64,000 nt of DNA from a virus: the IMG/VR virus record IMGVR_UViG_3300028025_000093, positions 24,650-88,649 of that record; one strand, 5' to 3'. The notes under the pieces are model-generated. The model was not told the origin of the DNA and searched no databases. It saw only the letters and a program-made list of their open reading frames with translations. The translations under genes were made by a program, and so were the position numbers. How positions within the stretch are numbered: the stretch's first letter is position 1; each line of letters starts with the position of its first letter. This document shows, one piece after another, positions 1 through 64,000 of this stretch.

Positions 1-366
1 ACCAGAAAAAAGTCCCGCAATGGCTATGACAGATAATCCCTATTCTGTTATCCACACTTCTGCGAGGTAGGTGAAAGACCTATCGTAAAAATAGAGTAAT
101 GAGTTGCGCCATTACCTACGGATATCAAGCATGAGGATCGTCGTCCAATATCAGCTAAGACACAATGTTATCTGTTTAGGGACAGAGAGCATTGTTGAAC
201 GTGAATGCAAAAGAAAAGGCAATCCCAACTGTTAGGGAAGAACATCGCTACGTTTAGCTATCCAAGATCTGGAGATGATTACTGATGCCAAAGGTAATCT
301 TAATGCCCAAATGTAGTGAGCCCATGGTCGGCTCTTAAAATTGTAACAGTACGTTCAACAATGTTT
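1..366. other. non-coding or decayed stretch before the tRNA cluster
   Basis: No convincing gene is seen here. The first four bases read ACCA and could be the 3' end of a tRNA lying outside the window. Several hairpins are possible, for example GTAATG/CATTAC near 95-112 and a GGTAGGT/ACCTATC-type stem near 64-85. A 34-codon reading frame (131-235, protein beginning MRIVVQYQ) and a 13-codon frame starting near 276 exist, but neither has a clear ribosome binding site or a recognisable sequence. The stretch may be a structured RNA, a spacer of the tRNA transcript or debris of older genes. Confidence 0.4.
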
Positions 367-440
367 GCTCTATTAGTATATTGGTATTATTCCTGTTTTG
401 TAGTCAGGTGAAGGTAGTTCGATTCTATCATGGAGCACCA
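367..440 (+). tRNA. tRNA-Thr (UGU)
   Basis: Cloverleaf with acceptor stem GCTCTAT (367-373) pairing with ATGGAGC (430-436), discriminator A437 and encoded CCA at 438-440. The anticodon stem CCTGT/TCAGG has a T-T mismatch next to the loop TTTGTAG, giving anticodon TGT at 399-401. The T arm is GGTAG-TTCGATT-CTATC. It is the first recognised member of the eight-tRNA cluster. The weak D stem and the anticodon-stem mismatch lower confidence slightly. Confidence 0.82.
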
Positions 441-441
441 A

Positions 442-516
442 GGTAATGTAGCACAGCGGTAGTGCAACTCCTTCATACGGAGTAGGTCGTTAGTTCGAAT
501 CTAACCATTACCACCA
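442..516 (+). tRNA. tRNA-Met (CAU)
   Basis: Acceptor stem GGTAATG pairs with CATTACC (506-512), followed by A and encoded CCA. The anticodon loop TTCATAC gives CAT, and the T arm carries TTCGAAT. It follows the previous tRNA after a single base, so the two are probably cut from one transcript. A CAU anticodon could also belong to a tRNA-Ile whose C34 is modified to lysidine; the sequence alone does not decide. Confidence 0.93.
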
Positions 517-533
517 AGCATAAGTAGTAGTGA

Positions 534-617
534 GCGCAAGTGGTGGAATGGTATACACGCTGGTCTTAGAAGCCAGTGCCGAAGGGATTGAGAGTTCGAG
601 TCTCTCCTTGCGCACCA
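534..617 (+). tRNA. tRNA-Leu (UAG)
   Basis: Class II tRNA of 84 bases with a long variable arm, as expected for leucine. The acceptor stem GCGCAAG pairs with CTTGCGC (607-613), discriminator A, encoded CCA. Anticodon stem CTGGT/GCCAG encloses loop CTTAGAA, giving anticodon TAG. T loop TTCGAGT. Confidence 0.95.
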
Positions 618-644
618 AATAACAATAACTGAAAGAGGTTAATC

Positions 645-821
645 ATGGCAACAAAAGGTGGTAATCAAAAAACTCGTAAAGCAGATCCAATGCGTACCAA
701 AACAGGTAAAGAACGTCTTGGTCCATTAAATGTGGCACAGTTGACTGCGTTGAAAGAAAGAACTTCTCAGAAGAAAACCATTGCCAAGATTCAAAAAGAA
801 ATAGATCGTAAGTCAAAGTAA
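645..821 (+). CDS. small basic protein within the tRNA cluster
   Basis: A 58-residue protein beginning MATKGGNQKTRKADPMRTKTG, rich in Lys and Arg, with a helical, charged C-terminal half (ALKERTSQKKTIAKIQKEIDRK). A GAAAGAGG ribosome binding site lies 6 bases before the ATG. It sits between tRNA-Leu and tRNA-Asn and would be read from the same transcript. The composition suggests nucleic-acid binding, but no family is recognised. Confidence 0.7.
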   Translation: MATKGGNQKTRKADPMRTKTGKERLGPLNVAQLTALKERTSQKKTIAKIQKEIDRKSK

Positions 822-828
822 AGAATAT

Positions 829-903
829 TCCAAAGTAGCACAGCGGTAGTGCAGCAGACTGTTAATCTGTTGGTCGATGGTTCGATCCCATCCTTTGGAG
901 CCA
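829..903 (+). tRNA. tRNA-Asn (GUU)
   Basis: Acceptor stem TCCAAAG pairs with CTTTGGA (893-899); the discriminator is G, with encoded CCA at 901-903. Anticodon stem GCAGA/TCTGT holds loop CTGTTAA, anticodon GTT. The D arm sequence (TAGCACAGCGGTAGTGC) is nearly the same as in the tRNA-Met of this cluster. Confidence 0.95.
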
Positions 904-908
904 GTATT

Positions 909-983
909 GGGGGATTAGTGATAATGGGAGCACATGTGCTTTGCAAGCATGAAGTGGGAGTTCGATCCTCCCATCCTCCACCA
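909..983 (+). tRNA. tRNA-Ala (UGC)
   Basis: Acceptor GGGGGAT pairs with ATCCTCC (973-979) through a G-T pair at the third position, which matches the G3-U70 identity element of alanine tRNAs. Discriminator A, encoded CCA. Anticodon stem TGTGC/GCATG, loop TTTGCAA, anticodon TGC. The T arm is GGGAG-TTCGATC-CTCCC. Confidence 0.93.
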
Positions 984-992
984 GTTTAGTTT

Positions 993-1068
993 GCCCCAGT
1001 AGCTCATTTGGTAGAGCAACTGATTAGTAATCAGTAGGTGGGCGGTTCGAATCCGTCCTGGGGCACCA
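993..1068 (+). tRNA. tRNA-Thr (AGU)
   Basis: Standard cloverleaf: acceptor GCCCCAG/CTGGGGC, D arm GCTC..GAGC, anticodon stem ACTGA/TCAGT, loop TTAGTAA, T arm GGCGG-TTCGAAT-CCGTC, discriminator A and encoded CCA. The anticodon reads AGT. An A34 threonine tRNA is unusual in bacteria, where ACY codons are normally read by GGU; A34 would be read as such or deaminated to inosine. The cluster already has a tRNA-Thr(UGU). Confidence 0.92.
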
Positions 1069-1072
1069 ATAT

Positions 1073-1146
1073 ATCTCGATGGTGTAATGGCAGCATAAGT
1101 GTCTCCAAAACACTTGGTTGGGGTTCGAGTCCCTATCGGGATGCCA
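1073..1146 (+). tRNA. tRNA-Trp (CCA)
   Basis: Acceptor ATCTCGA pairs with TCGGGAT (1136-1142) with one G-T pair; discriminator G and encoded CCA. Anticodon stem AGTGT/ACACT with loop CTCCAAA gives anticodon CCA. Discriminator G is the usual one for tryptophan tRNA. Confidence 0.93.
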
Positions 1147-1148
1147 AT

Positions 1149-1222
1149 GCAGGTAAGCTAAAGGTTAGACGCCAGCCTTCCAAGCTGCGCTGAGTGGGGT
1201 TCGACTCCCCCTACCTGCTCCA
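1149..1222 (+). tRNA. tRNA-Gly (UCC)
   Basis: Acceptor GCAGGTA pairs with TACCTGC (1212-1218); the discriminator is T, as in most glycine tRNAs, with encoded CCA. Anticodon loop CTTCCAA, anticodon TCC, on a stem with one mismatched pair at its outer end. It is the last tRNA of the cluster and ends 20 bases before the next protein gene. Confidence 0.92.
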
Positions 1223-1242
1223 ATTTTTTAATGGAGTGTATT

Positions 1243-1725
1243 ATGAAACGTATCGACATCGATGAAGTAAAACAATTCATCGAGGCACAGAGTCCCAGCA
1301 CTAAGATCTATATCGGTGGTGACTCTGAACGATTCCTTAGCGGAAAAGATTGGTACGCAGATTACACACTCGCCATTGTTGTTCACATCAATGGTAATAA
1401 TGGATGTAAAATCTTTGGCGAAGTTCAGCGTGAGCGTGACTACGACCAAAGAAGAGATCGTCCACGTATGAGACTGATGAATGAAGTGTATAAGATTGCA
1501 GAGTTATACATCAGATTGCAAGATGTTCTTGAAGATAGAGAAGTTGAAGTACACCTAGATATTAACCCAAACGAGATGTACGGTTCATCATGCGTGATCA
1601 ACGAAGCTGTTGGATATATTCGTGGTATGTGTAACGTCATTCCAATGGTTAAGCCAAATGCGTTTGCTGCTAGCTACTGCGCAGATCGGATGAAGCAGAT
1701 TATGTCTGACCGTAAGGCAGCATAA
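1243..1725 (+). CDS. DUF458/YkuK-type RNase H-like protein
   Basis: A 160-residue protein that resembles the DUF458 (YkuK) family, predicted to have an RNase H-like fold. The N-terminal strand with YIGGDSERF carries the acidic residue expected in the first motif. HLDINPNEMYGSS and the alanine-rich C-terminal KPNAFAASYCADRM match the later family motifs. The start at 1243 is chosen because GGAG lies 7 bases before it. The reading frame is open to an in-frame ATG at 1231, but that ATG lies upstream of this ribosome binding site. Activity is unproven; RNA or DNA cleavage is the family expectation. Confidence 0.75.
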   Translation: MKRIDIDEVKQFIEAQSPSTKIYIGGDSERFLSGKDWYADYTLAIVVHINGNNGCKIFGEVQRERDYDQRRDRPRMRLMNEVYKIAELYIRLQDVLEDREVEVHLDINPNEMYGSSCVINEAVGYIRGMCNVIPMVKPNAFAASYCADRMKQIMSDRKAA

Positions 1726-1728
1726 ATA
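1721..1728 (+). promoter_or_regulatory. possible late promoter box CATAAATA
   Basis: CATAAATA spans the stop of the DUF458 gene and lies 26 bases before the oxygenase gene at 1754. It resembles the T4 late promoter (TATAAATA) recognised by the gp55 sigma with gp33 and gp45. The same type of box occurs before other operons in this window. Confidence 0.4.
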
Positions 1729-1753
1729 CATTTATCAAACATGTGAGGATATT

Positions 1754-2497
1754 ATGGAAGCACAATTTAAGTACGAGATTCACGATGGTGTCATTGAAAA
1801 ATCCCATCAAGAAGAAGTTTGGAAATATATCCGTGGACTTGAACATTATGCCATGATGAAAGATGCCAACTATCCAAAAGTTGGCACTGTTGTAACTTAT
1901 TTCCCAGAAGAAAACAAAAAAGAATACTACAACAAAGAGTTAGGTTCTTGGAATAGCCAGTTTATGCATAGAGTTGCATTTGGCAATTCTGAGAATGAAT
2001 TGGAATTTAGACACAGACCAATTGCTAAACTTTGGAAAGAAATTAATAAGCATCTTGGTAACAGATTTACCATTGATGGTGATAAAGAAGGATGTTGGTC
2101 TAAAAGTAATCCAAACTTTTTACAACGTGTTTATGTCAACGTTCAAGGTAATGAAGAGATAAAAAGATCGCATGGTGTTCATCGTGACACTATCGATATG
2201 AACGAAACTAAAAACTACACATTGCTCTATATTGCAAATCCAGTTTGGCACCCAACTTGGTTTGGTGAAAATATATTCTACAGCAATGAAGATCCTACTG
2301 GCGATCACCAGCAATTCCAAAAAGGATGGGGACAATCTCGTGGATTCTCAGTTGGTTATCCATACGCAACAATCCCAACAGTTCCAGGTCGCATCATTCT
2401 ATATGATGGTAGAACACTACACACCACCAGACCAGTGGCTGAGTGGGCAGAAGTTTTTAGATACTCCTTAGCGTTTAGGGTTAGACTAAAGGATTAA
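1754..2497 (+). CDS. 2OG-Fe(II) oxygenase family protein
   Basis: A 247-residue protein of the 2-oxoglutarate/Fe(II) dioxygenase superfamily. The iron triad is visible: H143-x-D145 in GVHRDTID and H223 in DGRTLHTTRPV. R236 in FRYSLAFRV is the likely 2-oxoglutarate ligand. Such enzymes hydroxylate proteins, nucleotides or small molecules; the substrate here is unknown. GTGAGGA precedes the ATG. It opens a run of four oxygenase-like proteins, a PP-loop enzyme and a methyltransferase with very short or overlapping junctions. Confidence 0.8.
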   Translation: MEAQFKYEIHDGVIEKSHQEEVWKYIRGLEHYAMMKDANYPKVGTVVTYFPEENKKEYYNKELGSWNSQFMHRVAFGNSENELEFRHRPIAKLWKEINKHLGNRFTIDGDKEGCWSKSNPNFLQRVYVNVQGNEEIKRSHGVHRDTIDMNETKNYTLLYIANPVWHPTWFGENIFYSNEDPTGDHQQFQKGWGQSRGFSVGYPYATIPTVPGRIILYDGRTLHTTRPVAEWAEVFRYSLAFRVRLKD

Positions 2498-2498
2498 T

Positions 2499-3113
2499 AT
2501 GTTTACTCTTGTAGAAGATTGCAGTCCATATTATATAAAGTTTACTTATCCAGGTTCGGAAAAGGTAATTGATTTATGCAACAAATTACTGGAAACTTAT
2601 AAATTTGATCATGACAGATTTTTAACATTTGATGAAGAAACTGGTAAAAAAGTATTAGAAGAAACTAAGTTACTTCCATACTTTGATTTAATGTCGCATC
2701 GTGTTTCGATATTTTATACTGATAGACCATATAAATCTCCTGTGCATAAAGATGGAACAGATCATAGAATTAGTATTAACTTTGCAGTTAAAGTTCTTGA
2801 TAATAAATGCACAACAACTTGGTATCCAGATAGTATCGCTGAAGGGTACTCACCAGACTTAGCAGAAAAATATGCAAAAGCCAAACATAAATATCTAGGC
2901 ATCAATTCTAGAGAGTTTGATGATTTTGATGAAGATAAACACAAACCAATTGCAAGTATGGTTGCTAAGCAAGGTGAGGTTATATTATTCAATACTGATA
3001 TTTACCATCGCTGGGCGAATTTGTCACCCAATCATCGTGCCATGCTAACATTAAGAGTTAAGAATCCTGGCGATTTTTATTTTGAAGATGCCAAGAAAGT
3101 ATTATTTGGATAA
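2499..3113 (+). CDS. 2OG-Fe(II) oxygenase-like protein
   Basis: A 204-residue protein starting one base after the preceding stop. H83-x-D85 (PVHKDGTDHRISINFAV), H170 (FNTDIYHRWANL) and R180 (NHRAMLTLRV) fit the double-stranded beta-helix iron and 2-oxoglutarate ligands. Between them is an insert ending in an acidic stretch (REFDDFDEDKHK). The protein is only distantly similar to the preceding one. Substrate unknown; it probably acts together with its neighbours. Confidence 0.72.
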   Translation: MFTLVEDCSPYYIKFTYPGSEKVIDLCNKLLETYKFDHDRFLTFDEETGKKVLEETKLLPYFDLMSHRVSIFYTDRPYKSPVHKDGTDHRISINFAVKVLDNKCTTTWYPDSIAEGYSPDLAEKYAKAKHKYLGINSREFDDFDEDKHKPIASMVAKQGEVILFNTDIYHRWANLSPNHRAMLTLRVKNPGDFYFEDAKKVLFG

Positions 3114-3117
3114 CAAT

Positions 3118-4017
3118 ATGAATTTTTGTTATGGTAGTGATGGTTGGATACATTATGATTATAGCATAGTCAATCAACGTGCAACATTCTCAGTTGCACT
3201 AAAACCCACATCAACAGCCAAAGACGATATAAGTTTTGCTCAATCAGCAGATGATGTTGCAAAAGAATTGCATCAAACATACGGCAAAATATTCGTAGCA
3301 ATGAGCGGAGGAATAGACTCTGAGTATGTTGCAAATACATTCCTACGAAACAACATCCCAATCCAACCAATCATATTCAAAGCAGAAGATCTAAATGAGT
3401 TAGATGTTTGGTGGGCGATTGAGTGGTGTAAAACAAATAAAATAGAGCCAGTAATAATTAAACAAACAATCAAACAGTTCTGTGATGGATTGATTAAACA
3501 GTCACACAAATTTGGAGTCAGATGGTTTCCAGGTGTATATGGCATAAATCAGTGTGCCGAGCACGCAAAGAAAAATGGTGGTGTATTGATCACAGGCTCA
3601 GGTAATTATACTCATTACCCAGATCTCGTTTTATCGCAGATGAAGAAAACCAGTGAAGATGTTTATAAGTATGATGACTACCGAATTGTTGAAGACGGAT
3701 ACTATTTTCACTTACCGTTTTTAGTTAGCAATCAACTTAACCCAGAGATGCCATTTAGTTTTTATGATTGGAATCCACAGATAGTTTATAGTTATATAAA
3801 AGAATACGATTTAAATTTTAATAGTGCTGAGAACAAAGCCAGAATAATGGGTTGCGATAGAAGACCAAAGAACGTAGGATACCCAGAATACTTTTGGAGA
3901 ACTGAGCCACTACTTCAAGAAGAAAATCGCAAGAGAAGATTTATTTCCAAACCACAAACTGAAGTTGATTATCTTGGAACTAGAGAACACCTAATGAATT
4001 TACTTAGAGGAATATGA
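3118..4017 (+). CDS. PP-loop ATP pyrophosphatase-like protein
   Basis: A 299-residue protein with the PP-loop signature SGGIDS at residues 63-68 (IFVAMSGGIDSEYVANTF), typical of enzymes that adenylate a carboxyl, carbonyl or sulfate group (asparagine synthetase, QueC, GMP synthetase, PAPS reductase). After the loop come DVWWAIEWCKTNKIEP and a TGSGNYTHYPDL motif. I take the start at 3118, just after the previous stop; the frame is open upstream. The neighbouring oxygenases and methyltransferase suggest a shared modification pathway, which is inference. The class of substrate is not clear. Confidence 0.75.
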   Translation: MNFCYGSDGWIHYDYSIVNQRATFSVALKPTSTAKDDISFAQSADDVAKELHQTYGKIFVAMSGGIDSEYVANTFLRNNIPIQPIIFKAEDLNELDVWWAIEWCKTNKIEPVIIKQTIKQFCDGLIKQSHKFGVRWFPGVYGINQCAEHAKKNGGVLITGSGNYTHYPDLVLSQMKKTSEDVYKYDDYRIVEDGYYFHLPFLVSNQLNPEMPFSFYDWNPQIVYSYIKEYDLNFNSAENKARIMGCDRRPKNVGYPEYFWRTEPLLQEENRKRRFISKPQTEVDYLGTREHLMNLLRGI

Positions 4018-4709
4018 TGGAATCGATGGAACAAAAACCAATTACCTATGTAAAGCACAATGATGAGGTTGTTGACGAGGTTCATAATCTCTGGCAAACT
4101 CCAGTAATTACTGCCAGACCATTCACTGAAGACTTTATCTGTCAACTTGAAAAAGATGTAAAGTATTTGTTAAAACCTGGAGCACCTGCTACACTTAACA
4201 AAACTAATATCTGGGAATTGCCAGACCTACCTGATAGTTTTAGAGAAGTAGAGAAAAAGTTTATTGAGCTAACTGACAAGTACTATCGCCCACTAACAGA
4301 AATGCCTTTGCCACCATTGTACTGTTCAAAGGGTTATTTCCGTGACATTAAACAAAACAGTGTTTATCGTATTTCACCACACAAGCATGCCCAGACATTG
4401 GGTGTTGGTATAATCTATCTTACTGTACCAAAACGTAACGCTGGTAATCTAGTCTTATTGGACCCACGTGGTGGTGTTATGTGGCACAATCAGTTTACGC
4501 CATTTAAACGTATTGCTGTTGAACGTGGTTTGATGGTTATTCATCCTGGATACTTAGTGCATTTCGTTGAGCCAACTGACTATGATAATGCTAGATATGA
4601 TTACAGAAATGCGTTAGTTTCTAACATTCACTGGAAACACGCTGACTTTATCAAAGAACTTGAGAAGAATGAAGAATCCGTATTCAAAATGGGGAGCATA
4701 GAGGTATGA
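4014..4709 (+). CDS. 2OG-Fe(II) oxygenase-like protein (PF13759-like)
   Basis: A 231-residue protein overlapping the previous gene by 4 bases. The layout resembles the putative 2OG-Fe(II) oxygenase family that includes T4-group phage members: a PHKHAQTLGVGIIYL stretch (H123/H125), NLVLLDPRGG, then HPGYLVHFVEP (H183) and R198 in DYRNALVSNIHW. The usual HxD pair is not obvious at the first position, so catalytic competence is uncertain. It belongs to the oxygenase/methyltransferase operon. Confidence 0.68.
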   Translation: MMESMEQKPITYVKHNDEVVDEVHNLWQTPVITARPFTEDFICQLEKDVKYLLKPGAPATLNKTNIWELPDLPDSFREVEKKFIELTDKYYRPLTEMPLPPLYCSKGYFRDIKQNSVYRISPHKHAQTLGVGIIYLTVPKRNAGNLVLLDPRGGVMWHNQFTPFKRIAVERGLMVIHPGYLVHFVEPTDYDNARYDYRNALVSNIHWKHADFIKELEKNEESVFKMGSIEV

Positions 4710-6130
4710 TGTTTTTTGAAAAATATAATGATTTTATGGATGTTGATCCAAGAAAAGACAGAGCATTGACACAAGTTAATGCAGAGTCTATGACCAAGAG
4801 GTGTGAAGTTACTATACCAAAATGGTTAGTAGAAGGTAAAACTATTTTAGATTTAGGATGTTGTTATGGTGCTTACGGACAGTGGGCACTTATGCATGGA
4901 GCAAAACATTATACAGGCGTAGAACTACAAAAGAAGTTTGTTAATCCTGGAAGAGATTTGTTAAATAAGTATCACGACGAATCTAAATTCTCAATGATTG
5001 AACAAGATGCAGCAGAATTCCTTGAACAAAATAATCAGAAGTATGACATAATTATTGCAGCTGGAGTTATCCATGGATATACTGATGTAATACATTTCTT
5101 AAAACTTATTTCCGAACATGCCAATGAGTATGTTCTTATAGAATCAATTGAGTTGCCTGAGCCACACTATCCAAGAATTGAATTTAAACCATATAGAATG
5201 GTAATCCCTAAAATTAATGATAGTGGTCTGTATAGATATTCTGAAGGTATGACTCCTATTGCTGGGTTTAAAGCAGTAACACTAATTCTAAATGAATATG
5301 GTTTTGAAAACGATGGTGGTAGAATTAAACCAGAAAAGATAAACACGTGTCAAGACATATACAATAGTGCTATTGATGACGCAAAAACAAATTCAGATCC
5401 AACTAGAATTACAGCAAATAGATTTATATCTAGATATGTAAAATCTTCTGAAACTAAAAAGGTTTCGTTACAACACAAGACAGAAAAGAATAATGGAAAC
5501 TTCTTACCGAAGCCTTGGAAGTTTGATGATGATGTAGCTAAAAGATTCCAGCGAGAAGCAAGAACTAATATACCAGATTACGATAGAGTTATTGGTATGT
5601 GTTTAGCATTAGCAAACAAAAAATTTGATAAAACCTGTTCAGTAATTGATGTTGGTTCTGCTCTTGGATATACAATTGATGTTTTCACTAAAGACGGATT
5701 TAAAACTGTATCTGGAGTAGATAACTCTAAAGAGATGATTAACCACTGTCCTTACAAAAATTTTATTACATTATCAGATAAGTTACCAAAAGGTAACTAT
5801 GATTTAGTATTGGCTAATTGGACATTGCACTTTGTCAATGAACGTAAGCAATATATCCAAGATGTTTACGATTCTCTATCTGCCAATGGCACGTTTATCC
5901 TGTCAGAAAAAACCACACAGAGCGATGATGTTAAAGAACTGTATTATGACTTCAAACGCAACAATGGTATTACTGATGAATACATATATGAAAAGGAAGA
6001 GAAGCTAAAGGGATATATGAATCTAATGCCTGTTGAATGGTATTTACAAACCCTTGGTGATATTGGTTTCAAGTCAATACAAATTATTAATAGTAGACTT
6101 GGGTTTGTTACGTTTTATTGTAATAAATAA
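4706..6130 (+). CDS. tandem class I SAM methyltransferase (two domains)
   Basis: A 474-residue protein with two Rossmann methyltransferase domains. The first has motif I ILDLGCCYGAYG at 47-58 and the acidic GVELQ strand; the second has VIDVGSALGYT at about 313-323 and GVDNSKEM. A linker near 215-290 is rich in polar residues. The two halves are not close copies, which suggests fusion rather than recent duplication. It overlaps the preceding gene by 4 bases and the next by one. The substrate may be a nucleotide, protein or glycan; nothing in the sequence decides. Confidence 0.78.
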   Translation: MMFFEKYNDFMDVDPRKDRALTQVNAESMTKRCEVTIPKWLVEGKTILDLGCCYGAYGQWALMHGAKHYTGVELQKKFVNPGRDLLNKYHDESKFSMIEQDAAEFLEQNNQKYDIIIAAGVIHGYTDVIHFLKLISEHANEYVLIESIELPEPHYPRIEFKPYRMVIPKINDSGLYRYSEGMTPIAGFKAVTLILNEYGFENDGGRIKPEKINTCQDIYNSAIDDAKTNSDPTRITANRFISRYVKSSETKKVSLQHKTEKNNGNFLPKPWKFDDDVAKRFQREARTNIPDYDRVIGMCLALANKKFDKTCSVIDVGSALGYTIDVFTKDGFKTVSGVDNSKEMINHCPYKNFITLSDKLPKGNYDLVLANWTLHFVNERKQYIQDVYDSLSANGTFILSEKTTQSDDVKELYYDFKRNNGITDEYIYEKEEKLKGYMNLMPVEWYLQTLGDIGFKSIQIINSRLGFVTFYCNK

Positions 6131-6639
6131 TGCAAGATCTTTTTCACTGTTTTGAAAACTATCCCAGCTTGAGTTCATCAATTATTCAAGAAGGTAGTAC
6201 TTCTACATTCAGTGAACATTATTATCCACACGTATATAAAGCTGACTGCTCATTTGGTAGTTGTAATTTTGTAAATTTACTAAAACAAAACTTAGGTGAC
6301 GTAACTGCTCTATGGATACAAAACCCACCAAATACATTATACGATTGGCATATTGATAGGGAAATTCGTCAGTGTTCTATTAACTTTGAGATTAAAGAAA
6401 ACCACAATGCCATGGCACTATTTCGTGAACCAATAGGTAAGGGTAAAGACATAATCTATTACAATATACATAAGGTTAAATACGCAATTGGTAAACCAAC
6501 AGTATTGAATGTCAAAAGCCCACACTGCGTAATAAACCACTCCAACGAATCCAGAGTTATATTAAGTTTGTGTGTTCACAAATCGTCATATAAAGAAACT
6601 GTGGATTATATGAAAACCTTAAACATAAGTGAATACTAA
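6130..6639 (+). CDS. 2OG-Fe(II) oxygenase-like protein
   Basis: A 169-residue protein with H74-x-D76 (YDWHIDREIRQCSINF), H132 (SPHCVINHSNES) and R142 (RVILSLCV), which fits the metal and cosubstrate ligands of a compact dioxygenase. It is the fourth oxygenase-like gene in this operon. Its start ATG overlaps the preceding TAA. No substrate can be assigned. Confidence 0.68.
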   Translation: MQDLFHCFENYPSLSSSIIQEGSTSTFSEHYYPHVYKADCSFGSCNFVNLLKQNLGDVTALWIQNPPNTLYDWHIDREIRQCSINFEIKENHNAMALFREPIGKGKDIIYYNIHKVKYAIGKPTVLNVKSPHCVINHSNESRVILSLCVHKSSYKETVDYMKTLNISEY

Positions 6640-6900
6640 ATGTGGTTCAATAATCATCTAAAAGAAGCTGCACTTTACTCCAGAACTAAAACTGGCGTAA
6701 AGTTCTATTTCACTCATATGCTCTGGGCAATACACTTGGCTGGTTTACTATTTGTTTGGTCATTACTTATGATAGTGCACGCTATTGTACCGCAGCTGGT
6801 AGGATTTACAATACTTGAGAATATAGTTAATTTACTCAAGCAAATGAAACTGCAACATCCCGATGACCCTTTACTAAAAAAGATAAACTTTGATGCATAG
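6640..6900 (+). CDS. DUF6356-like small membrane protein
   Basis: An 86-residue protein with one or two membrane segments (LWAIHLAGLLFVWSLLMIVHAIVPQLVGF) and a hydrophilic C-terminal helix. YFTHMLWAIHLAG followed by HAIVP resembles DUF6356, small proteins common in phages and bacteria. Function unknown. The ATG follows the preceding TAA directly. Confidence 0.62.
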   Translation: MWFNNHLKEAALYSRTKTGVKFYFTHMLWAIHLAGLLFVWSLLMIVHAIVPQLVGFTILENIVNLLKQMKLQHPDDPLLKKINFDA

Positions 6901-7594
6901 ATATGAGATAATTCGAGCTGGTTTGCCAATCACTGCGGCAACAACCACAACAGAGTTTATGGATATTGTAGATACTCTAAAGACAAATCCAAAGTGGATT
7001 GCCGTGACAACCAGCAATGACGAAAAGAACGCACCAGCAGGATATAAAATCCTACGTGAACATAATATATCCCCAGTAGAATTTTCAGTATGGGAAAGTA
7101 ATAGAGATCCCGCAACAGCAACTGTATCACTACTAACTCAATTACATAAACTGCACTCAGAAACCTTATTTGAGTGTGCCGTATTATTAACTCCAGGTAG
7201 CCCTTACATAGATGATGCAATAAGTAAAGTATTGCTATCAGCGTACAACGACATAAGGGTAATTGATACCAAAGGTGCACCACAAATTGCCAGCGACATT
7301 ATTACAGAACTAACTGGTCTAGATACTGAAGTCCGCAATTACCACGATGATTTTGTGTTGATGTTAAATCCAACCATAGATAGATCTCGGGTGAACATTT
7401 TTAGTTGTTTACAAAGGCTATATAATGTAGATCTACGTAAGGTAGTTACTACCCTTCAACCCACCAGAGTAATAGCAGTAACCATTGGCACAGAAATAAT
7501 TACAAAGCAGTACACGTATGACGAGATCCTAGAATGTAGTGACGAACTATCCAATAGCGATACTACTTACACATTTGGGTTTATATTTGATTGA
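6893..7594 (+). CDS. conserved phage protein, function unknown
   Basis: A 233-residue acidic protein (MHRYEIIRAGLPITAATTTTEFMDI) with alternating strands and helices, suggesting a compact alpha/beta fold. No known motif is seen. I take ATG 6893 as start; a TTG one codon upstream is also possible. It overlaps the membrane-protein gene by 8 bases, so the two are likely translationally coupled. Confidence 0.6.
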   Translation: MHRYEIIRAGLPITAATTTTEFMDIVDTLKTNPKWIAVTTSNDEKNAPAGYKILREHNISPVEFSVWESNRDPATATVSLLTQLHKLHSETLFECAVLLTPGSPYIDDAISKVLLSAYNDIRVIDTKGAPQIASDIITELTGLDTEVRNYHDDFVLMLNPTIDRSRVNIFSCLQRLYNVDLRKVVTTLQPTRVIAVTIGTEIITKQYTYDEILECSDELSNSDTTYTFGFIFD

Positions 7595-7604
7595 GGAGAA
7601 ATGT

Positions 7605-7799
7605 ATGACAGAACCACTATCGTTTAAAGAACAATGGGAAGCAAAAAAGCTACTCAAGAAGTCAAAGAAGAAAGCACGCAATAATGCCATGAAGGAACAC
7701 GGCATGACTAAAAGCGAAGCTACCTCGGCAGTTAAAAAAGCTGTAGGTCGCATTGCTTCAAATAAACCAACAACTCGTTCAGCTGGTCGAGGAAGATAA
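7605..7799 (+). CDS. small Lys-rich protein
   Basis: A 64-residue basic protein (MTEPLSFKEQWEAKKLLKKS) with a helical N-terminal half and an Arg/Gly C-terminus (TTRSAGRGR). The frame is open upstream, but GAGGAGAA immediately before 7601-7605 fixes the start at 7605. The charge pattern suggests DNA or RNA binding. The stop overlaps the next start (TAATG). Confidence 0.68.
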   Translation: MTEPLSFKEQWEAKKLLKKSKKKARNNAMKEHGMTKSEATSAVKKAVGRIASNKPTTRSAGRGR

Positions 7800-8680
7800 T
7801 GCGTTTATTTGTTATGATGGCATCACTGATGCTAAGTACGGTAGTTGCAGCCCAAGAAACTGTGCGTATCTATAGTCCATACTCGGCAACGCATTCTGGT
7901 ACGCCAGCAATGTATCGCATCTTGGAAACTGCCAACAAATCTCAAAACATCTATAACTTTATACTTGAGTTCAAACCAGGTGGTAATCAGATAATTGCGT
8001 TAAAAGCAATGGATGAAAACTCTCTGGCCATTATTGCACCAGCATTCGTTGAGAACGTTGCTGCAGGTAAAGTTATTGAGTCAGATTACATTCCAATCCA
8101 TACTATCGGTGATGCTTGCTGGACTGTAATTACCAATGGACCAATCAATGCCAACAAAGAACTAACAGTTGGTGGTGTAGGTTTTGGTAATGCAGCACAT
8201 CTAACAGCCCTAGCACTTGGAGAGAAATACAAGTTCTCAGTTCGTTACATTGTGTTTAAGTCCAACAACGACGCACTTGTAAATATGGCTGGTAATAATG
8301 GAATCTTTATGGTGATTGATCGTTACGAAGCGTATGAGTCAATGAAAACCAAGAATCCAAATCTACAAGCATTCGCTGCATCTTGTCCAGTTAGACTACC
8401 AATGGCACCAAAGGTCAAGACGCTAAAGGAAATTGGTATTGATGCGCCATACGTATTTAATATTACAGTTGCTCACAAGTCAATGAATTCAACAAAGCGT
8501 AAAGCCATTGGCATCATTCTAAACGATGCTCAAGAAAAGGTTGGAGCAGATGAAATCTTCAAGATCTCAGGTATGAAGATACCGCAGGAAAGTGCTCAGG
8601 AATTCTATACTAAGTCTATTACAAAGGTGCAAACTTTGCAAGCCAAGTATCGTAAAGAAATAGAACAAGCCAGCAAATGA
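7799..8680 (+). CDS. Bug/TctC-type periplasmic binding protein
   Basis: A 293-residue protein with a signal peptide (MRLFVMMASLMLSTVVAAQ, cleavage near residue 19), followed by a two-lobed binding-protein fold. FKPGGNQIIALKAM, the GxGN stretch VGGVGFGNAAHLTA and PKVKTLKEIGIDAPY match the tripartite tricarboxylate transporter receptor (Bug/TctC) family, which is especially abundant in betaproteobacteria. The usual role is capture of small carboxylates in the periplasm for a TctAB transporter; no transporter is encoded here. It may be a host-derived gene that helps the infected cell take up nutrients, or it may work on another ligand. Confidence 0.75.
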   Translation: MRLFVMMASLMLSTVVAAQETVRIYSPYSATHSGTPAMYRILETANKSQNIYNFILEFKPGGNQIIALKAMDENSLAIIAPAFVENVAAGKVIESDYIPIHTIGDACWTVITNGPINANKELTVGGVGFGNAAHLTALALGEKYKFSVRYIVFKSNNDALVNMAGNNGIFMVIDRYEAYESMKTKNPNLQAFAASCPVRLPMAPKVKTLKEIGIDAPYVFNITVAHKSMNSTKRKAIGIILNDAQEKVGADEIFKISGMKIPQESAQEFYTKSITKVQTLQAKYRKEIEQASK

Positions 8681-8799
8681 GATGTTGTAATGATAACTGT
8701 CGTCAGGGAAGGGATTGTCCCGTGCGACTACATAACGAAAGATTCTTAAACTTATGTTTATGGATCAAATCAAAATTTAATTTTAGGAGAAAAGTATGA
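8677..8799 (+). CDS. 40-residue Cys-rich mini-protein
   Basis: Starts inside the end of the preceding gene (ATGA overlap) and ends in an ATGA overlap with the next start. The protein begins MRCCNDNCRQGRDCPVR, giving four cysteines in 13 residues, then a hydrophobic LNLCLWIKSKFNF. Similar CCxxxCxxGRxCPxR mini-proteins are widespread in phages and prophages. It may bind zinc; function unknown. Confidence 0.65.
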   Translation: MRCCNDNCRQGRDCPVRLHNERFLNLCLWIKSKFNFRRKV

Positions 8800-8978
8800 G
8801 CATAGAAAACCCACAATTTAACGAAGGTGACAAGGTTACCATCAAAGGAATCCCAGCAACGGTAAAAACCCAAGTACTAACGTACAATGATAGTGGTGCT
8901 GCTTGGGGACAAGTTTATGCCCTAGATGCCAATGGTGGTCTAATCATCGCCAATCCAGAGGACTGCGTGGCTCAATAA
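8796..8978 (+). CDS. small protein, function unknown
   Basis: A 60-residue protein (MSIENPQFNEGDKVTIKGIP) that looks like a small beta-barrel: FNEGDKVTIKG, then AWGQVYALDANGG. Strong site TAGGAGA lies 6 bases before the ATG. It is the last gene before terminator 9005-9029. Confidence 0.7.
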   Translation: MSIENPQFNEGDKVTIKGIPATVKTQVLTYNDSGAAWGQVYALDANGGLIIANPEDCVAQ

Positions 8979-8987
8979 TCCTTGTAT

Positions 8988-9000
8988 ATCAATGACTTAC
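8988..9000 (+). repeat. copy 1 of the ATCAATGACTTAC intergenic motif
   Basis: ATCAATGACTTAC at 8988-9000 recurs, extended to ATCAATGACTTACGTG, at 12939-12954 and 24498-24513. All three copies lie between the end of an operon and a sigma70-like promoter. It could be an operator or upstream promoter element. Confidence 0.6.
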
Positions 9001-9004
9001 CCAT

Positions 9005-9029
9005 AACCCTACTCTAAGTAGGGTTTTTT
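9005..9029 (+). terminator. rho-independent terminator
   Basis: CCCTAC (9007-9012) and GTAGGG (9018-9023) form a 6-bp stem, extended by AA/TT, with loop TCTAA and a run of six T. It closes the operon that ends with the gene at 8796-8978. Confidence 0.88.
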
Positions 9030-9039
9030 CATAAATCGC

Positions 9040-9068
9040 TTTACTTTAATTGCGAATAGTGGTATAAT
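9040..9068 (+). promoter_or_regulatory. sigma70-like promoter P1
   Basis: -35 TTTACT (9040-9045), 17-bp spacer and -10 TATAAT (9063-9068). The next ATG is at 9075, six bases after the -10 box, so transcription should begin at or next to this ATG. That ATG opens a seven-codon frame (ATGATG...TGA, 9075-9098) that contains the ribosome binding site of the gene at 9101. Confidence 0.82.
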
Positions 9069-9100
9069 AGTCTTATGATGAATAGAAAAGGAAATTGATA

Positions 9101-9292
9101 ATGGCTTATAATCGTGTAAAACATATTAAAGAAATGGCTGCATCTGTTGCTGAAATGAATGGCATTAGTATTGAGGACTTCGATGCCGAGGATATTGCTT
9201 ATATTGGTGATGAAACTCAATGTTGCTATGCAGACGTTGCTGAGATTCTAAATCTCCCACTACCCAAGTCACTTGGACCTGTATCTGTTTAA
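9101..9292 (+). CDS. small acidic protein, function unknown
   Basis: A 63-residue protein (MAYNRVKHIKEMAASVAEMN) rich in Asp and Glu, mostly helical. AAAAGGAAA before the ATG decides this start over the upstream TTG at 9095. First full gene behind promoter P1. Confidence 0.7.
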   Translation: MAYNRVKHIKEMAASVAEMNGISIEDFDAEDIAYIGDETQCCYADVAEILNLPLPKSLGPVSV

Positions 9293-9294
9293 TA

Positions 9295-9516
9295 ATGTTA
9301 GATCTGAATAAATTCTTGGAGTGGGTAGCCACAATCGTTACGTTGGGTGCTGCTGGGGCAACTGCCCTTTCGTACGACCCACTAAATATCTATCTCTTTA
9401 ATCTTGGTTCCATCCTGTGGTTAGTCTGGGCAGTACGAATCAAGAAACCCTCGCTAATAGTGGTCAACGTTGGATTGCTGTTGGTTTATTTTTACGGAGT
9501 ACTAGTGAGATTATAA
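9295..9516 (+). CDS. small membrane protein
   Basis: A 73-residue hydrophobic protein with three probable membrane segments (WVATIVTLGAAGATALSY, IYLFNLGSILWLVWAV, LIVVNVGLLLVYFYGVLV) separated by a short basic loop RIKKPS. The size and layout are those of small phage membrane proteins of unknown role. Confidence 0.65.
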   Translation: MLDLNKFLEWVATIVTLGAAGATALSYDPLNIYLFNLGSILWLVWAVRIKKPSLIVVNVGLLLVYFYGVLVRL

Positions 9517-10022
9517 TGGAATTAGCAACACTGAAACAATACGCAAAGCACAAGGATGGTACATACGTATCCTTAAATCTATCCCAAGCATCAAAGGAAT
9601 TGCTGGATAATTTCGTTGAGATGAATCTCGGTCTTACCGAACGAGTTGATTCAAACACTTATCATATTACAGTGATTTACTCTCGTACACCTGTTCCAAC
9701 AGCTGAAAACTTGTTGCATATGAATAACCCACTGCCAGTTGAAGCTCAAGTAAGTGGTTATGAAGTATTTCCAACCAAGAACGATGGCAAGTGTTTGGTT
9801 ATGCGATTGGATTGTCCTTACGCAACTAGGTTAAATACCGAGCTAACCAAGCAAGGTGCCACATCCGACTATGATCGATACAAACCACATCTAACCATTG
9901 CGTATGACATGGCTCAAGAAGTAGATATCAACGATCTGCCACTGCCACGTTTTACCTTGGAGTTTGACAAGCTAAACGTAGATGCTCTTGATCCTCAATT
10001 TACACCCGAGAACAAAACATGA
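9516..10022 (+). CDS. 2H phosphoesterase, possible anti-CBASS Acb1 type
   Basis: A 168-residue protein with the two HxT motifs that define 2H phosphoesterases: H50-I-T52 in TYHITVIYS and H125-L-T127 in YKPHLTIAY. The size and the spacing of the two motifs are close to those of the T4 anti-CBASS protein Acb1, which hydrolyses the cyclic nucleotides that trigger CBASS defence. Other 2H members act on 2'-5' or cyclic phosphate RNA ends, so the substrate is open. ATG 9516 is the only start that does not run through the preceding gene. Confidence 0.75.
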   Translation: MELATLKQYAKHKDGTYVSLNLSQASKELLDNFVEMNLGLTERVDSNTYHITVIYSRTPVPTAENLLHMNNPLPVEAQVSGYEVFPTKNDGKCLVMRLDCPYATRLNTELTKQGATSDYDRYKPHLTIAYDMAQEVDINDLPLPRFTLEFDKLNVDALDPQFTPENKT

Positions 10023-10144
10023 AAACCCTACAAGAACGAGAAACTGCAGCATTCCTGGCCATGGTTGAAGCCATGAAAGCACTGGAATTGCAACTGGCCA
10101 TTGCTCAACAACGCATCCGTGAATTGGAAGCTAATATCAAGTGA
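10019..10144 (+). CDS. 41-residue coiled-coil protein
   Basis: Starts in overlap with the previous stop and ends GTGA in overlap with the next start. The protein (MKTLQERETAAFLAMVEAMK) has a heptad-like pattern of Leu, Ala and Ile through its whole length, suggesting a short coiled coil. Function unknown. Confidence 0.6.
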   Translation: MKTLQERETAAFLAMVEAMKALELQLAIAQQRIRELEANIK

Positions 10145-10437
10145 TAACTGATCCCCTATTCGAAAGCTACGATTACGCTATCGGTGGTAAGATGGTTGTG
10201 GGACGAGCCACACTAACTGAAGACTACCGTATGATGATCGAAGATGGAGATCAAGTAGCCACGCTAAGGTTAAAGACAGAACTGATTCATCAGATGGCAA
10301 CTTACATGCTGGAGAATAATCTGGTTGAATTTACCCACTATGATAATCCCATAGACTATTCAAAATCCGTGGCAGTGCGGGCATATCTCGCTCCCAATGA
10401 TCAAGTACGAATACTAAGACTGGCAAAGTTAATATGA
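10141..10437 (+). CDS. phage protein, function unknown
   Basis: A 98-residue protein read from a GTG start overlapping the previous TGA. The N-terminal half is rich in strands (IGGKMVVGRATLTEDYRMMI) and the rest looks helical. No family recognised. Packed tightly in the operon behind promoter P1. Confidence 0.6.
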   Translation: MITDPLFESYDYAIGGKMVVGRATLTEDYRMMIEDGDQVATLRLKTELIHQMATYMLENNLVEFTHYDNPIDYSKSVAVRAYLAPNDQVRILRLAKLI

Positions 10438-10634
10438 ACACCTTACACTTACATCGCGAAGATTTAACCGCAATATTGGAATTCTTTAACAAGTATCCCG
10501 ATCAAGAGTACATTACCATTACCGCTGACTCATCAAGTGGCATTGGCAGTATTATTAAAGCATCAATCAAAGCACCCATCAATGGTGACTTTGTTACTAT
10601 TACTAAAGATATTGTGGACGAATCATCATGGTAA
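10434..10634 (+). CDS. small phage protein, function unknown
   Basis: A 66-residue acidic protein (MNTLHLHREDLTAILEFFNK), with a 4-base overlap with the previous gene. Helix followed by beta strands (ITITADSSSGIGSIIKASI). No family recognised. Confidence 0.6.
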   Translation: MNTLHLHREDLTAILEFFNKYPDQEYITITADSSSGIGSIIKASIKAPINGDFVTITKDIVDESSW

Positions 10635-11050
10635 TGGATATCCTACGCAAGGAATGGTACAGGCTCAATGCCATCTCAACTAAAGGAATGAGCCCACGAG
10701 ATATCGGATACAACGTAGGCATGAAAGCAGGCATTCTTAAGGCAATGAATCTAATTAACGTAATGGCTGGTGCCGAACAGCAAGGCGATGACGACAAGGA
10801 ATATCAAATCTCCACACAGGAAAAGTACGAGGAATTTGTCTTAAAACGCAACTATCACTACAGCAATACCTCTAGTCCTATTGACTTTCCCAGATGTTGG
10901 TGCCATACTTGCAGACCAATAAAACTGGATGATATGCGTATGATTCTATGCCCTGACTGCGGTAATAAACGATGTCCCAGAGCCAATCACCACGATAATG
11001 AATGTACCAACTCCAACGATCCAGGACAAAAAGGCAGTGCTTACCAATGA
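10628..11050 (+). CDS. zinc-ribbon phage protein
   Basis: A 140-residue protein. The N-terminal part is helical (DILRKEWYRLNAISTKGMS); the C-terminal third holds CWCHTCRP and CPDCGNKRCPRANHHDNEC, enough cysteines and histidines for one or two zinc sites. The last residues are polar. Such proteins are common in phage accessory regions; the function is unknown, and nucleic-acid binding is the simplest guess. Confidence 0.68.
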   Translation: MVMDILRKEWYRLNAISTKGMSPRDIGYNVGMKAGILKAMNLINVMAGAEQQGDDDKEYQISTQEKYEEFVLKRNYHYSNTSSPIDFPRCWCHTCRPIKLDDMRMILCPDCGNKRCPRANHHDNECTNSNDPGQKGSAYQ

Positions 11051-11241
11051 AAATTACCAGACCAATGCCAGTGGCAGGAACAAGACGTACACGTAAGGTA
11101 TATGCCCTATTACCAAAGTTCTTTGTTCACGGATCCCTCAATGAACCACTAAGAACCCTAGTATGGTTTGACTACTATCTTGTTGATGAAACGTATGAGT
11201 ATGGCGAGTGGAATTACCGAGGACGCAGACTAGATGAGTAA
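11047..11241 (+). CDS. small phage protein, function unknown
   Basis: A 64-residue protein (MKITRPMPVAGTRRTRKVYA), start overlapping the previous TGA. The frame extends upstream to 11002 but that would overlap the zinc-ribbon gene for no reason. It contains an aromatic stretch (VWFDYYLVDETYEYGEW). No family recognised. Confidence 0.6.
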   Translation: MKITRPMPVAGTRRTRKVYALLPKFFVHGSLNEPLRTLVWFDYYLVDETYEYGEWNYRGRRLDE

Positions 11242-11518
11242 GAAACTGGTTATAGCTGGAACCACACATCAAGCCAGAGATTGGATTATCCAGGATTTGG
11301 AACGTCGTGAGCGTGCAGGAGAAACTACCCTTTCCCTTTCAGAATACACTATCGTTCATAGAGCAGACCAGCTACGAGGTCTACGTAATCCCGATGGTGT
11401 GTTCATTGGCACTTGGCGAGAGCGTAGAGATCTGGTAGAGATCGTTGATGGGCTTGCAATAATTATGACCGAACCAACCAAGTACGACATTATTCGACAA
11501 CTGCAAAGAAATCTATGA
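11234..11518 (+). CDS. phage protein, function unknown
   Basis: A 94-residue protein (MSKKLVIAGTTHQARDWIIQ). The opening strand followed by AGTTH and later GVFIGTWRERRD suggest a small Rossmann-like fold, perhaps distantly related to the SLOG protein that follows. It overlaps both neighbours by a few bases. Confidence 0.6.
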   Translation: MSKKLVIAGTTHQARDWIIQDLERRERAGETTLSLSEYTIVHRADQLRGLRNPDGVFIGTWRERRDLVEIVDGLAIIMTEPTKYDIIRQLQRNL

Positions 11519-11856
11519 AAGTAATTATCGCTGGTGGTCGCACAATAACTGACTACTCTCTGATACTCTCTGCTCTGGCGGAAAGCCAATTTATTCCAAC
11601 AGAAATCGTCTCTGGTATGGCTCCAGGAGTGGATACTCTGGCAATCCAATACGCCACAGAAAACAATCTTCCACTAAAGGAATTCTGGGCTGACTGGAAT
11701 CAATACAAACGTGCTGCAGGTCCGATAAGAAACAGACAAATGGCTGAGTATGCCGATGCCCTAATCGCAATCTGGGATGGTGAATCACGTGGAACCAAGA
11801 ATATGATTGAAGAAGCCACCAAGAGAAACTTACAAGTCTATGTTAAACGAATCTAA
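11515..11856 (+). CDS. DUF2493/SLOG (YspA-related) protein
   Basis: A 113-residue protein with the SLOG superfamily layout: VIIAGGRTITDY at the N-terminus, VSGMAPGVDTLAIQYA in the middle, then AGPIRNRQMAEYADALIAIWDGESRGT. These match DUF2493 (YspA-related). SLOG proteins bind nucleotides or nucleotide-derived signals; phage members may sense or process ADP-ribose-like molecules, which is not shown for this one. Confidence 0.85.
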   Translation: MKVIIAGGRTITDYSLILSALAESQFIPTEIVSGMAPGVDTLAIQYATENNLPLKEFWADWNQYKRAAGPIRNRQMAEYADALIAIWDGESRGTKNMIEEATKRNLQVYVKRI

Positions 11857-11906
11857 AGCCGAAAAAGCTCTATCTATTATTATTCTCCAAGCGAAGCGGA
11901 GTTGAC

Positions 11907-12179
11907 TTGATACACCTTTACATTCTATCTGCAATACTTGAAATCGCTGGCTGTTACTATATGGTCAAGCAGAATTACTGGTTATCCATTCCTCTACTCA
12001 TTGCATTTGGTTATAGTTTAACGCTACAACCCTATGAGCCAGCCAAGTCATACCTAATCTATGGTGGAATCTATATACTAACCTGTCTTGGTTTAGCCAT
12101 GATTACAGGGCTGGAACTAACAACAAAAGACTGGATTGGAATCGCTCTAATACTCATTGGTGTAGGAATAATGTTATGA
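11907..12179 (+). CDS. YnfA-like (UPF0060) small membrane transporter
   Basis: A 90-residue protein with four probable membrane segments. LEIAGCYYMV in the first, YGGIYILTCLGLAMITGLELTTKDWIGIALILIGVGIML in the last two, match the YnfA family of small transporters related to SMR drug-efflux proteins. The start is TTG, with GGAG 5 bases before it. Bacterial YnfA proteins are about 108 residues, so this version is slightly short. A phage copy is unusual. Confidence 0.72.
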   Translation: MIHLYILSAILEIAGCYYMVKQNYWLSIPLLIAFGYSLTLQPYEPAKSYLIYGGIYILTCLGLAMITGLELTTKDWIGIALILIGVGIML

Positions 12180-12319
12180 CTGACGAAGAAGTACTTGAAT
12201 ACTATAAGAAACTGGAAGAATACTACGGAGAAAAGCTGGTCAATCCAGAGCATTATCCCTATCAGTTCCGTAATCAGCTGAGGTTATATAGATACTATAA
12301 GAGTCAACAGCATGATTAA
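12176..12319 (+). CDS. 47-residue protein, Tyr-rich
   Basis: ATGA overlap with the YnfA-like gene. The protein (MTDEEVLEYYKKLEEYYGEK) is charged and helical with ten tyrosines. Tight packing supports a real gene. Function unknown. Confidence 0.6.
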   Translation: MTDEEVLEYYKKLEEYYGEKLVNPEHYPYQFRNQLRLYRYYKSQQHD

Positions 12320-12470
12320 ACTACTGCAGCATTACCTATCCTTGCAACGCATAGAGCATAGATTCAATGATCACATCTCTGGTAAGGAAGTCTGGTTATA
12401 TAGAGATAGTGCAGGAGAATATTGGTTAAAGGACAGTCGCTGGTCGTTCTTTCGTGTACCCCATAAATAG
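12312..12470 (+). CDS. 52-residue protein, function unknown
   Basis: Overlaps the previous gene by 8 bases. The protein (MIKLLQHYLSLQRIEHRFND) ends in an aromatic, basic segment (WLKDSRWSFFRVPHK). No family is recognised. A CATAAATA box overlaps its stop codon. Confidence 0.55.
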   Translation: MIKLLQHYLSLQRIEHRFNDHISGKEVWLYRDSAGEYWLKDSRWSFFRVPHK

Positions 12471-12530
12471 GTATCATCGCAGACGCTGAAAAACAAGGTT
12501 TGTCTTTATACGCTCATCTTTACTAACATA

Positions 12531-12827
12531 ATGCCGCAAAAACGCCAACGAAAATATCCAGAAAAGCAGTGCCCCACGTGCTCTAAGACATTCGCCAAAC
12601 AAGGCAAGTACTGTAGTAGAGCATGCGGTAACTCACGTGTATTTACCACTACTGCCAAAGCGCAGATGAGCAATAAGATACGCCAGAAGATTAATGATGA
12701 TCCTGAGTACAAGGATAAAATCACCTCGCATATACACCCTGATATACCCATTCCTCCCCAGCAGGAATCACCTCTTGGTCTTAACCAATTCATCGCTGGT
12801 GGTGACCTATGGACTGAGATAGACTAG
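12531..12827 (+). CDS. zinc-finger protein, HNH-associated type
   Basis: A 98-residue protein with CPTCSKTFAKQGKYCSRACGNSR at residues 14-36, a CxxC...C..C finger often found at the start of phage HNH endonucleases and their truncated relatives. The following helix (AKAQMSNKIRQKINDDPEYKD) resembles a DNA-binding spacer. No HNH catalytic motif is present. It may be a remnant or a stand-alone DNA-binding protein. The ribosome binding site is weak. Confidence 0.6.
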   Translation: MPQKRQRKYPEKQCPTCSKTFAKQGKYCSRACGNSRVFTTTAKAQMSNKIRQKINDDPEYKDKITSHIHPDIPIPPQQESPLGLNQFIAGGDLWTEID

Positions 12828-12917
12828 ATTTGCAAGAAAAATAAACTTGCCTTTTACTTGCCGAACAGGTAAACTAACTGTGTTAGGGTTGATCGGTAGT
12901 AATCCCTACTGATTCTG

Positions 12918-12936
12918 AGGGTAATTAAACCCTTTT
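12918..12936 (+). terminator. rho-independent terminator
   Basis: AGGGT (12918-12922) and ACCCT (12929-12933) form a stem around a 6-base loop, followed by four T. It separates the previous operon from promoter P2. A second hairpin, TTTACTTG/CAGGTAAA at 12853-12873, lies upstream without a T run. Confidence 0.65.
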
Positions 12937-12938
12937 AA

Positions 12939-12954
12939 ATCAATGACTTACGTG
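12939..12954 (+). repeat. copy 2 of ATCAATGACTTACGTG motif
   Basis: Exact 16-base match to the copy at 24498-24513, with the preceding T/A-rich bases also shared. It starts 3 bases after the terminator and ends 15 bases before the -35 box of P2. Confidence 0.7.
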
Positions 12955-12969
12955 CTCTCAAGAAATCGC

Positions 12970-12998
12970 TTTACGTTTATTCAATAAACCCGTATAAT
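12970..12998 (+). promoter_or_regulatory. sigma70-like promoter P2 (leaderless)
   Basis: -35 TTTACG (12970-12975), 17-bp spacer, -10 TATAAT (12993-12998). The AAA+ gene's ATG is at 13005, six bases after the -10 box, so the predicted transcript starts at the start codon. Confidence 0.85.
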
Positions 12999-13004
12999 TC
13001 TCTT

Positions 13005-13931
13005 ATGATGAATAAAAACGTGAAAGAAAACTCTGTGAAATCCAATATCTCTTTTGACTCTGCTTCTGGTAAGTTTGTCGGTACTGTAAACGGTAAAGTT
13101 GTGGTTCGTTCTAAGTACGAATCGGCTGTCCAGATGCGTATCTCGGAGTTGTCTGGTTCTATCGCTATCGCTCAAACTGCTCTCGATACCAAGAACGAAA
13201 AGTACGGTATTAATGAGCGATTTGGTTTCGTGGAAAAGCTGGTAACTATGGTTGCCACTGGTGTTCAACCCTCTGCCGTGATCACTGGTGAAGGTGGTTT
13301 GGGCAAGACTTATACTGTTACCAAGACACTTGAAGCCAATGGTCTCAAGGATATCTCTGATCTTGCAGACTTTCAAGTTGGTTCTGTAATTAACACTCGC
13401 AAGTGCTTTACTTTCGTTAAGGGGTATAGCACTGCAAAGGGTCTGTATCGCACACTCTTTGAGAATCAGAAAAGCACCATTGTTTTTGATGACTGTGACG
13501 CTGTGTTGAAAGATCCAGTTGCACTTAACATTCTTAAGTCGGCTCTTGACTCATATGGTAAGCGTATTATTAGCTGGAATGCTGATATGCGTGATGATGA
13601 TCTCCCACGTAGCTTTAACTTTGAAGGACGGGTCATCTTTATTAGCAACATGCCTCAGGACAAGATTGATCAAGCGATTCGTTCACGTTCGATGATGATT
13701 GATCTCTCCATGAGTCTGACTCAAAAGATTGATCGTATGGAACACATCGCCTTATCTGAAGAGTTCCTGCCTGAGTATGACAAAGAGATCAAGTCCGATG
13801 CTCTTAGCTTGATTCGTGAGATTAAAGATGACTGCAAAGAAATCTCTCTACGCACACTTATCTCTGTAGCCAAGGTTCGTGCCAGCAATAAAGACTGGAA
13901 AGATCTGGCTACTTATATGTTGACTGCTTAA
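13005..13931 (+). CDS. AAA+ ATPase
   Basis: A 308-residue ATPase with Walker A GEGGLGKT (95-102), Walker B TIVFDDCD (158-165), sensor-1 VIFISN (210-215) and candidate arginine fingers in AIRSRSM (225-231). The N-terminal 80 residues carry no known motif. Such single-domain ATPases are common in T4-group phages of water bacteria; the role is unknown, possibly loading or remodelling of DNA-bound complexes. It is read from its own promoter with no leader, and the gene stands alone. Confidence 0.82.
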   Translation: MMNKNVKENSVKSNISFDSASGKFVGTVNGKVVVRSKYESAVQMRISELSGSIAIAQTALDTKNEKYGINERFGFVEKLVTMVATGVQPSAVITGEGGLGKTYTVTKTLEANGLKDISDLADFQVGSVINTRKCFTFVKGYSTAKGLYRTLFENQKSTIVFDDCDAVLKDPVALNILKSALDSYGKRIISWNADMRDDDLPRSFNFEGRVIFISNMPQDKIDQAIRSRSMMIDLSMSLTQKIDRMEHIALSEEFLPEYDKEIKSDALSLIREIKDDCKEISLRTLISVAKVRASNKDWKDLATYMLTA

Positions 13932-14051
13932 TGTTCAAGTCTGGATGGAGGGGTATCCTAGGGCAGACTATAATTAACCCTAAACAGCAGCAGTCTATTT
14001 TTGCTTGTTACAGACTATAAAGAAAAACAAGCACTAATTTAAAGGATGTAT

Positions 14052-14264
14052 ATGACTATCACTGGGTTAACAAAACGACAAGTATTCCTACTAGACAAGA
14101 TGTGGAGTATTAAGGGTATAGAGGAGTATGAAGAGTGGAAGTCTGGGTTGAACGAACAGACTATGAACACAGTAGATAGCCTAGAGCAATTGGTGATGTG
14201 GGCAGAACTAGATGACATTACAGATGTATCAGATGCTGTGCGTGTACTAGGGGGTATCGTATAG
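14052..14264 (+). CDS. small phage protein, function unknown
   Basis: A 70-residue acidic helical protein (MTITGLTKRQVFLLDKMWSI). AAAGGA lies 6 bases before ATG 14052, so this start is preferred over ATG 14046. It stands between two gaps of about 120 and 170 bases. The upstream gap has a TATAAT (13969-13974) without a good -35 box. Confidence 0.65.
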   Translation: MTITGLTKRQVFLLDKMWSIKGIEEYEEWKSGLNEQTMNTVDSLEQLVMWAELDDITDVSDAVRVLGGIV

Positions 14265-14436
14265 GGGGTCAGGTTTAAAACACTGACTTAAATTCACGGG
14301 TCCCCTTTCGTGGTTTATTGGGGTATGGTATTATCCCCATCATATAATATCATCCCTAAGAAAACCTTAATGACTCGTATTTCGTTTCTCGGCTAAAAAT
14401 CGCCCGTATATTTTTTTGTGAAAAAGGTTGCTAAGA
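14265..14436. other. intergenic region
   Basis: About 170 bases without a gene. It begins with a degenerate relative of the intergenic motif (TTTAAAACACTGACTT). TGGGG/CCCCA around 14319-14338 can form a short hairpin, and a TATAAT sits at 14343-14348, but no -35 box with correct spacing is seen. Confidence 0.4.
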
Positions 14437-14496
14437 ATGTCTCTGTTGTTTATTGCAATTGTTATCGGTTTGTTTCTTAGATATGTTAGGATGTAA
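14437..14496 (+). CDS. 19-residue membrane peptide
   Basis: MSLLFIAIVIGLFLRYVRM is a single hydrophobic helix followed by basic residues. AAAGG lies 9 bases before the ATG. Very short, but similar membrane peptides (15236-15325) occur nearby. Confidence 0.4.
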   Translation: MSLLFIAIVIGLFLRYVRM

Positions 14497-14498
14497 TT

Positions 14499-14627
14499 AT
14501 GGCCAATGTAAAACAAGGTAATTTAACCAAGAGTCCTCAGTGGTGGCGACACCTACGAGATTGGAAGCGTATTTTCTGGAAGAGCGAGCGTAAGGCTCAG
14601 AAGCGAGAGATTAAAAATGAGTCTTGA
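14499..14627 (+). CDS. 42-residue basic protein
   Basis: The protein (MANVKQGNLTKSPQWWRHLR) is rich in Trp, Lys and Arg and ends with a charged helix. It starts 2 bases after the preceding peptide and overlaps the next gene by 11 bases. Possibly nucleic-acid binding; function unknown. Confidence 0.55.
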   Translation: MANVKQGNLTKSPQWWRHLRDWKRIFWKSERKAQKREIKNES

Positions 14628-14964
14628 TGTTTCACTGATAATTACTAAGCCTACTGAGGTTTACTCCGCTAATATTACTCACAATCTTGGCGAGATGGCT
14701 GAGGCTGTTAAGCTAAGTGATGGTAATACTCTCTACAATATCCTTTGGAGACCTGATGAGTGTATTCCTCCCTACACTAAGGCTAGTGAGATCTCTGAGT
14801 TGCTTGATGAAGGATTGAATATCTTACTCTCAGATCCTGACAAGTACAAGCAATATAATCCCGAGAATGGCTGGGGTTCTTATGATGGTTTGGTTAGTTT
14901 TGTTTATCGTTATCGTAACGCTACTTGGGATAATCCTGATAGTACGTTGCAAATTTCACGCTAG
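14617..14964 (+). CDS. conserved phage protein, function unknown
   Basis: A 115-residue protein (MSLDVSLIITKPTEVYSANI). The beginning with ITHNLGEMA and the ending region NPENGWGSYDGLVSFVYRY are typical of a small family found in many phages and some bacteria, with no known function. Likely alpha/beta. Confidence 0.72.
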   Translation: MSLDVSLIITKPTEVYSANITHNLGEMAEAVKLSDGNTLYNILWRPDECIPPYTKASEISELLDEGLNILLSDPDKYKQYNPENGWGSYDGLVSFVYRYRNATWDNPDSTLQISR

Positions 14965-14972
14965 GAGTTGTT

Positions 14973-15239
14973 ATGATAGAATCTCCCTTTCACGCCACTG
15001 GTGGTTTACGCATACCCTATGAGGTAGCTGATGGTATTACTGTAACAGTATTGCAAGATCAGTTGGCTTATCTGTTACGAGAACAACGTTGGTTTGAAAC
15101 TCCAGCAGCAGATCGCTTCGCTCTGGAGGAAGAGTATGGATATAAGATGTGGGTGCATCCTGAGGATTATGCCAAGAATCGGGATGAACTAATTCCCGCT
15201 CTTAGGTTGATTATAGAATATTTTGGAGGTGTGGTATGA
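14973..15239 (+). CDS. phage protein, function unknown
   Basis: An 88-residue acidic protein (MIESPFHATGGLRIPYEVAD). TAGGAG lies before the ATG. Mostly helical after residue 20. No family recognised. Confidence 0.65.
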   Translation: MIESPFHATGGLRIPYEVADGITVTVLQDQLAYLLREQRWFETPAADRFALEEEYGYKMWVHPEDYAKNRDELIPALRLIIEYFGGVV

Positions 15240-15325
15240 TTATTGCTCTTTATCTGTTGGGATTGTTTTTGCTTGCTGCACTTGTTGGAGTACTTCTCAA
15301 TAAGTTGGTGCGTTCTTTGTTTTGA
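15236..15325 (+). CDS. 29-residue membrane peptide
   Basis: ATGA overlap with the previous gene. The sequence MIIALYLLGLFLLAALVGVL and a short basic tail form one transmembrane helix. Its stop codon overlaps the -35 box of promoter P6. Function unknown. Confidence 0.5.
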   Translation: MIIALYLLGLFLLAALVGVLLNKLVRSLF

Positions 15326-15350
15326 CTTTAATGAGTAGTTGGAGTATAAT
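15322..15350 (+). promoter_or_regulatory. sigma70-like promoter P6 (leaderless)
   Basis: -35 TTGACT (15322-15327), 17-bp spacer, -10 TATAAT (15345-15350). ATG 15357 lies six bases after the -10 box, as at the other promoters of this set. Confidence 0.82.
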
Positions 15351-15356
15351 TAGGGT

Positions 15357-15446
15357 ATGGACAATAGAATTCTTTATTGGATTATGCGTGGGATTGAGAT
15401 GATAACTTGCATACATATTATTGCAGGAATTTGGAGACACTGGTGA
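15357..15446 (+). CDS. 29-residue leaderless peptide
   Basis: The frame from the P6 ATG gives MDNRILYWIMRGIEMITCIH and a hydrophobic end (IIAGIWRHW). It stops in a GTGA overlap with the next start, so its main role may be translational coupling. It could also be a small membrane peptide. Confidence 0.5.
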   Translation: MDNRILYWIMRGIEMITCIHIIAGIWRHW

Positions 15447-15691
15447 GTACACTTAAAGAACAATTTGAGAAACGAGATGCGCACAAGCCTGCACCAAAGT
15501 GGGTATACGGAGATCGTGTAAGTGGTCGGATAGGTAAGATTCCTGTTGTGGGTCAGGTTATCCGTGAAAACTACGTTGAACCAGAAATGGTTCTGTGTCA
15601 TCTGGATCTACCAATAAAGATAGAAGAAGAGTATCGTTATGTTGTATACGTCCCTGCCAAGGGTATGAAGCGATTGAAGGAAATTGTATGA
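15443..15691 (+). CDS. small phage protein, function unknown
   Basis: An 82-residue protein from GTG 15443, starting with STLKEQFEKRDAHKPAPKW. The GTG overlaps the stop of the leaderless peptide and GGAGA lies upstream. An upstream in-frame ATG at 15407 is less likely because it would lie inside the peptide gene. It looks like a small beta barrel (WVYGDRVSGRIGKIPVVGQV). Confidence 0.6.
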   Translation: MSTLKEQFEKRDAHKPAPKWVYGDRVSGRIGKIPVVGQVIRENYVEPEMVLCHLDLPIKIEEEYRYVVYVPAKGMKRLKEIV

Positions 15692-16107
15692 CCGATGAAG
15701 AACGTGCGATTCGTCGTGATCTTTGGAAAGCCCAGTACGATGCTGATGTAGCTTCTACTAAATTACAAGTGTGCAAACTTCTTGAGGAAGATTTGTTAGA
15801 TGACGATGGTTACCCAACAGATGCTGCACTAAAGATTGTTGAGATTTGGCACTGGAGCGATCCCAAGGGTTGGTTTGAGTTCATTAACTCAATCTGGCAT
15901 CTACGTTCTTGGGGATGGTCTGAGGGTGAAGAACAGCACGACTGGGACAAGGATGAGCAAGTTTATCGTTATAACATCTCCACTGCTGGTTGGAGTGGTA
16001 ACGAAAGTATTATCAGTGCCATGCAAAGTAATGATGTGATGTGGCACACTACTTGGGTTCAATCTCGTAGAGGTGGACACTATATTTTTGAAGGTAAGGA
16101 ATTCTAA
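15688..16107 (+). CDS. phage protein, function unknown
   Basis: A 139-residue protein (MTDEERAIRRDLWKAQYDAD), start overlapping the previous TGA. Rich in Trp and acidic residues in the middle (IWHWSDPKGWFEF, IWHLRSWGWSEGEEQHDWD). It resembles small proteins of T4-group phages without known function. Confidence 0.65.
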   Translation: MTDEERAIRRDLWKAQYDADVASTKLQVCKLLEEDLLDDDGYPTDAALKIVEIWHWSDPKGWFEFINSIWHLRSWGWSEGEEQHDWDKDEQVYRYNISTAGWSGNESIISAMQSNDVMWHTTWVQSRRGGHYIFEGKEF

Positions 16108-16985
16108 TGAAAATCGCACTATGTTCTGACGTCCATCTTGAGTTTGGAATGACAGATAAAATTAAAAACCCAGGAGGAGTAGATGTTCTCATTCTTAGTG
16201 GTGACATTCTTGTTGTTCGCGATCTTATGGATTATGATCCATATGGGATTGTGGACTTTGGCAAGTCTACTCGTTATCATGAGTTTTTTGCTGATTGCGT
16301 TCGTGAGTTTCCTCATGTTGTATATGTTGCTGGTAATCATGAGCACTATCATGGTGATTTTAAGTACACTATTTCTGATCTAAAGAAACGTCTTGCGTAT
16401 CTTAAAAATGTTCACGTCTTGGATAAAGAAACCTTTGAACTAGATGATGTGATGTTTGTTGGTGGAACTCTATGGACTGATATGAACAAAGAAGATCCAA
16501 TGACTCTTCATGCCATCTCTCGTATGATGAACGACTTCCGCTGCGTGGAAAATAGTAATCGAGTTGTCAACTACAAAACCTTTGATGACAACGAGAATCC
16601 TGATAAGCCAACTTTCCGTACTCGCCCTGCAAGATTCTGTCCCGAGGATGCCGTTGAAGACCACAAGAAAATGTTGGACTATATCCGCATCGTTTATGAG
16701 GATATGCCACCTTGGAAGCAAATGGTAGTTGTTGGGCATCATACTCCATCACACTTCTCTTGCCATCCCAAGTATAAAGATGATCAATTGATGAATGGTG
16801 GGTATCATAGCGATCTATCTGAGTTTATCCTTGATCGTCCAGGAATTAAACTTTGGACTCATGGTCATACTCATGAGGTGTTTGATTACACCATTGGTGA
16901 TACTCGTGTTGTTTGCAATCCACGTGGTTATATCGGATATGAAACACTTGCGGATAACTTTGAATTGAAAGTAATTGAACTATGA
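16107..16985 (+). CDS. calcineurin-like metallophosphoesterase
   Basis: A 292-residue enzyme with the full set of metal-binding motifs: D8-x-H10 in CSDVHLEFG, GDILV, GNHEHYHG, VVGHHTPS and the final GHTHEVFDY. This predicts a two-metal phosphodiesterase or phosphatase. Possible substrates include DNA ends, cyclic nucleotides and diadenosine compounds; nothing here decides. It overlaps both neighbours by one or a few bases. Confidence 0.9.
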   Translation: MKIALCSDVHLEFGMTDKIKNPGGVDVLILSGDILVVRDLMDYDPYGIVDFGKSTRYHEFFADCVREFPHVVYVAGNHEHYHGDFKYTISDLKKRLAYLKNVHVLDKETFELDDVMFVGGTLWTDMNKEDPMTLHAISRMMNDFRCVENSNRVVNYKTFDDNENPDKPTFRTRPARFCPEDAVEDHKKMLDYIRIVYEDMPPWKQMVVVGHHTPSHFSCHPKYKDDQLMNGGYHSDLSEFILDRPGIKLWTHGHTHEVFDYTIGDTRVVCNPRGYIGYETLADNFELKVIEL

Positions 16986-17179
16986 GTAAAACAAATTGGG
17001 TAATTGAAGTACAAGAGGATCCCGAAACTGGAGATAAGATTCTGGAATTCCCAGACGATCTTATGAGTAGTGCAGGATGGAAAGAGGGAGATGTCCTTGA
17101 GTGGATTGATAATAAAGATGGTAGTTGGTTACTAAGGAAAAAAGATGATAACACAGAACAAGATGCAACAAGCAGTTGA
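16982..17179 (+). CDS. AbrB/MazE-like small protein
   Basis: A 65-residue protein. Residues 1-55 (WVIEVQEDPETGDKILEFPD, then GWKEGDVLEW) resemble the swapped-hairpin AbrB fold used by transcription regulators and antitoxins. A regulatory role is possible, but no toxin gene is adjacent. Confidence 0.6.
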   Translation: MSKTNWVIEVQEDPETGDKILEFPDDLMSSAGWKEGDVLEWIDNKDGSWLLRKKDDNTEQDATSS

Positions 17180-17324
17180 GGACATTCAAAACAAAATCTG
17201 TCCGAACGAGATGGAAGAAGCAGTGGTATTTTTGTTCACGGAAATCACTAAACTGAAACACGAGAATGAAAATCTAAAAGAAACTATTAAACAATTGAAC
17301 TGGTCACTACAGGAGCACGACTAA
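17145..17324 (+). CDS. 59-residue coiled-coil protein
   Basis: The protein (MITQNKMQQAVEDIQNKICP) ends in a clear heptad pattern (TEITKLKHENENLKETIKQL). It overlaps the AbrB-like gene by 35 bases and ends TAATG with the next start. Function unknown. Confidence 0.6.
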   Translation: MITQNKMQQAVEDIQNKICPNEMEEAVVFLFTEITKLKHENENLKETIKQLNWSLQEHD

Positions 17325-17617
17325 TGCCAAAATTTACTTTTATTTGCGAAGATGATCCAATGCCTTTTAGCGAAAGCATTGTGACAAAACGAACTGTTGA
17401 GTTTGATGCCGTACACATCAATGATGTTGTATCAGAATTTGAATTATTTCTACGTGGTGCTGGATTTAATCCTCACGGCACGTTGGATTTTATTCCAGAT
17501 GATGAATATTACGGTGAAGGTCCAGAGTGGAACACTGAAGAGTTCTATACCCCACAACCAGAAGATGTTCCTTCAACAAAATCTTCATACTATTTTGATA
17601 CGGAGCGAAACAAATGA
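17324..17617 (+). CDS. conserved phage protein, function unknown
   Basis: A 97-residue acidic protein (MPKFTFICEDDPMPFSESIV). FLRGAGFNPHGTLDF is a stretch typical of a small family in T4-group phages. No function is known. Translationally coupled to both neighbours. Confidence 0.7.
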   Translation: MPKFTFICEDDPMPFSESIVTKRTVEFDAVHINDVVSEFELFLRGAGFNPHGTLDFIPDDEYYGEGPEWNTEEFYTPQPEDVPSTKSSYYFDTERNK

Positions 17618-17988
17618 GCAAAGTTTTCACTGATGTTGCAGTTTTCCTGAAGGCATGTGGTCAAGATTATCCAGTTACGCCAAGTCCACAGAATGAATTG
17701 TCAAAATTGTACTTAAAACTCATCCACGAAGAGTATAATGAGTTCAAAGAAGCACTGGTAGATGACGATGATGCTGAACAACTTGATGCTTGCTTTGATA
17801 TGATGTGGGTTATCATTGGATATATGAAATCTCGTGGTTGGGATTGTGAAAATTCGTGGGATGAAGGTGCCATGAGCAATCTTGCAAAGATTGATGATGC
17901 CACTGGCAAGGTAATTCGTCGTGAAGACGGTAAAATCCTCAAACCAGAGGGTTGGAAGCCACCTAATTTTGCTAAATTCGTGAAATGA
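17614..17988 (+). CDS. MazG-like NTP pyrophosphohydrolase
   Basis: A 124-residue all-alpha pyrophosphatase. HEEYNEFKEAL and QLDACFDMMWVIIGYM give the acidic EExxE and ExxD-like metal sites of the MazG/MazG-like superfamily. Expected reaction: NTP or dNTP to NMP plus pyrophosphate; phage members may cleanse modified nucleotides or alter alarmone levels. The C-terminal part (DDATGKVIRREDGKILKPEGW) is the usual tail of phage members. Confidence 0.78.
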   Translation: MSKVFTDVAVFLKACGQDYPVTPSPQNELSKLYLKLIHEEYNEFKEALVDDDDAEQLDACFDMMWVIIGYMKSRGWDCENSWDEGAMSNLAKIDDATGKVIRREDGKILKPEGWKPPNFAKFVK

Positions 17989-17989
17989 C

Positions 17990-18018
17990 TTGACCTTAAT
18001 TCAATTTTGGGGTATAAT
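17990..18018 (+). promoter_or_regulatory. sigma70-like promoter P5 (leaderless)
   Basis: -35 TTGACC (17990-17995), 17-bp spacer, -10 TATAAT (18013-18018). ATG 18025 follows after six bases. No ribosome binding site exists between promoter and ATG. Confidence 0.85.
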
Positions 18019-18024
18019 TATATT

Positions 18025-18531
18025 ATGATTACACTATACTTAGACATGGATGGCGTGCTTTGCAACTTTGACAAGGCATATCGGGTATATGACCCACAAA
18101 AAGAAGACCGAAAGAAATTTCGATCCGCTGTTTTAGAATATTGCATCTTTGAAGACCTTGAATTTATGCCTGATACTCAAGAACTGCTTAATTATGTGAG
18201 CAAACTTGATGACATTACCATTCAAATTCTTACTTCAATGGGTACTTTCGATGCTCAGCAAGGTATGGCAGCGAAAATTCAAAAACAAAAGTGGTTAGAC
18301 AAGTGGAATATTCCTTACAAAGCAAATTTTGTGCGTTGCAAGGAAGAAAAGGCTCAATACGCAACTGAAAATACTATTTTGGTAGATGATTCAATTGGTT
18401 GCATCACTCCATTTAATGCTAAAGGTGGTCACGGTATACTTCATACTCGATCTTCTGACTCAATACAACAAATTCACAATGTGATTCGTGGAATTAAAGG
18501 GTTGAATGCCCTACGAGGTGCTTATGCTTGA
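18025..18531 (+). CDS. HAD-family 5'(3')-deoxyribonucleotidase
   Basis: A 168-residue HAD phosphatase of the NT5C type. The opening MITLYLDMDGVLCNFD holds the nucleophile D7 and acid/base D9; ILTSMG is motif II; the C-terminal NTILVDDS supplies the metal-binding aspartates. Expected reaction: removal of phosphate from (deoxy)nucleoside monophosphates. The start at 18025 is fixed by the leaderless promoter; the six codons upstream lie in the promoter. Confidence 0.85.
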   Translation: MITLYLDMDGVLCNFDKAYRVYDPQKEDRKKFRSAVLEYCIFEDLEFMPDTQELLNYVSKLDDITIQILTSMGTFDAQQGMAAKIQKQKWLDKWNIPYKANFVRCKEEKAQYATENTILVDDSIGCITPFNAKGGHGILHTRSSDSIQQIHNVIRGIKGLNALRGAYA

Positions 18532-18808
18532 TATTTTTGAACCAACTTTAAGATGGATACGTGATGACTGGAATAGTAATAAGTTTCGCTTTATTATTGA
18601 GTTGCTGGCTTGGGCTATTAGTATTGGTTGTGCGATCGCCATGGCACTCACTGTTCCAACTCCACCATTACTTATTCTGTATCCTGTCTGGATTACTGGT
18701 TGTGCTATGTATGCTTGGGCTGCTTATACTAGGAAATCGGTTGGGATGCTTGCTAACTACCTATTGCTTGTAACTATTGATATTATTGGTTTGGTTCGAA
18801 TGCTATGA
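18524..18808 (+). CDS. small membrane protein
   Basis: A 94-residue protein with about three membrane segments (FIIELLAWAISIGCAIAMAL, LLILYPVWITGCAMYAWAA, YLLLVTIDIIGLVRML) and a charged N-terminus. ATG 18524 is preferred to ATG 18506 because GAGGT lies before it. Similar membrane proteins occur in T4-group phages; function unknown. Confidence 0.68.
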   Translation: MLDIFEPTLRWIRDDWNSNKFRFIIELLAWAISIGCAIAMALTVPTPPLLILYPVWITGCAMYAWAAYTRKSVGMLANYLLLVTIDIIGLVRML

Positions 18809-19416
18809 ATATATTTTATCTTCACGAAGATACTAAAGAATGCGCAAAGCAACATCTTGATAAGCATGTTGTTAAGATGATTCTAGAATACGCACAACTT
18901 TTATCTACTGCTCATCGTCTTCTTGATGGATATGAGTATGTAGGAAAGTCTATTTCTGGTCGCAAAGCCATGCGATGGAAATTAGATGATGCTCGTGAAG
19001 ATAATTTGTATATGGCTTCACATATGAACCATCCATCTGGTATCTGGTGTCGTCAGTCATTAGATAATTATTGGTGGCTGTATAATCTTTGGCGAGATCT
19101 AATGAAAGAGTATACATTTCGTTATGGAAACCATCATGTTGCTGAAAGATTAATTCCATTTCTTTCCAATCCACCAACAAATATTCCAGTTGATATTGCT
19201 AAACCAATGCCTCAGTGTATGCCTGAACCATATAAAGTTCCTGGAGATTCCATTCGAGCATATCACAATTATTATATCGGAGATAAACAAAGATTTGCTG
19301 TTTGGACGAATCGTGAAATTCCAGAATGGTATGTAAAAGCGTACCTAGAACAAAATTATAAACCTGTTTACGTCGCAGAGCAAAATAAAGTTCGATTCAA
19401 GATGATTCCAGCATAA
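18805..19416 (+). CDS. conserved myovirus protein, function unknown
   Basis: A 203-residue protein (MNIFYLHEDTKECAKQHLDK). DKHVVKMILEYAQLLSTAHR and the later HPSGIWCRQSLDNYWWLY are highly characteristic of a protein found in many T4-group phages and usually left without function. The conserved His, Lys and Asp residues at the front suggest an enzyme. It may be distantly related to small DNA glycosylases such as endonuclease V; I cannot confirm this. Confidence 0.8.
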   Translation: MNIFYLHEDTKECAKQHLDKHVVKMILEYAQLLSTAHRLLDGYEYVGKSISGRKAMRWKLDDAREDNLYMASHMNHPSGIWCRQSLDNYWWLYNLWRDLMKEYTFRYGNHHVAERLIPFLSNPPTNIPVDIAKPMPQCMPEPYKVPGDSIRAYHNYYIGDKQRFAVWTNREIPEWYVKAYLEQNYKPVYVAEQNKVRFKMIPA

Positions 19417-19419
19417 ATA
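19412..19419 (+). promoter_or_regulatory. possible late promoter box CATAAATA
   Basis: CATAAATA overlaps the stop of the previous gene and lies 18 bases before the gene at 19438, the front of the PhoH-endolysin operon. It resembles the T4 late box. Confidence 0.4.
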
Positions 19420-19437
19420 CTAATGTAAGGAGTTATA

Positions 19438-19680
19438 ATGCCAACATACGAATTTAGAAACAAAGAAACAGGTGATGTGACTGAACATATTATGCGCATT
19501 TCTGAAAGGGATCAATTCATTTTAGACAATCCACATTTAGAACAAACTATTACCATAGCTCCAGCTTTTGCAGGAGATCACATTAATCTCAAACGAGACA
19601 CAGGCTTTAAAGAAGTATTGCAAAAAATCAATGAGCGTAATCCGCACAATGATTTAAGTAAAACTTCTTCACAATTATAA
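19438..19680 (+). CDS. FmdB-like protein without cysteines
   Basis: An 80-residue protein. The start MPTYEFRNKETGDVTEHIMR matches the FmdB family (usually MPTYEYRC.C), but the zinc-ribbon cysteines are missing. Phage relatives of T4 type also show this Cys-less form. AAGGAG precedes the ATG. Function unknown; it is always near phoH in some related phages, which is recollection and not checked. Confidence 0.68.
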   Translation: MPTYEFRNKETGDVTEHIMRISERDQFILDNPHLEQTITIAPAFAGDHINLKRDTGFKEVLQKINERNPHNDLSKTSSQL

Positions 19681-19691
19681 TAAAGGTAACC

Positions 19692-20462
19692 ATGGCTCGA
19701 GTACCAGCAAAATCCAGACAACCAGATAATGTTCAAAGTGAAACTACCCCAAGAAAATCAGCAGCAACAGGATCCCATCTTAAATTACGTTTAGATGATT
19801 TAAAAACTTTTGATCCACTGACAGACAATCAAAGAATATTCTTTGAAGCGTATAAACGTGGTGACTACTTTGTAGCATTGCACGGAGTGGCAGGTACTGG
19901 TAAAACATTTATTGCTCTATATAAAGCAATTGAAGAAGTGATGGATAAATCAAATCCATTCAATAAAATTATTGTGGTACGTTCAGCAGTACAATCTCGC
20001 GAGATTGGTCATCTTCCAGGTGACGTGAACGAAAAGATGGAAATCTTCCAACAACCTTATCGTCAAATTTGCGAAACTCTTTTTGGTCGCAAAGATGCGT
20101 GGGATCGTTTAGAAGAACAGCATCATATTGAGTTTATTTCTACATCATTCATTCGTGGTATGTCATTCGATGACGCAATTATTATTGTTGATGAGATGCA
20201 GAACTTAACCTTTGAAGAGATTGACACAGTTATGACTCGTGTTGGTTATCGTTCAAAGATTATCTGGTGTGGCGATTATCGTCAGACCGACTTGAATAAA
20301 AAGAAAAACGACATGTCTGGAATCTTGAAATTCTTTGACATTGCTATGCATATGAGTTCATTCACTAAGGTTGAATTCACTCCCGACGATATTGTTCGTT
20401 CTTCTCTTGTTAAAGAATATATTTTAGCCAAACTTAAAATAGAAGATCAGGAAACAAAATGA
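19692..20462 (+). CDS. phoH: PhoH-like ATPase
   Basis: A 256-residue P-loop ATPase of the PhoH family, frequent in phages of aquatic bacteria. Walker A GVAGTGKT at 65-72, IIVVRSAVQSREIGHLPGD with the PhoH-specific loop, Walker B IIIVDEMQN at 163-171 and the GDYRQTDL motif near 205 are all present. The first 35 residues are polar and probably disordered. PhoH proteins are predicted RNA-acting ATPases or helicases; the role in phage infection is unknown. Confidence 0.93.
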   Translation: MARVPAKSRQPDNVQSETTPRKSAATGSHLKLRLDDLKTFDPLTDNQRIFFEAYKRGDYFVALHGVAGTGKTFIALYKAIEEVMDKSNPFNKIIVVRSAVQSREIGHLPGDVNEKMEIFQQPYRQICETLFGRKDAWDRLEEQHHIEFISTSFIRGMSFDDAIIIVDEMQNLTFEEIDTVMTRVGYRSKIIWCGDYRQTDLNKKKNDMSGILKFFDIAMHMSSFTKVEFTPDDIVRSSLVKEYILAKLKIEDQETK

Positions 20463-21079
20463 TTACAGCAGAACAATTTAAAAAGTTATTCCCAAGAGCA
20501 CAAGACCATCAGGGATGGGCTGACTCTATGAATGCAGTTTTCCCAACATATGACATTAATACTCCACATCGTGTTGCAGCATTCCTTGCTCAATGTGGTC
20601 ATGAGTCTGGTGGTTGGACTACCTTTGAAGAAAACCTAAACTACTCTGCAAAGGGTTTAAATGGTATCTTTAAAAAGTATTTCCCTACACTTGAATCAGC
20701 TCAACCATATGAACGCAAACCAGAAATGATTGCCAATAAGGTTTATGGTGGTCGTATGGGTAATGGTCCAGAATCATCTGGCGATGGTTGGAAGTATCGT
20801 GGACGTGGTCCAATTCAACTTACTGGTAAATCAAACTATATGGCATTTGCCAAAGAAATGTTTGATGACTGGGAAAATCTATTCAACAATCCAGATTGGG
20901 TTACTGCAGATCGTGACTTTGCTCTTATGTCTGCAATTTGGTTCTGGAATAAAAATGGTTTGAATCGTTACGCAGATCAGGGCGATATTAAAACTATGAC
21001 TCGTATTATCAATGGTGGTTACATTGGTCTTGAAGATCGTATTCACCACTACGAGGAAGCAATTCACTTACTTACATAA
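20459..21079 (+). CDS. GH19 chitinase-like endolysin
   Basis: A 206-residue glycoside hydrolase family 19 enzyme. AAFLAQCGHESGGWTTFEENLNY holds the first catalytic Glu; the WKYRGRGPIQLTGKSNY motif and the WFWNKNGLN stretch are typical of phage GH19 lysozymes. It cleaves peptidoglycan glycan strands at the end of infection. There is no signal sequence, so release depends on a holin such as the one at 30970-31299. It overlaps phoH by 4 bases. Confidence 0.92.
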   Translation: MITAEQFKKLFPRAQDHQGWADSMNAVFPTYDINTPHRVAAFLAQCGHESGGWTTFEENLNYSAKGLNGIFKKYFPTLESAQPYERKPEMIANKVYGGRMGNGPESSGDGWKYRGRGPIQLTGKSNYMAFAKEMFDDWENLFNNPDWVTADRDFALMSAIWFWNKNGLNRYADQGDIKTMTRIINGGYIGLEDRIHHYEEAIHLLT

Positions 21080-21732
21080 TGAAAACATTTATACATCATG
21101 ATCTACCCAAACTTGTACGTGACACCAAACCCAATGGTACCAGAGTCTACAAGACACCATCGGGTTCAGCCTATCCAAGCGTCACCACAGTTACAGGCTT
21201 ACACTCAGCAAAAGGAATCGCAGAGTGGCGGAAGCGAGTTGGCGAAGCAGAAGCCAACCGCATCTCCGCAAAAGCCAGTTCAAGGGGAACACGGATTCAC
21301 CAGTACTGTGAAGACTACCTACGAGGAAACATATTCGAAGCAGATATGTTTGACCTCCAAATGTTTAACTCAATCAAACCCTTGCTCGACCAAGTTGACA
21401 ACATTCACTGTTTGGAAGATGCGTTATATTCTGACCACTTACAAGTCGCTGGAACAGTGGACTGCATCGCAGAGTTCCAAGGTAAACTTAGTGTCATAGA
21501 TTTTAAAACATCTAGCAAGCCAAAAGATCGTGATGATATTCACAATTACTTTATGCAGACTGCAGCTTATGCTGTTGCATTTGAAGAACTGACAGGTATC
21601 CCTATTGGCAGACTTGTAATCATTATGGCAGTAGACAATGATGATCCTCGTTGGTTTATTGAAAAGCGAGACAATTGGATTGGTGGATTTAAAAAGCTAA
21701 GATTGGATTACAAAAATAAATTTGCTTTATAA
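21079..21732 (+). CDS. PD-(D/E)XK exonuclease
   Basis: A 217-residue nuclease with RecB/Cas4-like motifs: SSRGTRIHQYCEDYL, the catalytic AGTVDCIAEFQGKLSVIDFKTSSK (residues about 132-155, D...DxK pattern) and the QTAAYAVAFEE motif. T4-group phages of water bacteria often have this exonuclease. Likely role: DNA degradation or recombination. It overlaps the endolysin gene by one base. Confidence 0.88.
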   Translation: MKTFIHHDLPKLVRDTKPNGTRVYKTPSGSAYPSVTTVTGLHSAKGIAEWRKRVGEAEANRISAKASSRGTRIHQYCEDYLRGNIFEADMFDLQMFNSIKPLLDQVDNIHCLEDALYSDHLQVAGTVDCIAEFQGKLSVIDFKTSSKPKDRDDIHNYFMQTAAYAVAFEELTGIPIGRLVIIMAVDNDDPRWFIEKRDNWIGGFKKLRLDYKNKFAL

Positions 21733-21750
21733 ACATATATAAAGTATAAT
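21722..21750 (+). promoter_or_regulatory. sigma70-like promoter for tmRNA
   Basis: TTGCTT (21722-21727), 17-bp spacer and TATAAT (21745-21750). The predicted start, near 21757, coincides with the beginning of the tmRNA acceptor piece. The -35 box lies within the last codons of the exonuclease gene. Confidence 0.72.
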
Positions 21751-21756
21751 TAAGGT

Positions 21757-22075
21757 TATTGCTGTATGAAGCAAAGAGAAAAGTGTTCTGGACGAGGGTT
21801 CGATTCCCTCCACCTCCACCAAAAGTATATTGACAAACCAGATTAAGTTCAGGTAGCAAACACGAAAGTGGCAATATACTTCTGATGGGGGTGACTAGGT
21901 TTCGACAGGGCAACAAGTAAACAAGTGGACAGCACGGGAATGTGAAACCCGTAGGATTGGGGAAACTCGGTCGAAGAAGCAAAAAACGTAAATGCAAACG
22001 ACGCACAGTTCGCTTTAGCAGCCTAAACACTGCTTAGGGTTTCGATAGGTTTCCTCGTAACAGAATAACCTATCA
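21757..22075 (+). ncRNA. ssrA: circularly permuted (two-piece) tmRNA
   Basis: The acceptor piece comes first: T arm GAGGG-TTCGATT-CCCTC, acceptor strand CACCTCC, A and encoded CCA ending at 21821. An intervening segment follows, closed by a perfect 10-bp inverted repeat (21823-21832 with 21872-21881). The coding piece starts with GGGGGTG (21887-21893), which pairs with CACCTCC, then GACTAGGTTTCGACAGGG. CAGGGCA (21906-21912) pairs with TGTTCTG (21784-21790) to rebuild helix P2. The tag frame starts at resume codon GCA 21979: A-KNVNANDAQFALAA-stop (22024-22026). The 3' region has an 8-bp hairpin (22044-22051 with 22067-22074). Exact mature ends are inferred. Confidence 0.93.
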
Positions 22076-22091
22076 CTAATTTAAGGATATT

Positions 22092-22370
22092 ATGCAAATT
22101 ACACCATTGAAAAATAAAGTTCTTGTTGCTGAAAACAAGACAGAACATAAAAGTGAATCAGGTATTATTTTGGATGGAGTGAATTCAGTTGCCGTGTCAA
22201 AGACAGCTACTGTGTTGGCTATTGGTCCAGATGTAGTTGATGTTGTAGTTGGAGATGTTGTTTATCTAGAATGGCCAAAGGGTCAGATTGTTAAGATAGG
22301 TGATGCTCAACGTGTTATCATTGAAGATAAATATATTGTAGCAGTTTTAGAAAAGGATACTACTAAATGA
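22092..22370 (+). CDS. GroES-like co-chaperonin
   Basis: A 92-residue protein with the GroES fold: QITPLKNKVLVAENKTEHKSESGIILDG includes the mobile loop with its hydrophobic IIL tripeptide that binds GroEL, followed by GDVVYLEW and the final strand YIVAVLE. It is the likely counterpart of T4 gp31, which redirects host GroEL to fold the phage capsid protein. No GroEL is encoded in this window. AAGGA precedes the ATG. Confidence 0.88.
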   Translation: MQITPLKNKVLVAENKTEHKSESGIILDGVNSVAVSKTATVLAIGPDVVDVVVGDVVYLEWPKGQIVKIGDAQRVIIEDKYIVAVLEKDTTK

Positions 22371-22573
22371 AGAAATTTTTAATTGCACTAAACTTAGTCA
22401 TCTGGTCATTCGTTGGATTTCAAGTTAGTTCATATGCAGCTGAACCAGCAAAGAAAGATGTTCCAGCAGTACAGAATGATAATTGCGTGAAGAAAGACAA
22501 GAATGGTAAGTGTCCTGCACTACCAAATTCACCAAAGCCTACTCCTAAGAAAAAAGTAGAAGATAAGAAGTAA
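22367..22573 (+). CDS. small exported protein
   Basis: A 68-residue protein with a typical signal peptide (MKKFLIALNLVIWSFVGFQV, cleavage after SSYAA) and a mature part of about 43 residues rich in Lys and Pro with two cysteines (DNCVKKDKNGKCPALP). ATGA overlap with the GroES gene. It may act in the periplasm; function unknown. Confidence 0.65.
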   Translation: MKKFLIALNLVIWSFVGFQVSSYAAEPAKKDVPAVQNDNCVKKDKNGKCPALPNSPKPTPKKKVEDKK

Positions 22574-22574
22574 G

Positions 22575-22581
22575 CTAAATA
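22575..22581 (+). promoter_or_regulatory. possible late promoter box CTAAATA
   Basis: CTAAATA just after the stop of the exported protein and 70 bases before the gene at 22651. A short terminator-like hairpin lies between them. Confidence 0.4.
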
Positions 22582-22590
22582 GTATACACG

Positions 22591-22608
22591 AGGGTTGAGA
22601 GAACCCTT
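22591..22608 (+). terminator. weak terminator-like hairpin
   Basis: AGGGTT (22591-22596) pairs with AACCCT (22602-22607) around GAGAG. An alternative pairing, GAGAG with CTCTC (22614-22618), ends near TTTT. The two structures exclude each other, like an attenuator, though this may be chance. Confidence 0.4.
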
Positions 22609-22650
22609 TAAAACTCTCATTTTACACACAACACAGAAAGGTATTACAAT

Positions 22651-22923
22651 ATGAGTAACATGACTCCGTTCGAGATTCGCCTAGAACTTTTAAAAATGGC
22701 GAAAGACATGCTTAACGATGAGTACTACGGTAAGCGTGAACAAATTAGCAACGACTGGCATGTAAAGGTCGATTCTGCTAAACTCAATGGTGGAGTGATT
22801 CCTGAACATCCAGGATTCCCTTCTTATCCATCCGAAGCCGATATCATTGCAAAGGCAACTGCCCTAAATGGTTTTGTTTCAAACATCCCTCTAGATACAA
22901 AGACTAGCAAAAAGTCCACCTGA
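22651..22923 (+). CDS. conserved phage protein, function unknown
   Basis: A 90-residue helical protein. The opening MSNMTPFEIRLELLKMAKDM is typical of a family in T4-group phages of marine and freshwater bacteria. AAAGG precedes the ATG. Function unknown. Confidence 0.72.
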   Translation: MSNMTPFEIRLELLKMAKDMLNDEYYGKREQISNDWHVKVDSAKLNGGVIPEHPGFPSYPSEADIIAKATALNGFVSNIPLDTKTSKKST

Positions 22924-22932
22924 TAAGGGGTT

Positions 22933-22955
22933 GGGGTGCATTCGTGCACCCCTCT
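22933..22955 (+). terminator. stem-loop with UUCG tetraloop
   Basis: GGGGTGCA (22933-22940), loop TTCG, TGCACCCC (22945-22952), then TCTT. The 8-bp stem with a UUCG loop is very stable. The T run is poor, so it may stop transcription partly or protect an RNA end. Confidence 0.6.
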
Positions 22956-22974
22956 TACTAACAAGGAGATAACT

Positions 22975-23478
22975 ATGCGAGTATATACAAAAATACTCTT
23001 ATCGATTGCGTTAATTATATCAATTACTGCGATTGCTGTAAAGCAAAATAATGATGGTGATTTAAAAATCGCTTATACAGAACTAACTAAAGACGCTAAG
23101 AAACAAATTGATTGTCTTGCTGAAAACATTTATTATGAAGCAGGATGGGAACCACCTAGTGGTCAACTTGCAGTTGCTCTGGTTACTTTAAACCGAGTCA
23201 ACGATCCAAGATTTCCCAAAGACATTTGTAATGTTGTAAAACAAAAGACACAAGGTATGTGTCAGTTCTCTTGGTTTTGTGAACCACTTAAACCAAAGAA
23301 CCAATATGTTTACCGTAAGAATTTAGAAGTAGCGTTATACGCATACGCTAATTATGAACGTATACAGGACTTGACTCAAGGTGCTATATACTATCACGCT
23401 GATTACGTGAACCCTCGTTGGAAGTTGGAAAAGACTACTACAATTGGTAGACATATATTTTATAAGGATTACAAATAA
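22975..23478 (+). CDS. SleB-type cell wall hydrolase
   Basis: A 167-residue protein with an N-terminal membrane anchor or signal (LLSIALIISITAIAV) and a Hydrolase_2/SleB domain: CLAENIYYEAGWEPPSGQLAVALVTLNRV has the catalytic Glu, with DICNVVKQK and MCQFSWFC after it. Expected activity: cleavage of peptidoglycan glycan strands in the periplasm. AAGGAG before ATG 22975 decides the start. It is a second lysis enzyme, exported unlike the GH19 endolysin. Confidence 0.85.
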   Translation: MRVYTKILLSIALIISITAIAVKQNNDGDLKIAYTELTKDAKKQIDCLAENIYYEAGWEPPSGQLAVALVTLNRVNDPRFPKDICNVVKQKTQGMCQFSWFCEPLKPKNQYVYRKNLEVALYAYANYERIQDLTQGAIYYHADYVNPRWKLEKTTTIGRHIFYKDYK

Positions 23479-24035
23479 TGATGCAAAAACTGAATCTGCA
23501 GCTAAAGGATGAGCAATCTGCACATTCATTCTTTTTATTGATGGAAGATATTTCATTATCTACCTGCAAACAAGCCATCGAATGGATCCTAGAAGCAAAC
23601 TTTTCCGAAGAACGACCAGACATGTTAAATCTGTTGGTGTGTTCTCCAGGTGGTGATTTAAATGCTGCGTTTGCGTTAGTTGACACCATGCGTGGTTCAG
23701 CTATTCCAGTTCGCACAATCGGCTTGGGTCAAATTGCATCGGCAGGATTGTTAATTTTTATCAGTGGCGAAAAGGGTCAACGTATCCTTACCCCAAATAC
23801 TTCAATTCTATCACATCAATATTCTTGGGGTGCGTTTGGTAAAGAGCATGAGTTGTTTGCCACTATTAAAGAGTTTGACTTAACCACAAAGCGTATGATT
23901 GCTCACTATAAAAAATGCAGTGGTCTTACAGAACAAAAAATTCGTGAAGTGCTACTTCCACCACAAGACGTTTGGTTGTCTGCCATGGAAGCTAAAAAAT
24001 TAGGATTATGCGACGATGTTAAAGATCTTAAGTAA
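23478..24035 (+). CDS. clpP: ClpP-like serine protease
   Basis: A 185-residue ClpP-family protein. The triad is visible: S88 in GQIASAG, H113 in LSHQYSWG and D164 in PPQDVWLS. NLLVCSPGGD supplies the oxyanion glycines. No ATPase partner is present, so it either joins the host ClpX/ClpA or works alone. Phage ClpP proteins have been proposed to act in prohead processing or host protein turnover. It shares one base with the SleB gene. Confidence 0.87.
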   Translation: MMQKLNLQLKDEQSAHSFFLLMEDISLSTCKQAIEWILEANFSEERPDMLNLLVCSPGGDLNAAFALVDTMRGSAIPVRTIGLGQIASAGLLIFISGEKGQRILTPNTSILSHQYSWGAFGKEHELFATIKEFDLTTKRMIAHYKKCSGLTEQKIREVLLPPQDVWLSAMEAKKLGLCDDVKDLK

Positions 24036-24204
24036 TTATATTCGTTACTCTGGTATTTGGGTTACCTTTGGATTAAACCCACTTCACTGGAGTTTTAAAT
24101 TTGAATTCATGCATCCTGACGAGTTAAATCCAAAGATGCGTGGAATCTACTTTGTACTGGCATTTGTGTCAGTACGTATTGTTATTGATGATGGTTCTTG
24201 GTAA
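24016..24204 (+). CDS. small protein, function unknown
   Basis: A 62-residue protein (MLKILSNYIRYSGIWVTFGL) overlapping clpP by 20 bases, with a hydrophobic C-terminal segment (YFVLAFVSVRIVI). LNPLHWSFKFEF is a stretch seen in small phage proteins. Function unknown. Confidence 0.58.
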   Translation: MLKILSNYIRYSGIWVTFGLNPLHWSFKFEFMHPDELNPKMRGIYFVLAFVSVRIVIDDGSW

Positions 24205-24214
24205 GGAGAATAGT

Positions 24215-24454
24215 ATGGAACGTAAAGATATTATTGCATTTATTTTTGGCGCAGTTTTAGTTGCCATGACTGCTATTATTTGTATGACATATTACAGTCT
24301 GCAAAGAGATTCAGCAATGAAGTCAAATATTGAATCAGCAATTGTAAAGGGAATTGACCCTATTGCAGTTCGTTGTGCTTATGGATCAAGCGATACTCTA
24401 TGCATCGTTTACGCATCTACCCACAACAAAGAGATTCCCAACTCTAAGAAGTAA
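24215..24454 (+). CDS. small membrane protein
   Basis: A 79-residue protein with one membrane helix (IIAFIFGAVLVAMTAIICMTYY) and a soluble C-terminal part with two cysteines (VRCAYGSSDTLCIVYAS). AAGGAG before ATG 24215 decides this start. Function unknown. Confidence 0.68.
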   Translation: MERKDIIAFIFGAVLVAMTAIICMTYYSLQRDSAMKSNIESAIVKGIDPIAVRCAYGSSDTLCIVYASTHNKEIPNSKK

Positions 24455-24458
24455 TCCC

Positions 24459-24487
24459 AATAACCCTCAGTTCTTGAGGGTTATTTT
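24459..24487 (+). terminator. rho-independent terminator
   Basis: Perfect 11-bp stem AATAACCCTCA / TGAGGGTTATT around loop GTTCT, ending in T residues. It closes the operon before promoter P3. Confidence 0.88.
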
Positions 24488-24497
24488 CCCCTTTAAA

Positions 24498-24513
24498 ATC
24501 AATGACTTACGTG
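24498..24513 (+). repeat. copy 3 of ATCAATGACTTACGTG motif
   Basis: Identical 16 bases to 12939-12954. Here it ends 5 bases before the -35 box of P3. Confidence 0.7.
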
Positions 24514-24518
24514 AGGGG

Positions 24519-24547
24519 TTTACTTTAATTCAATTTCAGCGTATAAT
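24519..24547 (+). promoter_or_regulatory. sigma70-like promoter P3
   Basis: -35 TTTACT (24519-24524), 17-bp spacer, -10 TATAAT (24542-24547), then ATG at 24554. This ATG opens an eight-codon frame (MMIEKELL, 24554-24580) that ends in ATGA overlap with the next gene and includes its AAAAGGAG site. Confidence 0.85.
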
Positions 24548-24576
24548 TATATTATGATGATTGAAAAGGAGTTGTT

Positions 24577-24786
24577 ATGAAATATCGTGTTATTGTGAAT
24601 GGTGTATCTTTTTATACCACTGGTGCTGCAATTAAACGTGGCGTTGGCGATTCTGTTAGCGTCAATACTGTAGTTCGCCAGCTGTTTGAAAACTTGTTTA
24701 ACGCAGTTGGCATTGCTTCAACAATGACAGTGTATGATAACAAGATGAACCGAGTTAAGTACGACGTTCAAATATCCAAAGTTTAA
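24577..24786 (+). CDS. small phage protein, function unknown
   Basis: A 69-residue protein (MKYRVIVNGVSFYTTGAAIK), with beta strands at both ends and a helix in the middle. It is coupled to the leaderless mini-ORF behind P3. No family recognised. Confidence 0.68.
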   Translation: MKYRVIVNGVSFYTTGAAIKRGVGDSVSVNTVVRQLFENLFNAVGIASTMTVYDNKMNRVKYDVQISKV

Positions 24787-24787
24787 C

Positions 24788-24816
24788 TTTACTTTAATTC
24801 AGTAATCAGGTATAAT
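24788..24816 (+). promoter_or_regulatory. sigma70-like promoter P4 (leaderless)
   Basis: -35 TTTACT (24788-24793), 17-bp spacer, -10 TATAAT (24811-24816). ATG 24823 lies six bases downstream. The spacer and flanks closely resemble those of P3 and P5. Confidence 0.85.
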
Positions 24817-24822
24817 TATATT

Positions 24823-25164
24823 ATGATGATTTTTACCACACCACATCGTTCCAAAAAACGCAAGCCTACGGCAAAGCAACGGGAGTTGTCTAATTCTTGG
24901 AACGATCTGTTAAAGAAGTACCCCACAAAGACTGTTGTGAGACCAAAGCAACAACTCAGTGACGTGTACTCGCTTGGAAAACCTGCTTGTCGTGAGACAC
25001 CTAAGATTCCAAGTCTTCCCTTCAGTGGTGGTGCATGCACCAAAAAAGATTCACCAGTGTATACAGGTACCAAGATCAAAGGTATCGGTACAATGCACAA
25101 GTCGAATGCAGTTCCTATATTTTCTGATGAAGAAGCAGTGGCTATTGCCACTATGCGGAGATAA
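24823..25164 (+). CDS. conserved phage protein, function unknown
   Basis: A 113-residue basic protein (MMIFTTPHRSKKRKPTAKQR). PTAKQRELSNSWNDLLKKY and the later SLPFSGGACTKK..YTGTKIKGIGTMHKSN..PIFSDEEA are typical of a small family in T4-group phages. Positive charge suggests nucleic-acid contact. Read without a leader from P4. Confidence 0.75.
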   Translation: MMIFTTPHRSKKRKPTAKQRELSNSWNDLLKKYPTKTVVRPKQQLSDVYSLGKPACRETPKIPSLPFSGGACTKKDSPVYTGTKIKGIGTMHKSNAVPIFSDEEAVAIATMRR

Positions 25165-25165
25165 T

Positions 25166-25399
25166 ATGAATAAAAAGGTTTTGATGAAGATTCGCTTGAA
25201 GCAAGATGGTACTTGGGAACATGTCTATCAAGATGGTTCTGTAGATGATGAGTTTTATCAATTGAATGTTGTAGAACTTGCCAAGATGCAACGTGCCAAA
25301 TATTTTGAGCAATCCCAAGATTATGTTGAACAAGCTGTTGAGATTTCTGGTTACAAAGATGCTATTCAAGTTATCGATCATATAAGGAAATTGAAATGA
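25166..25399 (+). CDS. small phage protein, function unknown
   Basis: A 77-residue protein (MNKKVLMKIRLKQDGTWEHV). GGAG before ATG 25166 fixes the start. Two strands followed by helices. Function unknown. Confidence 0.65.
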   Translation: MNKKVLMKIRLKQDGTWEHVYQDGSVDDEFYQLNVVELAKMQRAKYFEQSQDYVEQAVEISGYKDAIQVIDHIRKLK

Positions 25400-25584
25400 G
25401 CGAGTTCTGCGTAAAGTGTGCTGAAAAAGAAGCACAGATGGAAATTGTATTAAAGAAATACTATGATGAAATTGAAATCCTCAAGAAACGTATTGAGAAG
25501 TTGGAAAATGAAAATGAAGCACTAATTTTAGATGTGGCATTTTATGGTGGTAATATGATCAACTTGTCTTGTGATAACAAATAG
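25396..25584 (+). CDS. small coiled-coil protein
   Basis: A 62-residue protein. CVKCAEKEAQ at the front could bind metal; residues 18-42 form a regular coiled coil (EIEILKKRIEKLENENEAL). It overlaps the previous gene by 4 bases. Confidence 0.62.
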   Translation: MSEFCVKCAEKEAQMEIVLKKYYDEIEILKKRIEKLENENEALILDVAFYGGNMINLSCDNK

Positions 25585-25595
25585 GAATTTATATA

Positions 25596-25856
25596 ATGAA
25601 CGCAGCATATCAACAACTTGTAACAGCCAGTGCAAATAATGATAGACAAACTCTTAATGATATCTACATTTCTTTGCTAAATCAAAAAATGAAGTTGGAT
25701 AAATTCTTTAGTATGTTTCTTGATAAACTTGGCGACAAAATGGATCCCGATGAAACTGATACTCCAGTCTGGAAATTATATCGTGAAAAGACTAAAGAGT
25801 ATTCTGAGTTGGATAAAACAATTAAAATTGCCAACTATTACTTGAAGAAGAGCTAA
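25596..25856 (+). CDS. small helical protein upstream of gp33
   Basis: An 86-residue helical, charged protein (MNAAYQQLVTASANNDRQTL). In T4 the gene next to 33 on this side is dsbA (89 residues), but sequence similarity is not evident, so only position hints at that. Function unknown. Confidence 0.65.
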   Translation: MNAAYQQLVTASANNDRQTLNDIYISLLNQKMKLDKFFSMFLDKLGDKMDPDETDTPVWKLYREKTKEYSELDKTIKIANYYLKKS

Positions 25857-25857
25857 T

Positions 25858-26073
25858 ATGTTTAGAACATCGAATGAATTTTCTTTACACATTGAGCAGA
25901 TAGTTAAGGAAAAGCGTATGTCTCATATGGACGCTGTGCTTGAATATTGTAAAGAAAACTTTCTTGAACCACAGGATATTGCTAAATTGGTAAACAAATC
26001 TTTGAAAGAAAAGATTGCCATTAATATGCAAGATTCAAACCTAATGCCGAAAACAGCAAAACTTGATATTTAA
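25858..26073 (+). CDS. 33: gp33-like late transcription accessory protein
   Basis: A 71-residue helical protein. SLHIEQIVKEKRMSHMDAVLEYCKEN, then LEPQDIAKLVNKSLKEKI, resembles the gp33 proteins of marine T4-group phages, which link the sliding clamp and RNA polymerase for late transcription. The position directly before gp59 and gp32 is the T4 order. Late boxes in this window give it a purpose. Confidence 0.7.
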   Translation: MFRTSNEFSLHIEQIVKEKRMSHMDAVLEYCKENFLEPQDIAKLVNKSLKEKIAINMQDSNLMPKTAKLDI

Positions 26074-26086
26074 CTGAGAGAAACTT

Positions 26087-26701
26087 GTGGACGGATTTAA
26101 AGCCTACAAATATTATATTGCAATTAAGCTGCACTTTACAAAAGATAACTTTGATGTTTTTAAAAATCGTGGTAACGTAAAAGGTACTCGTGATGCTTTC
26201 AATGCTCGTAATGATCGTTATATGTTTGAGAAACTTGCACGTAAGTACCCAGTTGATAAAGATTTAATTCAGTACTACGTTGCAAACTTTGCTTATGGTA
26301 ATGATGCTGCAATCTATTCTTTTGAAGAAGCTGAAACTAATCTATTAGAATGGAATCGAAGAAAGCAAAGTATTACAAAAATCTTTGCAGATGATTGTAA
26401 TAAGATTCTTATGGATGCTTGCAAAAGTAAATACAAAGAAGAATCAATATTTAACTTGACGAATAAAGGATATTCAAGTATACTTAAATTATTCCTTGGC
26501 AATCAGATCTCTTTAGAAAGCCTAAGAATAATTGATGACTTGCATCCAGTGATTGATTCTTGGAAAGAAAATTCATCTATGGTTTTGTTATGGGAAAATG
26601 AAATTCGCAGGATTGAAAAGTCCAAGGGTTTTGTTAAGTATGATAGTGAGAAAGTAGCAAAAGTTTTTAATAACTTTATTCAGGAAATTAAAGAGTTATA
26701 A
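26087..26701 (+). CDS. 59: gp59-like DNA helicase loader
   Basis: A 204-residue mostly helical protein matching T4 gp59 in length and pattern: GFKAYKYYIAIKLHFTKDNFDV, RNDRYMFEKLARKY and NLLEWNRRKQSITKIFADDCNKIL correspond to gp59 segments. It loads the replicative helicase on fork DNA covered by gp32. The start is GTG, after GAGAGAAA. It lies between gp33 and gp32 as in T4. Confidence 0.85.
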   Translation: MDGFKAYKYYIAIKLHFTKDNFDVFKNRGNVKGTRDAFNARNDRYMFEKLARKYPVDKDLIQYYVANFAYGNDAAIYSFEEAETNLLEWNRRKQSITKIFADDCNKILMDACKSKYKEESIFNLTNKGYSSILKLFLGNQISLESLRIIDDLHPVIDSWKENSSMVLLWENEIRRIEKSKGFVKYDSEKVAKVFNNFIQEIKEL

Positions 26702-26702
26702 G

Positions 26703-26924
26703 ATGGGCAAGACATACCTTAAGAATCAAAAATCTTATGAAGAGCAATCCAGTGGTCGTTCTGGAAAGCATGCTAATCATACCAGTGGTAAAAAAACTGG
26801 TGGTATGAAAACGCTAAATAGTTATGTTGAAGAAGATTATGAAGATCCGTTCCAAGATGATTTTGGAATTGAAGATAGTATTTCGATTCAACATACAAAA
26901 GACGATACAACAAATACACCGTAA
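26703..26924 (+). CDS. small protein between gp59 and gp32
   Basis: A 73-residue polar protein (MGKTYLKNQKSYEEQSSGRS) with a basic first half and an acidic second half (VEEDYEDPFQDDFGIED). Probably disordered. Its position suggests a link to replication, but no family is recognised. Confidence 0.6.
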   Translation: MGKTYLKNQKSYEEQSSGRSGKHANHTSGKKTGGMKTLNSYVEEDYEDPFQDDFGIEDSISIQHTKDDTTNTP

Positions 26925-26945
26925 TATTAATATAAAGGAAATACG

Positions 26946-27866
26946 ATGGACATTCAAACACTCCGCAAAATGCGCAACTCTGACTTTGGTGCTATCTCTA
27001 GCGCATTCGACAAAGTCGCAAACCCATCCTCAGAAAAGAAAAGTTATGCTGATGATCGCTTCTGGAAACTAGAAGGTGACAAAGCAGGTAACGGCACAGC
27101 CACAATTCGTTTTCTACCACGTGTAGAAGGTGATGAGTTGCCTTGGGTACGTATCTTTTCTCATGGCTTCCAAGGACCAACTGGTAAGTGGTACATTGAG
27201 AACTCACTAACTACTCTTGGTGAGAATGACCCTGTTGGTGAACTCAACACTCAACTGTGGAACTCTGGTTCTGATGCTAACAAGAAAATTGCTCAGGCTC
27301 AAAAGCGTAAGCTAAGTTTCATTGCTAACATTATGGTTGTTAGTGATCCAAAGCATCCAGAGAATGAAGGTAAAGTATTCTTGTTTAAGTTCGGCAAGAA
27401 AATCTTTGATAAGATTATGGACAAAGCACGTCCAACCTTTGAAGATGAGAAGCCAGTAAATGTGTTTGACTTCTGGGAAGGTGCCAACTTCAAACTGCGT
27501 ATGCGTAAGAAGGATGGTTACATTAACTATGATGAGTCAGCATTTAGTGACCCAGCTGCTCTAGCCAATGGAGATGAAGAAGATATCCTACGTATTGCAA
27601 ACCAGCAACACAAGTTGGCTGAGTTTACCGATCGTAAGAACTTTAAATCTTACGATGAACTCAAGAAGAAACTTCAAGAAGTTCTTTCTGGTGATGCATT
27701 CGCAAGCAAGTCTGCTGCGGAAATTGCTGAAGAGGAAGATCGCCCAGTTCGTACCGCACCTGAACCACGTTCAGTACCAGCACCTGCTGCAAAGACATCG
27801 TCAGTTGATGACGACAATGATGATGACGTAATGTCATACTTTGAGAAGATTGCTAAGGAAGACTAA
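26946..27866 (+). CDS. 32: gp32-like single-stranded DNA-binding protein
   Basis: A 306-residue protein. LRKMRNSDFGAISSAFDKV is the N-terminal cooperativity region, residues about 30-230 the OB-fold core (GTATIRFLPRVEGDELPWVRIFSHGFQGPTGKW, PENEGKVFLFKFGKKIFDKI), and the end is acidic (DDDNDDDVMSYFEKIAKED), as required for partner binding. The Zn-binding cysteines of T4 gp32 are absent, as I recall for gp32 of marine T4-group phages. It coats single-stranded DNA during replication and recombination. Confidence 0.94.
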   Translation: MDIQTLRKMRNSDFGAISSAFDKVANPSSEKKSYADDRFWKLEGDKAGNGTATIRFLPRVEGDELPWVRIFSHGFQGPTGKWYIENSLTTLGENDPVGELNTQLWNSGSDANKKIAQAQKRKLSFIANIMVVSDPKHPENEGKVFLFKFGKKIFDKIMDKARPTFEDEKPVNVFDFWEGANFKLRMRKKDGYINYDESAFSDPAALANGDEEDILRIANQQHKLAEFTDRKNFKSYDELKKKLQEVLSGDAFASKSAAEIAEEEDRPVRTAPEPRSVPAPAAKTSSVDDDNDDDVMSYFEKIAKED

Positions 27867-27886
27867 ACAAATCCCATGCATGTACT

Positions 27887-27912
27887 AAGGGCAGCTTCGG
27901 CTGCCCTTTTTT
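27887..27912 (+). terminator. strong terminator between convergent operons
   Basis: AAGGGCAG / CTGCCCTT with loop CTTCGG and six T on the plus strand. It ends gp32 and lies just past the end of the minus-strand tape-measure gene, so it may serve both directions. Confidence 0.9.
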
Positions 27913-27913
27913 G

Positions 27914-29644
27914 TTATGCGAATCTGGTACGAACGTATCGGTTCATAGTCTGTTCTTGATTGCGAACAGGCAACTGAATAACTTGTCTAGTGTTAGATAT
28001 GTTTGTGGTTGGTGCATTAACTGCTGTATTGTTACCACCAGAACCACCACCAGCTGCAGTTCTAGCACTATCGTTTGCTGCAGATTGAGAAGAAACTGCA
28101 TTGGCTGAACCCATGGCTAATCCCATTGCCGCAATTTTCTCAGTTGGTAAAGCAGCAATTGCTTTTATTTTGTCAGCATCTATTGAAGAGAATGCCTTTA
28201 AGCCGTTACCTAATTTCTCTACACCGATACCAGCTTTTTCAATATTAGCTCCACTTTCACCAAGAGCAATAATTTGATCAACTGGAGATTTCTGTCCAGA
28301 AACTTTTGACAGTAAGCCACCAACCAAGTTACCTACACCAGCAACGGCATTTGCTGCACCAAACGTAGCCATACCAGCAGATACTGCTATTAAACCAGCA
28401 CCTACTTGAATTAGATTCATACCATCAACAGCAGCCAATCTTTCAATGGCTTCAGTGATTGAATTAACAATTGCTACAACTCCTTCAGCAATACCAGAGA
28501 TAATCTTTTCAGCAGCATTACCGAATGCTTCAATTCCAGGTGCAGCCATTTCAAGTGCTTTACCAATACCCATAACTGCTAAAGTAACAGCACCAAGACC
28601 AATTAGCGTAGCTGGGTTGGCCATAGCAGCCAGTCCCCTAGCCAGTCCAAACAATAATGATTGAATACCTTTACCAGCACCTTTGCCCAGAGCAGACAAA
28701 CCACCACCTAGTGAAGCAAGTCCCAATCCAATACCACCCAAGATTCCACCACCTCCACTAGCTTCAGGTGAAGCACCTTTAGCTTTATCACCACCCATTA
28801 ATGCCGTATTCTTTTCGATCTTTTCAAGAAGTGCACTTTGTGCTTCATCTCTACGAGCAGATTCCATTTCTTCTTCAGAAACATTGACTGCATCGTTTTG
28901 TTCTTTATTTGTAAGTGGAGTTCCAGCCGATTCTGCTTTACCAACTAAACTTGCACGGATATCTGTTTTAGCAAATGCGTCAGATAGAGTTTCACGTTTT
29001 GATATAAGACGTTTACCTTCTGGAGTTGCAGATAATTGTTTCTCTGTTAAACCAGTTTCAGATTTTAATTTTTCAATCTGGCTTTCATTGGTTTTAATTT
29101 CTTTGGCAGTAGTATTTCTTGCAGCAAAATCTTGACGTAAATCTTTATCAGATTTTTCACTTCCAAGTTTACGCTGTTGGTCAACGAACTGTCTTTCAGC
29201 AATTTTCTTATTTAAGAAACCACCAACGTTGACTGCCTTAAGTACAGTTGTTCCTGTTGCTCTTAATGAACCAAACTTATCGCCCAACCCTCTACTCATA
29301 TTACGGAATTTATCACCTAAACTATCAAATGTCTTGACAGTTTTAGCAATATTACCAATAGCCTCAATCATTTCATCACGAGCAACTTGGGCTGCTTTAA
29401 TATCTTCAAGAGATTCTGCCATACCCTTTGATACTTTTAAAGTTTCTTTTTGAACTTTAAGCATCTCTTCATTTTCTATCGAAGAAGTTTTATCGGAAGG
29501 TTTTAATCCTGCGAGTTGTTCTTCTCTATTTTGTTCCATAATAGTTTGCATGGAACGCAATGAAGACAAAGATTCTCGTTGAGCTTCTAGTAGTGATTTA
29601 AAATCACTAGACTGAACGTGTACCATTATCGGTGGTTTGGCCAT
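27914..29644 (-). CDS. 29: gp29-like tail tape measure protein
   Basis: A 576-residue protein close in length to T4 gp29 (590). The N-terminal half is coiled coil (EEQLAGLKPSDKTSSIENEEMLKVQKETLKVSK), followed by a glycine-rich hinge and a long hydrophobic region (about residues 295-420, LLFGLARGLAAMANPATLIGLGAVTLAVMGIG), as in tape measures. The end is low-complexity (AAGGGSGGNN) with a conserved tail VRNQEQTMNRYVRTRFA. It sets tail length inside the tube. The order gp26-gp51-gp29 supports the call. Confidence 0.82.
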   Translation of the reverse strand: MAKPPIMVHVQSSDFKSLLEAQRESLSSLRSMQTIMEQNREEQLAGLKPSDKTSSIENEEMLKVQKETLKVSKGMAESLEDIKAAQVARDEMIEAIGNIAKTVKTFDSLGDKFRNMSRGLGDKFGSLRATGTTVLKAVNVGGFLNKKIAERQFVDQQRKLGSEKSDKDLRQDFAARNTTAKEIKTNESQIEKLKSETGLTEKQLSATPEGKRLISKRETLSDAFAKTDIRASLVGKAESAGTPLTNKEQNDAVNVSEEEMESARRDEAQSALLEKIEKNTALMGGDKAKGASPEASGGGGILGGIGLGLASLGGGLSALGKGAGKGIQSLLFGLARGLAAMANPATLIGLGAVTLAVMGIGKALEMAAPGIEAFGNAAEKIISGIAEGVVAIVNSITEAIERLAAVDGMNLIQVGAGLIAVSAGMATFGAANAVAGVGNLVGGLLSKVSGQKSPVDQIIALGESGANIEKAGIGVEKLGNGLKAFSSIDADKIKAIAALPTEKIAAMGLAMGSANAVSSQSAANDSARTAAGGGSGGNNTAVNAPTTNISNTRQVIQLPVRNQEQTMNRYVRTRFA

Positions 29645-29655
29645 CTTAGTTTACC

Positions 29656-29799
29656 TTACTTTCTTTGTGCATCTAATCGTTGTTTTTCTTCTTCTAGATA
29701 TTTAACTAGCATAGCAACGTAAATCTCTCGCTCAAACGGTATCATACTTTCAAGTTCATTCAGCGAGTATTTGTGGTACTGCATCAAAGCAAAATTCAT
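29656..29799 (-). CDS. 51: gp51-like hub assembly ORF / frameshift extension of gp26
   Basis: A 47-residue protein from ATG 29799 (MNFALMQYHKYSLNELESMI), ending EEEKQRLDAQRK. The YHKYSLNELESMIPFEREIYVAMLV stretch is like short proteins next to the tape measure in T4-group phages. Its frame is open upstream into the end of the gp26-like gene. There a run of eight T (29840-29847 on the complement) precedes the gp26 stop, and a -1 slip would join the two as one protein of about 298 residues. It may thus be expressed only as the C-terminal part of a fusion. Confidence 0.7.
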   Translation of the reverse strand: MNFALMQYHKYSLNELESMIPFEREIYVAMLVKYLEEEKQRLDAQRK

Positions 29800-29837
29800 T
29801 TTGTAATAATTATACAAAGTGTCATGACAAAGGTTTA

Positions 29838-30551
29838 TTAAAAAAAACTTTGAAGACCCTCCAGGGTCTTCTTATGATGCTTTTTACATACAGGACAATC
29901 ATACTCAACATCTTGTTTCAATCTTGGCATAGTCTCAAAGAACTTTTGTACTTTGGCAAACTGCTCAGATGTTAAGTTGTTGATAAAATCTAATAGTTCT
30001 TGCTGAGTCTGTTCCTTAGCATAAAACAACTCATCACCCTGATAGATGTAATCAATGCACTTGGCAATTATCACAAACAAGTCATCAAGGTTTTCTGTAT
30101 CTAAAACTTGTAACTGATTCAATACTTGTAGAGTAGGGTACTTCATAACAACACCTACATCTCCGAATAGCGAAATATTAGCTTGGTGATCTGGAGACTT
30201 TTCTACAGCAATTTTTGTAATGTCAAAAGAGATTTGAACTCTGGCTTTTTCATCATCACAAGTATCACATGGAAAAATTAAATCAATAGTTTCCCCAACC
30301 GATTTAGCACGTAGTTGAGTGAAGATGTATTCTAGATCAAATGTAGCTAGATCATCTGGATTAATGTCCTCAACCACGCAAGACTTAACAACATCTTTAA
30401 GAGTGTTGACCATAACAATAGGATCTTCACTCTGTTGAGCAATCATCAATGCCTTTTCTTCACGAACTAGAAATGGTCTATATTTAATTTCTTTTCCACT
30501 AGACGGAATGGTCAACGTATACGTTGGGGTATTACTCATTGGTAAAGCCAT
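29838..30551 (-). CDS. 26: gp26-like baseplate hub / tape-measure chaperone
   Basis: A 237-residue protein of the T4 base plate family (gp26). GKEIKYRPFLVREEKALMIAQQ is the typical front; a CDTC...CPVCKKHHKK pair of CxxC motifs (about residues 98-101 and 222-225) could bind zinc. AAAGGAG before ATG 30551 decides the start. The gene ends in AGT TTT TTT TAA, a perfect site for -1 slippage into the next ORF, like lambda gpG/gpGT. Confidence 0.82.
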   Translation of the reverse strand: MALPMSNTPTYTLTIPSSGKEIKYRPFLVREEKALMIAQQSEDPIVMVNTLKDVVKSCVVEDINPDDLATFDLEYIFTQLRAKSVGETIDLIFPCDTCDDEKARVQISFDITKIAVEKSPDHQANISLFGDVGVVMKYPTLQVLNQLQVLDTENLDDLFVIIAKCIDYIYQGDELFYAKEQTQQELLDFINNLTSEQFAKVQKFFETMPRLKQDVEYDCPVCKKHHKKTLEGLQSFF

Positions 30552-30553
30552 AG

Positions 30554-30970
30554 TCAATCTCCTTTAGTCATATTCTTTATAAGTTTATTCAATTCAGCAG
30601 TGCTACCTACAAAGATAGCATTATTGGTTACGTTTTTAGATGAATCTTTTGGACCATCTAATTTAGATTTCTGTTGGTGCAAATCTAATAACTGTTGGTT
30701 TATATCCGCCAACTGTTTTACTAAATTACCTACAACTTCAAATGCACGTGGGTGCTCAGATTGCTTGGCTACCTCAAGTGCATGCATTAGTGCTTCTTGT
30801 CCTTGTGATAGTAGATCGTGTAAATTACCACGTGCTTTGTCAAAGTCATTTTCAATTTTATCTGATGGCTTTTGAATTAGTTCTCCAGTAGCAGCATCAA
30901 TAATCTCAACTTCAGTTTTAGTTACCGTTGGGGTATCAAAAACTTCAGATAATTTATCATCAAGTTTCAT
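30554..30970 (-). CDS. 16: gp16-like terminase small subunit
   Basis: A 138-residue helical protein. DFDKARGNLHDLLSQGQEALMHALEVAKQSEHPRAFEVVGNLVKQL is highly characteristic of gp16 of T4-group phages, with a long coiled helix in the middle. It recognises DNA for packaging with the large subunit gp17, which is not in this window. The last bases overlap the ribosome binding region of the gp26 gene. Confidence 0.88.
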   Translation of the reverse strand: MKLDDKLSEVFDTPTVTKTEVEIIDAATGELIQKPSDKIENDFDKARGNLHDLLSQGQEALMHALEVAKQSEHPRAFEVVGNLVKQLADINQQLLDLHQQKSKLDGPKDSSKNVTNNAIFVGSTAELNKLIKNMTKGD

Positions 30971-31299
30971 TAGTCATTCCTAGTATTACGAACAGGTGGA
31001 TCTTCCAAATTAGTATTTATGGGTTTAGTAATAGGTGTTGCAGGAATAACTCCAGCTATCTTTTCTTGACCACGTGACCACGCAGCAATCCCTAAAATAG
31101 CACCCATTGCCATATGAAATAAACCAGCACCTTTAAGTGTTAGTGGATCCCATTGACTGGTTACTGTACCGTTAGCCAATGCTTGTAGGATTGACCAAGC
31201 CATTGGATAAATGGCAAAGTCTAGAATACAAATGACCATGTACGTCCAACCCATGGCTGGACGCCATTTTTTATTCACCCAAGATTCTTGTTCTGTCAT
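30970..31299 (-). CDS. holin (three-helix type)
   Basis: A 109-residue membrane protein. KKWRPAMGWTYMVICILDFAIYPM matches the beginning of the 3TM holin family known from gene transfer agents and phages. Further hydrophobic segments lie at about 45 and 55-72 (LFHMAMGAILGIAAW). It would make holes in the inner membrane for the GH19 endolysin. The polar tail ends PPVRNTRND, the same ending as in the next gene upstream. Confidence 0.78.
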   Translation of the reverse strand: MTEQESWVNKKWRPAMGWTYMVICILDFAIYPMAWSILQALANGTVTSQWDPLTLKGAGLFHMAMGAILGIAAWSRGQEKIAGVIPATPITKPINTNLEDPPVRNTRND

Positions 31300-31739
31300 T
31301 AATCGTTACGAGTGTTTCTAGCCACTGGATCTCCAGGCTCTAGATAACTGCTAGACATTCCCATTGGCATTTGTGGCATTCCAGGCATAGAGGGCATTGA
31401 TGGGCGAGGAGGCATTCCACCAGCTGGAGGTGTTGGTGAAGATGGTGGGCGAGTCCAACCAGCATTAGCAGCTTTAAGTGCTTCAGCTTGAGCAGCTTTA
31501 TCATTACCAGCAAGCATAATACCAGACAGTGTACCTGTTAGGAATGTTGCGATAGGAATAATCAATTCAAAAAACTTTGAATCAATTGGTGAGATGGCAT
31601 TAAGTGGCTGTGTTACAAAGATGATAGAATATAAAACTACAAACACAATTCCAGTCAACGTTAAGGCTAGACAGATTCCAATAAAGAATCTCAGACGAGC
31701 CATCAGCTGATCTTCGGTATACATAAATTGATCGTTCAT
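31299..31739 (-). CDS. membrane protein with Pro/Met-rich tail
   Basis: A 146-residue protein with two membrane segments (LRFFIGICLALTLTGIVFVVLY and FFELIIPIATFLTGTLSGIML), then a Pro-, Met- and Gly-rich tail (PPRPSMPSMPGMPQMPMGM) and the final ARNTRND. ATG 31739 overlaps the stop of the preceding gene. The position next to the holin suggests a lysis function, perhaps an antiholin or second holin. Confidence 0.65.
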   Translation of the reverse strand: MNDQFMYTEDQLMARLRFFIGICLALTLTGIVFVVLYSIIFVTQPLNAISPIDSKFFELIIPIATFLTGTLSGIMLAGNDKAAQAEALKAANAGWTRPPSSPTPPAGGMPPRPSMPSMPGMPQMPMGMSSSYLEPGDPVARNTRND

Positions 31740-31996
31740 TTGCAAGATACTCCTGATGTTGGGGTTGATTGTTTAGGTTGTTCTGTGACTGGACCAAGTC
31801 TAGGATCACGTTGACCTTTAAAAATATGTTCTGGGCAAGATCTTGTTATATCACACAATGGCAGTTTACAAATATCTTTATCCCAGTTGGCTGGATCTTG
31901 GCATGGATATCTGTAACGATCTCCACCAAAGAATGCTAAAACTAATGGCAATACTAATAGTATGGCCAAATACTTAAATAGTTTTTTATCGTTCAT
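31736..31996 (-). CDS. small membrane-anchored Cys-rich protein
   Basis: An 86-residue protein with an N-terminal membrane helix (YLAILLVLPLVLAFF) and an outside part with five cysteines (YPCQDPANWDKDICKLPLCDITRSCPEHIF and a final C). It could be a spanin-like or other lysis protein, but no lipobox is seen. T4-group phages of water bacteria carry similar proteins. Confidence 0.65.
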   Translation of the reverse strand: MNDKKLFKYLAILLVLPLVLAFFGGDRYRYPCQDPANWDKDICKLPLCDITRSCPEHIFKGQRDPRLGPVTEQPKQSTPTSGVSCK

Positions 31997-31998
31997 TT

Positions 31999-32754
31999 TT
32001 ATCTTCCAGAAAATACAGAAGTAACACCAGTAGTTATACCTTGAGTTTCCCCAGTATTAACTTGCTGTTGAAATCCGTTAAAGTCGTTTGTATATTCAGT
32101 TGGAACGCTCTGTGCTTGACTCATGCCTGGAATTGGTTGTCCATTAATAGTAGGCATTTGAAAGAATCTTGAGAACTGAGATTCTTTAGCTTCTTTTGGC
32201 GTACTGTACGCAGTTGAACGCCAGTACTTGTAATTCATACTAACTTGTAGTTTCATTACTTCTTTTGTTTCATACCCAAGAGATATTGGGCTAATACTTT
32301 TCGGATAGCATTCAGACAGTTTAACTGAGTAGCGTTTTCTATCTTTTAAATCTTCAACTTCAATATCCAAGTCTGTAATATAGTTTTCATAATACTCAAA
32401 TGTTCTTGTGTATGGATTTTGAATAGAATCTATCCAACGATCAAAGAATAGTTTAACTTCCATATTGTTATCAACATAGAAAGTCATACTGATGTTATCA
32501 AATGTTTTCTCAGAAGGTACTTCACGTATCTCACCGTATTGTCTAATTTGATTGGTTATTAAGTTTTGTCCAGGAAGTGAAATCTCTGAACAAAACAACA
32601 ATAACTTTCTCATATTAGCAACAGATCCTACTGATTTTGGTGGGGTCATCATTACTGCGTATCTTGACGAACGCATTAACCCTTCAGTTTTAATCGTTGA
32701 TATAAAATTTCTTAAGCCAGAATTCTTTTGTGCTGGCGGATTGAAAATAGCCAT
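31999..32754 (-). CDS. 54: gp54-like baseplate/tail tube junction protein
   Basis: A 251-residue protein of the tail tube fold. FCSEISLPGQNL, YGEIREVPSEKTFDNISMTFYVDNNMEVKLFFDRWIDSIQNPYTRT and the last strand LQVSMNYKYWRS agree with the layout of T4 gp54 and gp19. In T4, gp54 caps the baseplate and starts tube growth. It could instead be the tube protein gp19 itself, but position with gp48 nearby favours gp54. Confidence 0.72.
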   Translation of the reverse strand: MAIFNPPAQKNSGLRNFISTIKTEGLMRSSRYAVMMTPPKSVGSVANMRKLLLFCSEISLPGQNLITNQIRQYGEIREVPSEKTFDNISMTFYVDNNMEVKLFFDRWIDSIQNPYTRTFEYYENYITDLDIEVEDLKDRKRYSVKLSECYPKSISPISLGYETKEVMKLQVSMNYKYWRSTAYSTPKEAKESQFSRFFQMPTINGQPIPGMSQAQSVPTEYTNDFNGFQQQVNTGETQGITTGVTSVFSGR

Positions 32755-33354
32755 TTAACCCATCTTCCTTTTTGAATCTGTCCAAACTTGTTGAGTAGTT
32801 GCGCCAACAAACCTTTCGACTGGCAATAACATAGCAGTTGCCCAGTCGTATGAAGGAACTTCTCTAAATGCGGATCTAACATGACCATCTAAATAATGTT
32901 TGACGCAAGGGATAGCTCCATTAAATCTTGATACTCCATCAATTAGTGCCCAAGAATACTTAATTCTAGTGGCTTCATTTAGCTTATTATTGCTGGCGTA
33001 CTGCATAAGTTTATCCAACAATCTAATACGTAATTGGTAGGGCAAATAGTGCATATTTAACCCAAGGAATCCGCCTTGCACCTTTCTAAACGGAAATACC
33101 AAGGGAAATCTATCGTAGTAAGGTAATTCGTTTTTAAGTTTAGGGTCGTATAAAAACATATACAGCTTACCTGGCATAATGGTCATCTTCAGCTGCTGCG
33201 GATTACCCTTTAACACTTTAGGTGGTGTTATTGATTGCTTAGACATAAGCAATGCTTGTTGACTGAACCAAGCACGAGACTTCTTGACTGCGTCGTCAAG
33301 GTTATACTTGTTTCGTTCGAATACGTCTTGGAGTGTAGGTGATTGTGTAGCCAT
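32755..33354 (-). CDS. conserved virion protein of T4-group phages
   Basis: A 199-residue protein. PGKLYMFLYDPKLKNELPYYDRFPLVFPFRKVQGGFLGLNMHYLPYQLRIRLLDKL is a strongly conserved type of segment in T4-group phages of aquatic bacteria. Some relatives may be annotated as DNA end protector (gp2), but I cannot confirm this. It lies between gp4 and gp54. A minus-strand CTAAATA box ends six bases before its start. Confidence 0.6.
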   Translation of the reverse strand: MATQSPTLQDVFERNKYNLDDAVKKSRAWFSQQALLMSKQSITPPKVLKGNPQQLKMTIMPGKLYMFLYDPKLKNELPYYDRFPLVFPFRKVQGGFLGLNMHYLPYQLRIRLLDKLMQYASNNKLNEATRIKYSWALIDGVSRFNGAIPCVKHYLDGHVRSAFREVPSYDWATAMLLPVERFVGATTQQVWTDSKRKMG

Positions 33355-33359
33355 ACTAT

Positions 33360-33366
33360 TATTTAG
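33360..33366 (-). promoter_or_regulatory. late promoter box CTAAATA
   Basis: On the minus strand CCTAAATAATAGTATGG: five bases separate the box from the ATG at 33354. The predicted transcript would begin at the start codon, as for the gp25 gene. Confidence 0.62.
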
Positions 33367-33367
33367 G

Positions 33368-33805
33368 TTACTTTAAGCCAAGTTCATGCTCAGTTATGAT
33401 CTTAAATTCCCAATTACGATCCTTAGCGTATTCCGTGGCAGCTTTCCACTTAGCTTGATTCTTAATAAAGGTCATAGACTCGGTTAAATACCTTTGAGTT
33501 TGACGACCTGGATATACTGGAGGTTGGGTTTGGCTAAAGGGTTTTACTTCTACTAGGTAAGTCTTTAATAAGCCATCTTTTTGTTTGACTTGTATCTGAA
33601 AGTCCACAAAATAGCGATGGATTCTGTCGTCAGTTGGGCATCTATACGGAACAACTGTTTCCTCAGATAACCATTTAACCACGGCAGGGTTTTTATCACA
33701 CCAAGAAGCGAATCTGGTCTCCCAAGACGAACGCATAATTATGTTCGTTGGATCTCCAGTATACTTTTGTGGAAACAGTGGTTTGAATAATCTTTTGTGG
33801 TACAT
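33368..33805 (-). CDS. 4: gp4-like head completion nuclease
   Basis: A 145-residue protein matching T4 gp4 (150 residues). YTGDPTNIIMRSSWETRFASWCDKNPAVVKWLSEE, HRYFVDFQIQVKQKDG and YLVEVKP form the PD-(D/E)XK-like core with D in VDF and E-x-K in VEVKP. It acts in late head assembly before tail joining. First gene of the minus-strand operon. Confidence 0.88.
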   Translation of the reverse strand: MYHKRLFKPLFPQKYTGDPTNIIMRSSWETRFASWCDKNPAVVKWLSEETVVPYRCPTDDRIHRYFVDFQIQVKQKDGLLKTYLVEVKPFSQTQPPVYPGRQTQRYLTESMTFIKNQAKWKAATEYAKDRNWEFKIITEHELGLK

Positions 33806-33808
33806 CGC

Positions 33809-33815
33809 CTAAATA
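33809..33815 (+). promoter_or_regulatory. late promoter box, plus strand
   Basis: CTAAATA, followed by ATAG, lies 32 bases before the gp48 gene and faces the minus-strand box at 33833-33839. Confidence 0.65.
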
Positions 33816-33832
33816 ATAGTAGTAATTGCTAA

Positions 33833-33839
33833 TATTTAG
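33833..33839 (-). promoter_or_regulatory. late promoter box, minus strand
   Basis: CTAAATA on the minus strand, 27 bases before the gp4 start. Together with the plus-strand box it forms a compact divergent late promoter region in a 42-base gap. Confidence 0.65.
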
Positions 33840-33847
33840 GGTGCCCA

Positions 33848-34990
33848 ATGCCAAACGCAGATAGAACAGCAGCAGAACAGGCTTTACAAGAAAGACTGAA
33901 AACCTCAACAAAATCATTCCAAGGTGGACCTCTGGAAAGAACTACTTTTGCTGATGGTAAATACGACATTAAAAACCACTCATATCCATCCAATTTGATG
34001 AGTTATGAATATGGTGGTAACTACGTTATTTTTTATATTAACGTGGCAGTCGAGTCAAAGCTATTCAACGATAAAACCATACAAACCGTAGCTGACGTTC
34101 CACCACGTCTACGCAGTAATGGTTTAATTGCTCAGAATGAACGACTATTTGGCAATGGTAGTGCTGGTGTAGATAAAGTAAAATTTGTTGGATTAAATGC
34201 AGCTGGACAAGTTATTGAAGGTGCAGTTGGTGGTGGTTTGCTAGCAGGTAAGGGTGGTGCTGTTGCTGGTGCAGCTTTAAATGCCGCACCTGCAGCTATT
34301 GGTATTGGTGCTGCAGCAACTCAAGCTGCATCTATTACTCGTGCTCAGAAAAGACTAAAAACTGCAATCGCCTTACATGTACCAAACCAATTAAATATTC
34401 GATACGGTGTAAGCTACTCTGAAGAAGATACGTTTGCATATCAAGCAGCTGCTGGTGGTGCTGAGGCTATTTCTAAATTTCTAGGTAAGGGTGGTAAAGC
34501 CAGTGAATTGGGCAATGATGCCGCAGCTATGGTTGGTGCCATGGGATTGAAGAGCGATAAGCAAGGTGCTGCTGCTTCAGCAGCCATGGGTCTTGCGGCA
34601 AATCCAAAGAAAGAACAACTATTCAAAAGCGTAGACTTTAGAACTTTCCAATTTGATTATCAATTCTTCCCAAGAGATATTGGTGAAGCTGAAAACGTAT
34701 TGCGTATTATTGAGCAATTCAAGTATCATATGCATCCAGAGTTTAAAGACACAAACCAGTTTTTATACATCTACCCATCTGAGTTTGATATTGCGTATTA
34801 TCAAGATGGTAAAGAAAACAAAAATCTACATCGTCACACTTCGTGCGTTCTTACAGAGATGAGTATTAATTACACACCTAACGGACAGTTCAATTCTTTC
34901 GCCAATGGTATGCCTACTCAAATTAACGTAGTGTTAAACTTTAAAGAACTTTCTACTCTTACCAAAGATCTTATTAAGGAAGGTTTATAA
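33848..34990 (+). CDS. 48: gp48-like baseplate tail-tube protein
   Basis: A 380-residue protein. YPSNLMSYEYGGNYVIFYINV is the hallmark of gp48, the cap between baseplate hub and tail tube. The middle is rich in Ala and Gly (GAVGGGLLAGKGGAVAGAALNAAPAAIGIGAA), probably flexible or membrane-like; the end (VDFRTFQFDYQFFPRDIGEAENVLRIIEQFKYHMHPE) is the tube-fold domain. Confidence 0.85.
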   Translation: MPNADRTAAEQALQERLKTSTKSFQGGPLERTTFADGKYDIKNHSYPSNLMSYEYGGNYVIFYINVAVESKLFNDKTIQTVADVPPRLRSNGLIAQNERLFGNGSAGVDKVKFVGLNAAGQVIEGAVGGGLLAGKGGAVAGAALNAAPAAIGIGAAATQAASITRAQKRLKTAIALHVPNQLNIRYGVSYSEEDTFAYQAAAGGAEAISKFLGKGGKASELGNDAAAMVGAMGLKSDKQGAAASAAMGLAANPKKEQLFKSVDFRTFQFDYQFFPRDIGEAENVLRIIEQFKYHMHPEFKDTNQFLYIYPSEFDIAYYQDGKENKNLHRHTSCVLTEMSINYTPNGQFNSFANGMPTQINVVLNFKELSTLTKDLIKEGL

Positions 34991-35484
34991 TGTACTTTCA
35001 AGATTTCCCAAATTTCCTTTATGATTTTGAGTTTACTAAAAATAAACGTGATGCACTTGTAATAACTGACATTACTCGCAACATTCGTTTCCGTAGAGAT
35101 GTATTGGCAAACATTACAGTATACGATGAGTATGATGTTATGGATGGTGAAACACCAGAGATAGTTGCCGAGAAAATTTACGGTAATGCTGAGTACCACT
35201 GGATTGTTATGTTAGTCAATGAACGCTTTGATTATAGAAAAGACTGGGTATTATCAATACCAAGACTAGAAGAATTCATCGCAGCCAAATATGGCGCACA
35301 ATCAGATGCTATTCATCACTATGAGGATAGTAAAGGTAATATTGTTCATGCAACAGCATCAGGTGCAGTTTCAGTTTCAAATCGCCAGTACGAAGAATAT
35401 GAAAACGAAAAGAAACGCAGAATTAAAATAGTTTCTCCTGCACTAATTGATACTGTTTTAAATAACTTTAAAGACTTATTATAA
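34990..35484 (+). CDS. 53: gp53-like baseplate wedge protein
   Basis: A 164-residue protein. MYFQDFPNFLYDF, then DGETPEIVAEKIYGNAEYHWIVMLVNERFDYRKDW, is typical of gp53, which includes a LysM-like segment and joins wedges around the hub. It shares one base with gp48. Confidence 0.88.
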   Translation: MYFQDFPNFLYDFEFTKNKRDALVITDITRNIRFRRDVLANITVYDEYDVMDGETPEIVAEKIYGNAEYHWIVMLVNERFDYRKDWVLSIPRLEEFIAAKYGAQSDAIHHYEDSKGNIVHATASGAVSVSNRQYEEYENEKKRRIKIVSPALIDTVLNNFKDLL

Positions 35485-36764
35485 TGCAACCTTCAAGTGT
35501 ATTAAGATTTGCTGGTGACGTAACAATAAACAAAGTTCTTGTTATTACACCAAGCGGATTTTATCAAGATATTGCCAACCAAGTTAAAGGTATTCAAATC
35601 TTTGAAGATTTGTTATCGCCATTTATCACAGGTTCAATAGTAGTAAAAGATTCCTTAGATTTAATGAACCTATTCCCATTCGTTGGTGAAGAATTCTTAG
35701 AGTTAGATGTAACAACACCTACTCTAAAAGAAGGTAATATAAAAGGTAAATTTTATATTTACAAAATGACTGATCGTGAACTAATTGGGGATAAAGCAGT
35801 TGCGTACCAATTACACTTTACCTCACAAGAGTCATTATTAGATTTAAACAAATCAATTAGTAAATCATTCTCTGGTAAAGTCTCTGATATTGCCACCAAG
35901 TTTTTAATGGATAAAACTATTGGATTGCAATCTACTAAAAATAATATTGTAGAGCAAACTTCCAATGAAACCAAGTATGTATCAAACTTTTGGTCACCTG
36001 TTAAAAACTTAGTTTATCTAACAGAACAAGCACTTAATAAAAGTGGTTCGCCAACATACGTATTCTTTGAGAATCGTGACGGATATAATTTCGTTTCACT
36101 TGAATCATTATACAAGAAACCTGTTAAACACAGTTTCATTAAAGACAACTACACCAGAGATGCACGTGGAACTACAGGATCTGTTAAGAATGTTCAAGAA
36201 GATTATAAACGTATAACTGACTTAAAAATTCCAGTGGGTATCGATTACATTGATAGAATTCAAAGTGGTGTGTATGCTTCCAGAATGTATTCATATGATC
36301 TAGCCACAAAGAAAGTTGAAAGTAAAAACTTTAGCGCAGTGGAAAAATTTAATCAAAGAAGCCACTTAAATGAGTTTCCAGCTTATTCTAAAAAAGTTAT
36401 CTCACGTTATGGTGCTAAACTATTTAATGAGTTAAAGTATTACAATAACTTTAGTAACTTTGGAGATGCTACTCCAACCAAGAGCATTCAAGAACGCATT
36501 TCTTTAATGAAGCAATCTGAATCTACTAAAATTGAAATTACAGTTCCAGGTCGTTGTGACTATACTGTTGGACAAAAAGTAGATATTAAACTATACAAAG
36601 CACAACCTACTAGTAAGAATGATAATAAAACCTTGGATAATATGTTCTCAGGCAACTATATTATTTCTGCTATAAATCATATGATAACAAGAGAAATGCA
36701 CGAGTGTTCTATGGAACTAATAAAAGATTCTCTATTAGTAAATCTTGATGGGAAAACCAAATAA
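35484..36764 (+). CDS. 27: gp27-like baseplate hub subunit
   Basis: A 426-residue protein with the hub layout: GIQIFEDLLSPFITGSIVVKDSLDLMNLFPFVGEEFLEL starts the first barrel, and VPGRCDYTVGQKVDIKLYKAQPTS near 350-375 the later one. T4 gp27 has 391 residues and forms the ring that holds gp5. The context gp53-27-5 agrees. Confidence 0.85.
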   Translation: MQPSSVLRFAGDVTINKVLVITPSGFYQDIANQVKGIQIFEDLLSPFITGSIVVKDSLDLMNLFPFVGEEFLELDVTTPTLKEGNIKGKFYIYKMTDRELIGDKAVAYQLHFTSQESLLDLNKSISKSFSGKVSDIATKFLMDKTIGLQSTKNNIVEQTSNETKYVSNFWSPVKNLVYLTEQALNKSGSPTYVFFENRDGYNFVSLESLYKKPVKHSFIKDNYTRDARGTTGSVKNVQEDYKRITDLKIPVGIDYIDRIQSGVYASRMYSYDLATKKVESKNFSAVEKFNQRSHLNEFPAYSKKVISRYGAKLFNELKYYNNFSNFGDATPTKSIQERISLMKQSESTKIEITVPGRCDYTVGQKVDIKLYKAQPTSKNDNKTLDNMFSGNYIISAINHMITREMHECSMELIKDSLLVNLDGKTK

Positions 36765-39598
36765 TGAATTTATTCACAGGCGTAGTTGAAAACAGACAAG
36801 ACCCATTAAAGTTAGGTCGTTGTCAAGTTAGAATTGTTGGTATTCATACCGATGATAAAACACTTTTACCAACAGCAGACTTACCTTGGGCGTATCCCGT
36901 TCAACCAGTAACTTCTGCGGCAATTAGTGGTATTGGTAATTCACCAGTTGGTCCAGTTCCAGGAACTTGGGTTGTTGTTATGTTCCGCGATGAAGATCAA
37001 CAGATGCCTATTATTATGGGTACTATTGGTGGCATTCCGCAGACTAAGTCTGGTGCAAGAGCACTTGATGACTCAAATGATTCTATTCTACCAACAGATG
37101 GTGGATATCTAACTTCCAGCGATGGAACAGTTGTAACAGATGGATCTGGTAATCCAATTACAACTGGTACTAACCAAGCAAATAATTCTGCGCCAACCAC
37201 ACCAACTCCTGCTGCAGTTCCAGTAGCTAAGAGTGGTGACACAATAACTAAATTAACACCACCACCAAAGTCAGGTGCTACGAATAAAGCAACTGATGGT
37301 ATTAAAGCATTGATTGCAGCTTGCGATAAAGTTGGATTAACTACAAAGTATGCTAAAGCTGCTTTGTTGGGTATTGCTGGTGGAGAATCTAAATGGGTTC
37401 CACAATTAGAAGCGTACAACTACAATCCAGTTAGATTAAAACAAATCTTTTCCACAGCAACACCTGAAGTGGTTGAACGATATTCGTTTGCCTCTAAAAA
37501 GGGTATGTCCAGAGAAGAATTCTTTCAATTCTTTTATGGACCAGATTTCCGTGGTAAAAACTTCTTGGGGAATAAAACCAACCAAGATGGTGGTAAGTAT
37601 TTTGGACGTGGCTTTATTCAATTAACTGGTCGTGGCAACTATGAACGCTACAATAAACTGGCCAATCAAAAGTTTGGATTGAATTTAGATATTGCTAATA
37701 ATCCTGATTCACTGGATCAAGACTTAGAAACTTCTGCCTTAATTGCTGCAATTTATATTACCGACCGAGTTAAAGGTTGGGAAAAGTTAATGTATGAGCC
37801 AGGATTCTTTCAAGCTGCTAAGAATGCCGTTGGTGTAAACTCTCCAGATATTGCCCTAGTTAAACAACAGTACTATGAATATTTCTTGGATGGTTCAAAC
37901 GATCCAGTTTCCACAAATAAAAATGCAACTGCTACTGAGCCAAACTTAACACCTGAAGAAATAGCGAAAGCATCACCAGAAAAACAAGAAGCGTATAAAG
38001 AAGATCGTTCAGGAAACTCTGCTCAGTATGGATTTACAGATCCTAGTGGCAAGTATCCACTGCGTGACCATATGAACGAATCAGATACTAATCGTCTGGC
38101 ACGTGGTATTATTGACGGAACTTGTTTTAAGTTTAAAGATGCTGTTCGCAAACAAGATATTCCAATCACTGGTGGGAAAACTTGGTCACAACCACTATCA
38201 GCTTACAACACAGTTTATCCATATAACAAAGTTATGGAAACTGAGTCTGGTCACATTATGGAGTTCGATGATTCTCCTGATGGTGAGCGTATACACTTAT
38301 ATCACCGTAAGGGTACATTCTTAGAGATTGATCCAAATGGTTCACAAACAAACTTTATCGTTGGCGATGGTTATCAAATCGTACTACGCAACAATAACAT
38401 TTATATTGTTGGTACAGCAAATTTAACTGTTGGTGGAAATATCAATATTCTTTGCCAAGGCGACGCTAAGATTGAAGTTGAAGGTCGCAGTAATATCGCA
38501 CTAAAAGGTGATGCTGAGTTGGGAGTTGCTGGAAACTTAGATATGACTGTTGGTGGAGATTATAAACTTAAAGTTGATGGTGACTATAATATAGAAACAA
38601 CCAACCTAACAACAAAGACTTCTGGTTATCAGATTCACGATTCTGCTGCAGACTGGTCAGTTAAATCTGCGGGTAATGTTGCAGTTAATGCTGGTGGAAA
38701 CTTTAATGCTGACTACGCAGAAATGCAATTTGCCAATGGTCAAGCAGAAGTTGAAGACGCACCTACTACTGGTTTAACTGCTCCAGAATTGATTAATGCT
38801 GTTATTGCAGATTTTAAAAATATGGAACCACCAGAAAGATCGTTTGAAGATATTGCTAAGTTTGAAACTCCTGATGAGTGGGTAACTCCAGAAGGACAAC
38901 TAGAGAAAGAAAAGCAATACGATACTCCTTCATACAAAGCACCAGAAAATAAAAATGGTGATGCTCAAGAAGCAGCAGTACCTCCACCAAATAAAGTTGA
39001 GGGTAAGAAAATCGATACTGCACCATTCTACAATACCACTGACTTCCCACCATCATACAAGTTGTCAAAGAACTTTACTGTTGGACATTTAATAGAACCA
39101 TCTGTTATCCTACGTGATGCAACTATTATGGGTAAACTGTTCAGTAAGCAAGATATTATTGCAAACTTGGCAGCACTTGCAACAAATGTGGGTGAACCAA
39201 TATATGATTTATATGGTCCAACCAGTGGTAAATTTGCGGCAATGTCTTCAAAGGGATTGTGGTGCATCAATTCTGGATTACGTAATGGTACAAATAATTC
39301 TGAGCATAATATGGGTAGAGCCATGGATCTTAGATTTAATCCAAAACGATCTTTTGAAGAAATGTGGAAGTTGGCTGTTGAATTAGAAAAGATTTTACCT
39401 TACAATCAATTGATTTTAGAATATAGAAAACCTGGAGCAAATTATAATCCAGGTCCAGGATGGATGAATTGGATTCATATTTCATACTCAACTGAAGGTA
39501 ATAAGAAACAAGCATTCACTATGATTGATGATAAATCTGTTGACTCAAAGGGTAATGTAGCACCTGGTACTCGTGGATTATTCTTGTTTGGTAATTAA
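36764..39598 (+). CDS. 5: gp5-like spike protein with GH19 and M15-type peptidase domains
   Basis: A 944-residue spike. Residues 1-95 are the OB-fold (LFTGVVENRQDPLKLGRCQVRIVG). A linker leads to a GH19-like glycosidase at about 175-385 (ALLGIAGGESKW, GKYFGRGFIQLTGRGNYERY). After about 470 come VgrG-like beta-helix repeats (AKIEVEGRSNIALKGDAELG). Residues about 770-940 are a peptidase of M15 type with SEHNMGRAMDLRF and WIHISY giving His-Asp-His zinc ligands. T4 gp5 has one lysozyme domain of another family. This spike could cut both glycan and peptide bonds during DNA entry. Confidence 0.87.
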   Translation: MNLFTGVVENRQDPLKLGRCQVRIVGIHTDDKTLLPTADLPWAYPVQPVTSAAISGIGNSPVGPVPGTWVVVMFRDEDQQMPIIMGTIGGIPQTKSGARALDDSNDSILPTDGGYLTSSDGTVVTDGSGNPITTGTNQANNSAPTTPTPAAVPVAKSGDTITKLTPPPKSGATNKATDGIKALIAACDKVGLTTKYAKAALLGIAGGESKWVPQLEAYNYNPVRLKQIFSTATPEVVERYSFASKKGMSREEFFQFFYGPDFRGKNFLGNKTNQDGGKYFGRGFIQLTGRGNYERYNKLANQKFGLNLDIANNPDSLDQDLETSALIAAIYITDRVKGWEKLMYEPGFFQAAKNAVGVNSPDIALVKQQYYEYFLDGSNDPVSTNKNATATEPNLTPEEIAKASPEKQEAYKEDRSGNSAQYGFTDPSGKYPLRDHMNESDTNRLARGIIDGTCFKFKDAVRKQDIPITGGKTWSQPLSAYNTVYPYNKVMETESGHIMEFDDSPDGERIHLYHRKGTFLEIDPNGSQTNFIVGDGYQIVLRNNNIYIVGTANLTVGGNINILCQGDAKIEVEGRSNIALKGDAELGVAGNLDMTVGGDYKLKVDGDYNIETTNLTTKTSGYQIHDSAADWSVKSAGNVAVNAGGNFNADYAEMQFANGQAEVEDAPTTGLTAPELINAVIADFKNMEPPERSFEDIAKFETPDEWVTPEGQLEKEKQYDTPSYKAPENKNGDAQEAAVPPPNKVEGKKIDTAPFYNTTDFPPSYKLSKNFTVGHLIEPSVILRDATIMGKLFSKQDIIANLAALATNVGEPIYDLYGPTSGKFAAMSSKGLWCINSGLRNGTNNSEHNMGRAMDLRFNPKRSFEEMWKLAVELEKILPYNQLILEYRKPGANYNPGPGWMNWIHISYSTEGNKKQAFTMIDDKSVDSKGNVAPGTRGLFLFGN

Positions 39599-40065
39599 TG
39601 TTTAACCCAACAGAATCAGTTTTATATGGACCAGATCAGTTAAACGAACTGGTCAACTTTACACAGACGATTACGTATACGAACGATGAAGTTCTTTATC
39701 CAGGTGAGACTTGGGAAGTTTCAATAGTATCCAGTGAAGTTAATGCAACTGTTAATATTACGGGTGGAACTATAAGTGGTTACTATTCATCGGCATTTGA
39801 CGGATATTCAATAACATATTTAAACAGATCTAATGAATATAAAACTGCACCAGCTTGGTCACAGATAGCAAATGCCAGAGAGATTGTTAATTATACCCCA
39901 GCTATGATTCAATATAAAATATTTACGTATACTGCCACTGCAACTAGTAGCCCATCTAATATGACTGAAACTAAACAGTATCAGATTACCGTCACTAATA
40001 ATTGGACAGTTGGGTTAAACTTATTAAAAGCAGCTATTGCTCAAACTATTGCGGAGAGAACATAA
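39598..40065 (+). CDS. baseplate-associated protein, function unknown
   Basis: A 155-residue protein rich in Thr, Asn and Tyr, likely all beta (TWEVSIVSSEVNATVNITGGTISGYYSS). It lies between the spike and its PAAR tip with one-base overlaps, so it is probably a hub or spike component. No family recognised. Confidence 0.62.
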   Translation: MFNPTESVLYGPDQLNELVNFTQTITYTNDEVLYPGETWEVSIVSSEVNATVNITGGTISGYYSSAFDGYSITYLNRSNEYKTAPAWSQIANAREIVNYTPAMIQYKIFTYTATATSSPSNMTETKQYQITVTNNWTVGLNLLKAAIAQTIAERT

Positions 40066-40367
40066 TGCCAGCCGTAGCCAGAAAAGACGATTTATCTACA
40101 GGACACGGATGTTTCCCACCAACAGCCTTAACTGTTACTGTGGCTACAAAGAGTTATTTTAATGGTAAGCTGGTAGCATTAAAGGATAATGGTACTCAGT
40201 TTGTGCAGCACGTATGTGGTAGAACTACTCATACTCAAAGTCAGAGATTTATTAGTAGTGGTTCTTCCAAGACTTTTATTGAAGGTAAAGCCGTAGCAAG
40301 AATCGGGGATGATATTGCTTGCGGAGATGCAATTGCTCAAGGATCCCCCAACAGTTTCGTAGAATAA
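40065..40367 (+). CDS. 5.4: PAAR-repeat spike tip protein
   Basis: A 100-residue protein of the PAAR type: MPAVARKDDLSTGHGCFPP at the front, later VAYxx-like repeats KAVARIGDDIACGDAIAQGSPNSFVE. H and Cys residues (H14, C16, H69?, C-terminal C) would bind one iron or zinc at the spike tip. T4 gp5.4 is the counterpart. The start at 40065 overlaps the previous stop; an upstream frame exists but is not needed. Confidence 0.85.
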   Translation: MPAVARKDDLSTGHGCFPPTALTVTVATKSYFNGKLVALKDNGTQFVQHVCGRTTHTQSQRFISSGSSKTFIEGKAVARIGDDIACGDAIAQGSPNSFVE

Positions 40368-40368
40368 G

Positions 40369-40375
40369 CTAAATA
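40369..40375 (+). promoter_or_regulatory. late promoter box before gp25
   Basis: CTAAATA followed by ATAAG and the ATG of gp25 at 40381. The distance of five bases is the same as at 33354, so a leaderless late transcript is predicted. Confidence 0.6.
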
Positions 40376-40380
40376 ATAAG

Positions 40381-40773
40381 ATGGCACGCAATACTAGAAC
40401 TTTTTCGGACTTAGACTTAAATTTCACTGCTCACCCAGTGACTAAAGACATTACACGTCGCTTTGACGAGAATGCCATTAAAACTAGCCTAAGAAACCTA
40501 ATCTTAACATCAAACTATGAAAGACCATTTCATAGTGAAATAGGTTCACCAATTAAACGATTGTTGTTTGAACCAGCAACTCCAATGACTCAAGTTATGA
40601 TTAAAAAAGCAGTAGAAGATACTGTTATTAACTTTGAGCCTAGAGTACAATTACTTGAAGTTGACGTTAATGTGAGTGGGGATAATAATTCAGTATACGT
40701 CAGCATTTATTTTAAAATCGTAAACACCGAAAGACCTTTGAGTCTAGACCTCGTATTAGAGAGAACACGATAA
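40381..40773 (+). CDS. 25: gp25-like baseplate wedge protein
   Basis: A 130-residue protein. TFSDLDLNFTAHPVTKDITRRFDENAIKTSLRNLILTSNYERPFHSEIGSPI is the standard gp25/GPW signature. It forms the sheath initiation site of the wedge. Confidence 0.93.
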   Translation: MARNTRTFSDLDLNFTAHPVTKDITRRFDENAIKTSLRNLILTSNYERPFHSEIGSPIKRLLFEPATPMTQVMIKKAVEDTVINFEPRVQLLEVDVNVSGDNNSVYVSIYFKIVNTERPLSLDLVLERTR

Positions 40774-42650
40774 TGGCTAATAAAAAAATCAACGTAGCAG
40801 AATTAGATTTTGATGGAATTAAACAAAATCTAAAAACCTTTTTAAAGGGTCAAACTGAATTTCAAGATTATGATTTTGAAGGTTCTGGTATGAGCATTCT
40901 TATGGACGTGTTGGCATACAACACTCACTACAATGCATTATATAATAACTTGACTATCAATGAGATGTTCTTGGATTCTGCTTCAAAGAGAAATAGTGTT
41001 GTATCTCTTGCTAAAATGTTGGGTTACGTTCCAAGATCTTGCTCTTGCTCAAGAGCTAAAGTTAGATTAACTGTAAATAATGGTATTATTGGACCAAGTT
41101 CTCTAACTCTACCTGCAAACTCAACTTTTGCCACCCAAGTTGATGGTGTTCAGTATAACTTTTATACCACATCTCAGTATACAATTTCTGGTGCAGGTAC
41201 TTCTTATACATTCGACAATGTTGAGATTATTGAAGGAACACCACTAACATTCCAGTGGGAATATACTACTGGTGCTAGATTTATTATACCGAATTCAAAT
41301 ATTGATCTTACTACTTTAAAAGTTAAAGTTCAAGAATCTATAAATTCTACAAAGTATGAAACTTATACTAGCTCTTCAGATATTACTACTGCAGATTCAA
41401 CCACTAAAGTTTATTTTATTAAAGAAATAGATGATGGTTTATACGAACTAACTTTTGGTGATGGTATTATTGGTAAACAACTAACTGTTGGTAATGTTGT
41501 TCATGCTGATTATATGGCGTCTTCTTTGAGTGCGCCAAATGGAGCTAGAATATTTAATTATAATGGCGAAACCCTAATCAACAACTCAACGAATCTTGTT
41601 AGTACGCTAGCTATTGCAGCAGGTGGTTCTGGTGCTGAGGATATTGAGTCAATTCGTTTCAACGCACCAAGAATGTATGCCACACAAAATCGCGCAGTAA
41701 CTCCAGAAGATTATAAAGCCATTATCTATTCAGCATTCCCTGACGCACAGTCTGTTTCAGTTTGGGGTGGTGAAGATAATAATCCACCAGTATATGGTAA
41801 AATATTTGTTTGCGTTAAACCAAAAGATGCCAATAAATTAACACAATTACAAAAAGCAAGTTTACTCTCAACTGTACTTACAAGCAAAAACGTAGTTTCT
41901 GTTACTCCTGAATTAGTAGACCCAGACTTTATCAATATCTCATTGAATGTAAATGTATATTACAATCCAAGAGAAACTACCAAAACTGCTCCAGAAATTG
42001 CTTCTCTTGTATCCCAAACTATATTTGCGTACGATGATAGTGACTTACAAAGATTTGATGGAGTATTCCGTTATTCTAAGCTATCTCGTTTAATTGATAC
42101 AACAGAAGACTCTATTACAAATAACATTATGACTGTGTTGTTACGTAGAAATATATCTCCACGTTACGGTGTTTCTGCTCAGTATATGTTGAACATAATT
42201 AACCCAATTGCATATTCTGAAGTTGCTGGTGGTTCTATTGCAACTACTGGGTTTTATATTGAAGGTAGTGATGATATTCACTACATTGACGATCTTAAAA
42301 CAGAATTACGTTTATTTAAATATGGCACAAACGCAGAAAAGATTATTATCAATGAACGAATTGGTACAATTGATCACGAAAAGGGTGTTCTAGATATTAG
42401 AAACTTAAACGTAGTTGCCTTAGCTGATATTGATTGGGAATGGACAGTTAAGCCAAGATCAAACGATGTAGTTTCTGCGCTAACCCAAATTGCTAAAATT
42501 GCCAGAGATCATATGTATGTAACAGCAATCCCTGATAACTCTTCATCTGGTGATTTACGTGCTGGCTATAACTATACATTCTCAGACTCATCAGCCACAG
42601 TTTTGGGCGATAAAGTTGGTAATAGTTCAGAGTTAATTAACAACCAATAA
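40773..42650 (+). CDS. 6: gp6-like baseplate wedge protein
   Basis: A 625-residue protein. LDFDGIKQNLKTFLKGQTEFQDYDFEGSGMSILMDVLAYNTHYNALYNNLTINEMFLDSA is the conserved front of gp6. The J-like core (RAVTPEDYKAIIYSAFPDAQSVSVWGGED) lies near residue 310. T4 gp6 has 660 residues and forms the ring of the baseplate. Confidence 0.93.
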   Translation: MANKKINVAELDFDGIKQNLKTFLKGQTEFQDYDFEGSGMSILMDVLAYNTHYNALYNNLTINEMFLDSASKRNSVVSLAKMLGYVPRSCSCSRAKVRLTVNNGIIGPSSLTLPANSTFATQVDGVQYNFYTTSQYTISGAGTSYTFDNVEIIEGTPLTFQWEYTTGARFIIPNSNIDLTTLKVKVQESINSTKYETYTSSSDITTADSTTKVYFIKEIDDGLYELTFGDGIIGKQLTVGNVVHADYMASSLSAPNGARIFNYNGETLINNSTNLVSTLAIAAGGSGAEDIESIRFNAPRMYATQNRAVTPEDYKAIIYSAFPDAQSVSVWGGEDNNPPVYGKIFVCVKPKDANKLTQLQKASLLSTVLTSKNVVSVTPELVDPDFINISLNVNVYYNPRETTKTAPEIASLVSQTIFAYDDSDLQRFDGVFRYSKLSRLIDTTEDSITNNIMTVLLRRNISPRYGVSAQYMLNIINPIAYSEVAGGSIATTGFYIEGSDDIHYIDDLKTELRLFKYGTNAEKIIINERIGTIDHEKGVLDIRNLNVVALADIDWEWTVKPRSNDVVSALTQIAKIARDHMYVTAIPDNSSSGDLRAGYNYTFSDSSATVLGDKVGNSSELINNQ

Positions 42651-42662
42651 CGGGAGTAAACT

Positions 42663-44549
42663 GTGTCATTGGTTAAGCCAAAACTATCGTCATTAATACA
42701 ATCACAACTTCCAGAGTTTGTAAGAGAAGATCATAAGACGTTTGTAGCATTCCTTAAAGCGTACTACGATTATCTTGAAACACAAACTCCAGATGTAAAA
42801 AGCCTACGAGATCTAGATACTACTCTTGAGTCGTTTATCGTTCACTTTAAAAATGAACTTGCGCTAAACTTACCAAATAGTATTGAAACTGATCCTAGAT
42901 TTTTATTACAACATATTAAAGATCAGTACTTATCTAAAGGTTCTGAGGATTCGTACAGATTATTATTTAAATTACTATTCAATAAACCAGTAACTGTTGA
43001 TTATCCATCGAAACAGATGCTACGTGCTTCTGATGGTAAGTGGAATCAAGACGTTTCATTAATGGTTAAAGTTACCTCAGGGCATCCAGATCAAATCGTT
43101 GGTCGCTTAGTTGATGTTGTAACTCCAAGTAAAATCATTCGTATTCAAATCGATCGTCGTCAATATATTGAAGTTGAAATAGAACGTGTAACTAAAATCT
43201 CTGAAGATATTTACGAATTCTATATTGATCGTAGATACTTTGGTGATATTAGTGTTGGCGATCGTTTACGTTATAAGACAGACACCATTTATTTCACTGG
43301 TGATATTTTAGCCACAACGTCAAATCTTAAAGTATTAGTTCCAGGACAAGGATTTAAGGTTGGGCAACTTTATGGTATTCGTAATGGTCAGGGAACTGGT
43401 TCCATTATGAAAGTTACAAAAACTAGTAGTTCTGGTGGTATTATTGCTGCTGAATTTATTAAGTTTGGTACTGGCTATACAACGGATTTCACATCAACAA
43501 TCTACGCTGACTTGGGTCAGTCTGCAACAGGCACAGGTGGAAGTTCTTTACAAATCATCGGTGGAAATGTTAGTATTGTTGAATCTCTAGATGGGTTTAC
43601 TGAAGCTGGTACAATTAACATTGCCAACTATTGGTTATCGTACGGTGATGGTACTTATGCTGGTGAACTCTTGCGCGAGTTCGGTGACAGTGGTACTGGT
43701 TCTGCTGTATCAAGTCCCTTTGAACCTGCTGTTATTAAAATTAGTCTTGGTCCTCTTGCCAAATATCCTGGATACTACCTAAACAATGATGGTTTCTTGG
43801 ATGATGCTGTTTTTATTCAAGATAGTAGATTTTATCAAGCGTATTCTTATGTTATTAAAATTGATGAGCGTCTAGAAACTTATAAATCTTACGTTAAAAC
43901 ATTACTACACCCAGCAGGCATGGCTGTGTTTGGTGAGTATGATATTCGTAACGAATTTGATATTGGCATTGAACTACAATCAATGATCAAAATTCTTGCC
44001 GTCACTGAGCAAGATGAAGTATCTCTTGCAGATCGAATATCTGAATTGTTCATGACCAAAGGGTTTGAACATAGTGTATCAATGGCCAATGATTTCTTGC
44101 CATCTAAAGTATTGGCTAAATTATTAGCTGGTCACTTATTAAACGATAATGTCACGCCAGATGTAAATACAGCTATTTTAACCGATGGGATCACTTCCCG
44201 AGATTTCGGTAAGGGATTAAATGGTCATCTACTAAACGATGGCATAACTGTAGATAATAACGCAACAGTTATGCTTTCTGGTATAACTGCCAGAGATTTT
44301 GGTAAACGTCTTGATGATTTCCAACCCATGACAGACGCTATTAGTGCAAGAGATTTTGGTAAACGTCTTGATGATTTCTCTACCATTACTGAAATACCTT
44401 TGCTCAGTATTACTAAATATATTGATCCCACAATTTCTGGTGTAGATGAAACTATCCCTCAAGATAGTGGTGGATTTATGCTCGTAAACCCTTACGCTGA
44501 CGCAGGGTGGTTCTTAGAACAATACGTCGGCGAACCAATCAATTTCTAA
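42663..44549 (+). CDS. baseplate wedge structural protein (gp7 position)
   Basis: A 628-residue protein. LPEFVREDHKTFVAFLKAYYDYLET and GSEDSYRLLFKLLFNKPVTVDYP are conserved in T4-group phages of aquatic bacteria. It sits where gp7 lies in T4, between gp6 and gp8, but similarity to T4 gp7 (1032 residues) is not visible. Near the end two copies of the phrase SARDFGKRLDDF and related forms (GLTSRDFGKGLNGH type) form a short tandem repeat at about residues 510-585. Confidence 0.72.
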   Translation: MSLVKPKLSSLIQSQLPEFVREDHKTFVAFLKAYYDYLETQTPDVKSLRDLDTTLESFIVHFKNELALNLPNSIETDPRFLLQHIKDQYLSKGSEDSYRLLFKLLFNKPVTVDYPSKQMLRASDGKWNQDVSLMVKVTSGHPDQIVGRLVDVVTPSKIIRIQIDRRQYIEVEIERVTKISEDIYEFYIDRRYFGDISVGDRLRYKTDTIYFTGDILATTSNLKVLVPGQGFKVGQLYGIRNGQGTGSIMKVTKTSSSGGIIAAEFIKFGTGYTTDFTSTIYADLGQSATGTGGSSLQIIGGNVSIVESLDGFTEAGTINIANYWLSYGDGTYAGELLREFGDSGTGSAVSSPFEPAVIKISLGPLAKYPGYYLNNDGFLDDAVFIQDSRFYQAYSYVIKIDERLETYKSYVKTLLHPAGMAVFGEYDIRNEFDIGIELQSMIKILAVTEQDEVSLADRISELFMTKGFEHSVSMANDFLPSKVLAKLLAGHLLNDNVTPDVNTAILTDGITSRDFGKGLNGHLLNDGITVDNNATVMLSGITARDFGKRLDDFQPMTDAISARDFGKRLDDFSTITEIPLLSITKYIDPTISGVDETIPQDSGGFMLVNPYADAGWFLEQYVGEPINF

Positions 44550-44560
44550 AGGAGATTCAT

Positions 44561-45001
44561 ATGAATTTAATCGAAGGCTTAAAAATGAAAGGCGAACTAA
44601 CTATCGTAGTTCGTGGCGATGATGGATTAGTTAAGAATTCTATCCATGTTCCAAACTTAGTTGTTACTGCTGGTAAGAACTTTATTGCATCACGTATTGT
44701 TGGTACTGCATCTCCAATTATGTCACATATGGCTATTGGTACTGGTACTGCAACTCCAGCTGCTGGTGATACAACTCTAGGTACTGAAGCAGGTCGTGTA
44801 GCTACAACTGGTACAGCTTCAACAAATCAAGTTACATTTACGTCAACATTCCCAGCTGGTACAGGTACTGGTGCTATTACTGAAGCAGGTGTATTTAATG
44901 CAGCTTCTCTTGGTACTCTATTGTGCCGTACTACTTTCCCAGTTGTAAACAAAGCTGCTGGCGACTCTATCGCTATTACTTGGGTTGTTACTGTAAGCTA
45001 A
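44561..45001 (+). CDS. small fibre-like virion protein
   Basis: A 146-residue protein. GELTIVVRGDDGLVKNSIHVPNLVVTAGKNFIASRIVG starts a beta-rich fold; SHMAIGTGTATPAAGDTTLGTE and ITEAGVFNA are common in small tail and fibre proteins of phages. AAAGGAG decides ATG 44561. Probably attached to the baseplate. Confidence 0.72.
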   Translation: MNLIEGLKMKGELTIVVRGDDGLVKNSIHVPNLVVTAGKNFIASRIVGTASPIMSHMAIGTGTATPAAGDTTLGTEAGRVATTGTASTNQVTFTSTFPAGTGTGAITEAGVFNAASLGTLLCRTTFPVVNKAAGDSIAITWVVTVS

Positions 45002-45021
45002 CCTTTCTATAAAGAGATAGT

Positions 45022-47580
45022 ATGTCTTCTTCATCACTGTTAAAATCAGGATTACATAATTCCATTGCTGAGGGGTTGTTTAGCGAGATTCAAAATCGTA
45101 GTGCTCGCTATTATTATTTTCTAGGCAAAACCTTAGCGTGGAATAATGAATTGCAACCACCATTTCCTATTGACTCATTTGATTACGAATTAAAAACACG
45201 TAATGAAATTATTACAATGAAAGAAATTAAGTCTACAGACGTCGCTTTCATTGTTGATCGTAGAGATTGGACTGCTAATGAAATTTATGATATGTATGAT
45301 GATAAGTACAGCGATGAATTGGACAGTATCGATCTAATCTCTGGTGGGTTTGGTTTTGCTGATCCACCAACAGTTACTATTACTGGTGGTGGAGGCACGG
45401 GAGCAACTGCGGCTGCAACTATTGCCAATGGTGTCATTATCGATATATCATTAACAAATCCAGGTCGTGGGTATACTAATACTCCAACAGTTACTATTAC
45501 TGGTGGTGGTGGCGAAGGTGCTAATGCAGCAGCTATTTTACCCAAAGCATTCTCTGGTGTACAAAGAATGGAAGATGCTAATTTTTATGTGTTGACTGAT
45601 GAGTTCAACGTATATAAATGTTTGGATAACAATAATAACGCTAGATCTACATATAAACCAGTTGGTACAACAGTTGATCCTGTAACTATGCCTGATGGTT
45701 ATATTTGGAAATATTTGTACTCAATTCCTATTGCGTTACGTAATAAGTTTTTTACAGATGCATATATGCCAGTTGTTACTGCCTTACGTAGTCAGTTTTA
45801 TTCAAACGGTAATATACAAAACGTAAGAATCGATAAAGCTGGTAAGGATTATACGTCAGCAAGTATTTCAGTAGTAGGTGATGGTAGTAGAGAAAGTGAC
45901 CCACTATTAATTACAGGAACTAGTATTGCAAATGGTGGTTCTGGATTTACCACTGCAATAGTTAATATCGAGCCACCATTTGCGGGTAACGTATGGACAG
46001 ATAATGTCCAAGTTTTACTTGGACAAAAGTTTTATTACGGACTTAACATATATGAAGTAACTCTTCCAGGAACATTAGCATCACCAGCACCTACTCATAA
46101 ATCAGGTATTGTTTCCAATGGAACTGCTGCACTAAAATATATTGGTACTACAGCAAAAGCAACTGCAACTGTTAGTGGTGGTAGTGTTACCGCAGTTAAT
46201 CTTATTGGTAGTCTGCTTGAAGTTAATATGACCTCAGGTGGTCTTGGTTATACTTCACCCCCAACTATTACGTATACTGGTGGTGGTGGTTCTGGTATTG
46301 TTTCTTCTGCAGTTATGTCTGGAACATCAGTGCAAAAAGTTGTTGTAATGGATTCTGGCGATAACTATACTAGCGTTCCAACAGTACAATTTGGAACTGC
46401 TTGGGCAGCAACAACTGCATATACAGTTGGTCAACAAATATTTGCTTCAAACAGACTTTATACTGTAACTGTTGCAGGAACAACAAGCTCAACAGCACCT
46501 ACTCATACTTCTGGTAGTGCAACAAATGGTACTACGACATTATCATACGTAGGATCTCCAGCTACTGGTACTGCTGTGTTACGTTATGGTGCTGGTTATT
46601 CATCTCTACCAGCTATTACGTTCACTGGTGGTATTGGAGCATCGGCATATTTTAATGGTGTTAAATCTGAAGCAAAACTAATTCCATTATTATCTGGTGG
46701 ACAAGTTGTTGGTGTTCAGATTGACGATGGTGGAGTTGGTTATACTTATGCCAACTTAACAGTTTCTGGAAATGGTACTCAAGCAGAATTAACAGCTGAT
46801 CTTTCTCCAGGTGACGTTTCTACTCTACAAGCTAATACTGAACTACTAACTATTGATGGTCGTATTATGTCTTGTAAAGTTCAATCTGGTGGTTTTGGTT
46901 ATGCTGCTGCTGTAGTTACTATTGAAGGTGATGGTACTGGCGCAACAGCAGAAGCAGTACTTTCTCTCGGACGTATAGTTAAAATTAATATAACTAACTA
47001 CGGACAGAATTATCGTTGGGCACGTGTTACTATTACTGGTAACGGATACGGAGCCAAAGCACGTGCTGTTATCACTCCGTTTGGTGGGCACGGTAAAGAT
47101 TCAATTAATGGTTTATATACAAGATCATTAATGTTTTACACCAACGTATCTAAAGATAAAAATCAAGGGTTTGACGTAAATAATGACTTCCGTCAAATTG
47201 GTATTGTTAAAAACCCAAGAACTTATGGTGGAACAGAAGGTTTAAATTCAGCGTTGGCTTCTACTTGTTTTGTTATCAATGGAAGTATTAATTTGTCACA
47301 GTTTAGCCAAGATATGATTATTCGTTTGTCGACAAATAACACTCGTTATAGAATTGTTAATCTAAACGCAAATTCAGCTTTAGTACAATCTCTAGATAAT
47401 GGTGTTCCAGTCACTGGTGGTGTTATGTCAAATGAAGCATCCCAAACATTCGGTATTAATGGAGTTACTTCTCCAACAGCAGATAAATATTCAGGTGACT
47501 TGTTGTTTATTGATAATAAGCAAGCATTTACCCCAACTGCAGATCAAACAGTTACTTTAAGAACTGTTATTAAATTCTAA
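45022..47580 (+). CDS. 8: gp8-like baseplate wedge protein with repeat insertion
   Basis: An 852-residue protein. The front (NRSARYYYFLGKTLAWNNELQPPFPIDSFDYELKTRNEI..FIVDRRDW) and the segment PVTMPDGYIWKYLYSIPIALRNKFFTDAYMPV correspond to T4 gp8 (334 residues), as does the end (TPTADQTVTLRTVIKF). The extra 500 residues consist of GxGYT..PTVTITGGGG-type beta repeats, inserted in two blocks. The repeats may form a decoration or adhesin on the wedge. Confidence 0.78.
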   Translation: MSSSSLLKSGLHNSIAEGLFSEIQNRSARYYYFLGKTLAWNNELQPPFPIDSFDYELKTRNEIITMKEIKSTDVAFIVDRRDWTANEIYDMYDDKYSDELDSIDLISGGFGFADPPTVTITGGGGTGATAAATIANGVIIDISLTNPGRGYTNTPTVTITGGGGEGANAAAILPKAFSGVQRMEDANFYVLTDEFNVYKCLDNNNNARSTYKPVGTTVDPVTMPDGYIWKYLYSIPIALRNKFFTDAYMPVVTALRSQFYSNGNIQNVRIDKAGKDYTSASISVVGDGSRESDPLLITGTSIANGGSGFTTAIVNIEPPFAGNVWTDNVQVLLGQKFYYGLNIYEVTLPGTLASPAPTHKSGIVSNGTAALKYIGTTAKATATVSGGSVTAVNLIGSLLEVNMTSGGLGYTSPPTITYTGGGGSGIVSSAVMSGTSVQKVVVMDSGDNYTSVPTVQFGTAWAATTAYTVGQQIFASNRLYTVTVAGTTSSTAPTHTSGSATNGTTTLSYVGSPATGTAVLRYGAGYSSLPAITFTGGIGASAYFNGVKSEAKLIPLLSGGQVVGVQIDDGGVGYTYANLTVSGNGTQAELTADLSPGDVSTLQANTELLTIDGRIMSCKVQSGGFGYAAAVVTIEGDGTGATAEAVLSLGRIVKINITNYGQNYRWARVTITGNGYGAKARAVITPFGGHGKDSINGLYTRSLMFYTNVSKDKNQGFDVNNDFRQIGIVKNPRTYGGTEGLNSALASTCFVINGSINLSQFSQDMIIRLSTNNTRYRIVNLNANSALVQSLDNGVPVTGGVMSNEASQTFGINGVTSPTADKYSGDLLFIDNKQAFTPTADQTVTLRTVIKF

Positions 47581-47586
47581 TAAATA
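47579..47586 (+). promoter_or_regulatory. possible late promoter box AATAAATA
   Basis: AATAAATA overlaps the stop of the gp8-like gene and lies 34 bases before the large gene at 47621. Confidence 0.4.
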
Positions 47587-47620
47587 GTAGTAGAAACTTA
47601 ACTAGAATAGAGCAAAAAGA

Positions 47621-50600
47621 ATGATAGATTTTAACACAGAGCCGTATAATGACGATTACAATGAGAATAGTAAATTCTACCGAATCTTATTTCGTCCATC
47701 TTTTGCAGTTCAAGCCAGAGAACTAACTCAATTACAAACCATCCTGCAGAATCAGATTGCTCGTCACGGCAATCATATATTCAAGCAAGGTTCGATGGTT
47801 GTTCCTGGTCAAATCTCAATTGACACAAAGGCTAATTATGTTAAACTGCAACCACTATACAATGGTGTTGCAGTAGAAACATTTATTGATGCGTTGCAAG
47901 GTAAAACTGTTAGGGGTGCAAATCAGCAGCTTACTGCTGAGATTATTAAAGTTGAAAGTCAGCAAGCCACTGAGCCTACTACAATTTACGTTCGTTATAC
48001 TAGTTCTGGTAATAATAGCACTACTAAAGTTTTTGCCAATGAAGAAGTTATCACTACTACAGACGGATTATATTCGTTTCAAGCACAAGCCGTAGATTCT
48101 ACTGGAGTAGGAACAATTGTTTCTATTGAACGTGGTATTTACTATGTCAATAATTTCTTTGTATTGGTTGATGCTCATTCTCTAGTTATCGACAAATATG
48201 GTATTACTCCTTCTTACAGAGTTGGTCTTGCGATAACAGAATCAACTGTTACACCAGAAGATGATGAAACATTATTAGATAATGCTCAAAATAGTTATAA
48301 CTTTGCTGCTCCTGGAGCACATCGCTATTATATCGATTTACAATTAGCCAAACTACCACTTAACTCAGTTACTGATAAAGATTTTATTGAATTATTACGC
48401 ATTGAAGATGGCGTAAACAGAAAAATTGTAAGTCGAACAGAATATTCAATCCTTGAAGAAACTCTTGCTCGTCGTACACATGATGAGTCAGGCGATTATA
48501 CAATTCGCAATTTTAATATTGATGTTCGTGAACATCGTACAAACGATCGTGGTCAGTGGACTCAAAACACAGCATTCTTAATTGGCGACGTAGTATTAAA
48601 TGCAGGTAACCTTTACGTAGCAAAAAATAGCGGAACATCAGTAACAACTGCACCAGTTCATACTACTGGCACTGCATATGATGGTCCAGGTTCTACTGGT
48701 ATTCAGTGGGAATTTACAACAACTCCAGTATATAATCGTGGTATTTTTAAAACTGGTGATGAATCTAAATTAGCAATTGGTTTAGAACCAGGCAAAGCAT
48801 ATGTTCGTGGATATGAGATTGAAAAGATCGCCACTGAATATGTTGCTGTTAACAAAGCACGTGACTTTGTTCAAGCAGATAATGCATTCACATCAGCTGA
48901 AATGGGTGCATTCGTAATTGTAACTAATTTAACAAAGTTGCCTCTACTTACAACCAATCAAGTTGTTACTCTACAAGATAGAATAACAGCAACTCGTGGT
49001 ACCCCAGCTGGAACTGCTATTGGAACTGCTCGTGTTCGTGCCATTGAATATGATAATGGTGTATTAGGAAATACTGCAGCTACTTACAAACTATTCCTTT
49101 ACGATATTCAAATGACTAATGGTAAGTCCTTTGAGCGTAATGTTAAACAAATTGCTGCAGTTTCTTCTGGATTTAGCGCAGATATTAATCCGATTCTCAC
49201 ACCAAAAATTGGTTCTGTAACTGCTGCAGGAACTGGAGTTACAGGTACTGGAACTTCATTCTTAACTGATTTAGTAGTTGGTGATTATATTAGAGTTGGA
49301 ACTACCAACCATTTAGTATCAGCTATTGCATCACAAAATGCTTTAACTCTAGATGCTGCAACACCCCTAACTGTCACTGGTTCTGCGTTTTCTTTAATAG
49401 AAACTAGCATTATAGATGCTGCAAAAGAATCTACTAACTTTAAATTACCTTACCCAACAGTTAAATCTGTAAGAAGTGCTCTTGGTACAAATGATACTAC
49501 GTATACTGTTACAGGTTATTTTACTGGTGTAGTAGCATCAGGTACTTTAACTATTAATGCTTCTTCAGGTACGTTTGCTTCTGGCACAGTTAATGGTAAC
49601 TTTATTGTTGCTAGAAATGACACTGGTGATATTGTACCAGCCACAGTAACTGTTGCAGGATCAAGTGCAACTATCAACGTTGGTGCACCATTAAATGGTG
49701 TAACTTGTATCGTTATTGCAGTTATTAATAAGACTGGTGCTGGTTCTACTGAGAAAAGTAAAACCCATGTTATTGGTGCTACTGCTACTTTCTCCACAGC
49801 AACTGTTGCCACTGCACCAGTACTTTCTCTTGGTAAAGCAGACTGCTGGAAGATTAATAGTATCTTAATGGACACTGGGTCGTTTGCGTCGCCATCTGGA
49901 ACATACAGCATTGATATTAGCGATCGTTACGATTTTGATAATGGACAACGTAGTACTCACTACGATCTAGGTAGACTACTACTTAAAGATACTTACGCTC
50001 CACCATCAGCTCCTGTTAGGGTTACCTTTGAGCATTTCACTCACACTAGTGGTGACTACTGCACAGTTAATTCATACCCAGCAACTATCCCTTATGATTC
50101 TATTCCTACTGAGTTGCGTGATGGATTAGACTTCCGTCCTCGAATTGACGATAATGGTAGCTTCTCTGTGGTAACATTGTTGCCAAAACGTGGTTCTACT
50201 ATTAGTACAGATTTCACTTACTATCTTGCACGAAATGAAAAAATTGCTATAGATATCAGTGGAGAAATTTTTAGTATCTCTGGAACATCTTCATTAAGCC
50301 CAGGAGAGCCAGAAGATCCAGCCACAGGTATGGTTTTATATAAACTACGTCTCGACCCTTATACATTTGATATAAACGATGTTCGTGTTGAGAGTGTTGA
50401 CAATCGCCGTTATACAATGCGTGATATTGGTAAACTAGAAAAGCGTATTGATAACCTTGAGTACTATACTTCTCTTTCTTTATTAGAACAACAAACAGAA
50501 TCTTTAACAATTACAGATAGTTCTGGATTAAATAGATTTAAAAATGGTTTCACTGTAGATAACTTTACTGGTCATAGCGTTGGTCAAGTAAGTTCCCCAG

Positions 50601-53600
50601 ATTATCGTTGCGCAATTGATATGGAGAATGGTGAACTACGCCCATTCTATTCTATGCGTAATGTAAACATGGTTGAGAAAGCATCTACTCCAGCTGCCAG
50701 AGCAGCTGCTTTCTATCAAGAACATTCTGATGTAATTACTTTACCTATTTTAGAAAACGTTGAGTTAGTGAAACAAAACTTCGCTTCTCGTTTAGAAAAT
50801 ATTAATCCGTTTGCAGTATTTACTTTCTTAGGTGATGTTAAGCTAAACCCACAAACTGATGACTGGTTTGAGGTAGATCGTCGCCCAGATATTATCAATA
50901 ATATTGACGGAAACTTTAGCACGATGTCAATCCTAGCTGAAAAAGCTGGTGCTCTTGGAACAGTTTGGAATGCTTGGCAAACTCAGTGGACAGGTGCTCC
51001 TGTTTCACAAGGTCTTTCTGGAGGGTTTGGAAGAGGATTCTGGCAGATAAGAGAAACTTTTGCAACTGAAGTTGGTCAATCTAGAACTGGTATTAAAACT
51101 TCATTGGTTCCTAAAGTAGATCATCAAATTGTTTCAGATCGTGTGTTATCAACTGCAGTAATCCCGTATATTCGTTCTAGAAATATTCTAGTTCAAATCC
51201 GTGGATTAAAACCAAAAACACGTTTCTACCCATTCTTTGATAACGTAGATATTTCTGCTTATTGCACACCAGCTACTAAAATCACTTACACTTCAACTGG
51301 TGTATTTGATACTGATACCAACGTTGGTGGTGTTGCCACTGAAACTGCTCGTCGCATTAATGGCGATACTCAAGTTTGCTTAAATCGTGGTGATTATATC
51401 CGTGGTGTAACTTCTAATGCGACTGCAGTTGTTGTGGGATCAGATCTTAATAAAGTTGATCCATTAAACTCAGCTACTTGGATTAAAACGCTGCACGTTG
51501 TAAACATTATTGGCACTTTCCAAAATGGTGAACAATTCACTGGTTCTGTATCGAATACTGTTGGTCAAATCACTAGCGTAGGAACTATTGCTGCTGCTGG
51601 AAGTAATATTATAACTAACCATAATGGTGATGTCAATTTAATATTCAATATTCCAAATACAGAGTCTGTTCGTTTCCGTACTGGCAGCAGAGAGTTAAAG
51701 TTAGTTGACGTTCCACTCGCTACTGGCGCATTCACTTCCCGTGGTCGTGCTAATTACCGTGCTGAGGGTGTTGTTGAAACTAAACAGTCAACAGTTAATG
51801 CTGTTCGTAATGCTGAGTTGGTTCAAGAAGCAGTTCAAGCTACTCAAACTATTGTTGAGAATTCAACTAATATTGTGGCACAAGGATGGTACGATCCTCT
51901 AGCACAATCATTCTTGATCGACAATAAAGGTGGTGCGTTCTTAACTAAAGTAGACATATTCTTTGCCAGCAAAGACAACAATATTCCAGTTACAATGGAA
52001 ATCCGTGAGTGCGTGAATGGTTATCCTGGAAAACGTGTGTTACCGTTCTCTAGAGTTACTCTAAAGCCAGAGCAAGTTACACTATCAACAAACACTGTTG
52101 ATTTAGATGGCGTAGCTACTCCTTCTTATGACACACCAACTTCTTTCGTATTCCCTGCACCTGTATACGTTCAAGACAAGGGTGAATATGCAATCGTTTT
52201 ACTTTCTGATTGCAACAATTATAAAGTTTGGATTTCTCAGTTGGGTGATCCTGTTCCAGGAACTTCTAGAACTATTTCTGAGCAACCGTATCTTGGTTCA
52301 TTGTTTAAGTCTCAGAATGCTTCGACTTGGACAGCTGACCAAACTCAAGATTTGAAGTTTACCATTTACAAAGCCAAGTTTGATACTTCTGCTGTTGGTA
52401 CAGTTCAGTTTGTGAATGATGTTTTACCATATACTACTCTTGAGCAAGATCCATTCCAGATGACTGCTGGTTCAAATATTGTACGTGTATGGCAAAACAA
52501 TCATGGATTAACTGACAACTCTAAAGTTACTATAACTGGCGTTTCTGGTACACTAAATGGTATCCCAGCAGCTCAGTTAAATGGAACTTGGTTTGTTACA
52601 AATATTGATCTAGACTCGTATACTATTAGCACTACTGCAACAGCTACTGCCACTGGATATTTTGGTGGAAGCACAGTTCGTGCTACTGGTCAAGTTCAGT
52701 TCGATGCGTTCCAACCAGCAGCTCAAATTCAAAGTTTCTCTGAGACTTCTGTTTCGTATGGAATTAAAACTACTTCAGGTAAATCTGTAGATGGTTCTGA
52801 AGCCCCATACGTTCAAGATGTTGGATTCTTGGATTGCTTGGCTAACTCTAATAACTACGTGTATAGCCCTAGAGTTGTAGCTTCCGAGGTTAATGAAAAT
52901 AGCTTTACTGGTGGTAATAAATCGCTGACATTTGCGGTTAATATTTCCTCAACTAATGATTCATTATCTCCTGTTCTAGATACTCAGCGTATGTCTTTAA
53001 CTGCGATCTCGAATAGAATTAACTCGGCTACAAACACAAATACCAATGTAACTCCAGTAGACTTTACAACTGTATTTACTGGCGCAACTGGAGCATTTAG
53101 TTTCTCAGGTTCTACCATTACTTCTAGTGTTACTGCAGTTACAGACTTAATGAAGACTATTGGTATCGGTCACTTTATCCGTATTACTTCTGCTACTACA
53201 GCTGGAAATAACGGACAGTTCTTGGTGACTAACATAGAAAATACTACTGGAAGCACTTGGGTTATTACCGTTTCTGGTGTGACATTTACCAGTGAAGCAG
53301 CTGTTACAGGAACTACTGTAGATTCAATTAACTTATTCACAGATGACATTACTCCAATAGGTTCTTCATCTGCTTCTAAGTATGTTACAAAACCTGTTAA
53401 ACTTACATTACCTTCTACTTTCTTGAAGGTAAGATTTGCTGCAAATATCCCTAGCCAGTCTGATGTTCTAGTATACTACAAGACTTCTCTTGGTTCTACA
53501 GGAACTTTAGATAAGACTAAATATACTCTAGCAAGTCCTGTTTCTGCTCCAACTAAGGTTGAGAATGGAAACGAATCTTTCTACGACGTAGATTATTCAT

Positions 53601-53710
53601 TGACTAACCTAGTACCTTTTGATGCTGTTCAAGTCAAGTTGGTTATGAAGTCAACAAATAGTTCTGCTATCCCAAGAATCAAAGACTTGAGAATTATTGC
53701 TTGCGCATAA
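47621..53710 (+). CDS. giant DUF4815-type baseplate/fibre protein
   Basis: A 2029-residue protein, the largest of the window. The front IDFNTEPYNDDYNENSKFYRILFRPSFAVQARELTQLQTILQNQI matches DUF4815, found in T4-group phages near the gp9/gp10 position. Later parts are beta-rich with fibre-like stretches (AKNSGTSVTTAPVHTTGTAYDG; QNNHGLTDNSKVTITGVSG). LAQSFLIDNKGGAFLTKVDIFFASKDNNIPVTMEIREC near 1430 looks like a jelly-roll domain. Likely links fibres to the wedge and may bind receptors. Confidence 0.8.
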   Translation: MIDFNTEPYNDDYNENSKFYRILFRPSFAVQARELTQLQTILQNQIARHGNHIFKQGSMVVPGQISIDTKANYVKLQPLYNGVAVETFIDALQGKTVRGANQQLTAEIIKVESQQATEPTTIYVRYTSSGNNSTTKVFANEEVITTTDGLYSFQAQAVDSTGVGTIVSIERGIYYVNNFFVLVDAHSLVIDKYGITPSYRVGLAITESTVTPEDDETLLDNAQNSYNFAAPGAHRYYIDLQLAKLPLNSVTDKDFIELLRIEDGVNRKIVSRTEYSILEETLARRTHDESGDYTIRNFNIDVREHRTNDRGQWTQNTAFLIGDVVLNAGNLYVAKNSGTSVTTAPVHTTGTAYDGPGSTGIQWEFTTTPVYNRGIFKTGDESKLAIGLEPGKAYVRGYEIEKIATEYVAVNKARDFVQADNAFTSAEMGAFVIVTNLTKLPLLTTNQVVTLQDRITATRGTPAGTAIGTARVRAIEYDNGVLGNTAATYKLFLYDIQMTNGKSFERNVKQIAAVSSGFSADINPILTPKIGSVTAAGTGVTGTGTSFLTDLVVGDYIRVGTTNHLVSAIASQNALTLDAATPLTVTGSAFSLIETSIIDAAKESTNFKLPYPTVKSVRSALGTNDTTYTVTGYFTGVVASGTLTINASSGTFASGTVNGNFIVARNDTGDIVPATVTVAGSSATINVGAPLNGVTCIVIAVINKTGAGSTEKSKTHVIGATATFSTATVATAPVLSLGKADCWKINSILMDTGSFASPSGTYSIDISDRYDFDNGQRSTHYDLGRLLLKDTYAPPSAPVRVTFEHFTHTSGDYCTVNSYPATIPYDSIPTELRDGLDFRPRIDDNGSFSVVTLLPKRGSTISTDFTYYLARNEKIAIDISGEIFSISGTSSLSPGEPEDPATGMVLYKLRLDPYTFDINDVRVESVDNRRYTMRDIGKLEKRIDNLEYYTSLSLLEQQTESLTITDSSGLNRFKNGFTVDNFTGHSVGQVSSPDYRCAIDMENGELRPFYSMRNVNMVEKASTPAARAAAFYQEHSDVITLPILENVELVKQNFASRLENINPFAVFTFLGDVKLNPQTDDWFEVDRRPDIINNIDGNFSTMSILAEKAGALGTVWNAWQTQWTGAPVSQGLSGGFGRGFWQIRETFATEVGQSRTGIKTSLVPKVDHQIVSDRVLSTAVIPYIRSRNILVQIRGLKPKTRFYPFFDNVDISAYCTPATKITYTSTGVFDTDTNVGGVATETARRINGDTQVCLNRGDYIRGVTSNATAVVVGSDLNKVDPLNSATWIKTLHVVNIIGTFQNGEQFTGSVSNTVGQITSVGTIAAAGSNIITNHNGDVNLIFNIPNTESVRFRTGSRELKLVDVPLATGAFTSRGRANYRAEGVVETKQSTVNAVRNAELVQEAVQATQTIVENSTNIVAQGWYDPLAQSFLIDNKGGAFLTKVDIFFASKDNNIPVTMEIRECVNGYPGKRVLPFSRVTLKPEQVTLSTNTVDLDGVATPSYDTPTSFVFPAPVYVQDKGEYAIVLLSDCNNYKVWISQLGDPVPGTSRTISEQPYLGSLFKSQNASTWTADQTQDLKFTIYKAKFDTSAVGTVQFVNDVLPYTTLEQDPFQMTAGSNIVRVWQNNHGLTDNSKVTITGVSGTLNGIPAAQLNGTWFVTNIDLDSYTISTTATATATGYFGGSTVRATGQVQFDAFQPAAQIQSFSETSVSYGIKTTSGKSVDGSEAPYVQDVGFLDCLANSNNYVYSPRVVASEVNENSFTGGNKSLTFAVNISSTNDSLSPVLDTQRMSLTAISNRINSATNTNTNVTPVDFTTVFTGATGAFSFSGSTITSSVTAVTDLMKTIGIGHFIRITSATTAGNNGQFLVTNIENTTGSTWVITVSGVTFTSEAAVTGTTVDSINLFTDDITPIGSSSASKYVTKPVKLTLPSTFLKVRFAANIPSQSDVLVYYKTSLGSTGTLDKTKYTLASPVSAPTKVENGNESFYDVDYSLTNLVPFDAVQVKLVMKSTNSSAIPRIKDLRIIACA

Positions 53711-53711
53711 T

Positions 53712-53936
53712 ATGAAAATACTAAAAGTTTCTGGTCACGATGACTTAGTTAGAGATACTTCTTCTAATGCCATCGTGAACACTAATATGTCTGCATACGC
53801 TGAGTATGTTAATCGTAGAAACGCTGTTCAAGAAGAAAAAGAAACAATTGCACAGCAGGGCGTAGAAATAAATAATATTAAATCAGAGCTTTCTGATATA
53901 AAGCAAATGCTAAAAACATTATTAAACGCTCGCTGA
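53712..53936 (+). CDS. small coiled-coil virion-associated protein
   Basis: A 74-residue protein. KVSGHDDLVRDTSSNAIVNTNMSAYAEYVNRRN is a stretch conserved in T4-group phages next to the baseplate genes; the C-terminal half is a coiled coil (IKSELSDIKQMLKTLLN). The start at 53712 follows the previous stop. Function unknown. Confidence 0.75.
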   Translation: MKILKVSGHDDLVRDTSSNAIVNTNMSAYAEYVNRRNAVQEEKETIAQQGVEINNIKSELSDIKQMLKTLLNAR

Positions 53937-53952
53937 ATCAAAAGGAAAAATA

Positions 53953-55131
53953 ATGGCGACATTAGTCTTAAGAACTACCAAAGGTTCTCCCCTTACTAAC
54001 GTAGAAGTAGATGCTAACTTTACGAACTTAAATGACGAGTTAGCAACTAAACTAAATTCAGCGAGTTACAATGCTGCGGATATCTTAACAAAGATAAAAA
54101 CTGTTGATGGAACAGGATCTGGTTTAGATGCAGACTTTCTTGATGGATTATCTGCGTTAGCTACACTACCTGTACCAACAGATAAAAGTTCTATCGTTGC
54201 ACGTGATGCCACTGGTAATGTCGGCTTAAATGCACTTACTTTGGCTGGAGCACTATTAGGTACTTCTGCCACACTAACAGGTAATTTGTCTGTTGGTAGT
54301 ATTACTATCTCTGGTGGATCTATTCCTGTTACTGTTGGTGGTACTGGTGCCACTAACGCTACTAACGCTAGATTAAATCTAGGTCTGGAAATTGGTGTAA
54401 ATGTCCAAGCATACGACGTTGAACTGGCTGCCATTGCAGAATTAACTTCTGCAGCAGATACTACTCCATATTACACAGGTTCTGGAACTGCTGCCTTAGC
54501 ACCTTATACTGCATTTGCAAGATCATTTGATGCTGCAGCCAATGCTACTGCTGCTCGTTCTGTACTTGGTCTTGTTTTGGGTACAGACGTTCAACCTTAC
54601 GATGCGGACTTAGTAGCACTATCTGGTATCGCTACTAACGGTATTTACGTTAGAACTGGTAACGGAACTTCTGTAACACGTGGCATTACTGGCACTACTG
54701 GTCGCATCGTTGTTACTAATGGAGATGGTATTGACGGTAATCCTACACTGAATACTGGTGAAGACGTACCTTCTCTAGCTGGAAATAATACTTTTGCAGG
54801 ATCGGAGAATACATTTAGTGGTACTGTTTTTGCAAGTTTATTCCAACAATCCTCAGATGCCAGATTGAAAGCAGATGTAAAAACGCTAAATAATGCTGTA
54901 GATGTTGTTAGTAACCTGCGTGGCGTTTCTTATCTAAAAGATGGTAAGAAAGAAATCGGTCTAATTGCCCAAGAAGTCGAAGAGTTTTTACCAGAAGTAG
55001 TTGGTGAAACTGCCGATGGATTTAAGACTGTTGCGTATGCAAACGTGGTAGGACTTTTAATCGAAGCGATTAAAGAACAACAAAACACTATTAAAGAATT
55101 AAATACTCGTTTAGAGAAACTGGAGAAATAA
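53953..55131 (+). CDS. tail fibre with S74 chaperone domain
   Basis: A 392-residue protein. The front LVLRTTKGSPLTNVEVDANFTNLNDELATKLNSA is a common fibre attachment motif. The C-terminal SDARLKADVKTLNNAVDVVSNLRGVSYLKDGKKEIGLIAQEVEEFLPEVV is a Peptidase_S74 intramolecular chaperone, which trimerises the fibre and cuts itself off at the conserved Ser of SDARLK. It ends with a coiled coil. Directly followed by the Cys-rich gene. Confidence 0.9.
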   Translation: MATLVLRTTKGSPLTNVEVDANFTNLNDELATKLNSASYNAADILTKIKTVDGTGSGLDADFLDGLSALATLPVPTDKSSIVARDATGNVGLNALTLAGALLGTSATLTGNLSVGSITISGGSIPVTVGGTGATNATNARLNLGLEIGVNVQAYDVELAAIAELTSAADTTPYYTGSGTAALAPYTAFARSFDAAANATAARSVLGLVLGTDVQPYDADLVALSGIATNGIYVRTGNGTSVTRGITGTTGRIVVTNGDGIDGNPTLNTGEDVPSLAGNNTFAGSENTFSGTVFASLFQQSSDARLKADVKTLNNAVDVVSNLRGVSYLKDGKKEIGLIAQEVEEFLPEVVGETADGFKTVAYANVVGLLIEAIKEQQNTIKELNTRLEKLEK

Positions 55132-55132
55132 T

Positions 55133-55501
55133 ATGCCTGTAGCTGCAACTGGATTTAGAATATCAAACGGCACAGACCTTAATGGTTTATTTTGGACATG
55201 GCAGGGAGACACTGGTAATCGTGGCGTAAACGATGCAAACGGTAACTGCGGATGGGCTTGCGCATGTAATGCGTGTAACTCTGCGTGTAACTGTAACTGC
55301 GGTAACTGCGATGCGGCAGACTTAGCGTTCAACGTACACGTTACTGACTGGCGTTTAAATGTATTCCGTAACACTACATACGCTGATGGTCTACGTCATG
55401 ACTCCCAAGAACAAAGTATGGGTCACTTTAAGTACTTGCGTGTAAACTGTAACTGTAACTGCGCATGTAACTGTAACTGTGCTTGTAACTGTAACTGCTA
55501 A
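55133..55501 (+). CDS. Cys-Asn repeat protein, candidate RiPP-like precursor
   Basis: A 122-residue protein with 17 cysteines. Residues 39-59 hold eight Cys in NC/AC spacing; residues 106-122 hold nine Cys, one at every second position (NCNCNCACNCNCACNCNC with the Asn 105), ending at the very C-terminus. Between them lies a normal-looking segment (VHVTDWRLNVFRNTTYADGL). Alternation puts all Cys on one face of a strand. The radical SAM/SPASM gene downstream makes thioether or other crosslinking of this protein plausible; a metal-binding or disulfide-rich virion protein is the alternative. GGAGAA precedes the ATG; the fibre gene ends one base earlier. Confidence 0.8.
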   Translation: MPVAATGFRISNGTDLNGLFWTWQGDTGNRGVNDANGNCGWACACNACNSACNCNCGNCDAADLAFNVHVTDWRLNVFRNTTYADGLRHDSQEQSMGHFKYLRVNCNCNCACNCNCACNCNC

Positions 55502-55514
55502 GGATTAGCCCAAA

Positions 55515-56633
55515 ATGTATAAAATTTTTAAAATCAATATTATCGGACTTGATACTTCAGACGACACTCTTGGCATTAATCCTACAGTAAGAGCAACTAT
55601 GGGATACAGTGAATCTACCAAACAGATCACTGTTTTAGTAGAAAAGATTATTTTCCCAGAAGTTCCAACAACTGAGTCTGTTGATCTAAGAGGTGAACAC
55701 ACAACAGTTACGTATGAAACTTTGTTAGAGAAAACATTCACTCCAGAAGACTTCCCAAAAACACGTGGATCTATTCGTTGGGTAGTTGACTATGATGTTG
55801 CCAATAATAAGATTGTTGGTCCATTTGATGCTCTAGAGTATACAAAAACTAGAGCAACAAGTACCACATCACATCGTTTAATTCCTAGAATCGTTAAAGA
55901 ACGCTACACTACAGATCTAATTCCATTATTCACTATTGATAATTTTTATAAAGCTGCTGCAGATTTCGACGCATCTATAATGACTGTATATCTTGATAAT
56001 CAAGGTATAGAATTTAACGATACAGTTTTAACAGGTGACTTAACTACAGCTGAAGAAGTAATTCAAGCTGGTGCAACAACTTGGCAATATAAAAACTTGC
56101 ATACTAATGTGCATTATGAAATTCTAGATAATGATGGAAAGATTATGTCAACTATTCTTCCATATACAAAGGATAGTGCTAAAGCAGCAATTACATATCC
56201 AATGATAGTTCCAGCAGAATTGATACAATCTGCAGAAGAAAACCCTCATACATCACCAATCGGTGGCAATCGATTTAAAGTTCAATTACCAGCAGCTGAA
56301 TATTATAACGTAAGAGCTTCTTTTGATACTCATTACCCAAATAAAACAATACCTGTTGAATTTGGTGTAACTTGTGTTAATGGCGTACCAAACAAAACCA
56401 GATTAGTAGCTGGTGGTTACGATAAAGATCGCTTTGCTGCAGGTGACGAAACTAATCAGAATATTATTAACTACAGAAATCAGCACGATCAAACTGGATC
56501 GAATCGTACCTTGAATGGTGTGGATTCATTACGAATTAGCACCAATGGTTTGGTTGCTGGTGATTTTATTAAATTAAAGTTAAATATTGGTGAATTCTAT
56601 TCTTATTCTGAACTTTGGATCGAAATAGTATAA
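55515..56633 (+). CDS. protein of unknown function in the radical SAM cassette
   Basis: A 372-residue protein (MYKIFKINIIGLDTSDDTLG). Mostly beta with a predicted globular fold; GVTCVNGVPNKTRLVAGGYDKDRF and NRTLNGVDSLRISTNGLVAGDFIKLKLNIGEF lie near the end. No family is recognised. It lies between the Cys-rich gene and the radical SAM gene, so it may be a partner, a carrier or a virion protein that holds the modified product. AAGGA precedes the ATG. Confidence 0.68.
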   Translation: MYKIFKINIIGLDTSDDTLGINPTVRATMGYSESTKQITVLVEKIIFPEVPTTESVDLRGEHTTVTYETLLEKTFTPEDFPKTRGSIRWVVDYDVANNKIVGPFDALEYTKTRATSTTSHRLIPRIVKERYTTDLIPLFTIDNFYKAAADFDASIMTVYLDNQGIEFNDTVLTGDLTTAEEVIQAGATTWQYKNLHTNVHYEILDNDGKIMSTILPYTKDSAKAAITYPMIVPAELIQSAEENPHTSPIGGNRFKVQLPAAEYYNVRASFDTHYPNKTIPVEFGVTCVNGVPNKTRLVAGGYDKDRFAAGDETNQNIINYRNQHDQTGSNRTLNGVDSLRISTNGLVAGDFIKLKLNIGEFYSYSELWIEIV

Positions 56634-56640
56634 CTAAATA
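56634..56640 (+). promoter_or_regulatory. late promoter box before radical SAM gene
   Basis: CTAAATA directly after the stop of the previous gene, 31 bases before the radical SAM gene. It suggests late expression together with the virion genes. Confidence 0.6.
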
Positions 56641-56671
56641 CAATTGTTATTAATACATTATAAGGATTAAC

Positions 56672-58144
56672 ATGAGTTTGTATAAAATGGTTCTTACTGG
56701 AGCCAATGATGTGGAACAGTATTTAATTTATGATCCAATGACTTCTGAGATCTACTGGGAAGAAACTGGTGAGCAGCCTACTCTGGAATACATTTCAAAG
56801 GGGTTGACTTACCAGATTGACTCCAAAGTGTGGACTCCAGCTAAAGTTACAAATCCCCACAATCCTGAACTTCACGGTAAGAAATCACGCAAGCCAACTA
56901 CACTTAAAATCACAATGGGTCTTAAGTGTAATTATGCGTGTTCTTACTGCAATCAAGCCCATCAGCCACATGACCCAGTAGGTGGTCCAGAAGATGCTGA
57001 AGAGTTGGTTGAAAAGATGAAAAAGAGTTTTGACTTCAACACTTATGATAAGTTTCGTTTAGAATTCTGGGGCGGTGAGCCTATGGTTTATTGGAAGACA
57101 CTAAAACCACTTGCAGAAAAACTTAAAAAAGTTTATCCGAATGCTCAATTTATGATGGTTACCAATGGTTCTTTACTAACTAGAGAAAAGATAGATTGGT
57201 TTAATCGCATGGGATTCGCTATTGGTATGTCTCACGATGGTCCACTGCATGCGCAGAATCGTGGTCCAGATCCACTAGATGAACCAAAAGCTAAAGATGC
57301 TGTAGTTTATGCGTTAAAAACTATGGGTCAAGGTAGATTTACATTCAACTGCGTATTGACACGTGAGAATGTTTCAATACCAGCTGTTCGAGATTTTATT
57401 TGCGATAAGTTGAATCGCAAAGATTTTGGTTATGATGATGTGAAAGTTGATCAAATGGAACTTCAGGTAACTACTGAAGAATTGATGTTGCCTTATGATG
57501 ATGGTGGAATGGCACATTCTTTGCAAACTCCAGATGAAAAGAAAGAAATATTACATGCACTTTTCTGGGAAACTATCCAAGGAAATAATCAGTTTAGTTG
57601 GACAGTAAACTCAAAAATTACTGGGTTCTTTGAATCTTTAGTTTATAAGAGACCTGCAGAAGTAGTTGGTCAAAAGTGTGGTATGGATAAAGAAGATAAC
57701 ATTGCTATCGATATGAAGGGTAATGTTACTACTTGCCAGAACACTTCTTCATTAACCAAACACAATTTAGGTAATATTGAAGACTTAGATAATGTTAGAT
57801 TGACTAACTCATATCACTGGTCTACACGAGCCGAATGCCCTTCTTGTCCTGTAGTTCAGTTGTGTCAAGGAGCTTGTTTGTTCCTAGAAGATAAACACTG
57901 GTCTCAAGCATGTGAGAACTTATTCTATTACAATCTTGCAATTTTAGCAGGATCTCTGTTCATAATGACTGACGGATTAATTTTGACTAGAATAGAAGGC
58001 GAGAAGATTAGGTTTGATGATGTCAAAGCACTTGATATTATTGACATCAATTTTGTTAAATCTGGTGGAACTAAAAAATCTTGGAAGGTTCGTAAGCCAA
58101 TTAACATTCCAGTAGTTTCTATTCCAGAGATGCCAGTAGTATAA
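56672..58144 (+). CDS. radical SAM/SPASM enzyme
   Basis: A 490-residue enzyme. The radical SAM cluster is C86-x3-C90-x2-C93 (CNYACSYC), with GGEP at 134-137 for SAM binding. The SPASM domain follows the consensus closely: C336, C355, then C389-x2-C392-x5-C398-x3-C402 and C414. SPASM enzymes modify peptides or proteins (sactipeptide and ranthipeptide maturases, anSME). The first 75 residues could recognise the substrate. The Cys-rich protein two genes upstream is the obvious candidate substrate. AAGGATT before the ATG. Confidence 0.92.
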   Translation: MSLYKMVLTGANDVEQYLIYDPMTSEIYWEETGEQPTLEYISKGLTYQIDSKVWTPAKVTNPHNPELHGKKSRKPTTLKITMGLKCNYACSYCNQAHQPHDPVGGPEDAEELVEKMKKSFDFNTYDKFRLEFWGGEPMVYWKTLKPLAEKLKKVYPNAQFMMVTNGSLLTREKIDWFNRMGFAIGMSHDGPLHAQNRGPDPLDEPKAKDAVVYALKTMGQGRFTFNCVLTRENVSIPAVRDFICDKLNRKDFGYDDVKVDQMELQVTTEELMLPYDDGGMAHSLQTPDEKKEILHALFWETIQGNNQFSWTVNSKITGFFESLVYKRPAEVVGQKCGMDKEDNIAIDMKGNVTTCQNTSSLTKHNLGNIEDLDNVRLTNSYHWSTRAECPSCPVVQLCQGACLFLEDKHWSQACENLFYYNLAILAGSLFIMTDGLILTRIEGEKIRFDDVKALDIIDINFVKSGGTKKSWKVRKPINIPVVSIPEMPVV

Positions 58145-58458
58145 TGGCTTTTTTGGACTGTATGATATGGGAATTGAATAAGTTCCCGAGATATGGTAGA
58201 TACCGAAACATTTATACCATATCTAATGTTTTCCATTATTGTTCTAGTACACAAGAGTATCAGAACAATAATGTTGCTATTCAGATTCCAGAATTTGAAC
58301 TTATTGCATCAAAAGCTGATCTAGAGTTTTTTTATGAATATAAGAAGCAAATTATTGAAAAAGGCATTCCTGCAATAATAAATTTAATAAATAATGATGT
58401 AGAGACATGGTCTTTAGACCTTTCAAAAGCAAAATTTTTACAACACCTTAAACGGTAG
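58144..58458 (+). CDS. small protein after radical SAM gene
   Basis: A 104-residue protein (MAFLDCMIWELNKFPRYGRY) overlapping the radical SAM gene by one base. Helical second half (ADLEFFYEYKKQIIEKGIPAII). It could be a recognition or accessory protein for the enzyme. No family recognised. Confidence 0.62.
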   Translation: MAFLDCMIWELNKFPRYGRYRNIYTISNVFHYCSSTQEYQNNNVAIQIPEFELIASKADLEFFYEYKKQIIEKGIPAIINLINNDVETWSLDLSKAKFLQHLKR

Positions 58459-58467
58459 GAGAAACAA

Positions 58468-59415
58468 ATGAGTAAAAAGCACGTAAAATGGGTTATCGCC
58501 CACGAGCCAATCGGGTTATTTCTTAAAGTAGCTGAGTCTTTCGCTAAAGAAGTAAACGAAAAAACAAATGGTCAATTTGATATTGAAGTTCTTTCTCTTT
58601 CTGCATACGCTGAGAAATACAACGCAGGTAAGAAAGTTACTAAGAACGATCTAATGCAATTGATCAATGATGGCACTATTGAAATGAGCCACATTTATAC
58701 TACATGGTTGGCAGACTACAACAAAGATTTAAACGCATTAGATTTACCTTTCCTATTCCAAGATCACGCCCACGCTGATCGTGTTTTAGAAGGCGAAATT
58801 GGTACTCAATTGTTAGCTGACGTAAGCAAGAATTCTAACATTCACGCTATGTCTTTCACTTACTCTGGTGGCTATCGTGTAGTTCCAGCAAACTTTAAAG
58901 CTGACACTGTAGACGCATGGAAATTTAAGAAAGTTCGTACTAGCCGTTCACCAGTTGCTATCGATACATTCAAGTTACTAGGTGCTAACACTTATCCAGG
59001 AATTGATCTTGAAGAAATGAACACAGCTGCACAAGCTGGCGTTATCAATGCTGGTGAGTCTACTTATGTACGTATTTTCCCACTACAGCAAAATGAAGCA
59101 TTCAAGTATGTTAATGACACTGCTCATAGCTTGTTCTTAACTTCAATCATCGTCAACAAAGACTGGATGGCTCAGTTTGACGAACAAACTCGTGAAGTTA
59201 TGGCAACTGCTGCATTTAATGCTGCACGTAAAGAGCGTCGTGAGTCTGTTGCTGATATTCCAAACATCCTTGCAGAGTGCGAAGCAAAAGGTGTTAAAGT
59301 TATCAAGATGTCTGAAAAAGAAGAACAGAAGATGAAAGATGTTACTTCTAAAGTGTACGAAATGTACGCAGACTACTTTACTCCAGGTTTAGTTGCTAAA
59401 ATTAAGCTACAGTAA
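58468..59415 (+). CDS. TRAP/DctP-like binding protein without signal peptide
   Basis: A 315-residue protein with the DctP fold: VAESFAKEVNEKTNGQFDIEVL, LPFLFQDHAHADRVLEGEIGTQLL, FKKVRTSRSPVAIDTFKLLGAN with the conserved Arg that binds a carboxylate, and ESTYVRIFPLQQNEAFKYVNDTAH. DctP proteins are periplasmic receptors of TRAP transporters, but this one starts MSKKHVKWVIAHEP without signal peptide, so it stays in the cytoplasm or becomes part of the virion. Strong site AGGAGAAA. It may bind a small carboxylate in the modification cassette. Confidence 0.82.
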   Translation: MSKKHVKWVIAHEPIGLFLKVAESFAKEVNEKTNGQFDIEVLSLSAYAEKYNAGKKVTKNDLMQLINDGTIEMSHIYTTWLADYNKDLNALDLPFLFQDHAHADRVLEGEIGTQLLADVSKNSNIHAMSFTYSGGYRVVPANFKADTVDAWKFKKVRTSRSPVAIDTFKLLGANTYPGIDLEEMNTAAQAGVINAGESTYVRIFPLQQNEAFKYVNDTAHSLFLTSIIVNKDWMAQFDEQTREVMATAAFNAARKERRESVADIPNILAECEAKGVKVIKMSEKEEQKMKDVTSKVYEMYADYFTPGLVAKIKLQ

Positions 59416-59421
59416 TACTGT

Positions 59422-59428
59422 CTAAATA
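59422..59428 (+). promoter_or_regulatory. possible late promoter box CTAAATA
   Basis: CTAAATA between the DctP-like gene and the hairpin at 59438-59464. If active, the transcript would begin with that hairpin at its 5' end. Confidence 0.4.
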
Positions 59429-59437
59429 CATTATGTT

Positions 59438-59464
59438 AGGGGATGTTTAGGCATCCCCTTTTTT
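59438..59464 (+). terminator. rho-independent terminator
   Basis: GGGGATG (59439-59445) and CATCCCC (59452-59458), loop TTTAGG, then six T. It should end transcripts of the DctP-like gene. Confidence 0.85.
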
Positions 59465-59475
59465 ATTGGGGATAT

Positions 59476-60555
59476 ATGAATCAAATTTTATTTTATAACA
59501 CTGGATTTGTTAGGCAAGTTATAGAACAGCAGCCTAATATTTTAGATGGATACTTGTTAGATAAAGATCTATTTCATTTTTATGATAAACATAAAATGAA
59601 CTTAAATGTAGCTTATGATAGAACAGGTAATGTCCCGCACTATTTGAATATTAAGTCTGGATTACTTCAGATACCTAAAGTTGATTCAGCTTTTAATAAA
59701 TCATTCGCTGAGTGCGTTGAGGATAGGTGTAAAGAACTATTATCTCTTGGTAAGCGAATAAATGTAGTGTGGAGTGGCGGAATAGACAGCACATTAGTTT
59801 TGTGTGCTTTGTTACACTACGCAAATGATCCCAGTCAAATAGTTGTATACGGAACGTACACATCCGTTTTAGAATCAGGTGATTTCTTAGAGAAACGAAT
59901 TATCCCCAGAGGTGTTGAGGTAAAACTTAAAGTATCTTCTCGTAGAGATTTTGATGATTGTTCATCAGATGAGATTTTTGTTACTGGGTTTTTTGGCAAC
60001 CAGCTATTTGGACCAACGGATAACTTTTCAGTAAACTCAACTGTAAAAACTGACATATCATTCTTTCATCATCAGTTCAATGGTGATCCTCTAGAGGATT
60101 ATACAAAGTATGTTGACCCAGAACTTCACGAGTTTTTGTTGCCGTGCATTAAAGCTAGCCCCAAGAAAATAGAAACGCTAAGAGATTTACGCTGGTGGCT
60201 TATATTTAATTTTGATTGGTATACTGCAGAATTTGCAACTAGAGTAAATACTAATCAGCAGAATAATCAATATCACTTTTTTAATACTGATGATTTTCAG
60301 CGTTATGTTCTAACTACAAAAGAACCATTTACTAAAGAAGTTGGTAATCCGCTTACACATCGTTGGGTAATGCGACAGTTAATTGAAGAGATGACTGGAG
60401 ACAGCAATTATGCTTGGACAAAACCAAAAGGGGTTTCCAATTTAGGAAACCCCGATCCAACATGGTTGCTTTTACTAGAAGATTATAGTGTGTTTAAATT
60501 ACCAACTACATCTTTTATAAATCAAAGCAGGATTACTGCCCAAAACCGACCTTGA
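59476..60555 (+). CDS. asparagine-synthase-like PP-loop protein
   Basis: A 359-residue protein with SGGIDS at 100-105 (INVVWSGGIDSTLVLCALL) and FFGNQLFGPTDNF, which resembles the G-G-D-E-L-F motif of asparagine synthetase B. The glutaminase domain is replaced by an unrelated N-terminal part. Related PP-loop enzymes form amide bonds or macrolactams in natural-product pathways (lasso cyclase McjC), which would suit a RiPP-type cassette; this is inference. GGGGA lies before ATG 59476; its 3' end overlaps the opposing gene by 23 bases. Confidence 0.75.
   Translation: MNQILFYNTGFVRQVIEQQPNILDGYLLDKDLFHFYDKHKMNLNVAYDRTGNVPHYLNIKSGLLQIPKVDSAFNKSFAECVEDRCKELLSLGKRINVVWSGGIDSTLVLCALLHYANDPSQIVVYGTYTSVLESGDFLEKRIIPRGVEVKLKVSSRRDFDDCSSDEIFVTGFFGNQLFGPTDNFSVNSTVKTDISFFHHQFNGDPLEDYTKYVDPELHEFLLPCIKASPKKIETLRDLRWWLIFNFDWYTAEFATRVNTNQQNNQYHFFNTDDFQRYVLTTKEPFTKEVGNPLTHRWVMRQLIEEMTGDSNYAWTKPKGVSNLGNPDPTWLLLLEDYSVFKLPTTSFINQSRITAQNRP
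60430..60453 (+). repeat. perfect inverted repeat inside a coding region
   Basis: GGGGTTTCC (60430-60438) and GGAAACCCC (60445-60453) with a 6-base spacer, inside the PP-loop gene. It could be a strong hairpin in the mRNA, or a processing or attenuation site. Confidence 0.6.
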
Positions 60556-61132
60556 TATTTAATGTAACATAGGCTTGAGTATCTAGATTTGTTTCAGTAT
60601 AACGCATTAGATATCCAGGTGTTACGAAGATTTCACCAAATCTACCACGAATTTGAAACGAAGTAGATACTAAGTTTTGTGAACATACTTGTCTAGTAGT
60701 GTGAACACCACCACGTGAATCTGCAAAATATGTTGGTGGAGTATATTCTCCAGTATGCAGAACTAATGTAAATACCAACGGGACATGCTCGTAAGCGTGC
60801 AAAGGAATGTGTTCTAATTTTTGCTGGAACATAGCATTAGAACCAATAATTAAAGGTGTATACTGCATCTCATTATTAAATTCTGGAAGATCTTGACAAA
60901 TAGTATAAACAATCTCTTTGATTTTATCTACGTATTTGTTATCTTCCATCTTGAATAGATCGTCAGTTACCGTTGTTGATACTGAATTTACTAAATCGAT
61001 AAATTCTTGATCTTGAAAAGTCAAGCCATCCATCATTTCAGGATTGATGTCAAAACTCTTAAACTGTGTTGAAAATAGTTCTTTTGCACAGCTTTCTGTT
61101 ACAAGTTTTGAGACAGGGTTAGTGTTTTCCAT
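60533..61132 (-). CDS. possible degenerate 2OG-oxygenase-fold protein
   Basis: A 199-residue protein, the only minus-strand gene among the late plus-strand genes. The end (LVLHTGEYTPPTYFADSRGGVHTTR..RGRFGEIFVTPGYLMRYTETN..AYVTLNIKVGF) has the strand order of the 2OG-Fe(II) oxygenase-like proteins at the start of the window, for example GLMVIHPGYLVHFVEPT, but the distal His is replaced (PGYLMRY). It may bind a ligand without catalysis. ATG 61132 has GGAGAT before it; the 49 upstream codons overlap the promoter. Confidence 0.55.
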   Translation of the reverse strand: MENTNPVSKLVTESCAKELFSTQFKSFDINPEMMDGLTFQDQEFIDLVNSVSTTVTDDLFKMEDNKYVDKIKEIVYTICQDLPEFNNEMQYTPLIIGSNAMFQQKLEHIPLHAYEHVPLVFTLVLHTGEYTPPTYFADSRGGVHTTRQVCSQNLVSTSFQIRGRFGEIFVTPGYLMRYTETNLDTQAYVTLNIKVGFGQ

Positions 61133-61176
61133 GGTATCTCCATAATAGGTTAAATATCGCTTCAAAGAGCTCAATC

Positions 61177-61184
61177 TATTTATA
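61177..61184 (-). promoter_or_regulatory. T4-type late promoter TATAAATA, minus strand
   Basis: Exact T4 late consensus TATAAATA, read on the minus strand, with the predicted start about 38 bases before ATG 61132. It is the best match to the T4 box in the window. Confidence 0.7.
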
Positions 61185-61211
61185 CTATTCGCAACCAGCG
61201 TTTCAAAATTC

Positions 61212-61219
61212 AATAAATA
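61212..61219 (+). promoter_or_regulatory. possible late promoter box AATAAATA
   Basis: AATAAATA lies 27 bases before the GTG start at 61247 and is divergent from the TATAAATA box at 61177-61184. Confidence 0.45.
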
Positions 61220-61246
61220 AGTATGTATATTGGGAGAAAATAAACA

Positions 61247-61582
61247 GTGGCTACAGTAACAAACCTTTACGTTGATCAAGGCGCATTTTACAGAACATAC
61301 GTGACAGTCGCTAATACTGATGGTACTCCATTAGATTTGACTGGGTTCACTGCAGCTTCTCAAATGAGAAAGTCGTATCAGTCCTCAACTGCTTACAACT
61401 TCACTACTTCTATAAGTAATCCGTCTCAGGGTAGAGTTCGAGTAGAACTATCTTCTGAGCAATCTAGGGTAATCCCAGCAGGTAAGTATCTATATGACAT
61501 AGAAGTTAGATCTCCAACAGGAGAAAGAACTAGAGTTGTAGAAGGTATTGTTTTGATCAACCCAGAAATAACAAAGATTTAA
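61247..61582 (+). CDS. BppU-like baseplate/fibre protein
   Basis: A 111-residue protein read from GTG after GGGAGAAA. The front VTNLYVDQGAFYRTYVTVANTDGTPLDLTGFTAASQMRKSY and the later GKYLYDIEVRSPTGERTRVVEGIVLI match a small Ig-like family found near fibre genes of phages, similar to the N-terminal domain of the lactococcal receptor-binding carrier. Probably anchors the fibre that follows. Confidence 0.72.
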   Translation: MATVTNLYVDQGAFYRTYVTVANTDGTPLDLTGFTAASQMRKSYQSSTAYNFTTSISNPSQGRVRVELSSEQSRVIPAGKYLYDIEVRSPTGERTRVVEGIVLINPEITKI

Positions 61583-61583
61583 T

Positions 61584-61814
61584 ATGGCAGATATTATAGC
61601 AACTGTATCCGACCCATATGGTAATACCACTGATGGTGGGGCTACAGTAGTAGCCAGTCAAACATCAGTAGCACCAAACACGATAGAAAACATGTTAGAT
61701 GTTGACTTACAGTCACTAACTAACGGATCGATTTTAATTTACAAGAATAACACTGCCAAATGGACTGCTTCTATAAACTTAGATGCTCAGAACATGGAAG
61801 GCGGAGAATTTTAA
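61584..61814 (+). CDS. small fibre-associated protein
   Basis: A 76-residue acidic protein (MADIIATVSDPYGNTTDGGA). NGSILIYKNNTAKWTASINLDAQNMEGGEF is similar in style to short segments of fibre proteins of T4-group phages. It starts one base after the previous stop. Function unknown. Confidence 0.65.
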   Translation: MADIIATVSDPYGNTTDGGATVVASQTSVAPNTIENMLDVDLQSLTNGSILIYKNNTAKWTASINLDAQNMEGGEF

Positions 61815-61826
61815 CGGAGACATAAG

Positions 61827-64000
61827 ATGGCATCTATTATTCGCATAAAGCGTTCATCAGTTAGTGGAAATCCAGCAACGCTGGGTGCTGGTGAATTAGC
61901 GTACTCAGCATTAACCGATAACGGCTCAAATGGTGGTGATCGTTTATACATTGGTTTTGGTACAGAAACTGCTGGCAATGCTGCTAACCACATTGTTATT
62001 GGTGGTAAATATTTCACCGATATGTTGGATCATACTAAGGGTGCGACGCTTGCAAACTCTGCTCTTATAACTGATGCAAATTCCAAATTAGATCTATTAT
62101 TAGTTGACAATTTATCGCTAAATGGCAATACTTTAAGTTCAACAAACACCAATGGTAATTTAACTCTTGCTGCAAATGGCACTGGGTTTATTGATATCTC
62201 TACTGGTGTCGTTAAAATTGCTTCCACTACTGCAGCCACTGGTTCAAATACTGGTGCGTTACAAGTTGCTGGTGGTGTTTCTATTGAAGGTGCTCTTTAT
62301 CTTAATGGTACATTAGCAGCTGGAAGCTCATCATTCACTTCTATTAATAATACACCAATTGGTAATACTACACCAAGCACTGGTGCATTTACAACTTTAT
62401 CTGCAAGCAGCACATTAACTGTTACTGGCGCAGCGACATTTAATGGCGCAGTAAACATTGGTGCTGTAACTCTTGCTGAGTACATCTATGATACAGTTGG
62501 TGGTGCTGTAACTGGTGGAACAGGTATTACTATTACAAATAGTGATGCTGGAAATACTTCTACAGTTTCTATCACCAATACTGGTGTAACTTCTGGGTCA
62601 TATGGTTCTACTACAGCAATTCCAGTTATCACTGTTAATGCTCAAGGTCAATTAACTGGCGTTACAACTGCTCCAATCACTACAACTCTTGGTATTGCAG
62701 CTGATACAGGCACAGATTCTATTGCTCTTGCCAGTGATACATTAACTTTTGCTGGTGGTGAAGGTATTGATACTTCTATCAATACAGTTACTAATACACT
62801 TACTATTGCAGCAGAAGATGCTTCTACATCTAACAAGGGTGTCGCTTCTTTTGAAACTGCAGATTTCAATGTAACAGCTGGTGCAGTTGAATTAAAAGAT
62901 ACAGTTGTTAAATCTGTTACTACAGATTCTGGTGCTTTAACTCCAGCCACTCATGGATTCTCTATCCTTGGTGGTGAAGGTATTGATGTAACTCACTCTG
63001 GTACAACAATCACAGTTACTGGTGAACTGGCTTCTACAACTAATATCGGTGTAGCATCTTTTGACACTAATAACTTTACTGTTACAGCTGGTGTTGTTGC
63101 TGCTAAAACTGTTACTCTTGGTTCTTCTACTTTAACACTTGGTTCTACCACAACTGCTATTGCTGGTCTTACTGAACTAACTGTTGATAATTTAAACTTT
63201 AATGGCAATACAATCAGTTCTACTGATACTAATGGCGATATTATCATTAGTCCAAATGGTACTGGTAAGGTTGACGTTGCTGGTTCTGTTATTACTGGTC
63301 TTAGTGAACCTGTTGGTCCAACTGATGCAGCAACAAAGAACTATGTTGATACTGTTGCTGAAGGATTACACGTTCACGAAGCTGCAAAAGTTGCAACTAC
63401 TGACACTCTTGCTGTTCTTTCTGGTGGAACTGTAACATATGCCAATGGTACTGCTGGTGTTGGTGCAACACTTACTCTTTCTGCTGGTTTAACAGCACTT
63501 GATGGTGTAACACTGGCCAATGGCGATCGTATTCTTGTTAAGAATGAAGCAAACCAAGCACACAACGGTATGTATGTACGTACCAGTGCAACTGTTCTTA
63601 CTCGTGCTTCTGACTTTGACACTGCTGCTGAAATCGGTGGTGGTGACTTTACTTTCGTTGAAAATGGTAGTACATACGGAAACACTGGTTGGGTACAAAC
63701 TTTTGAAGTATTGACTGTTGGTACAGATACTGTTATCTGGCAACAGTTCTCTGGTACTGGTACATTTACTGCTGGTGCTGGTTTAACTATTTCTGGTACA
63801 GAGTTTAATGTTATCGGTACTGCAAATAGAATTACAGTAAATCCAGATAGCGTTGATATTGCTTCCACTTATGTTGGTCAAACTTCTATCACTACTCTTG
63901 GAACAATTAGTTCTGGTACTTGGCAGGGCACTATTGTTGCTGGTCAATACGGTGGTACTGGTGTTAACAATGCTGGTAAGACAATTACTCTCGGTGGTAA
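61827..64000 (+). CDS. long tail fibre protein (partial, runs off the window)
   Basis: Open from ATG 61827 to the window end, at least 724 residues. The front (ASIIRIKRSSVSGNPATLGAGELAYSALTD) is the usual fibre anchor. Phrases such as NGNTLSSTNTNGNLTLAANGTGFIDI and NGNTISSTDTNGDIIISPNGTGKVDV recur, as does SEPVGPTDAATKNYVD followed by a DGxTLANGDRILVKNEANQAHNGMYV segment. These are hallmarks of long fibres of aquatic T4-group phages. GGAGA precedes the ATG. The C-terminal receptor-binding end is not in the window. Confidence 0.88.
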   Translation, partial: MASIIRIKRSSVSGNPATLGAGELAYSALTDNGSNGGDRLYIGFGTETAGNAANHIVIGGKYFTDMLDHTKGATLANSALITDANSKLDLLLVDNLSLNGNTLSSTNTNGNLTLAANGTGFIDISTGVVKIASTTAATGSNTGALQVAGGVSIEGALYLNGTLAAGSSSFTSINNTPIGNTTPSTGAFTTLSASSTLTVTGAATFNGAVNIGAVTLAEYIYDTVGGAVTGGTGITITNSDAGNTSTVSITNTGVTSGSYGSTTAIPVITVNAQGQLTGVTTAPITTTLGIAADTGTDSIALASDTLTFAGGEGIDTSINTVTNTLTIAAEDASTSNKGVASFETADFNVTAGAVELKDTVVKSVTTDSGALTPATHGFSILGGEGIDVTHSGTTITVTGELASTTNIGVASFDTNNFTVTAGVVAAKTVTLGSSTLTLGSTTTAIAGLTELTVDNLNFNGNTISSTDTNGDIIISPNGTGKVDVAGSVITGLSEPVGPTDAATKNYVDTVAEGLHVHEAAKVATTDTLAVLSGGTVTYANGTAGVGATLTLSAGLTALDGVTLANGDRILVKNEANQAHNGMYVRTSATVLTRASDFDTAAEIGGGDFTFVENGSTYGNTGWVQTFEVLTVGTDTVIWQQFSGTGTFTAGAGLTISGTEFNVIGTANRITVNPDSVDIASTYVGQTSITTLGTISSGTWQGTIVAGQYGGTGVNNAGKTITLGG

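Follow-up and report, generated by a model that had tools for sequence, protein, structure and literature searches.

Why should a small phage protein end in an unbroken alternation of cysteine with asparagine or alanine, and what would act on such an end? These questions are raised by an open reading frame (ORF) in a 64,000-nt stretch (here, the window) of the IMG/VR record IMGVR_UViG_3300028025_000093, which is 161,882 bp in length. The ORF (55133 to 55501, plus strand) encodes a 122-aa protein, and its last 18 residues (105 to 122; 55445 to 55498) read NCNCNCACNCNCACNCNC, that is, nine consecutive (N/A)C units. The reading that we favor, with a probability of about one in two, is that phages carry a cassette that modifies tail-fibre tips, most likely through thioether cross-links between Cys and Asn, Ala, or Asp. 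We found no published account of this pairing of tract and radical SAM enzyme in phages in the open-access literature.

The tract gene lies at the end of a tail module

The baseplate wedge gene of the window has its nearest isolated relatives in Pelagibacter phage Mosig and Methylophilales phage Melnitz (~40% identity). Therefore, we take the window phage to be a T4-like myovirus. The tail module extends as far as a tail fibre gene (53953 to 55131, plus strand) that matches PF13884 and PHROG tail fibre families and encodes a C-terminal Peptidase_S74 chaperone domain. The tract ORF, which encodes the likely substrate, is directly 3' of this gene. We found no match for the 122-aa protein in Pfam, NCBIfam, or PHROG and none by tblastn against isolated phages. 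It matches no tail family, and its assignment to the tail fibre is by gene position only. The AlphaFold model of the protein has a pLDDT of 41, and we set its fold aside as evidence.

Downstream on the plus strand are p55515 (55515 to 56633) and a 490-aa radical SAM/SPASM enzyme (56672 to 58144; phrog_1802), two genes 3' of the tract ORF, which we propose as the tract maturase. The 104-aa protein that follows (58144 to 58458, plus strand) neighbors the enzyme only within the clade of the window.

The tract is under selection at the protein level

The initial annotation of this DNA had pointed out that Cys occupies each even position from 106 to 122, and a reading of the protein agrees. It had also suggested that an inner block (residues 39 to 59; 55247 to 55309, plus strand) repeats the style. 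This block, CGWACACNACNSACNCNCGNC, is indeed Cys rich, but its alternation is only partial, and a 4-residue indel is tolerated there among relatives. Cys makes up 0.53% of the residues encoded by nine virion genes of the window; thus, nine fixed alternate Cys would arise with a probability of ~3e-21 by composition.

The annotation had further argued from varied codons that the tract is not a slippage product. In the window this holds for Cys, where both TGT and TGC are used, but every tract Asn is AAC. Because the Asn codons are all alike and Cys has only these two codons, the tract DNA of the window is somewhat repetitive. The comparison with homologues was clearer. We found 25 viral loci encoding relatives of the 122-aa protein, and two more were found later. 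Strict alternation is kept in all of the relatives, and the residues that separate the Cys are limited to N, A, D, T, and Q. When 20 homologous tracts were aligned, both TGT and TGC were present in all of Cys columns 1 to 9, and all changes in the Cys columns are synonymous, with no Cys replaced. The spacers in the same sequences use both AAC and AAT for Asn and three codons for Ala. Since the Cys columns vary between TGT and TGC without replacement, we conclude that the tract is kept by selection on the protein, as had been proposed.

The annotation had proposed to test whether repeat number varies while the alternation is preserved. We observed 9 to 11 Cys in close relatives and 4 to 11 across all tract proteins, with the alternation retained. 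Unconserved Cys positions, which the annotation had named as counterevidence, were found in no homologue; the tract Cys are invariant in all of them. The spacers show a strong preference for N, A, and D: in 106 distinct tracts, the first three are N in 94, 94, and 85% of cases, respectively, and overall the spacers are 64% N, 21% A, and 10% D.

As a separate observation on codon use, AAC encodes 117 of the 141 tract Asn in the window and its homologues, the opposite of the nine window genes (140 AAC, 297 AAT). This excess of AAC may be a trace of hexamer duplication.

A radical SAM/SPASM enzyme accompanies the tract

The enzyme scores above the cut-offs of PF04055 and TIGR04085 and is a radical SAM/SPASM protein by definition, with three radical SAM and seven SPASM Cys. 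In an alignment of 40 diverse sequences, C86, C90, and C93 of the radical SAM motif CX3CX2C are invariant. So are the residues of the SPASM motifs CX9-15GX4C (C336-X13-G350-X4-C355) and CX2CX5CX3C - C (C389-X2-C392-X5-C398-X3-C402 and C414). The AlphaFold model has a pLDDT of 92, and its nearest fold match is CteB, a thioether-forming peptide maturase, followed by anSME, TigE, ChlB, and SuiB. In a scan of the window proteins against curated NCBIfam maturase families (PapB, SCIFF, DynA, QhpD, and anSME), the enzyme scored no more than 68.5 bits, where the cut-off is 340; the best-scoring families, all below cut-off, were the PapB, DynA, and geopeptide maturases. In the secondary structure of the model, only strands precede residue 94, and an RRE-like fold is not evident there. 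No leader peptide was seen.

The enzyme gene is present in every relative of the 122-aa protein for which the contig is sufficient. Its identity is mostly 70 to 88%, and this level is kept even where the intervening gene drops to ~25%. At one locus (L015) the enzyme is ~5 kb downstream of the tract gene. At some loci, the gene for the main enzyme is immediately preceded by another radical SAM gene (L104, L072, L158, L220, L221, L243, L247-L249, L252, L256, L276, and L299).

Tract and enzyme are found together

We searched viral contigs for DNA in which seven Cys codons alternate with other codons, a scan in which the enzyme was not used. Most matches were simple repeats. Those at a C terminus with mixed or Asn spacers, varied codons, and 1.5 kb or more of DNA 3' of them were accompanied by the same enzyme family. 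N-rich matches that lacked the enzyme were either simple tandem repeats or on contigs that ended within 1.3 kb. The raw table gives a Fisher p of 9e-11, which we use as a guide only, because the loci are partly related.

The converse scan, with an enzyme alignment as the query, yielded 80 bacterial and 80 viral loci, 160 in total. The seeds of this alignment are tract loci, and the set is defined by likeness to them, a limit from which the blind scan is free. Among the 94 close loci with at least 5.4 kb of upstream DNA, 90 have a tract, defined by at least three Cys in alternation and four Cys within the local sequence, upstream of the enzyme on the same strand, and 87 have one under a stricter four-Cys rule. 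The control regions of these loci gave 4 tracts on the opposite strand and 0 downstream. The tract is nearly always near the C terminus of its protein and is otherwise before a Hint domain. After clustering of the enzyme loci at 70% identity, a tract was found in 34 of 36 clusters; the more distant enzymes have one less often than the close ones (11 of 23). The four close loci without a tract are L166, L179, L198, and L277. Thus, the two scans agree on the same pairing. Many phages and prophages have a tail protein with such an end, and since the enzyme gene is beside nearly all of these tracts, the tail tip of the virus is probably chemically modified. The initial annotation had thought of periodic cross-linking, and the invariant tract Cys together with the constant enzyme neighbor support such a role. 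It had not remarked on the neighboring enzyme, on the link to tail fibres, or on how widely the pairing occurs among phages.

The enzyme family is uncommon yet wide in distribution. At an E value of 1e-100, 6 of 300 genomes from the order to which the Limnohabitans locus belongs encode it, as do 4 of 296 from that of the Thalassobacter locus; both counts include the centre genome. One genome has three copies at 1e-100 and four matches at 1e-30. Among viral contigs, at least 574 stretches have a gene for a relative of the enzyme, and loci with both tract and enzyme are also present in several cultured bacteria. With two further enzyme queries against isolated phages, only Achromobacter phages JWF and 2-1 were recovered; the radical SAM genes of Campylobacter and Erwinia phages gave weak partial matches only.

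Two loci have an unrelated-looking protein ending in CCECECTCTCTC...CCSECDCGD near a different radical SAM gene (L046, ~5542 to 6123 with 4254 to 5645, both on the minus strand; and L113). That radical SAM gene scores only 35 to 41 bits with the present enzyme model, and this is possibly a convergent pairing. At another locus (L194:9777-9962), a 62-aa ORF ending in AGACACACGGPCY lies close to the gene for a distant enzyme-family member and resembles a classical small precursor peptide.

Unrelated proteins carry the tract

The proteins that bear the tract fall into at least four groups without homology detectable by BLAST, and the tract is the only part that they have in common. Tail-fibre family matches were obtained for L153, L159, L163, L182, and gp028 of Achromobacter phage JWF, and one body of the tail-fibre type has collagen repeats. 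The JWF fibre reads ...NCNCDCNCNCSCFPAGT..., with the tract leading into a Hint domain, and a similar arrangement is present at L164, L165, L170, L174, L185, L255, L257, and L274. If the Hint domain cleaves at its first residue, the tract would become the C terminus. As part of the reading that we put at even odds, the tract would be portable between unrelated proteins, and Hint would be a cleavable follower in some phages.

In clustered neighborhoods, the usual gene order is the tract protein, a beta-rich protein that we call c3, zero to three genes for 2OG-Fe(II) oxygenase-like proteins, in some cases the second radical SAM gene, and the enzyme. The oxygenase assignments are based on PF13640 matches and on mostly subthreshold PF13759 matches. 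The product of p55515, with a beta-rich C-terminal domain, is a divergent c3 (profile-profile E, 1.2e-11, with a probability of 97.4; HMM E, 8.4e-42). We found c3 in 91 of the 121 loci with full upstream DNA. It is missing from JWF and from several Hint-type loci that retain tract and enzyme; thus, tract and enzyme form the core.

How the tract may be modified

Comparison of the loci establishes, at the level of sequence, that the enzyme is encoded 3' of a protein, often a tail fibre, with a strict C-terminal (N/A/D)C alternation that usually starts with NCNCNC. The same comparison establishes the constant linkage, the intact catalytic motifs, and the protein-level selection on a tract common to unrelated proteins. 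From these data, the enzyme very probably acts on the tract, and the tract is probably located at the fibre tip. The nature of the modification is less certain, with the balance tilting slightly toward a covalent thioether.

Asn and Ala are thioether acceptors in ruminococcin C1 (RumC1) (PMC8172795), and NxxcA has a Cys-Asn beta-thioether with N-x-x-C spacing (PMC8326336). The C-x-C donors of the former and the spacing of the latter resemble the tract. Unlike the tract proteins, sactipeptides and NxxcA are secreted small peptides without a link to the virion, and here the chemistry is predicted. All offsets between Cys and spacer within the tract are odd, and in (NC)n every Asn other than the final one is followed by a Cys at position +3; thus, an N-x-x-C bridge could recur along the tract. 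The C-x3-D geometry of PapB requires an even offset between Cys and acceptor and cannot occur in strict alternation. Therefore, we rejected it as a general rule.

We propose that a dedicated radical SAM cassette, with or without 2OG oxygenases, acts on the C-terminal (N/A/D)C ladder of tail fibres and makes of it a rigid tip held by covalent bridges, at the even odds given above. The enzyme would abstract hydrogens from the Asn, Ala, or Asp of the tract by S-adenosylmethionine radical chemistry, and neighboring Cys thiols would then attach to those carbons to give a ladder of thioether bridges. The product would be a covalently locked tail-fibre tip; in the window, the locked tip would be that of a small tip protein whose gene follows the fibre gene. 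At Hint-type loci, self-cleavage would expose the tract as the C terminus. The c3 protein may present or stabilize the tip, and the 2OG oxygenases of many loci may add hydroxyl groups. As for benefit, our guess would be a rigid, protease-resistant tip touching the host.

The ranthipeptide maturase PapB gave the best curated-family score, and CteB gave the best fold match. CteB/SCIFF and PapB (TIGR03974, NF047865) share with the present system radical SAM and SPASM domains and a Cys-rich substrate with repeated motifs. However, the window enzyme scores far below the curated cut-offs, and their substrates are short leader-core peptides, whereas here the tract is at the C terminus of phage structural proteins that reach ~700 aa. 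Because a short leader-core precursor is lacking, assignment to the ranthipeptide/sactipeptide class is weaker, and the claim that the enzyme works like a thioether maturase stands firmer than the claim that this is such a system. QhpD (the quinohemoprotein amine dehydrogenase maturase, TIGR03906) and anSME, which are among the better profile or fold matches, also modify whole proteins. Their substrates, however, are cellular enzymes without an alternating tract, and the acceptors of QhpD are Asp/Glu.

Several alternatives were weighed against the thioether ladder. The one that survives best, though we consider it unlikely, follows the annotation's thought of metal or cluster binding: a metal or Fe-S needle in which the CxC of three fibre chains meet on the axis while the enzyme modifies something else or assists. 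Cys is a good ligand for soft metals, and potential ligands at every second residue of a fibre end recall the HxH iron sites of T4 gp37 (PMC11705849). A small protein encoded after the fibre is also a trait of gp38-type tip adhesins. However, gp37 has His instead of Cys, neither T4 protein has a dedicated enzyme or a sequence match, and we found no repeated HxH; the tract consists of Cys with N/A/D, with one His among the spacers counted. A needle would also leave unexplained both the constant presence of a peptide-modifying SPASM enzyme beside the tract and the strong preference for N, A, or D as spacers.

Improbable to a greater degree is epimerization of every second residue (Asn, Ala, or Asp) to give a D,L beta-helix at the C terminus, with the Cys free or in disulfides. 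PoyD of the polytheonamide pathway does work in a strict 1,3 pattern (PMC8326336), often on Asn, and the tract is alternating and Asn rich. However, proteusin epimerases have a radical SAM cluster and a C-terminal RRE only (PMC8326336), whereas the present enzyme has a full seven-Cys SPASM domain, and epimerization does not require Cys at alternate positions.

Slightly less probable again is the idea that the true substrate is c3 or some other product of the operon and that the Cys tract is a co-travelling disulfide or thiol adhesive. The frequency of c3 fits this idea, but tract and enzyme persist at the loci that lack it, and the c3 consensus has no tract-like conserved motif. We infer that the tract, and not c3, would be the substrate, although gene linkage alone is no proof. 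Lastly, a functionless slippage repeat would fit the partly hexamer-repetitive tract of the window (AAC TGT) and the many simple repeats among pattern matches elsewhere, but we rejected it as highly improbable on the synonymous variation without Cys replacement, the retention of frame and C-terminal position across unrelated proteins, and the linkage to the enzyme.

If the thioether ladder is correct, viral structural proteins would join small peptides and a few enzymes as substrates of radical SAM/SPASM chemistry, here as enzymatic radical cross-linking of a virion protein. We found no earlier description of a tail-tip modification of this kind in the open-access literature. The phage radical SAM genes of the PHROG family phrog_1802 would gain a function, and some phage 2OG-Fe(II) oxygenases would gain candidate targets. 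The portable tract and its enzyme could become a tool to lock protein ends. The reading is directly testable, since both tract and enzyme are present in an isolate, Achromobacter phage JWF.

Other genes in the window

Beyond the 104-aa protein, the tail-region operon encodes a DctP-family TRAP substrate-binding protein (58468 to 59415) whose start has no evident signal peptide. Its identity among relatives is 74 to 92%, compared with 25% for the neighboring p55515. A PP-loop protein, asparagine-synthase or QueC-like, is also near the enzyme (59443 to 60555), and the PP-loop/QueC-like cluster recurs at two loci beyond the clade of the window (L180:9284-10378 and L223). Elsewhere in the window, a 2OG-oxygenase-like gene away from the cassette (4014 to 4709) matches PF13759. 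By eye, the run of genes at 1754 to 6639 includes some for 2OG-oxygenase-like proteins, a PP-loop-like ATPase, and methyltransferases, and 7799 to 8680 encodes another solute-binding-like protein, which seems to have a signal peptide.

Follow-up and report, generated by a model that had tools for sequence, protein, structure and literature searches.

Solute receptors are defined by their function outside the cytosol, and a phage gene that encodes one without an apparent means of export raises the question of what such a receptor could do inside an infected cell. The gene considered here lies in the window, a stretch of 64,000 nucleotides from the IMG/VR virus record IMGVR_UViG_3300028025_000093, together with the features collected in Table 1. 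An earlier note, made from the letters alone, had proposed a DctP-type TRAP receptor that retains its ligand-binding arginine motif, lacks a signal peptide and is kept inside the cell or virion.

Fold, export signal and ligand cleft

The ORF encodes a complete DctP (TRAP receptor) fold. The protein matches the Pfam DctP profile PF03480 (E 3.7e-44; 151.6 bits versus a cut-off of 23.4) and passes the cut-off of NF037995 (125 versus 50), while scoring below that of the narrower profile TIGR00787 dctP (118.9 versus 175.05). Its top sequence match in the PDB is 4p47, a TRAP DctP receptor (E 2e-20). The AlphaFold model is confident (pLDDT 95.6), and structure comparison places it nearest to solved TRAP receptors over the full length, with 4xeq aligning at a VIA-align Z of 36.1 and an rmsd of 1.9 (298 residues). 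The assignment of the earlier note thus holds, and the structure prediction that it had proposed as a check agrees with TRAP receptors from end to end.

Table 1. Coordinates of the receptor gene and surrounding features in the window
Feature	Position	Strand	Basis or remark
122-aa protein with C-terminal Cys-Asn repeats (CNCNCACNCNC)	55133-55501	+	conserved in 17 loci
Radical SAM/SPASM protein, like peptide maturases	56672..58144	+	PapB and DynA families below cut-off
104-aa protein, commonest upstream neighbour of DctP	58144..58458	+	
AATAAATA, candidate T4-type late promoter element within the upstream ORF	58386..58393	+	motif enriched family-wide
AGGAG ribosome-binding site of the DctP gene	58457..58461	+	read off sequence
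DctP-type receptor, 315 aa, ATG start, without signal peptide	58468..59415	+	ORF, profile, structure model
Intrinsic terminator, GGGGATG stem then T run	59438..59467	+	
AsnB-like PP-loop protein (SGGIDS)	59476..60555	+	fold weakly similar to carbapenam and asparagine synthetases
2OG-Fe(II) oxygenase-like protein	60533..61279	-	phrog_81, E 3.2e-4

The ATG opens the mature fold directly, and AGGAG and ATG come straight after an in-frame stop. This stop (58456-58458), the nearest one upstream and 12 nt from the start, terminates the preceding 104-aa ORF, the N-terminus of which (MAFLDCMIWELNKF) is unlike a signal peptide. An upstream start encoding a signal peptide, which the earlier note had named as the observation that would overturn its view, was looked for and not found.

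The same arrangement recurs among relatives, which were sampled from IMG/VR in three rounds: 49 sequences first, next the best 80 among 303 stretches that encode a relative, and finally additions recovered with divergent queries. In all 51 family rows examined, an in-frame stop precedes the ORF start by at most 57 nt, and a signal peptide is absent from 65/65 dereplicated viral rows (from the 49 relatives and the best 80 of the 303 stretches, leaving out identical cores and fragments below 280 aa). In the wider set, including the divergent queries and leaving out 21 short or split loci, one locus without an ORF hit and duplicates, a signal peptide is missing from 70 of 72 full-length rows. The two flagged rows, L157 and L186, both contain the usual ATG internally, and we think that the flags are an artefact of start choice. 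The divergent second copy of L102, used as a scan query, recovered itself alone. Judged from these sequences, loss of the export signal is a family-wide trait and not peculiar to the window copy, and the proposal that the protein is kept inside the cell extends to its viral relatives.

Relatives in bacterial assemblies, mostly Bdellovibrionota, carry a signal peptide in 19 of 26 cases and lack it in seven. Two of the latter, the Bacteriovoracaceae copies L051 and L069, sit amid genes that read as chromosomal in translations inspected by eye (flagellin-, RsmE- and PrmA-like), adjoining a gene related to an MFS transporter of L052; others could be phage contigs that were binned with bacteria. 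The signal-peptide state clusters on the DctP tree with at least two changes; this tree comes from a short search with SH-aLRT support only, long branches and an unclean root, and was not used to number the losses. Five Bacteriovoracaceae relatives (L053-L056 and L059) show 39-47% identity and have the same cleft residues but, unlike the phage proteins, are exported. In L053 and L055 the exported receptor adjoins ABC-transporter, AMP-binding and MBOAT-type genes. At L055:4839-12435 genes for an NMT1-type receptor and for one small acyl-carrier-like protein also lie nearby, a gene set that we read as D-alanylation-like.

The arginine in the KVRTSRSP strand of the window protein is R157, which we take, by alignment with solved TRAP receptors, to be equivalent to Arg-147 of SiaP; the excerpted text of PMC4646407 gives Arg at that position in 96.8% of DctP receptors. 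The phage proteins have the whole fold, the profile and this ligand arginine in common with DctP-type TRAP receptors (PF03480; 4p47, 4xeq, SiaP). They differ in that the usual Asn after a conserved Glu is replaced by Ser or Thr. Arg157, Glu197 and Arg202 are invariant in 63/63 viral rows (divergent paralogues L039b and L102b left out), extending the arginine motif described for the window across the family. In the same rows variability amounts to 0.37 bits in cleft-type segments versus 1.13 bits in the outer helices, and viral and exported relatives have the majority residue in common at 45 of 60 cleft positions versus 56 of 121 helix positions, with segments assigned via homology and model strands and not via coordinates. 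Ten of 11 pairs have dN/dS ratios of 0.026-0.19, and the eleventh is saturated. These sequences indicate that the receptor cleft is intact across the family. A chance ORF or a decaying relic is ruled out by the dN/dS values and by the 303 IMG/VR stretches that encode relatives.

Predicted late and abundant expression

Codon usage, an only indirect predictor of protein abundance, was compared in records with a gp23-type capsid gene, namely 17 of 35 together with the window, and 11 of 35 in a second set. With the capsid gene of the same genome as reference, the CAI of DctP tops that of every neighbouring gene in 16 of 18 genomes. In the window genome it ranks second among 90 ORFs in 84 kb, behind only the reference capsid gene itself and ahead of the putative scaffold, sheath and tube genes (assigned by place and size). 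The signal is lost when the codons are redrawn from the usage of the neighbours with the protein unchanged (z >3 in 15/18 genomes); L089 and L077 are without it, and in L095 it is weak. The second set, from other lineages, comprises nine records with full-length DctP, which ranks first in eight and second in the ninth (z >5 in 9/9), and two with split DctP, in which the halves rank first and third, and second and fourth. Recently gained host codon usage is an unlikely source, because synonymous divergence is high (pS 0.57, window versus L005) and the signal recurs across lineages.

Of 63 DctP loci, 48 have an intrinsic terminator after the gene, compared with 39 of 935 other ORFs and none of 54 AsnB-like genes; in the second set the figures are 46/73 loci versus 18/480 other genes. 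In 16 of 18 genomes the capsid gene, too, has a terminator no more than 120 nt away. Upstream, the T4-type late-promoter motif NATAAATA occurs within 150 nt of DctP in 55 of 67 loci, against a background of 148/686 other ORFs and 7-11% of shuffles. It is present in 36 of the 38 loci where the 104-aa gene immediately precedes DctP and in 19 of the 29 without that gene; the second set gives 41/73 loci versus 49/446 other ORFs. The window copy reads AATAAATA, short of the full TATAAATA. According to the excerpted text of PMC1524935, late promoters of this kind were confined to the upstream regions of T4 late-gene orthologues. Together, codon usage, a terminator of its own and the promoter motif point to late and very high predicted expression.

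Such expression would also fit a virion protein, in which the DctP fold would be present in many copies in the tail-fibre apparatus, on the capsid surface or packaged, perhaps binding a small acidic moiety exposed by the host at its surface. Export would be unneeded in that case, and the window, from a T4-like phage with gp23 capsid, baseplate and single-strand-binding genes, has DctP in a tail-fibre island, as do like-ordered loci. Nevertheless we consider a virion role unlikely. DctP is also found away from tail genes and adjoining metabolic genes, no fusion to a virion domain occurs among the rows seen, and the signal-peptide-less L051 and L069 lie among apparently chromosomal bacterial genes. 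Moreover, 81 of 153 genome pairs are more alike in DctP than in the capsid protein, and the gene therefore moves between phage lineages: L011 and 11 of the other 17 genomes are 77-84% identical in DctP, but only 36-39% in the major capsid protein. Because capsids diverge to this extent and conservation centres on the cleft, not the outer helices, a need to dock on a single virion type is not the obvious constraint. For a scaffold, another option of the earlier note, the analysis turned up no specific argument in either direction. A search of the phage collection returned only distant matches (best 25-26% identity), several of them in bacterial-looking records.

Neighbouring genes and the proposed capture role

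The setting that the earlier note described, a late cassette next to a radical SAM enzyme, is borne out by the tail-fibre and radical SAM/SPASM genes immediately upstream. Two genes ahead of the latter, the 122-aa ORF with Cys-Asn repeats looks like a modified-peptide precursor in the tail-fibre island. Counting loci with at least two genes on either side, an AsnB-like gene lies within three genes of DctP in 46 of 57, a radical SAM gene in 33 and the 104-aa gene in 32. Elsewhere, DctP of L085 (5880-16924) sits within a gene run with two matching 2OG-Fe(II) oxygenase families and other similar-looking genes, adjoined by a radical SAM gene, and an AhpC/AhpD-like peroxide-defence pair (by eye) lies upstream of DctP at L246:509-1754, L253:709-1754 and L257:680-1728.

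The recurrent AsnB-like gene, the model of which is nearest, weakly (TM 0.35), to carbapenam synthetase and asparagine synthetase, could mean that DctP is an enzyme or a dedicated substrate carrier that makes or attaches an amide with this ligase, for example on a tail fibre. The radical SAM association would fit as well, and cytosolic receptor-profile proteins with other functions exist (PMC9602780, excerpted text). We regard this partnership as rather improbable: 11 of the 57 loci have no AsnB-like gene nearby, the cleft residues are those of exported relatives, and the predicted abundance far exceeds that of the would-be partners. Capsid-like predicted amounts are better explained by stoichiometric capture or a structural role than by catalysis.

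DctM, DctQ and TctA are absent from the window's own record of 161,882 bases, perhaps a fragment and with host genes outside its view, where the DctM and DctQ search used PF06808 and PF04290. The window protein accordingly lacks both an export signal and, in its record, the DctQ/DctM partners of a transporter receptor. Islands of other phages do hold importer genes. L037 has DctQ and DctM together with a longer DctP whose N-terminus is signal-like (Pfam), and L102 has TctA, TctB and TctC; TctC-type receptors in such islands have signal peptides (by eye), one of two tested matching PF03401. On a 244-kb phage contig (L177:808-4939), apparent DctQ, DctM and signal-peptide DctP genes, read by eye, lie directly 5' of the cytosolic DctP.

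A further possibility is that the receptor is made in the cytosol and acts outside, with lysis releasing it in bulk to bind a metabolite or signal in the surroundings. An intact cleft, no need for export and predicted expression that is both late and high would all suit this, but the adjoining importer and enzyme genes point to intracellular chemistry, and we hold release to be very unlikely.

The missing export tag and the predicted abundance suggest instead an intracellular small-molecule capture that ordinary transport leaves unexplained. We propose, at about even chances, that an exported TRAP receptor gave rise to an abundant, late-made binding protein of the cytosol that stoichiometrically holds one carboxylate-bearing metabolite. 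An ancestral exported receptor would have become cytosolic through loss of its export signal; made late and in capsid-like predicted amounts, it would close around the metabolite and act as a trap, buffer or carrier, feeding no TRAP transporter. Capture may supply the adjoining amide-ligase-like and oxygenase-like enzymes, or deny the compound to the host. We infer ligand binding and this purpose; judged by the Arg motif and the neighbouring TRAP/TTT genes, the ligand would probably be an organic acid. A small-molecule carrier, one of the options in the earlier note, would fit the cleft conservation and the presence of amide-ligase-like, oxygenase-like and organic-acid transporter genes nearby. 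Capture is preferred to a virion role because of the mobility of the gene, its cleft conservation and the importer and ligase-like neighbours; for a metabolic aid, however, such late timing would be unusual, which speaks against capture.

Split receptors and known systems

At 22 loci in 14 groups (95% of the N-half), including L242, L246, L259, L219, L206 and 17 others, DctP is encoded by two ORFs split at one place. The N-half ends near residue 153 and the C-half starts with Met-Lys-[Leu/Ile/Val]-Arg at Arg157 (eight loci fully read). Three loci combine a single N-half with two different C-halves, and L219 has two N-C pairs and a full-length paralogue of 350 aa. Assembly error is an unlikely source, because spacings vary (overlap, 4 nt, tens of nt) and duplications occur. 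Two BFVD entries from uncultured phages, named DctP/TeaA and 159 and 162 aa long, have the size of split halves and are, in our reading, just that. More tentatively, and as a minority view of our own, the whole could be a capture system: a late, capsid-level TRAP receptor stripped of export and sometimes joined by an importer, which one lineage split before the Arg strand into a combinatorial cytosolic receptor.

Among the papers listed in literature searches on phage, cytosolic or split receptors, with subscription papers mostly outside their scope, none concerned a phage DctP that is signal-peptide-less, late-made or split. The excerpted text of PMC5468394 names a TRAP receptor-like protein in the Ralstonia phages RP12 and RP31, and the RP12 structure match is only 9% identical; PMC12344293 describes another TRAP receptor, exported and with an unusual partner. 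PMC12195039, in its excerpted text, proved unrelated, its dCTP being the nucleotide.

From TRAP receptors the window protein is set apart by the lack of a signal peptide, the lack of DctQ/DctM in its own record and the predicted capsid-like late expression. Phage-encoded sponges sequester nucleotide signals, acting against defence signals, and their fold is not known to be related to DctP. Stoichiometric capture of a ligand in the infected cell would be common to these sponges and the proposed role of DctP, whereas the phage receptor gene has a late-type promoter motif. A known fold stands in a new place, with an apparently new job.

In this widespread phage family, a solute receptor resides inside the cell and is apparently made as heavily as the capsid protein, implying that stoichiometric capture of a metabolite, or a new structural use of the fold, justifies spending much of late protein synthesis on it. 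If the combinatorial reading is true, one N-half could pair with two different C-halves. As binding proteins that come naturally in two parts, the split forms would be useful in biosensors. DctP offers a testable path to a metabolite important late in infection of many aquatic phages.
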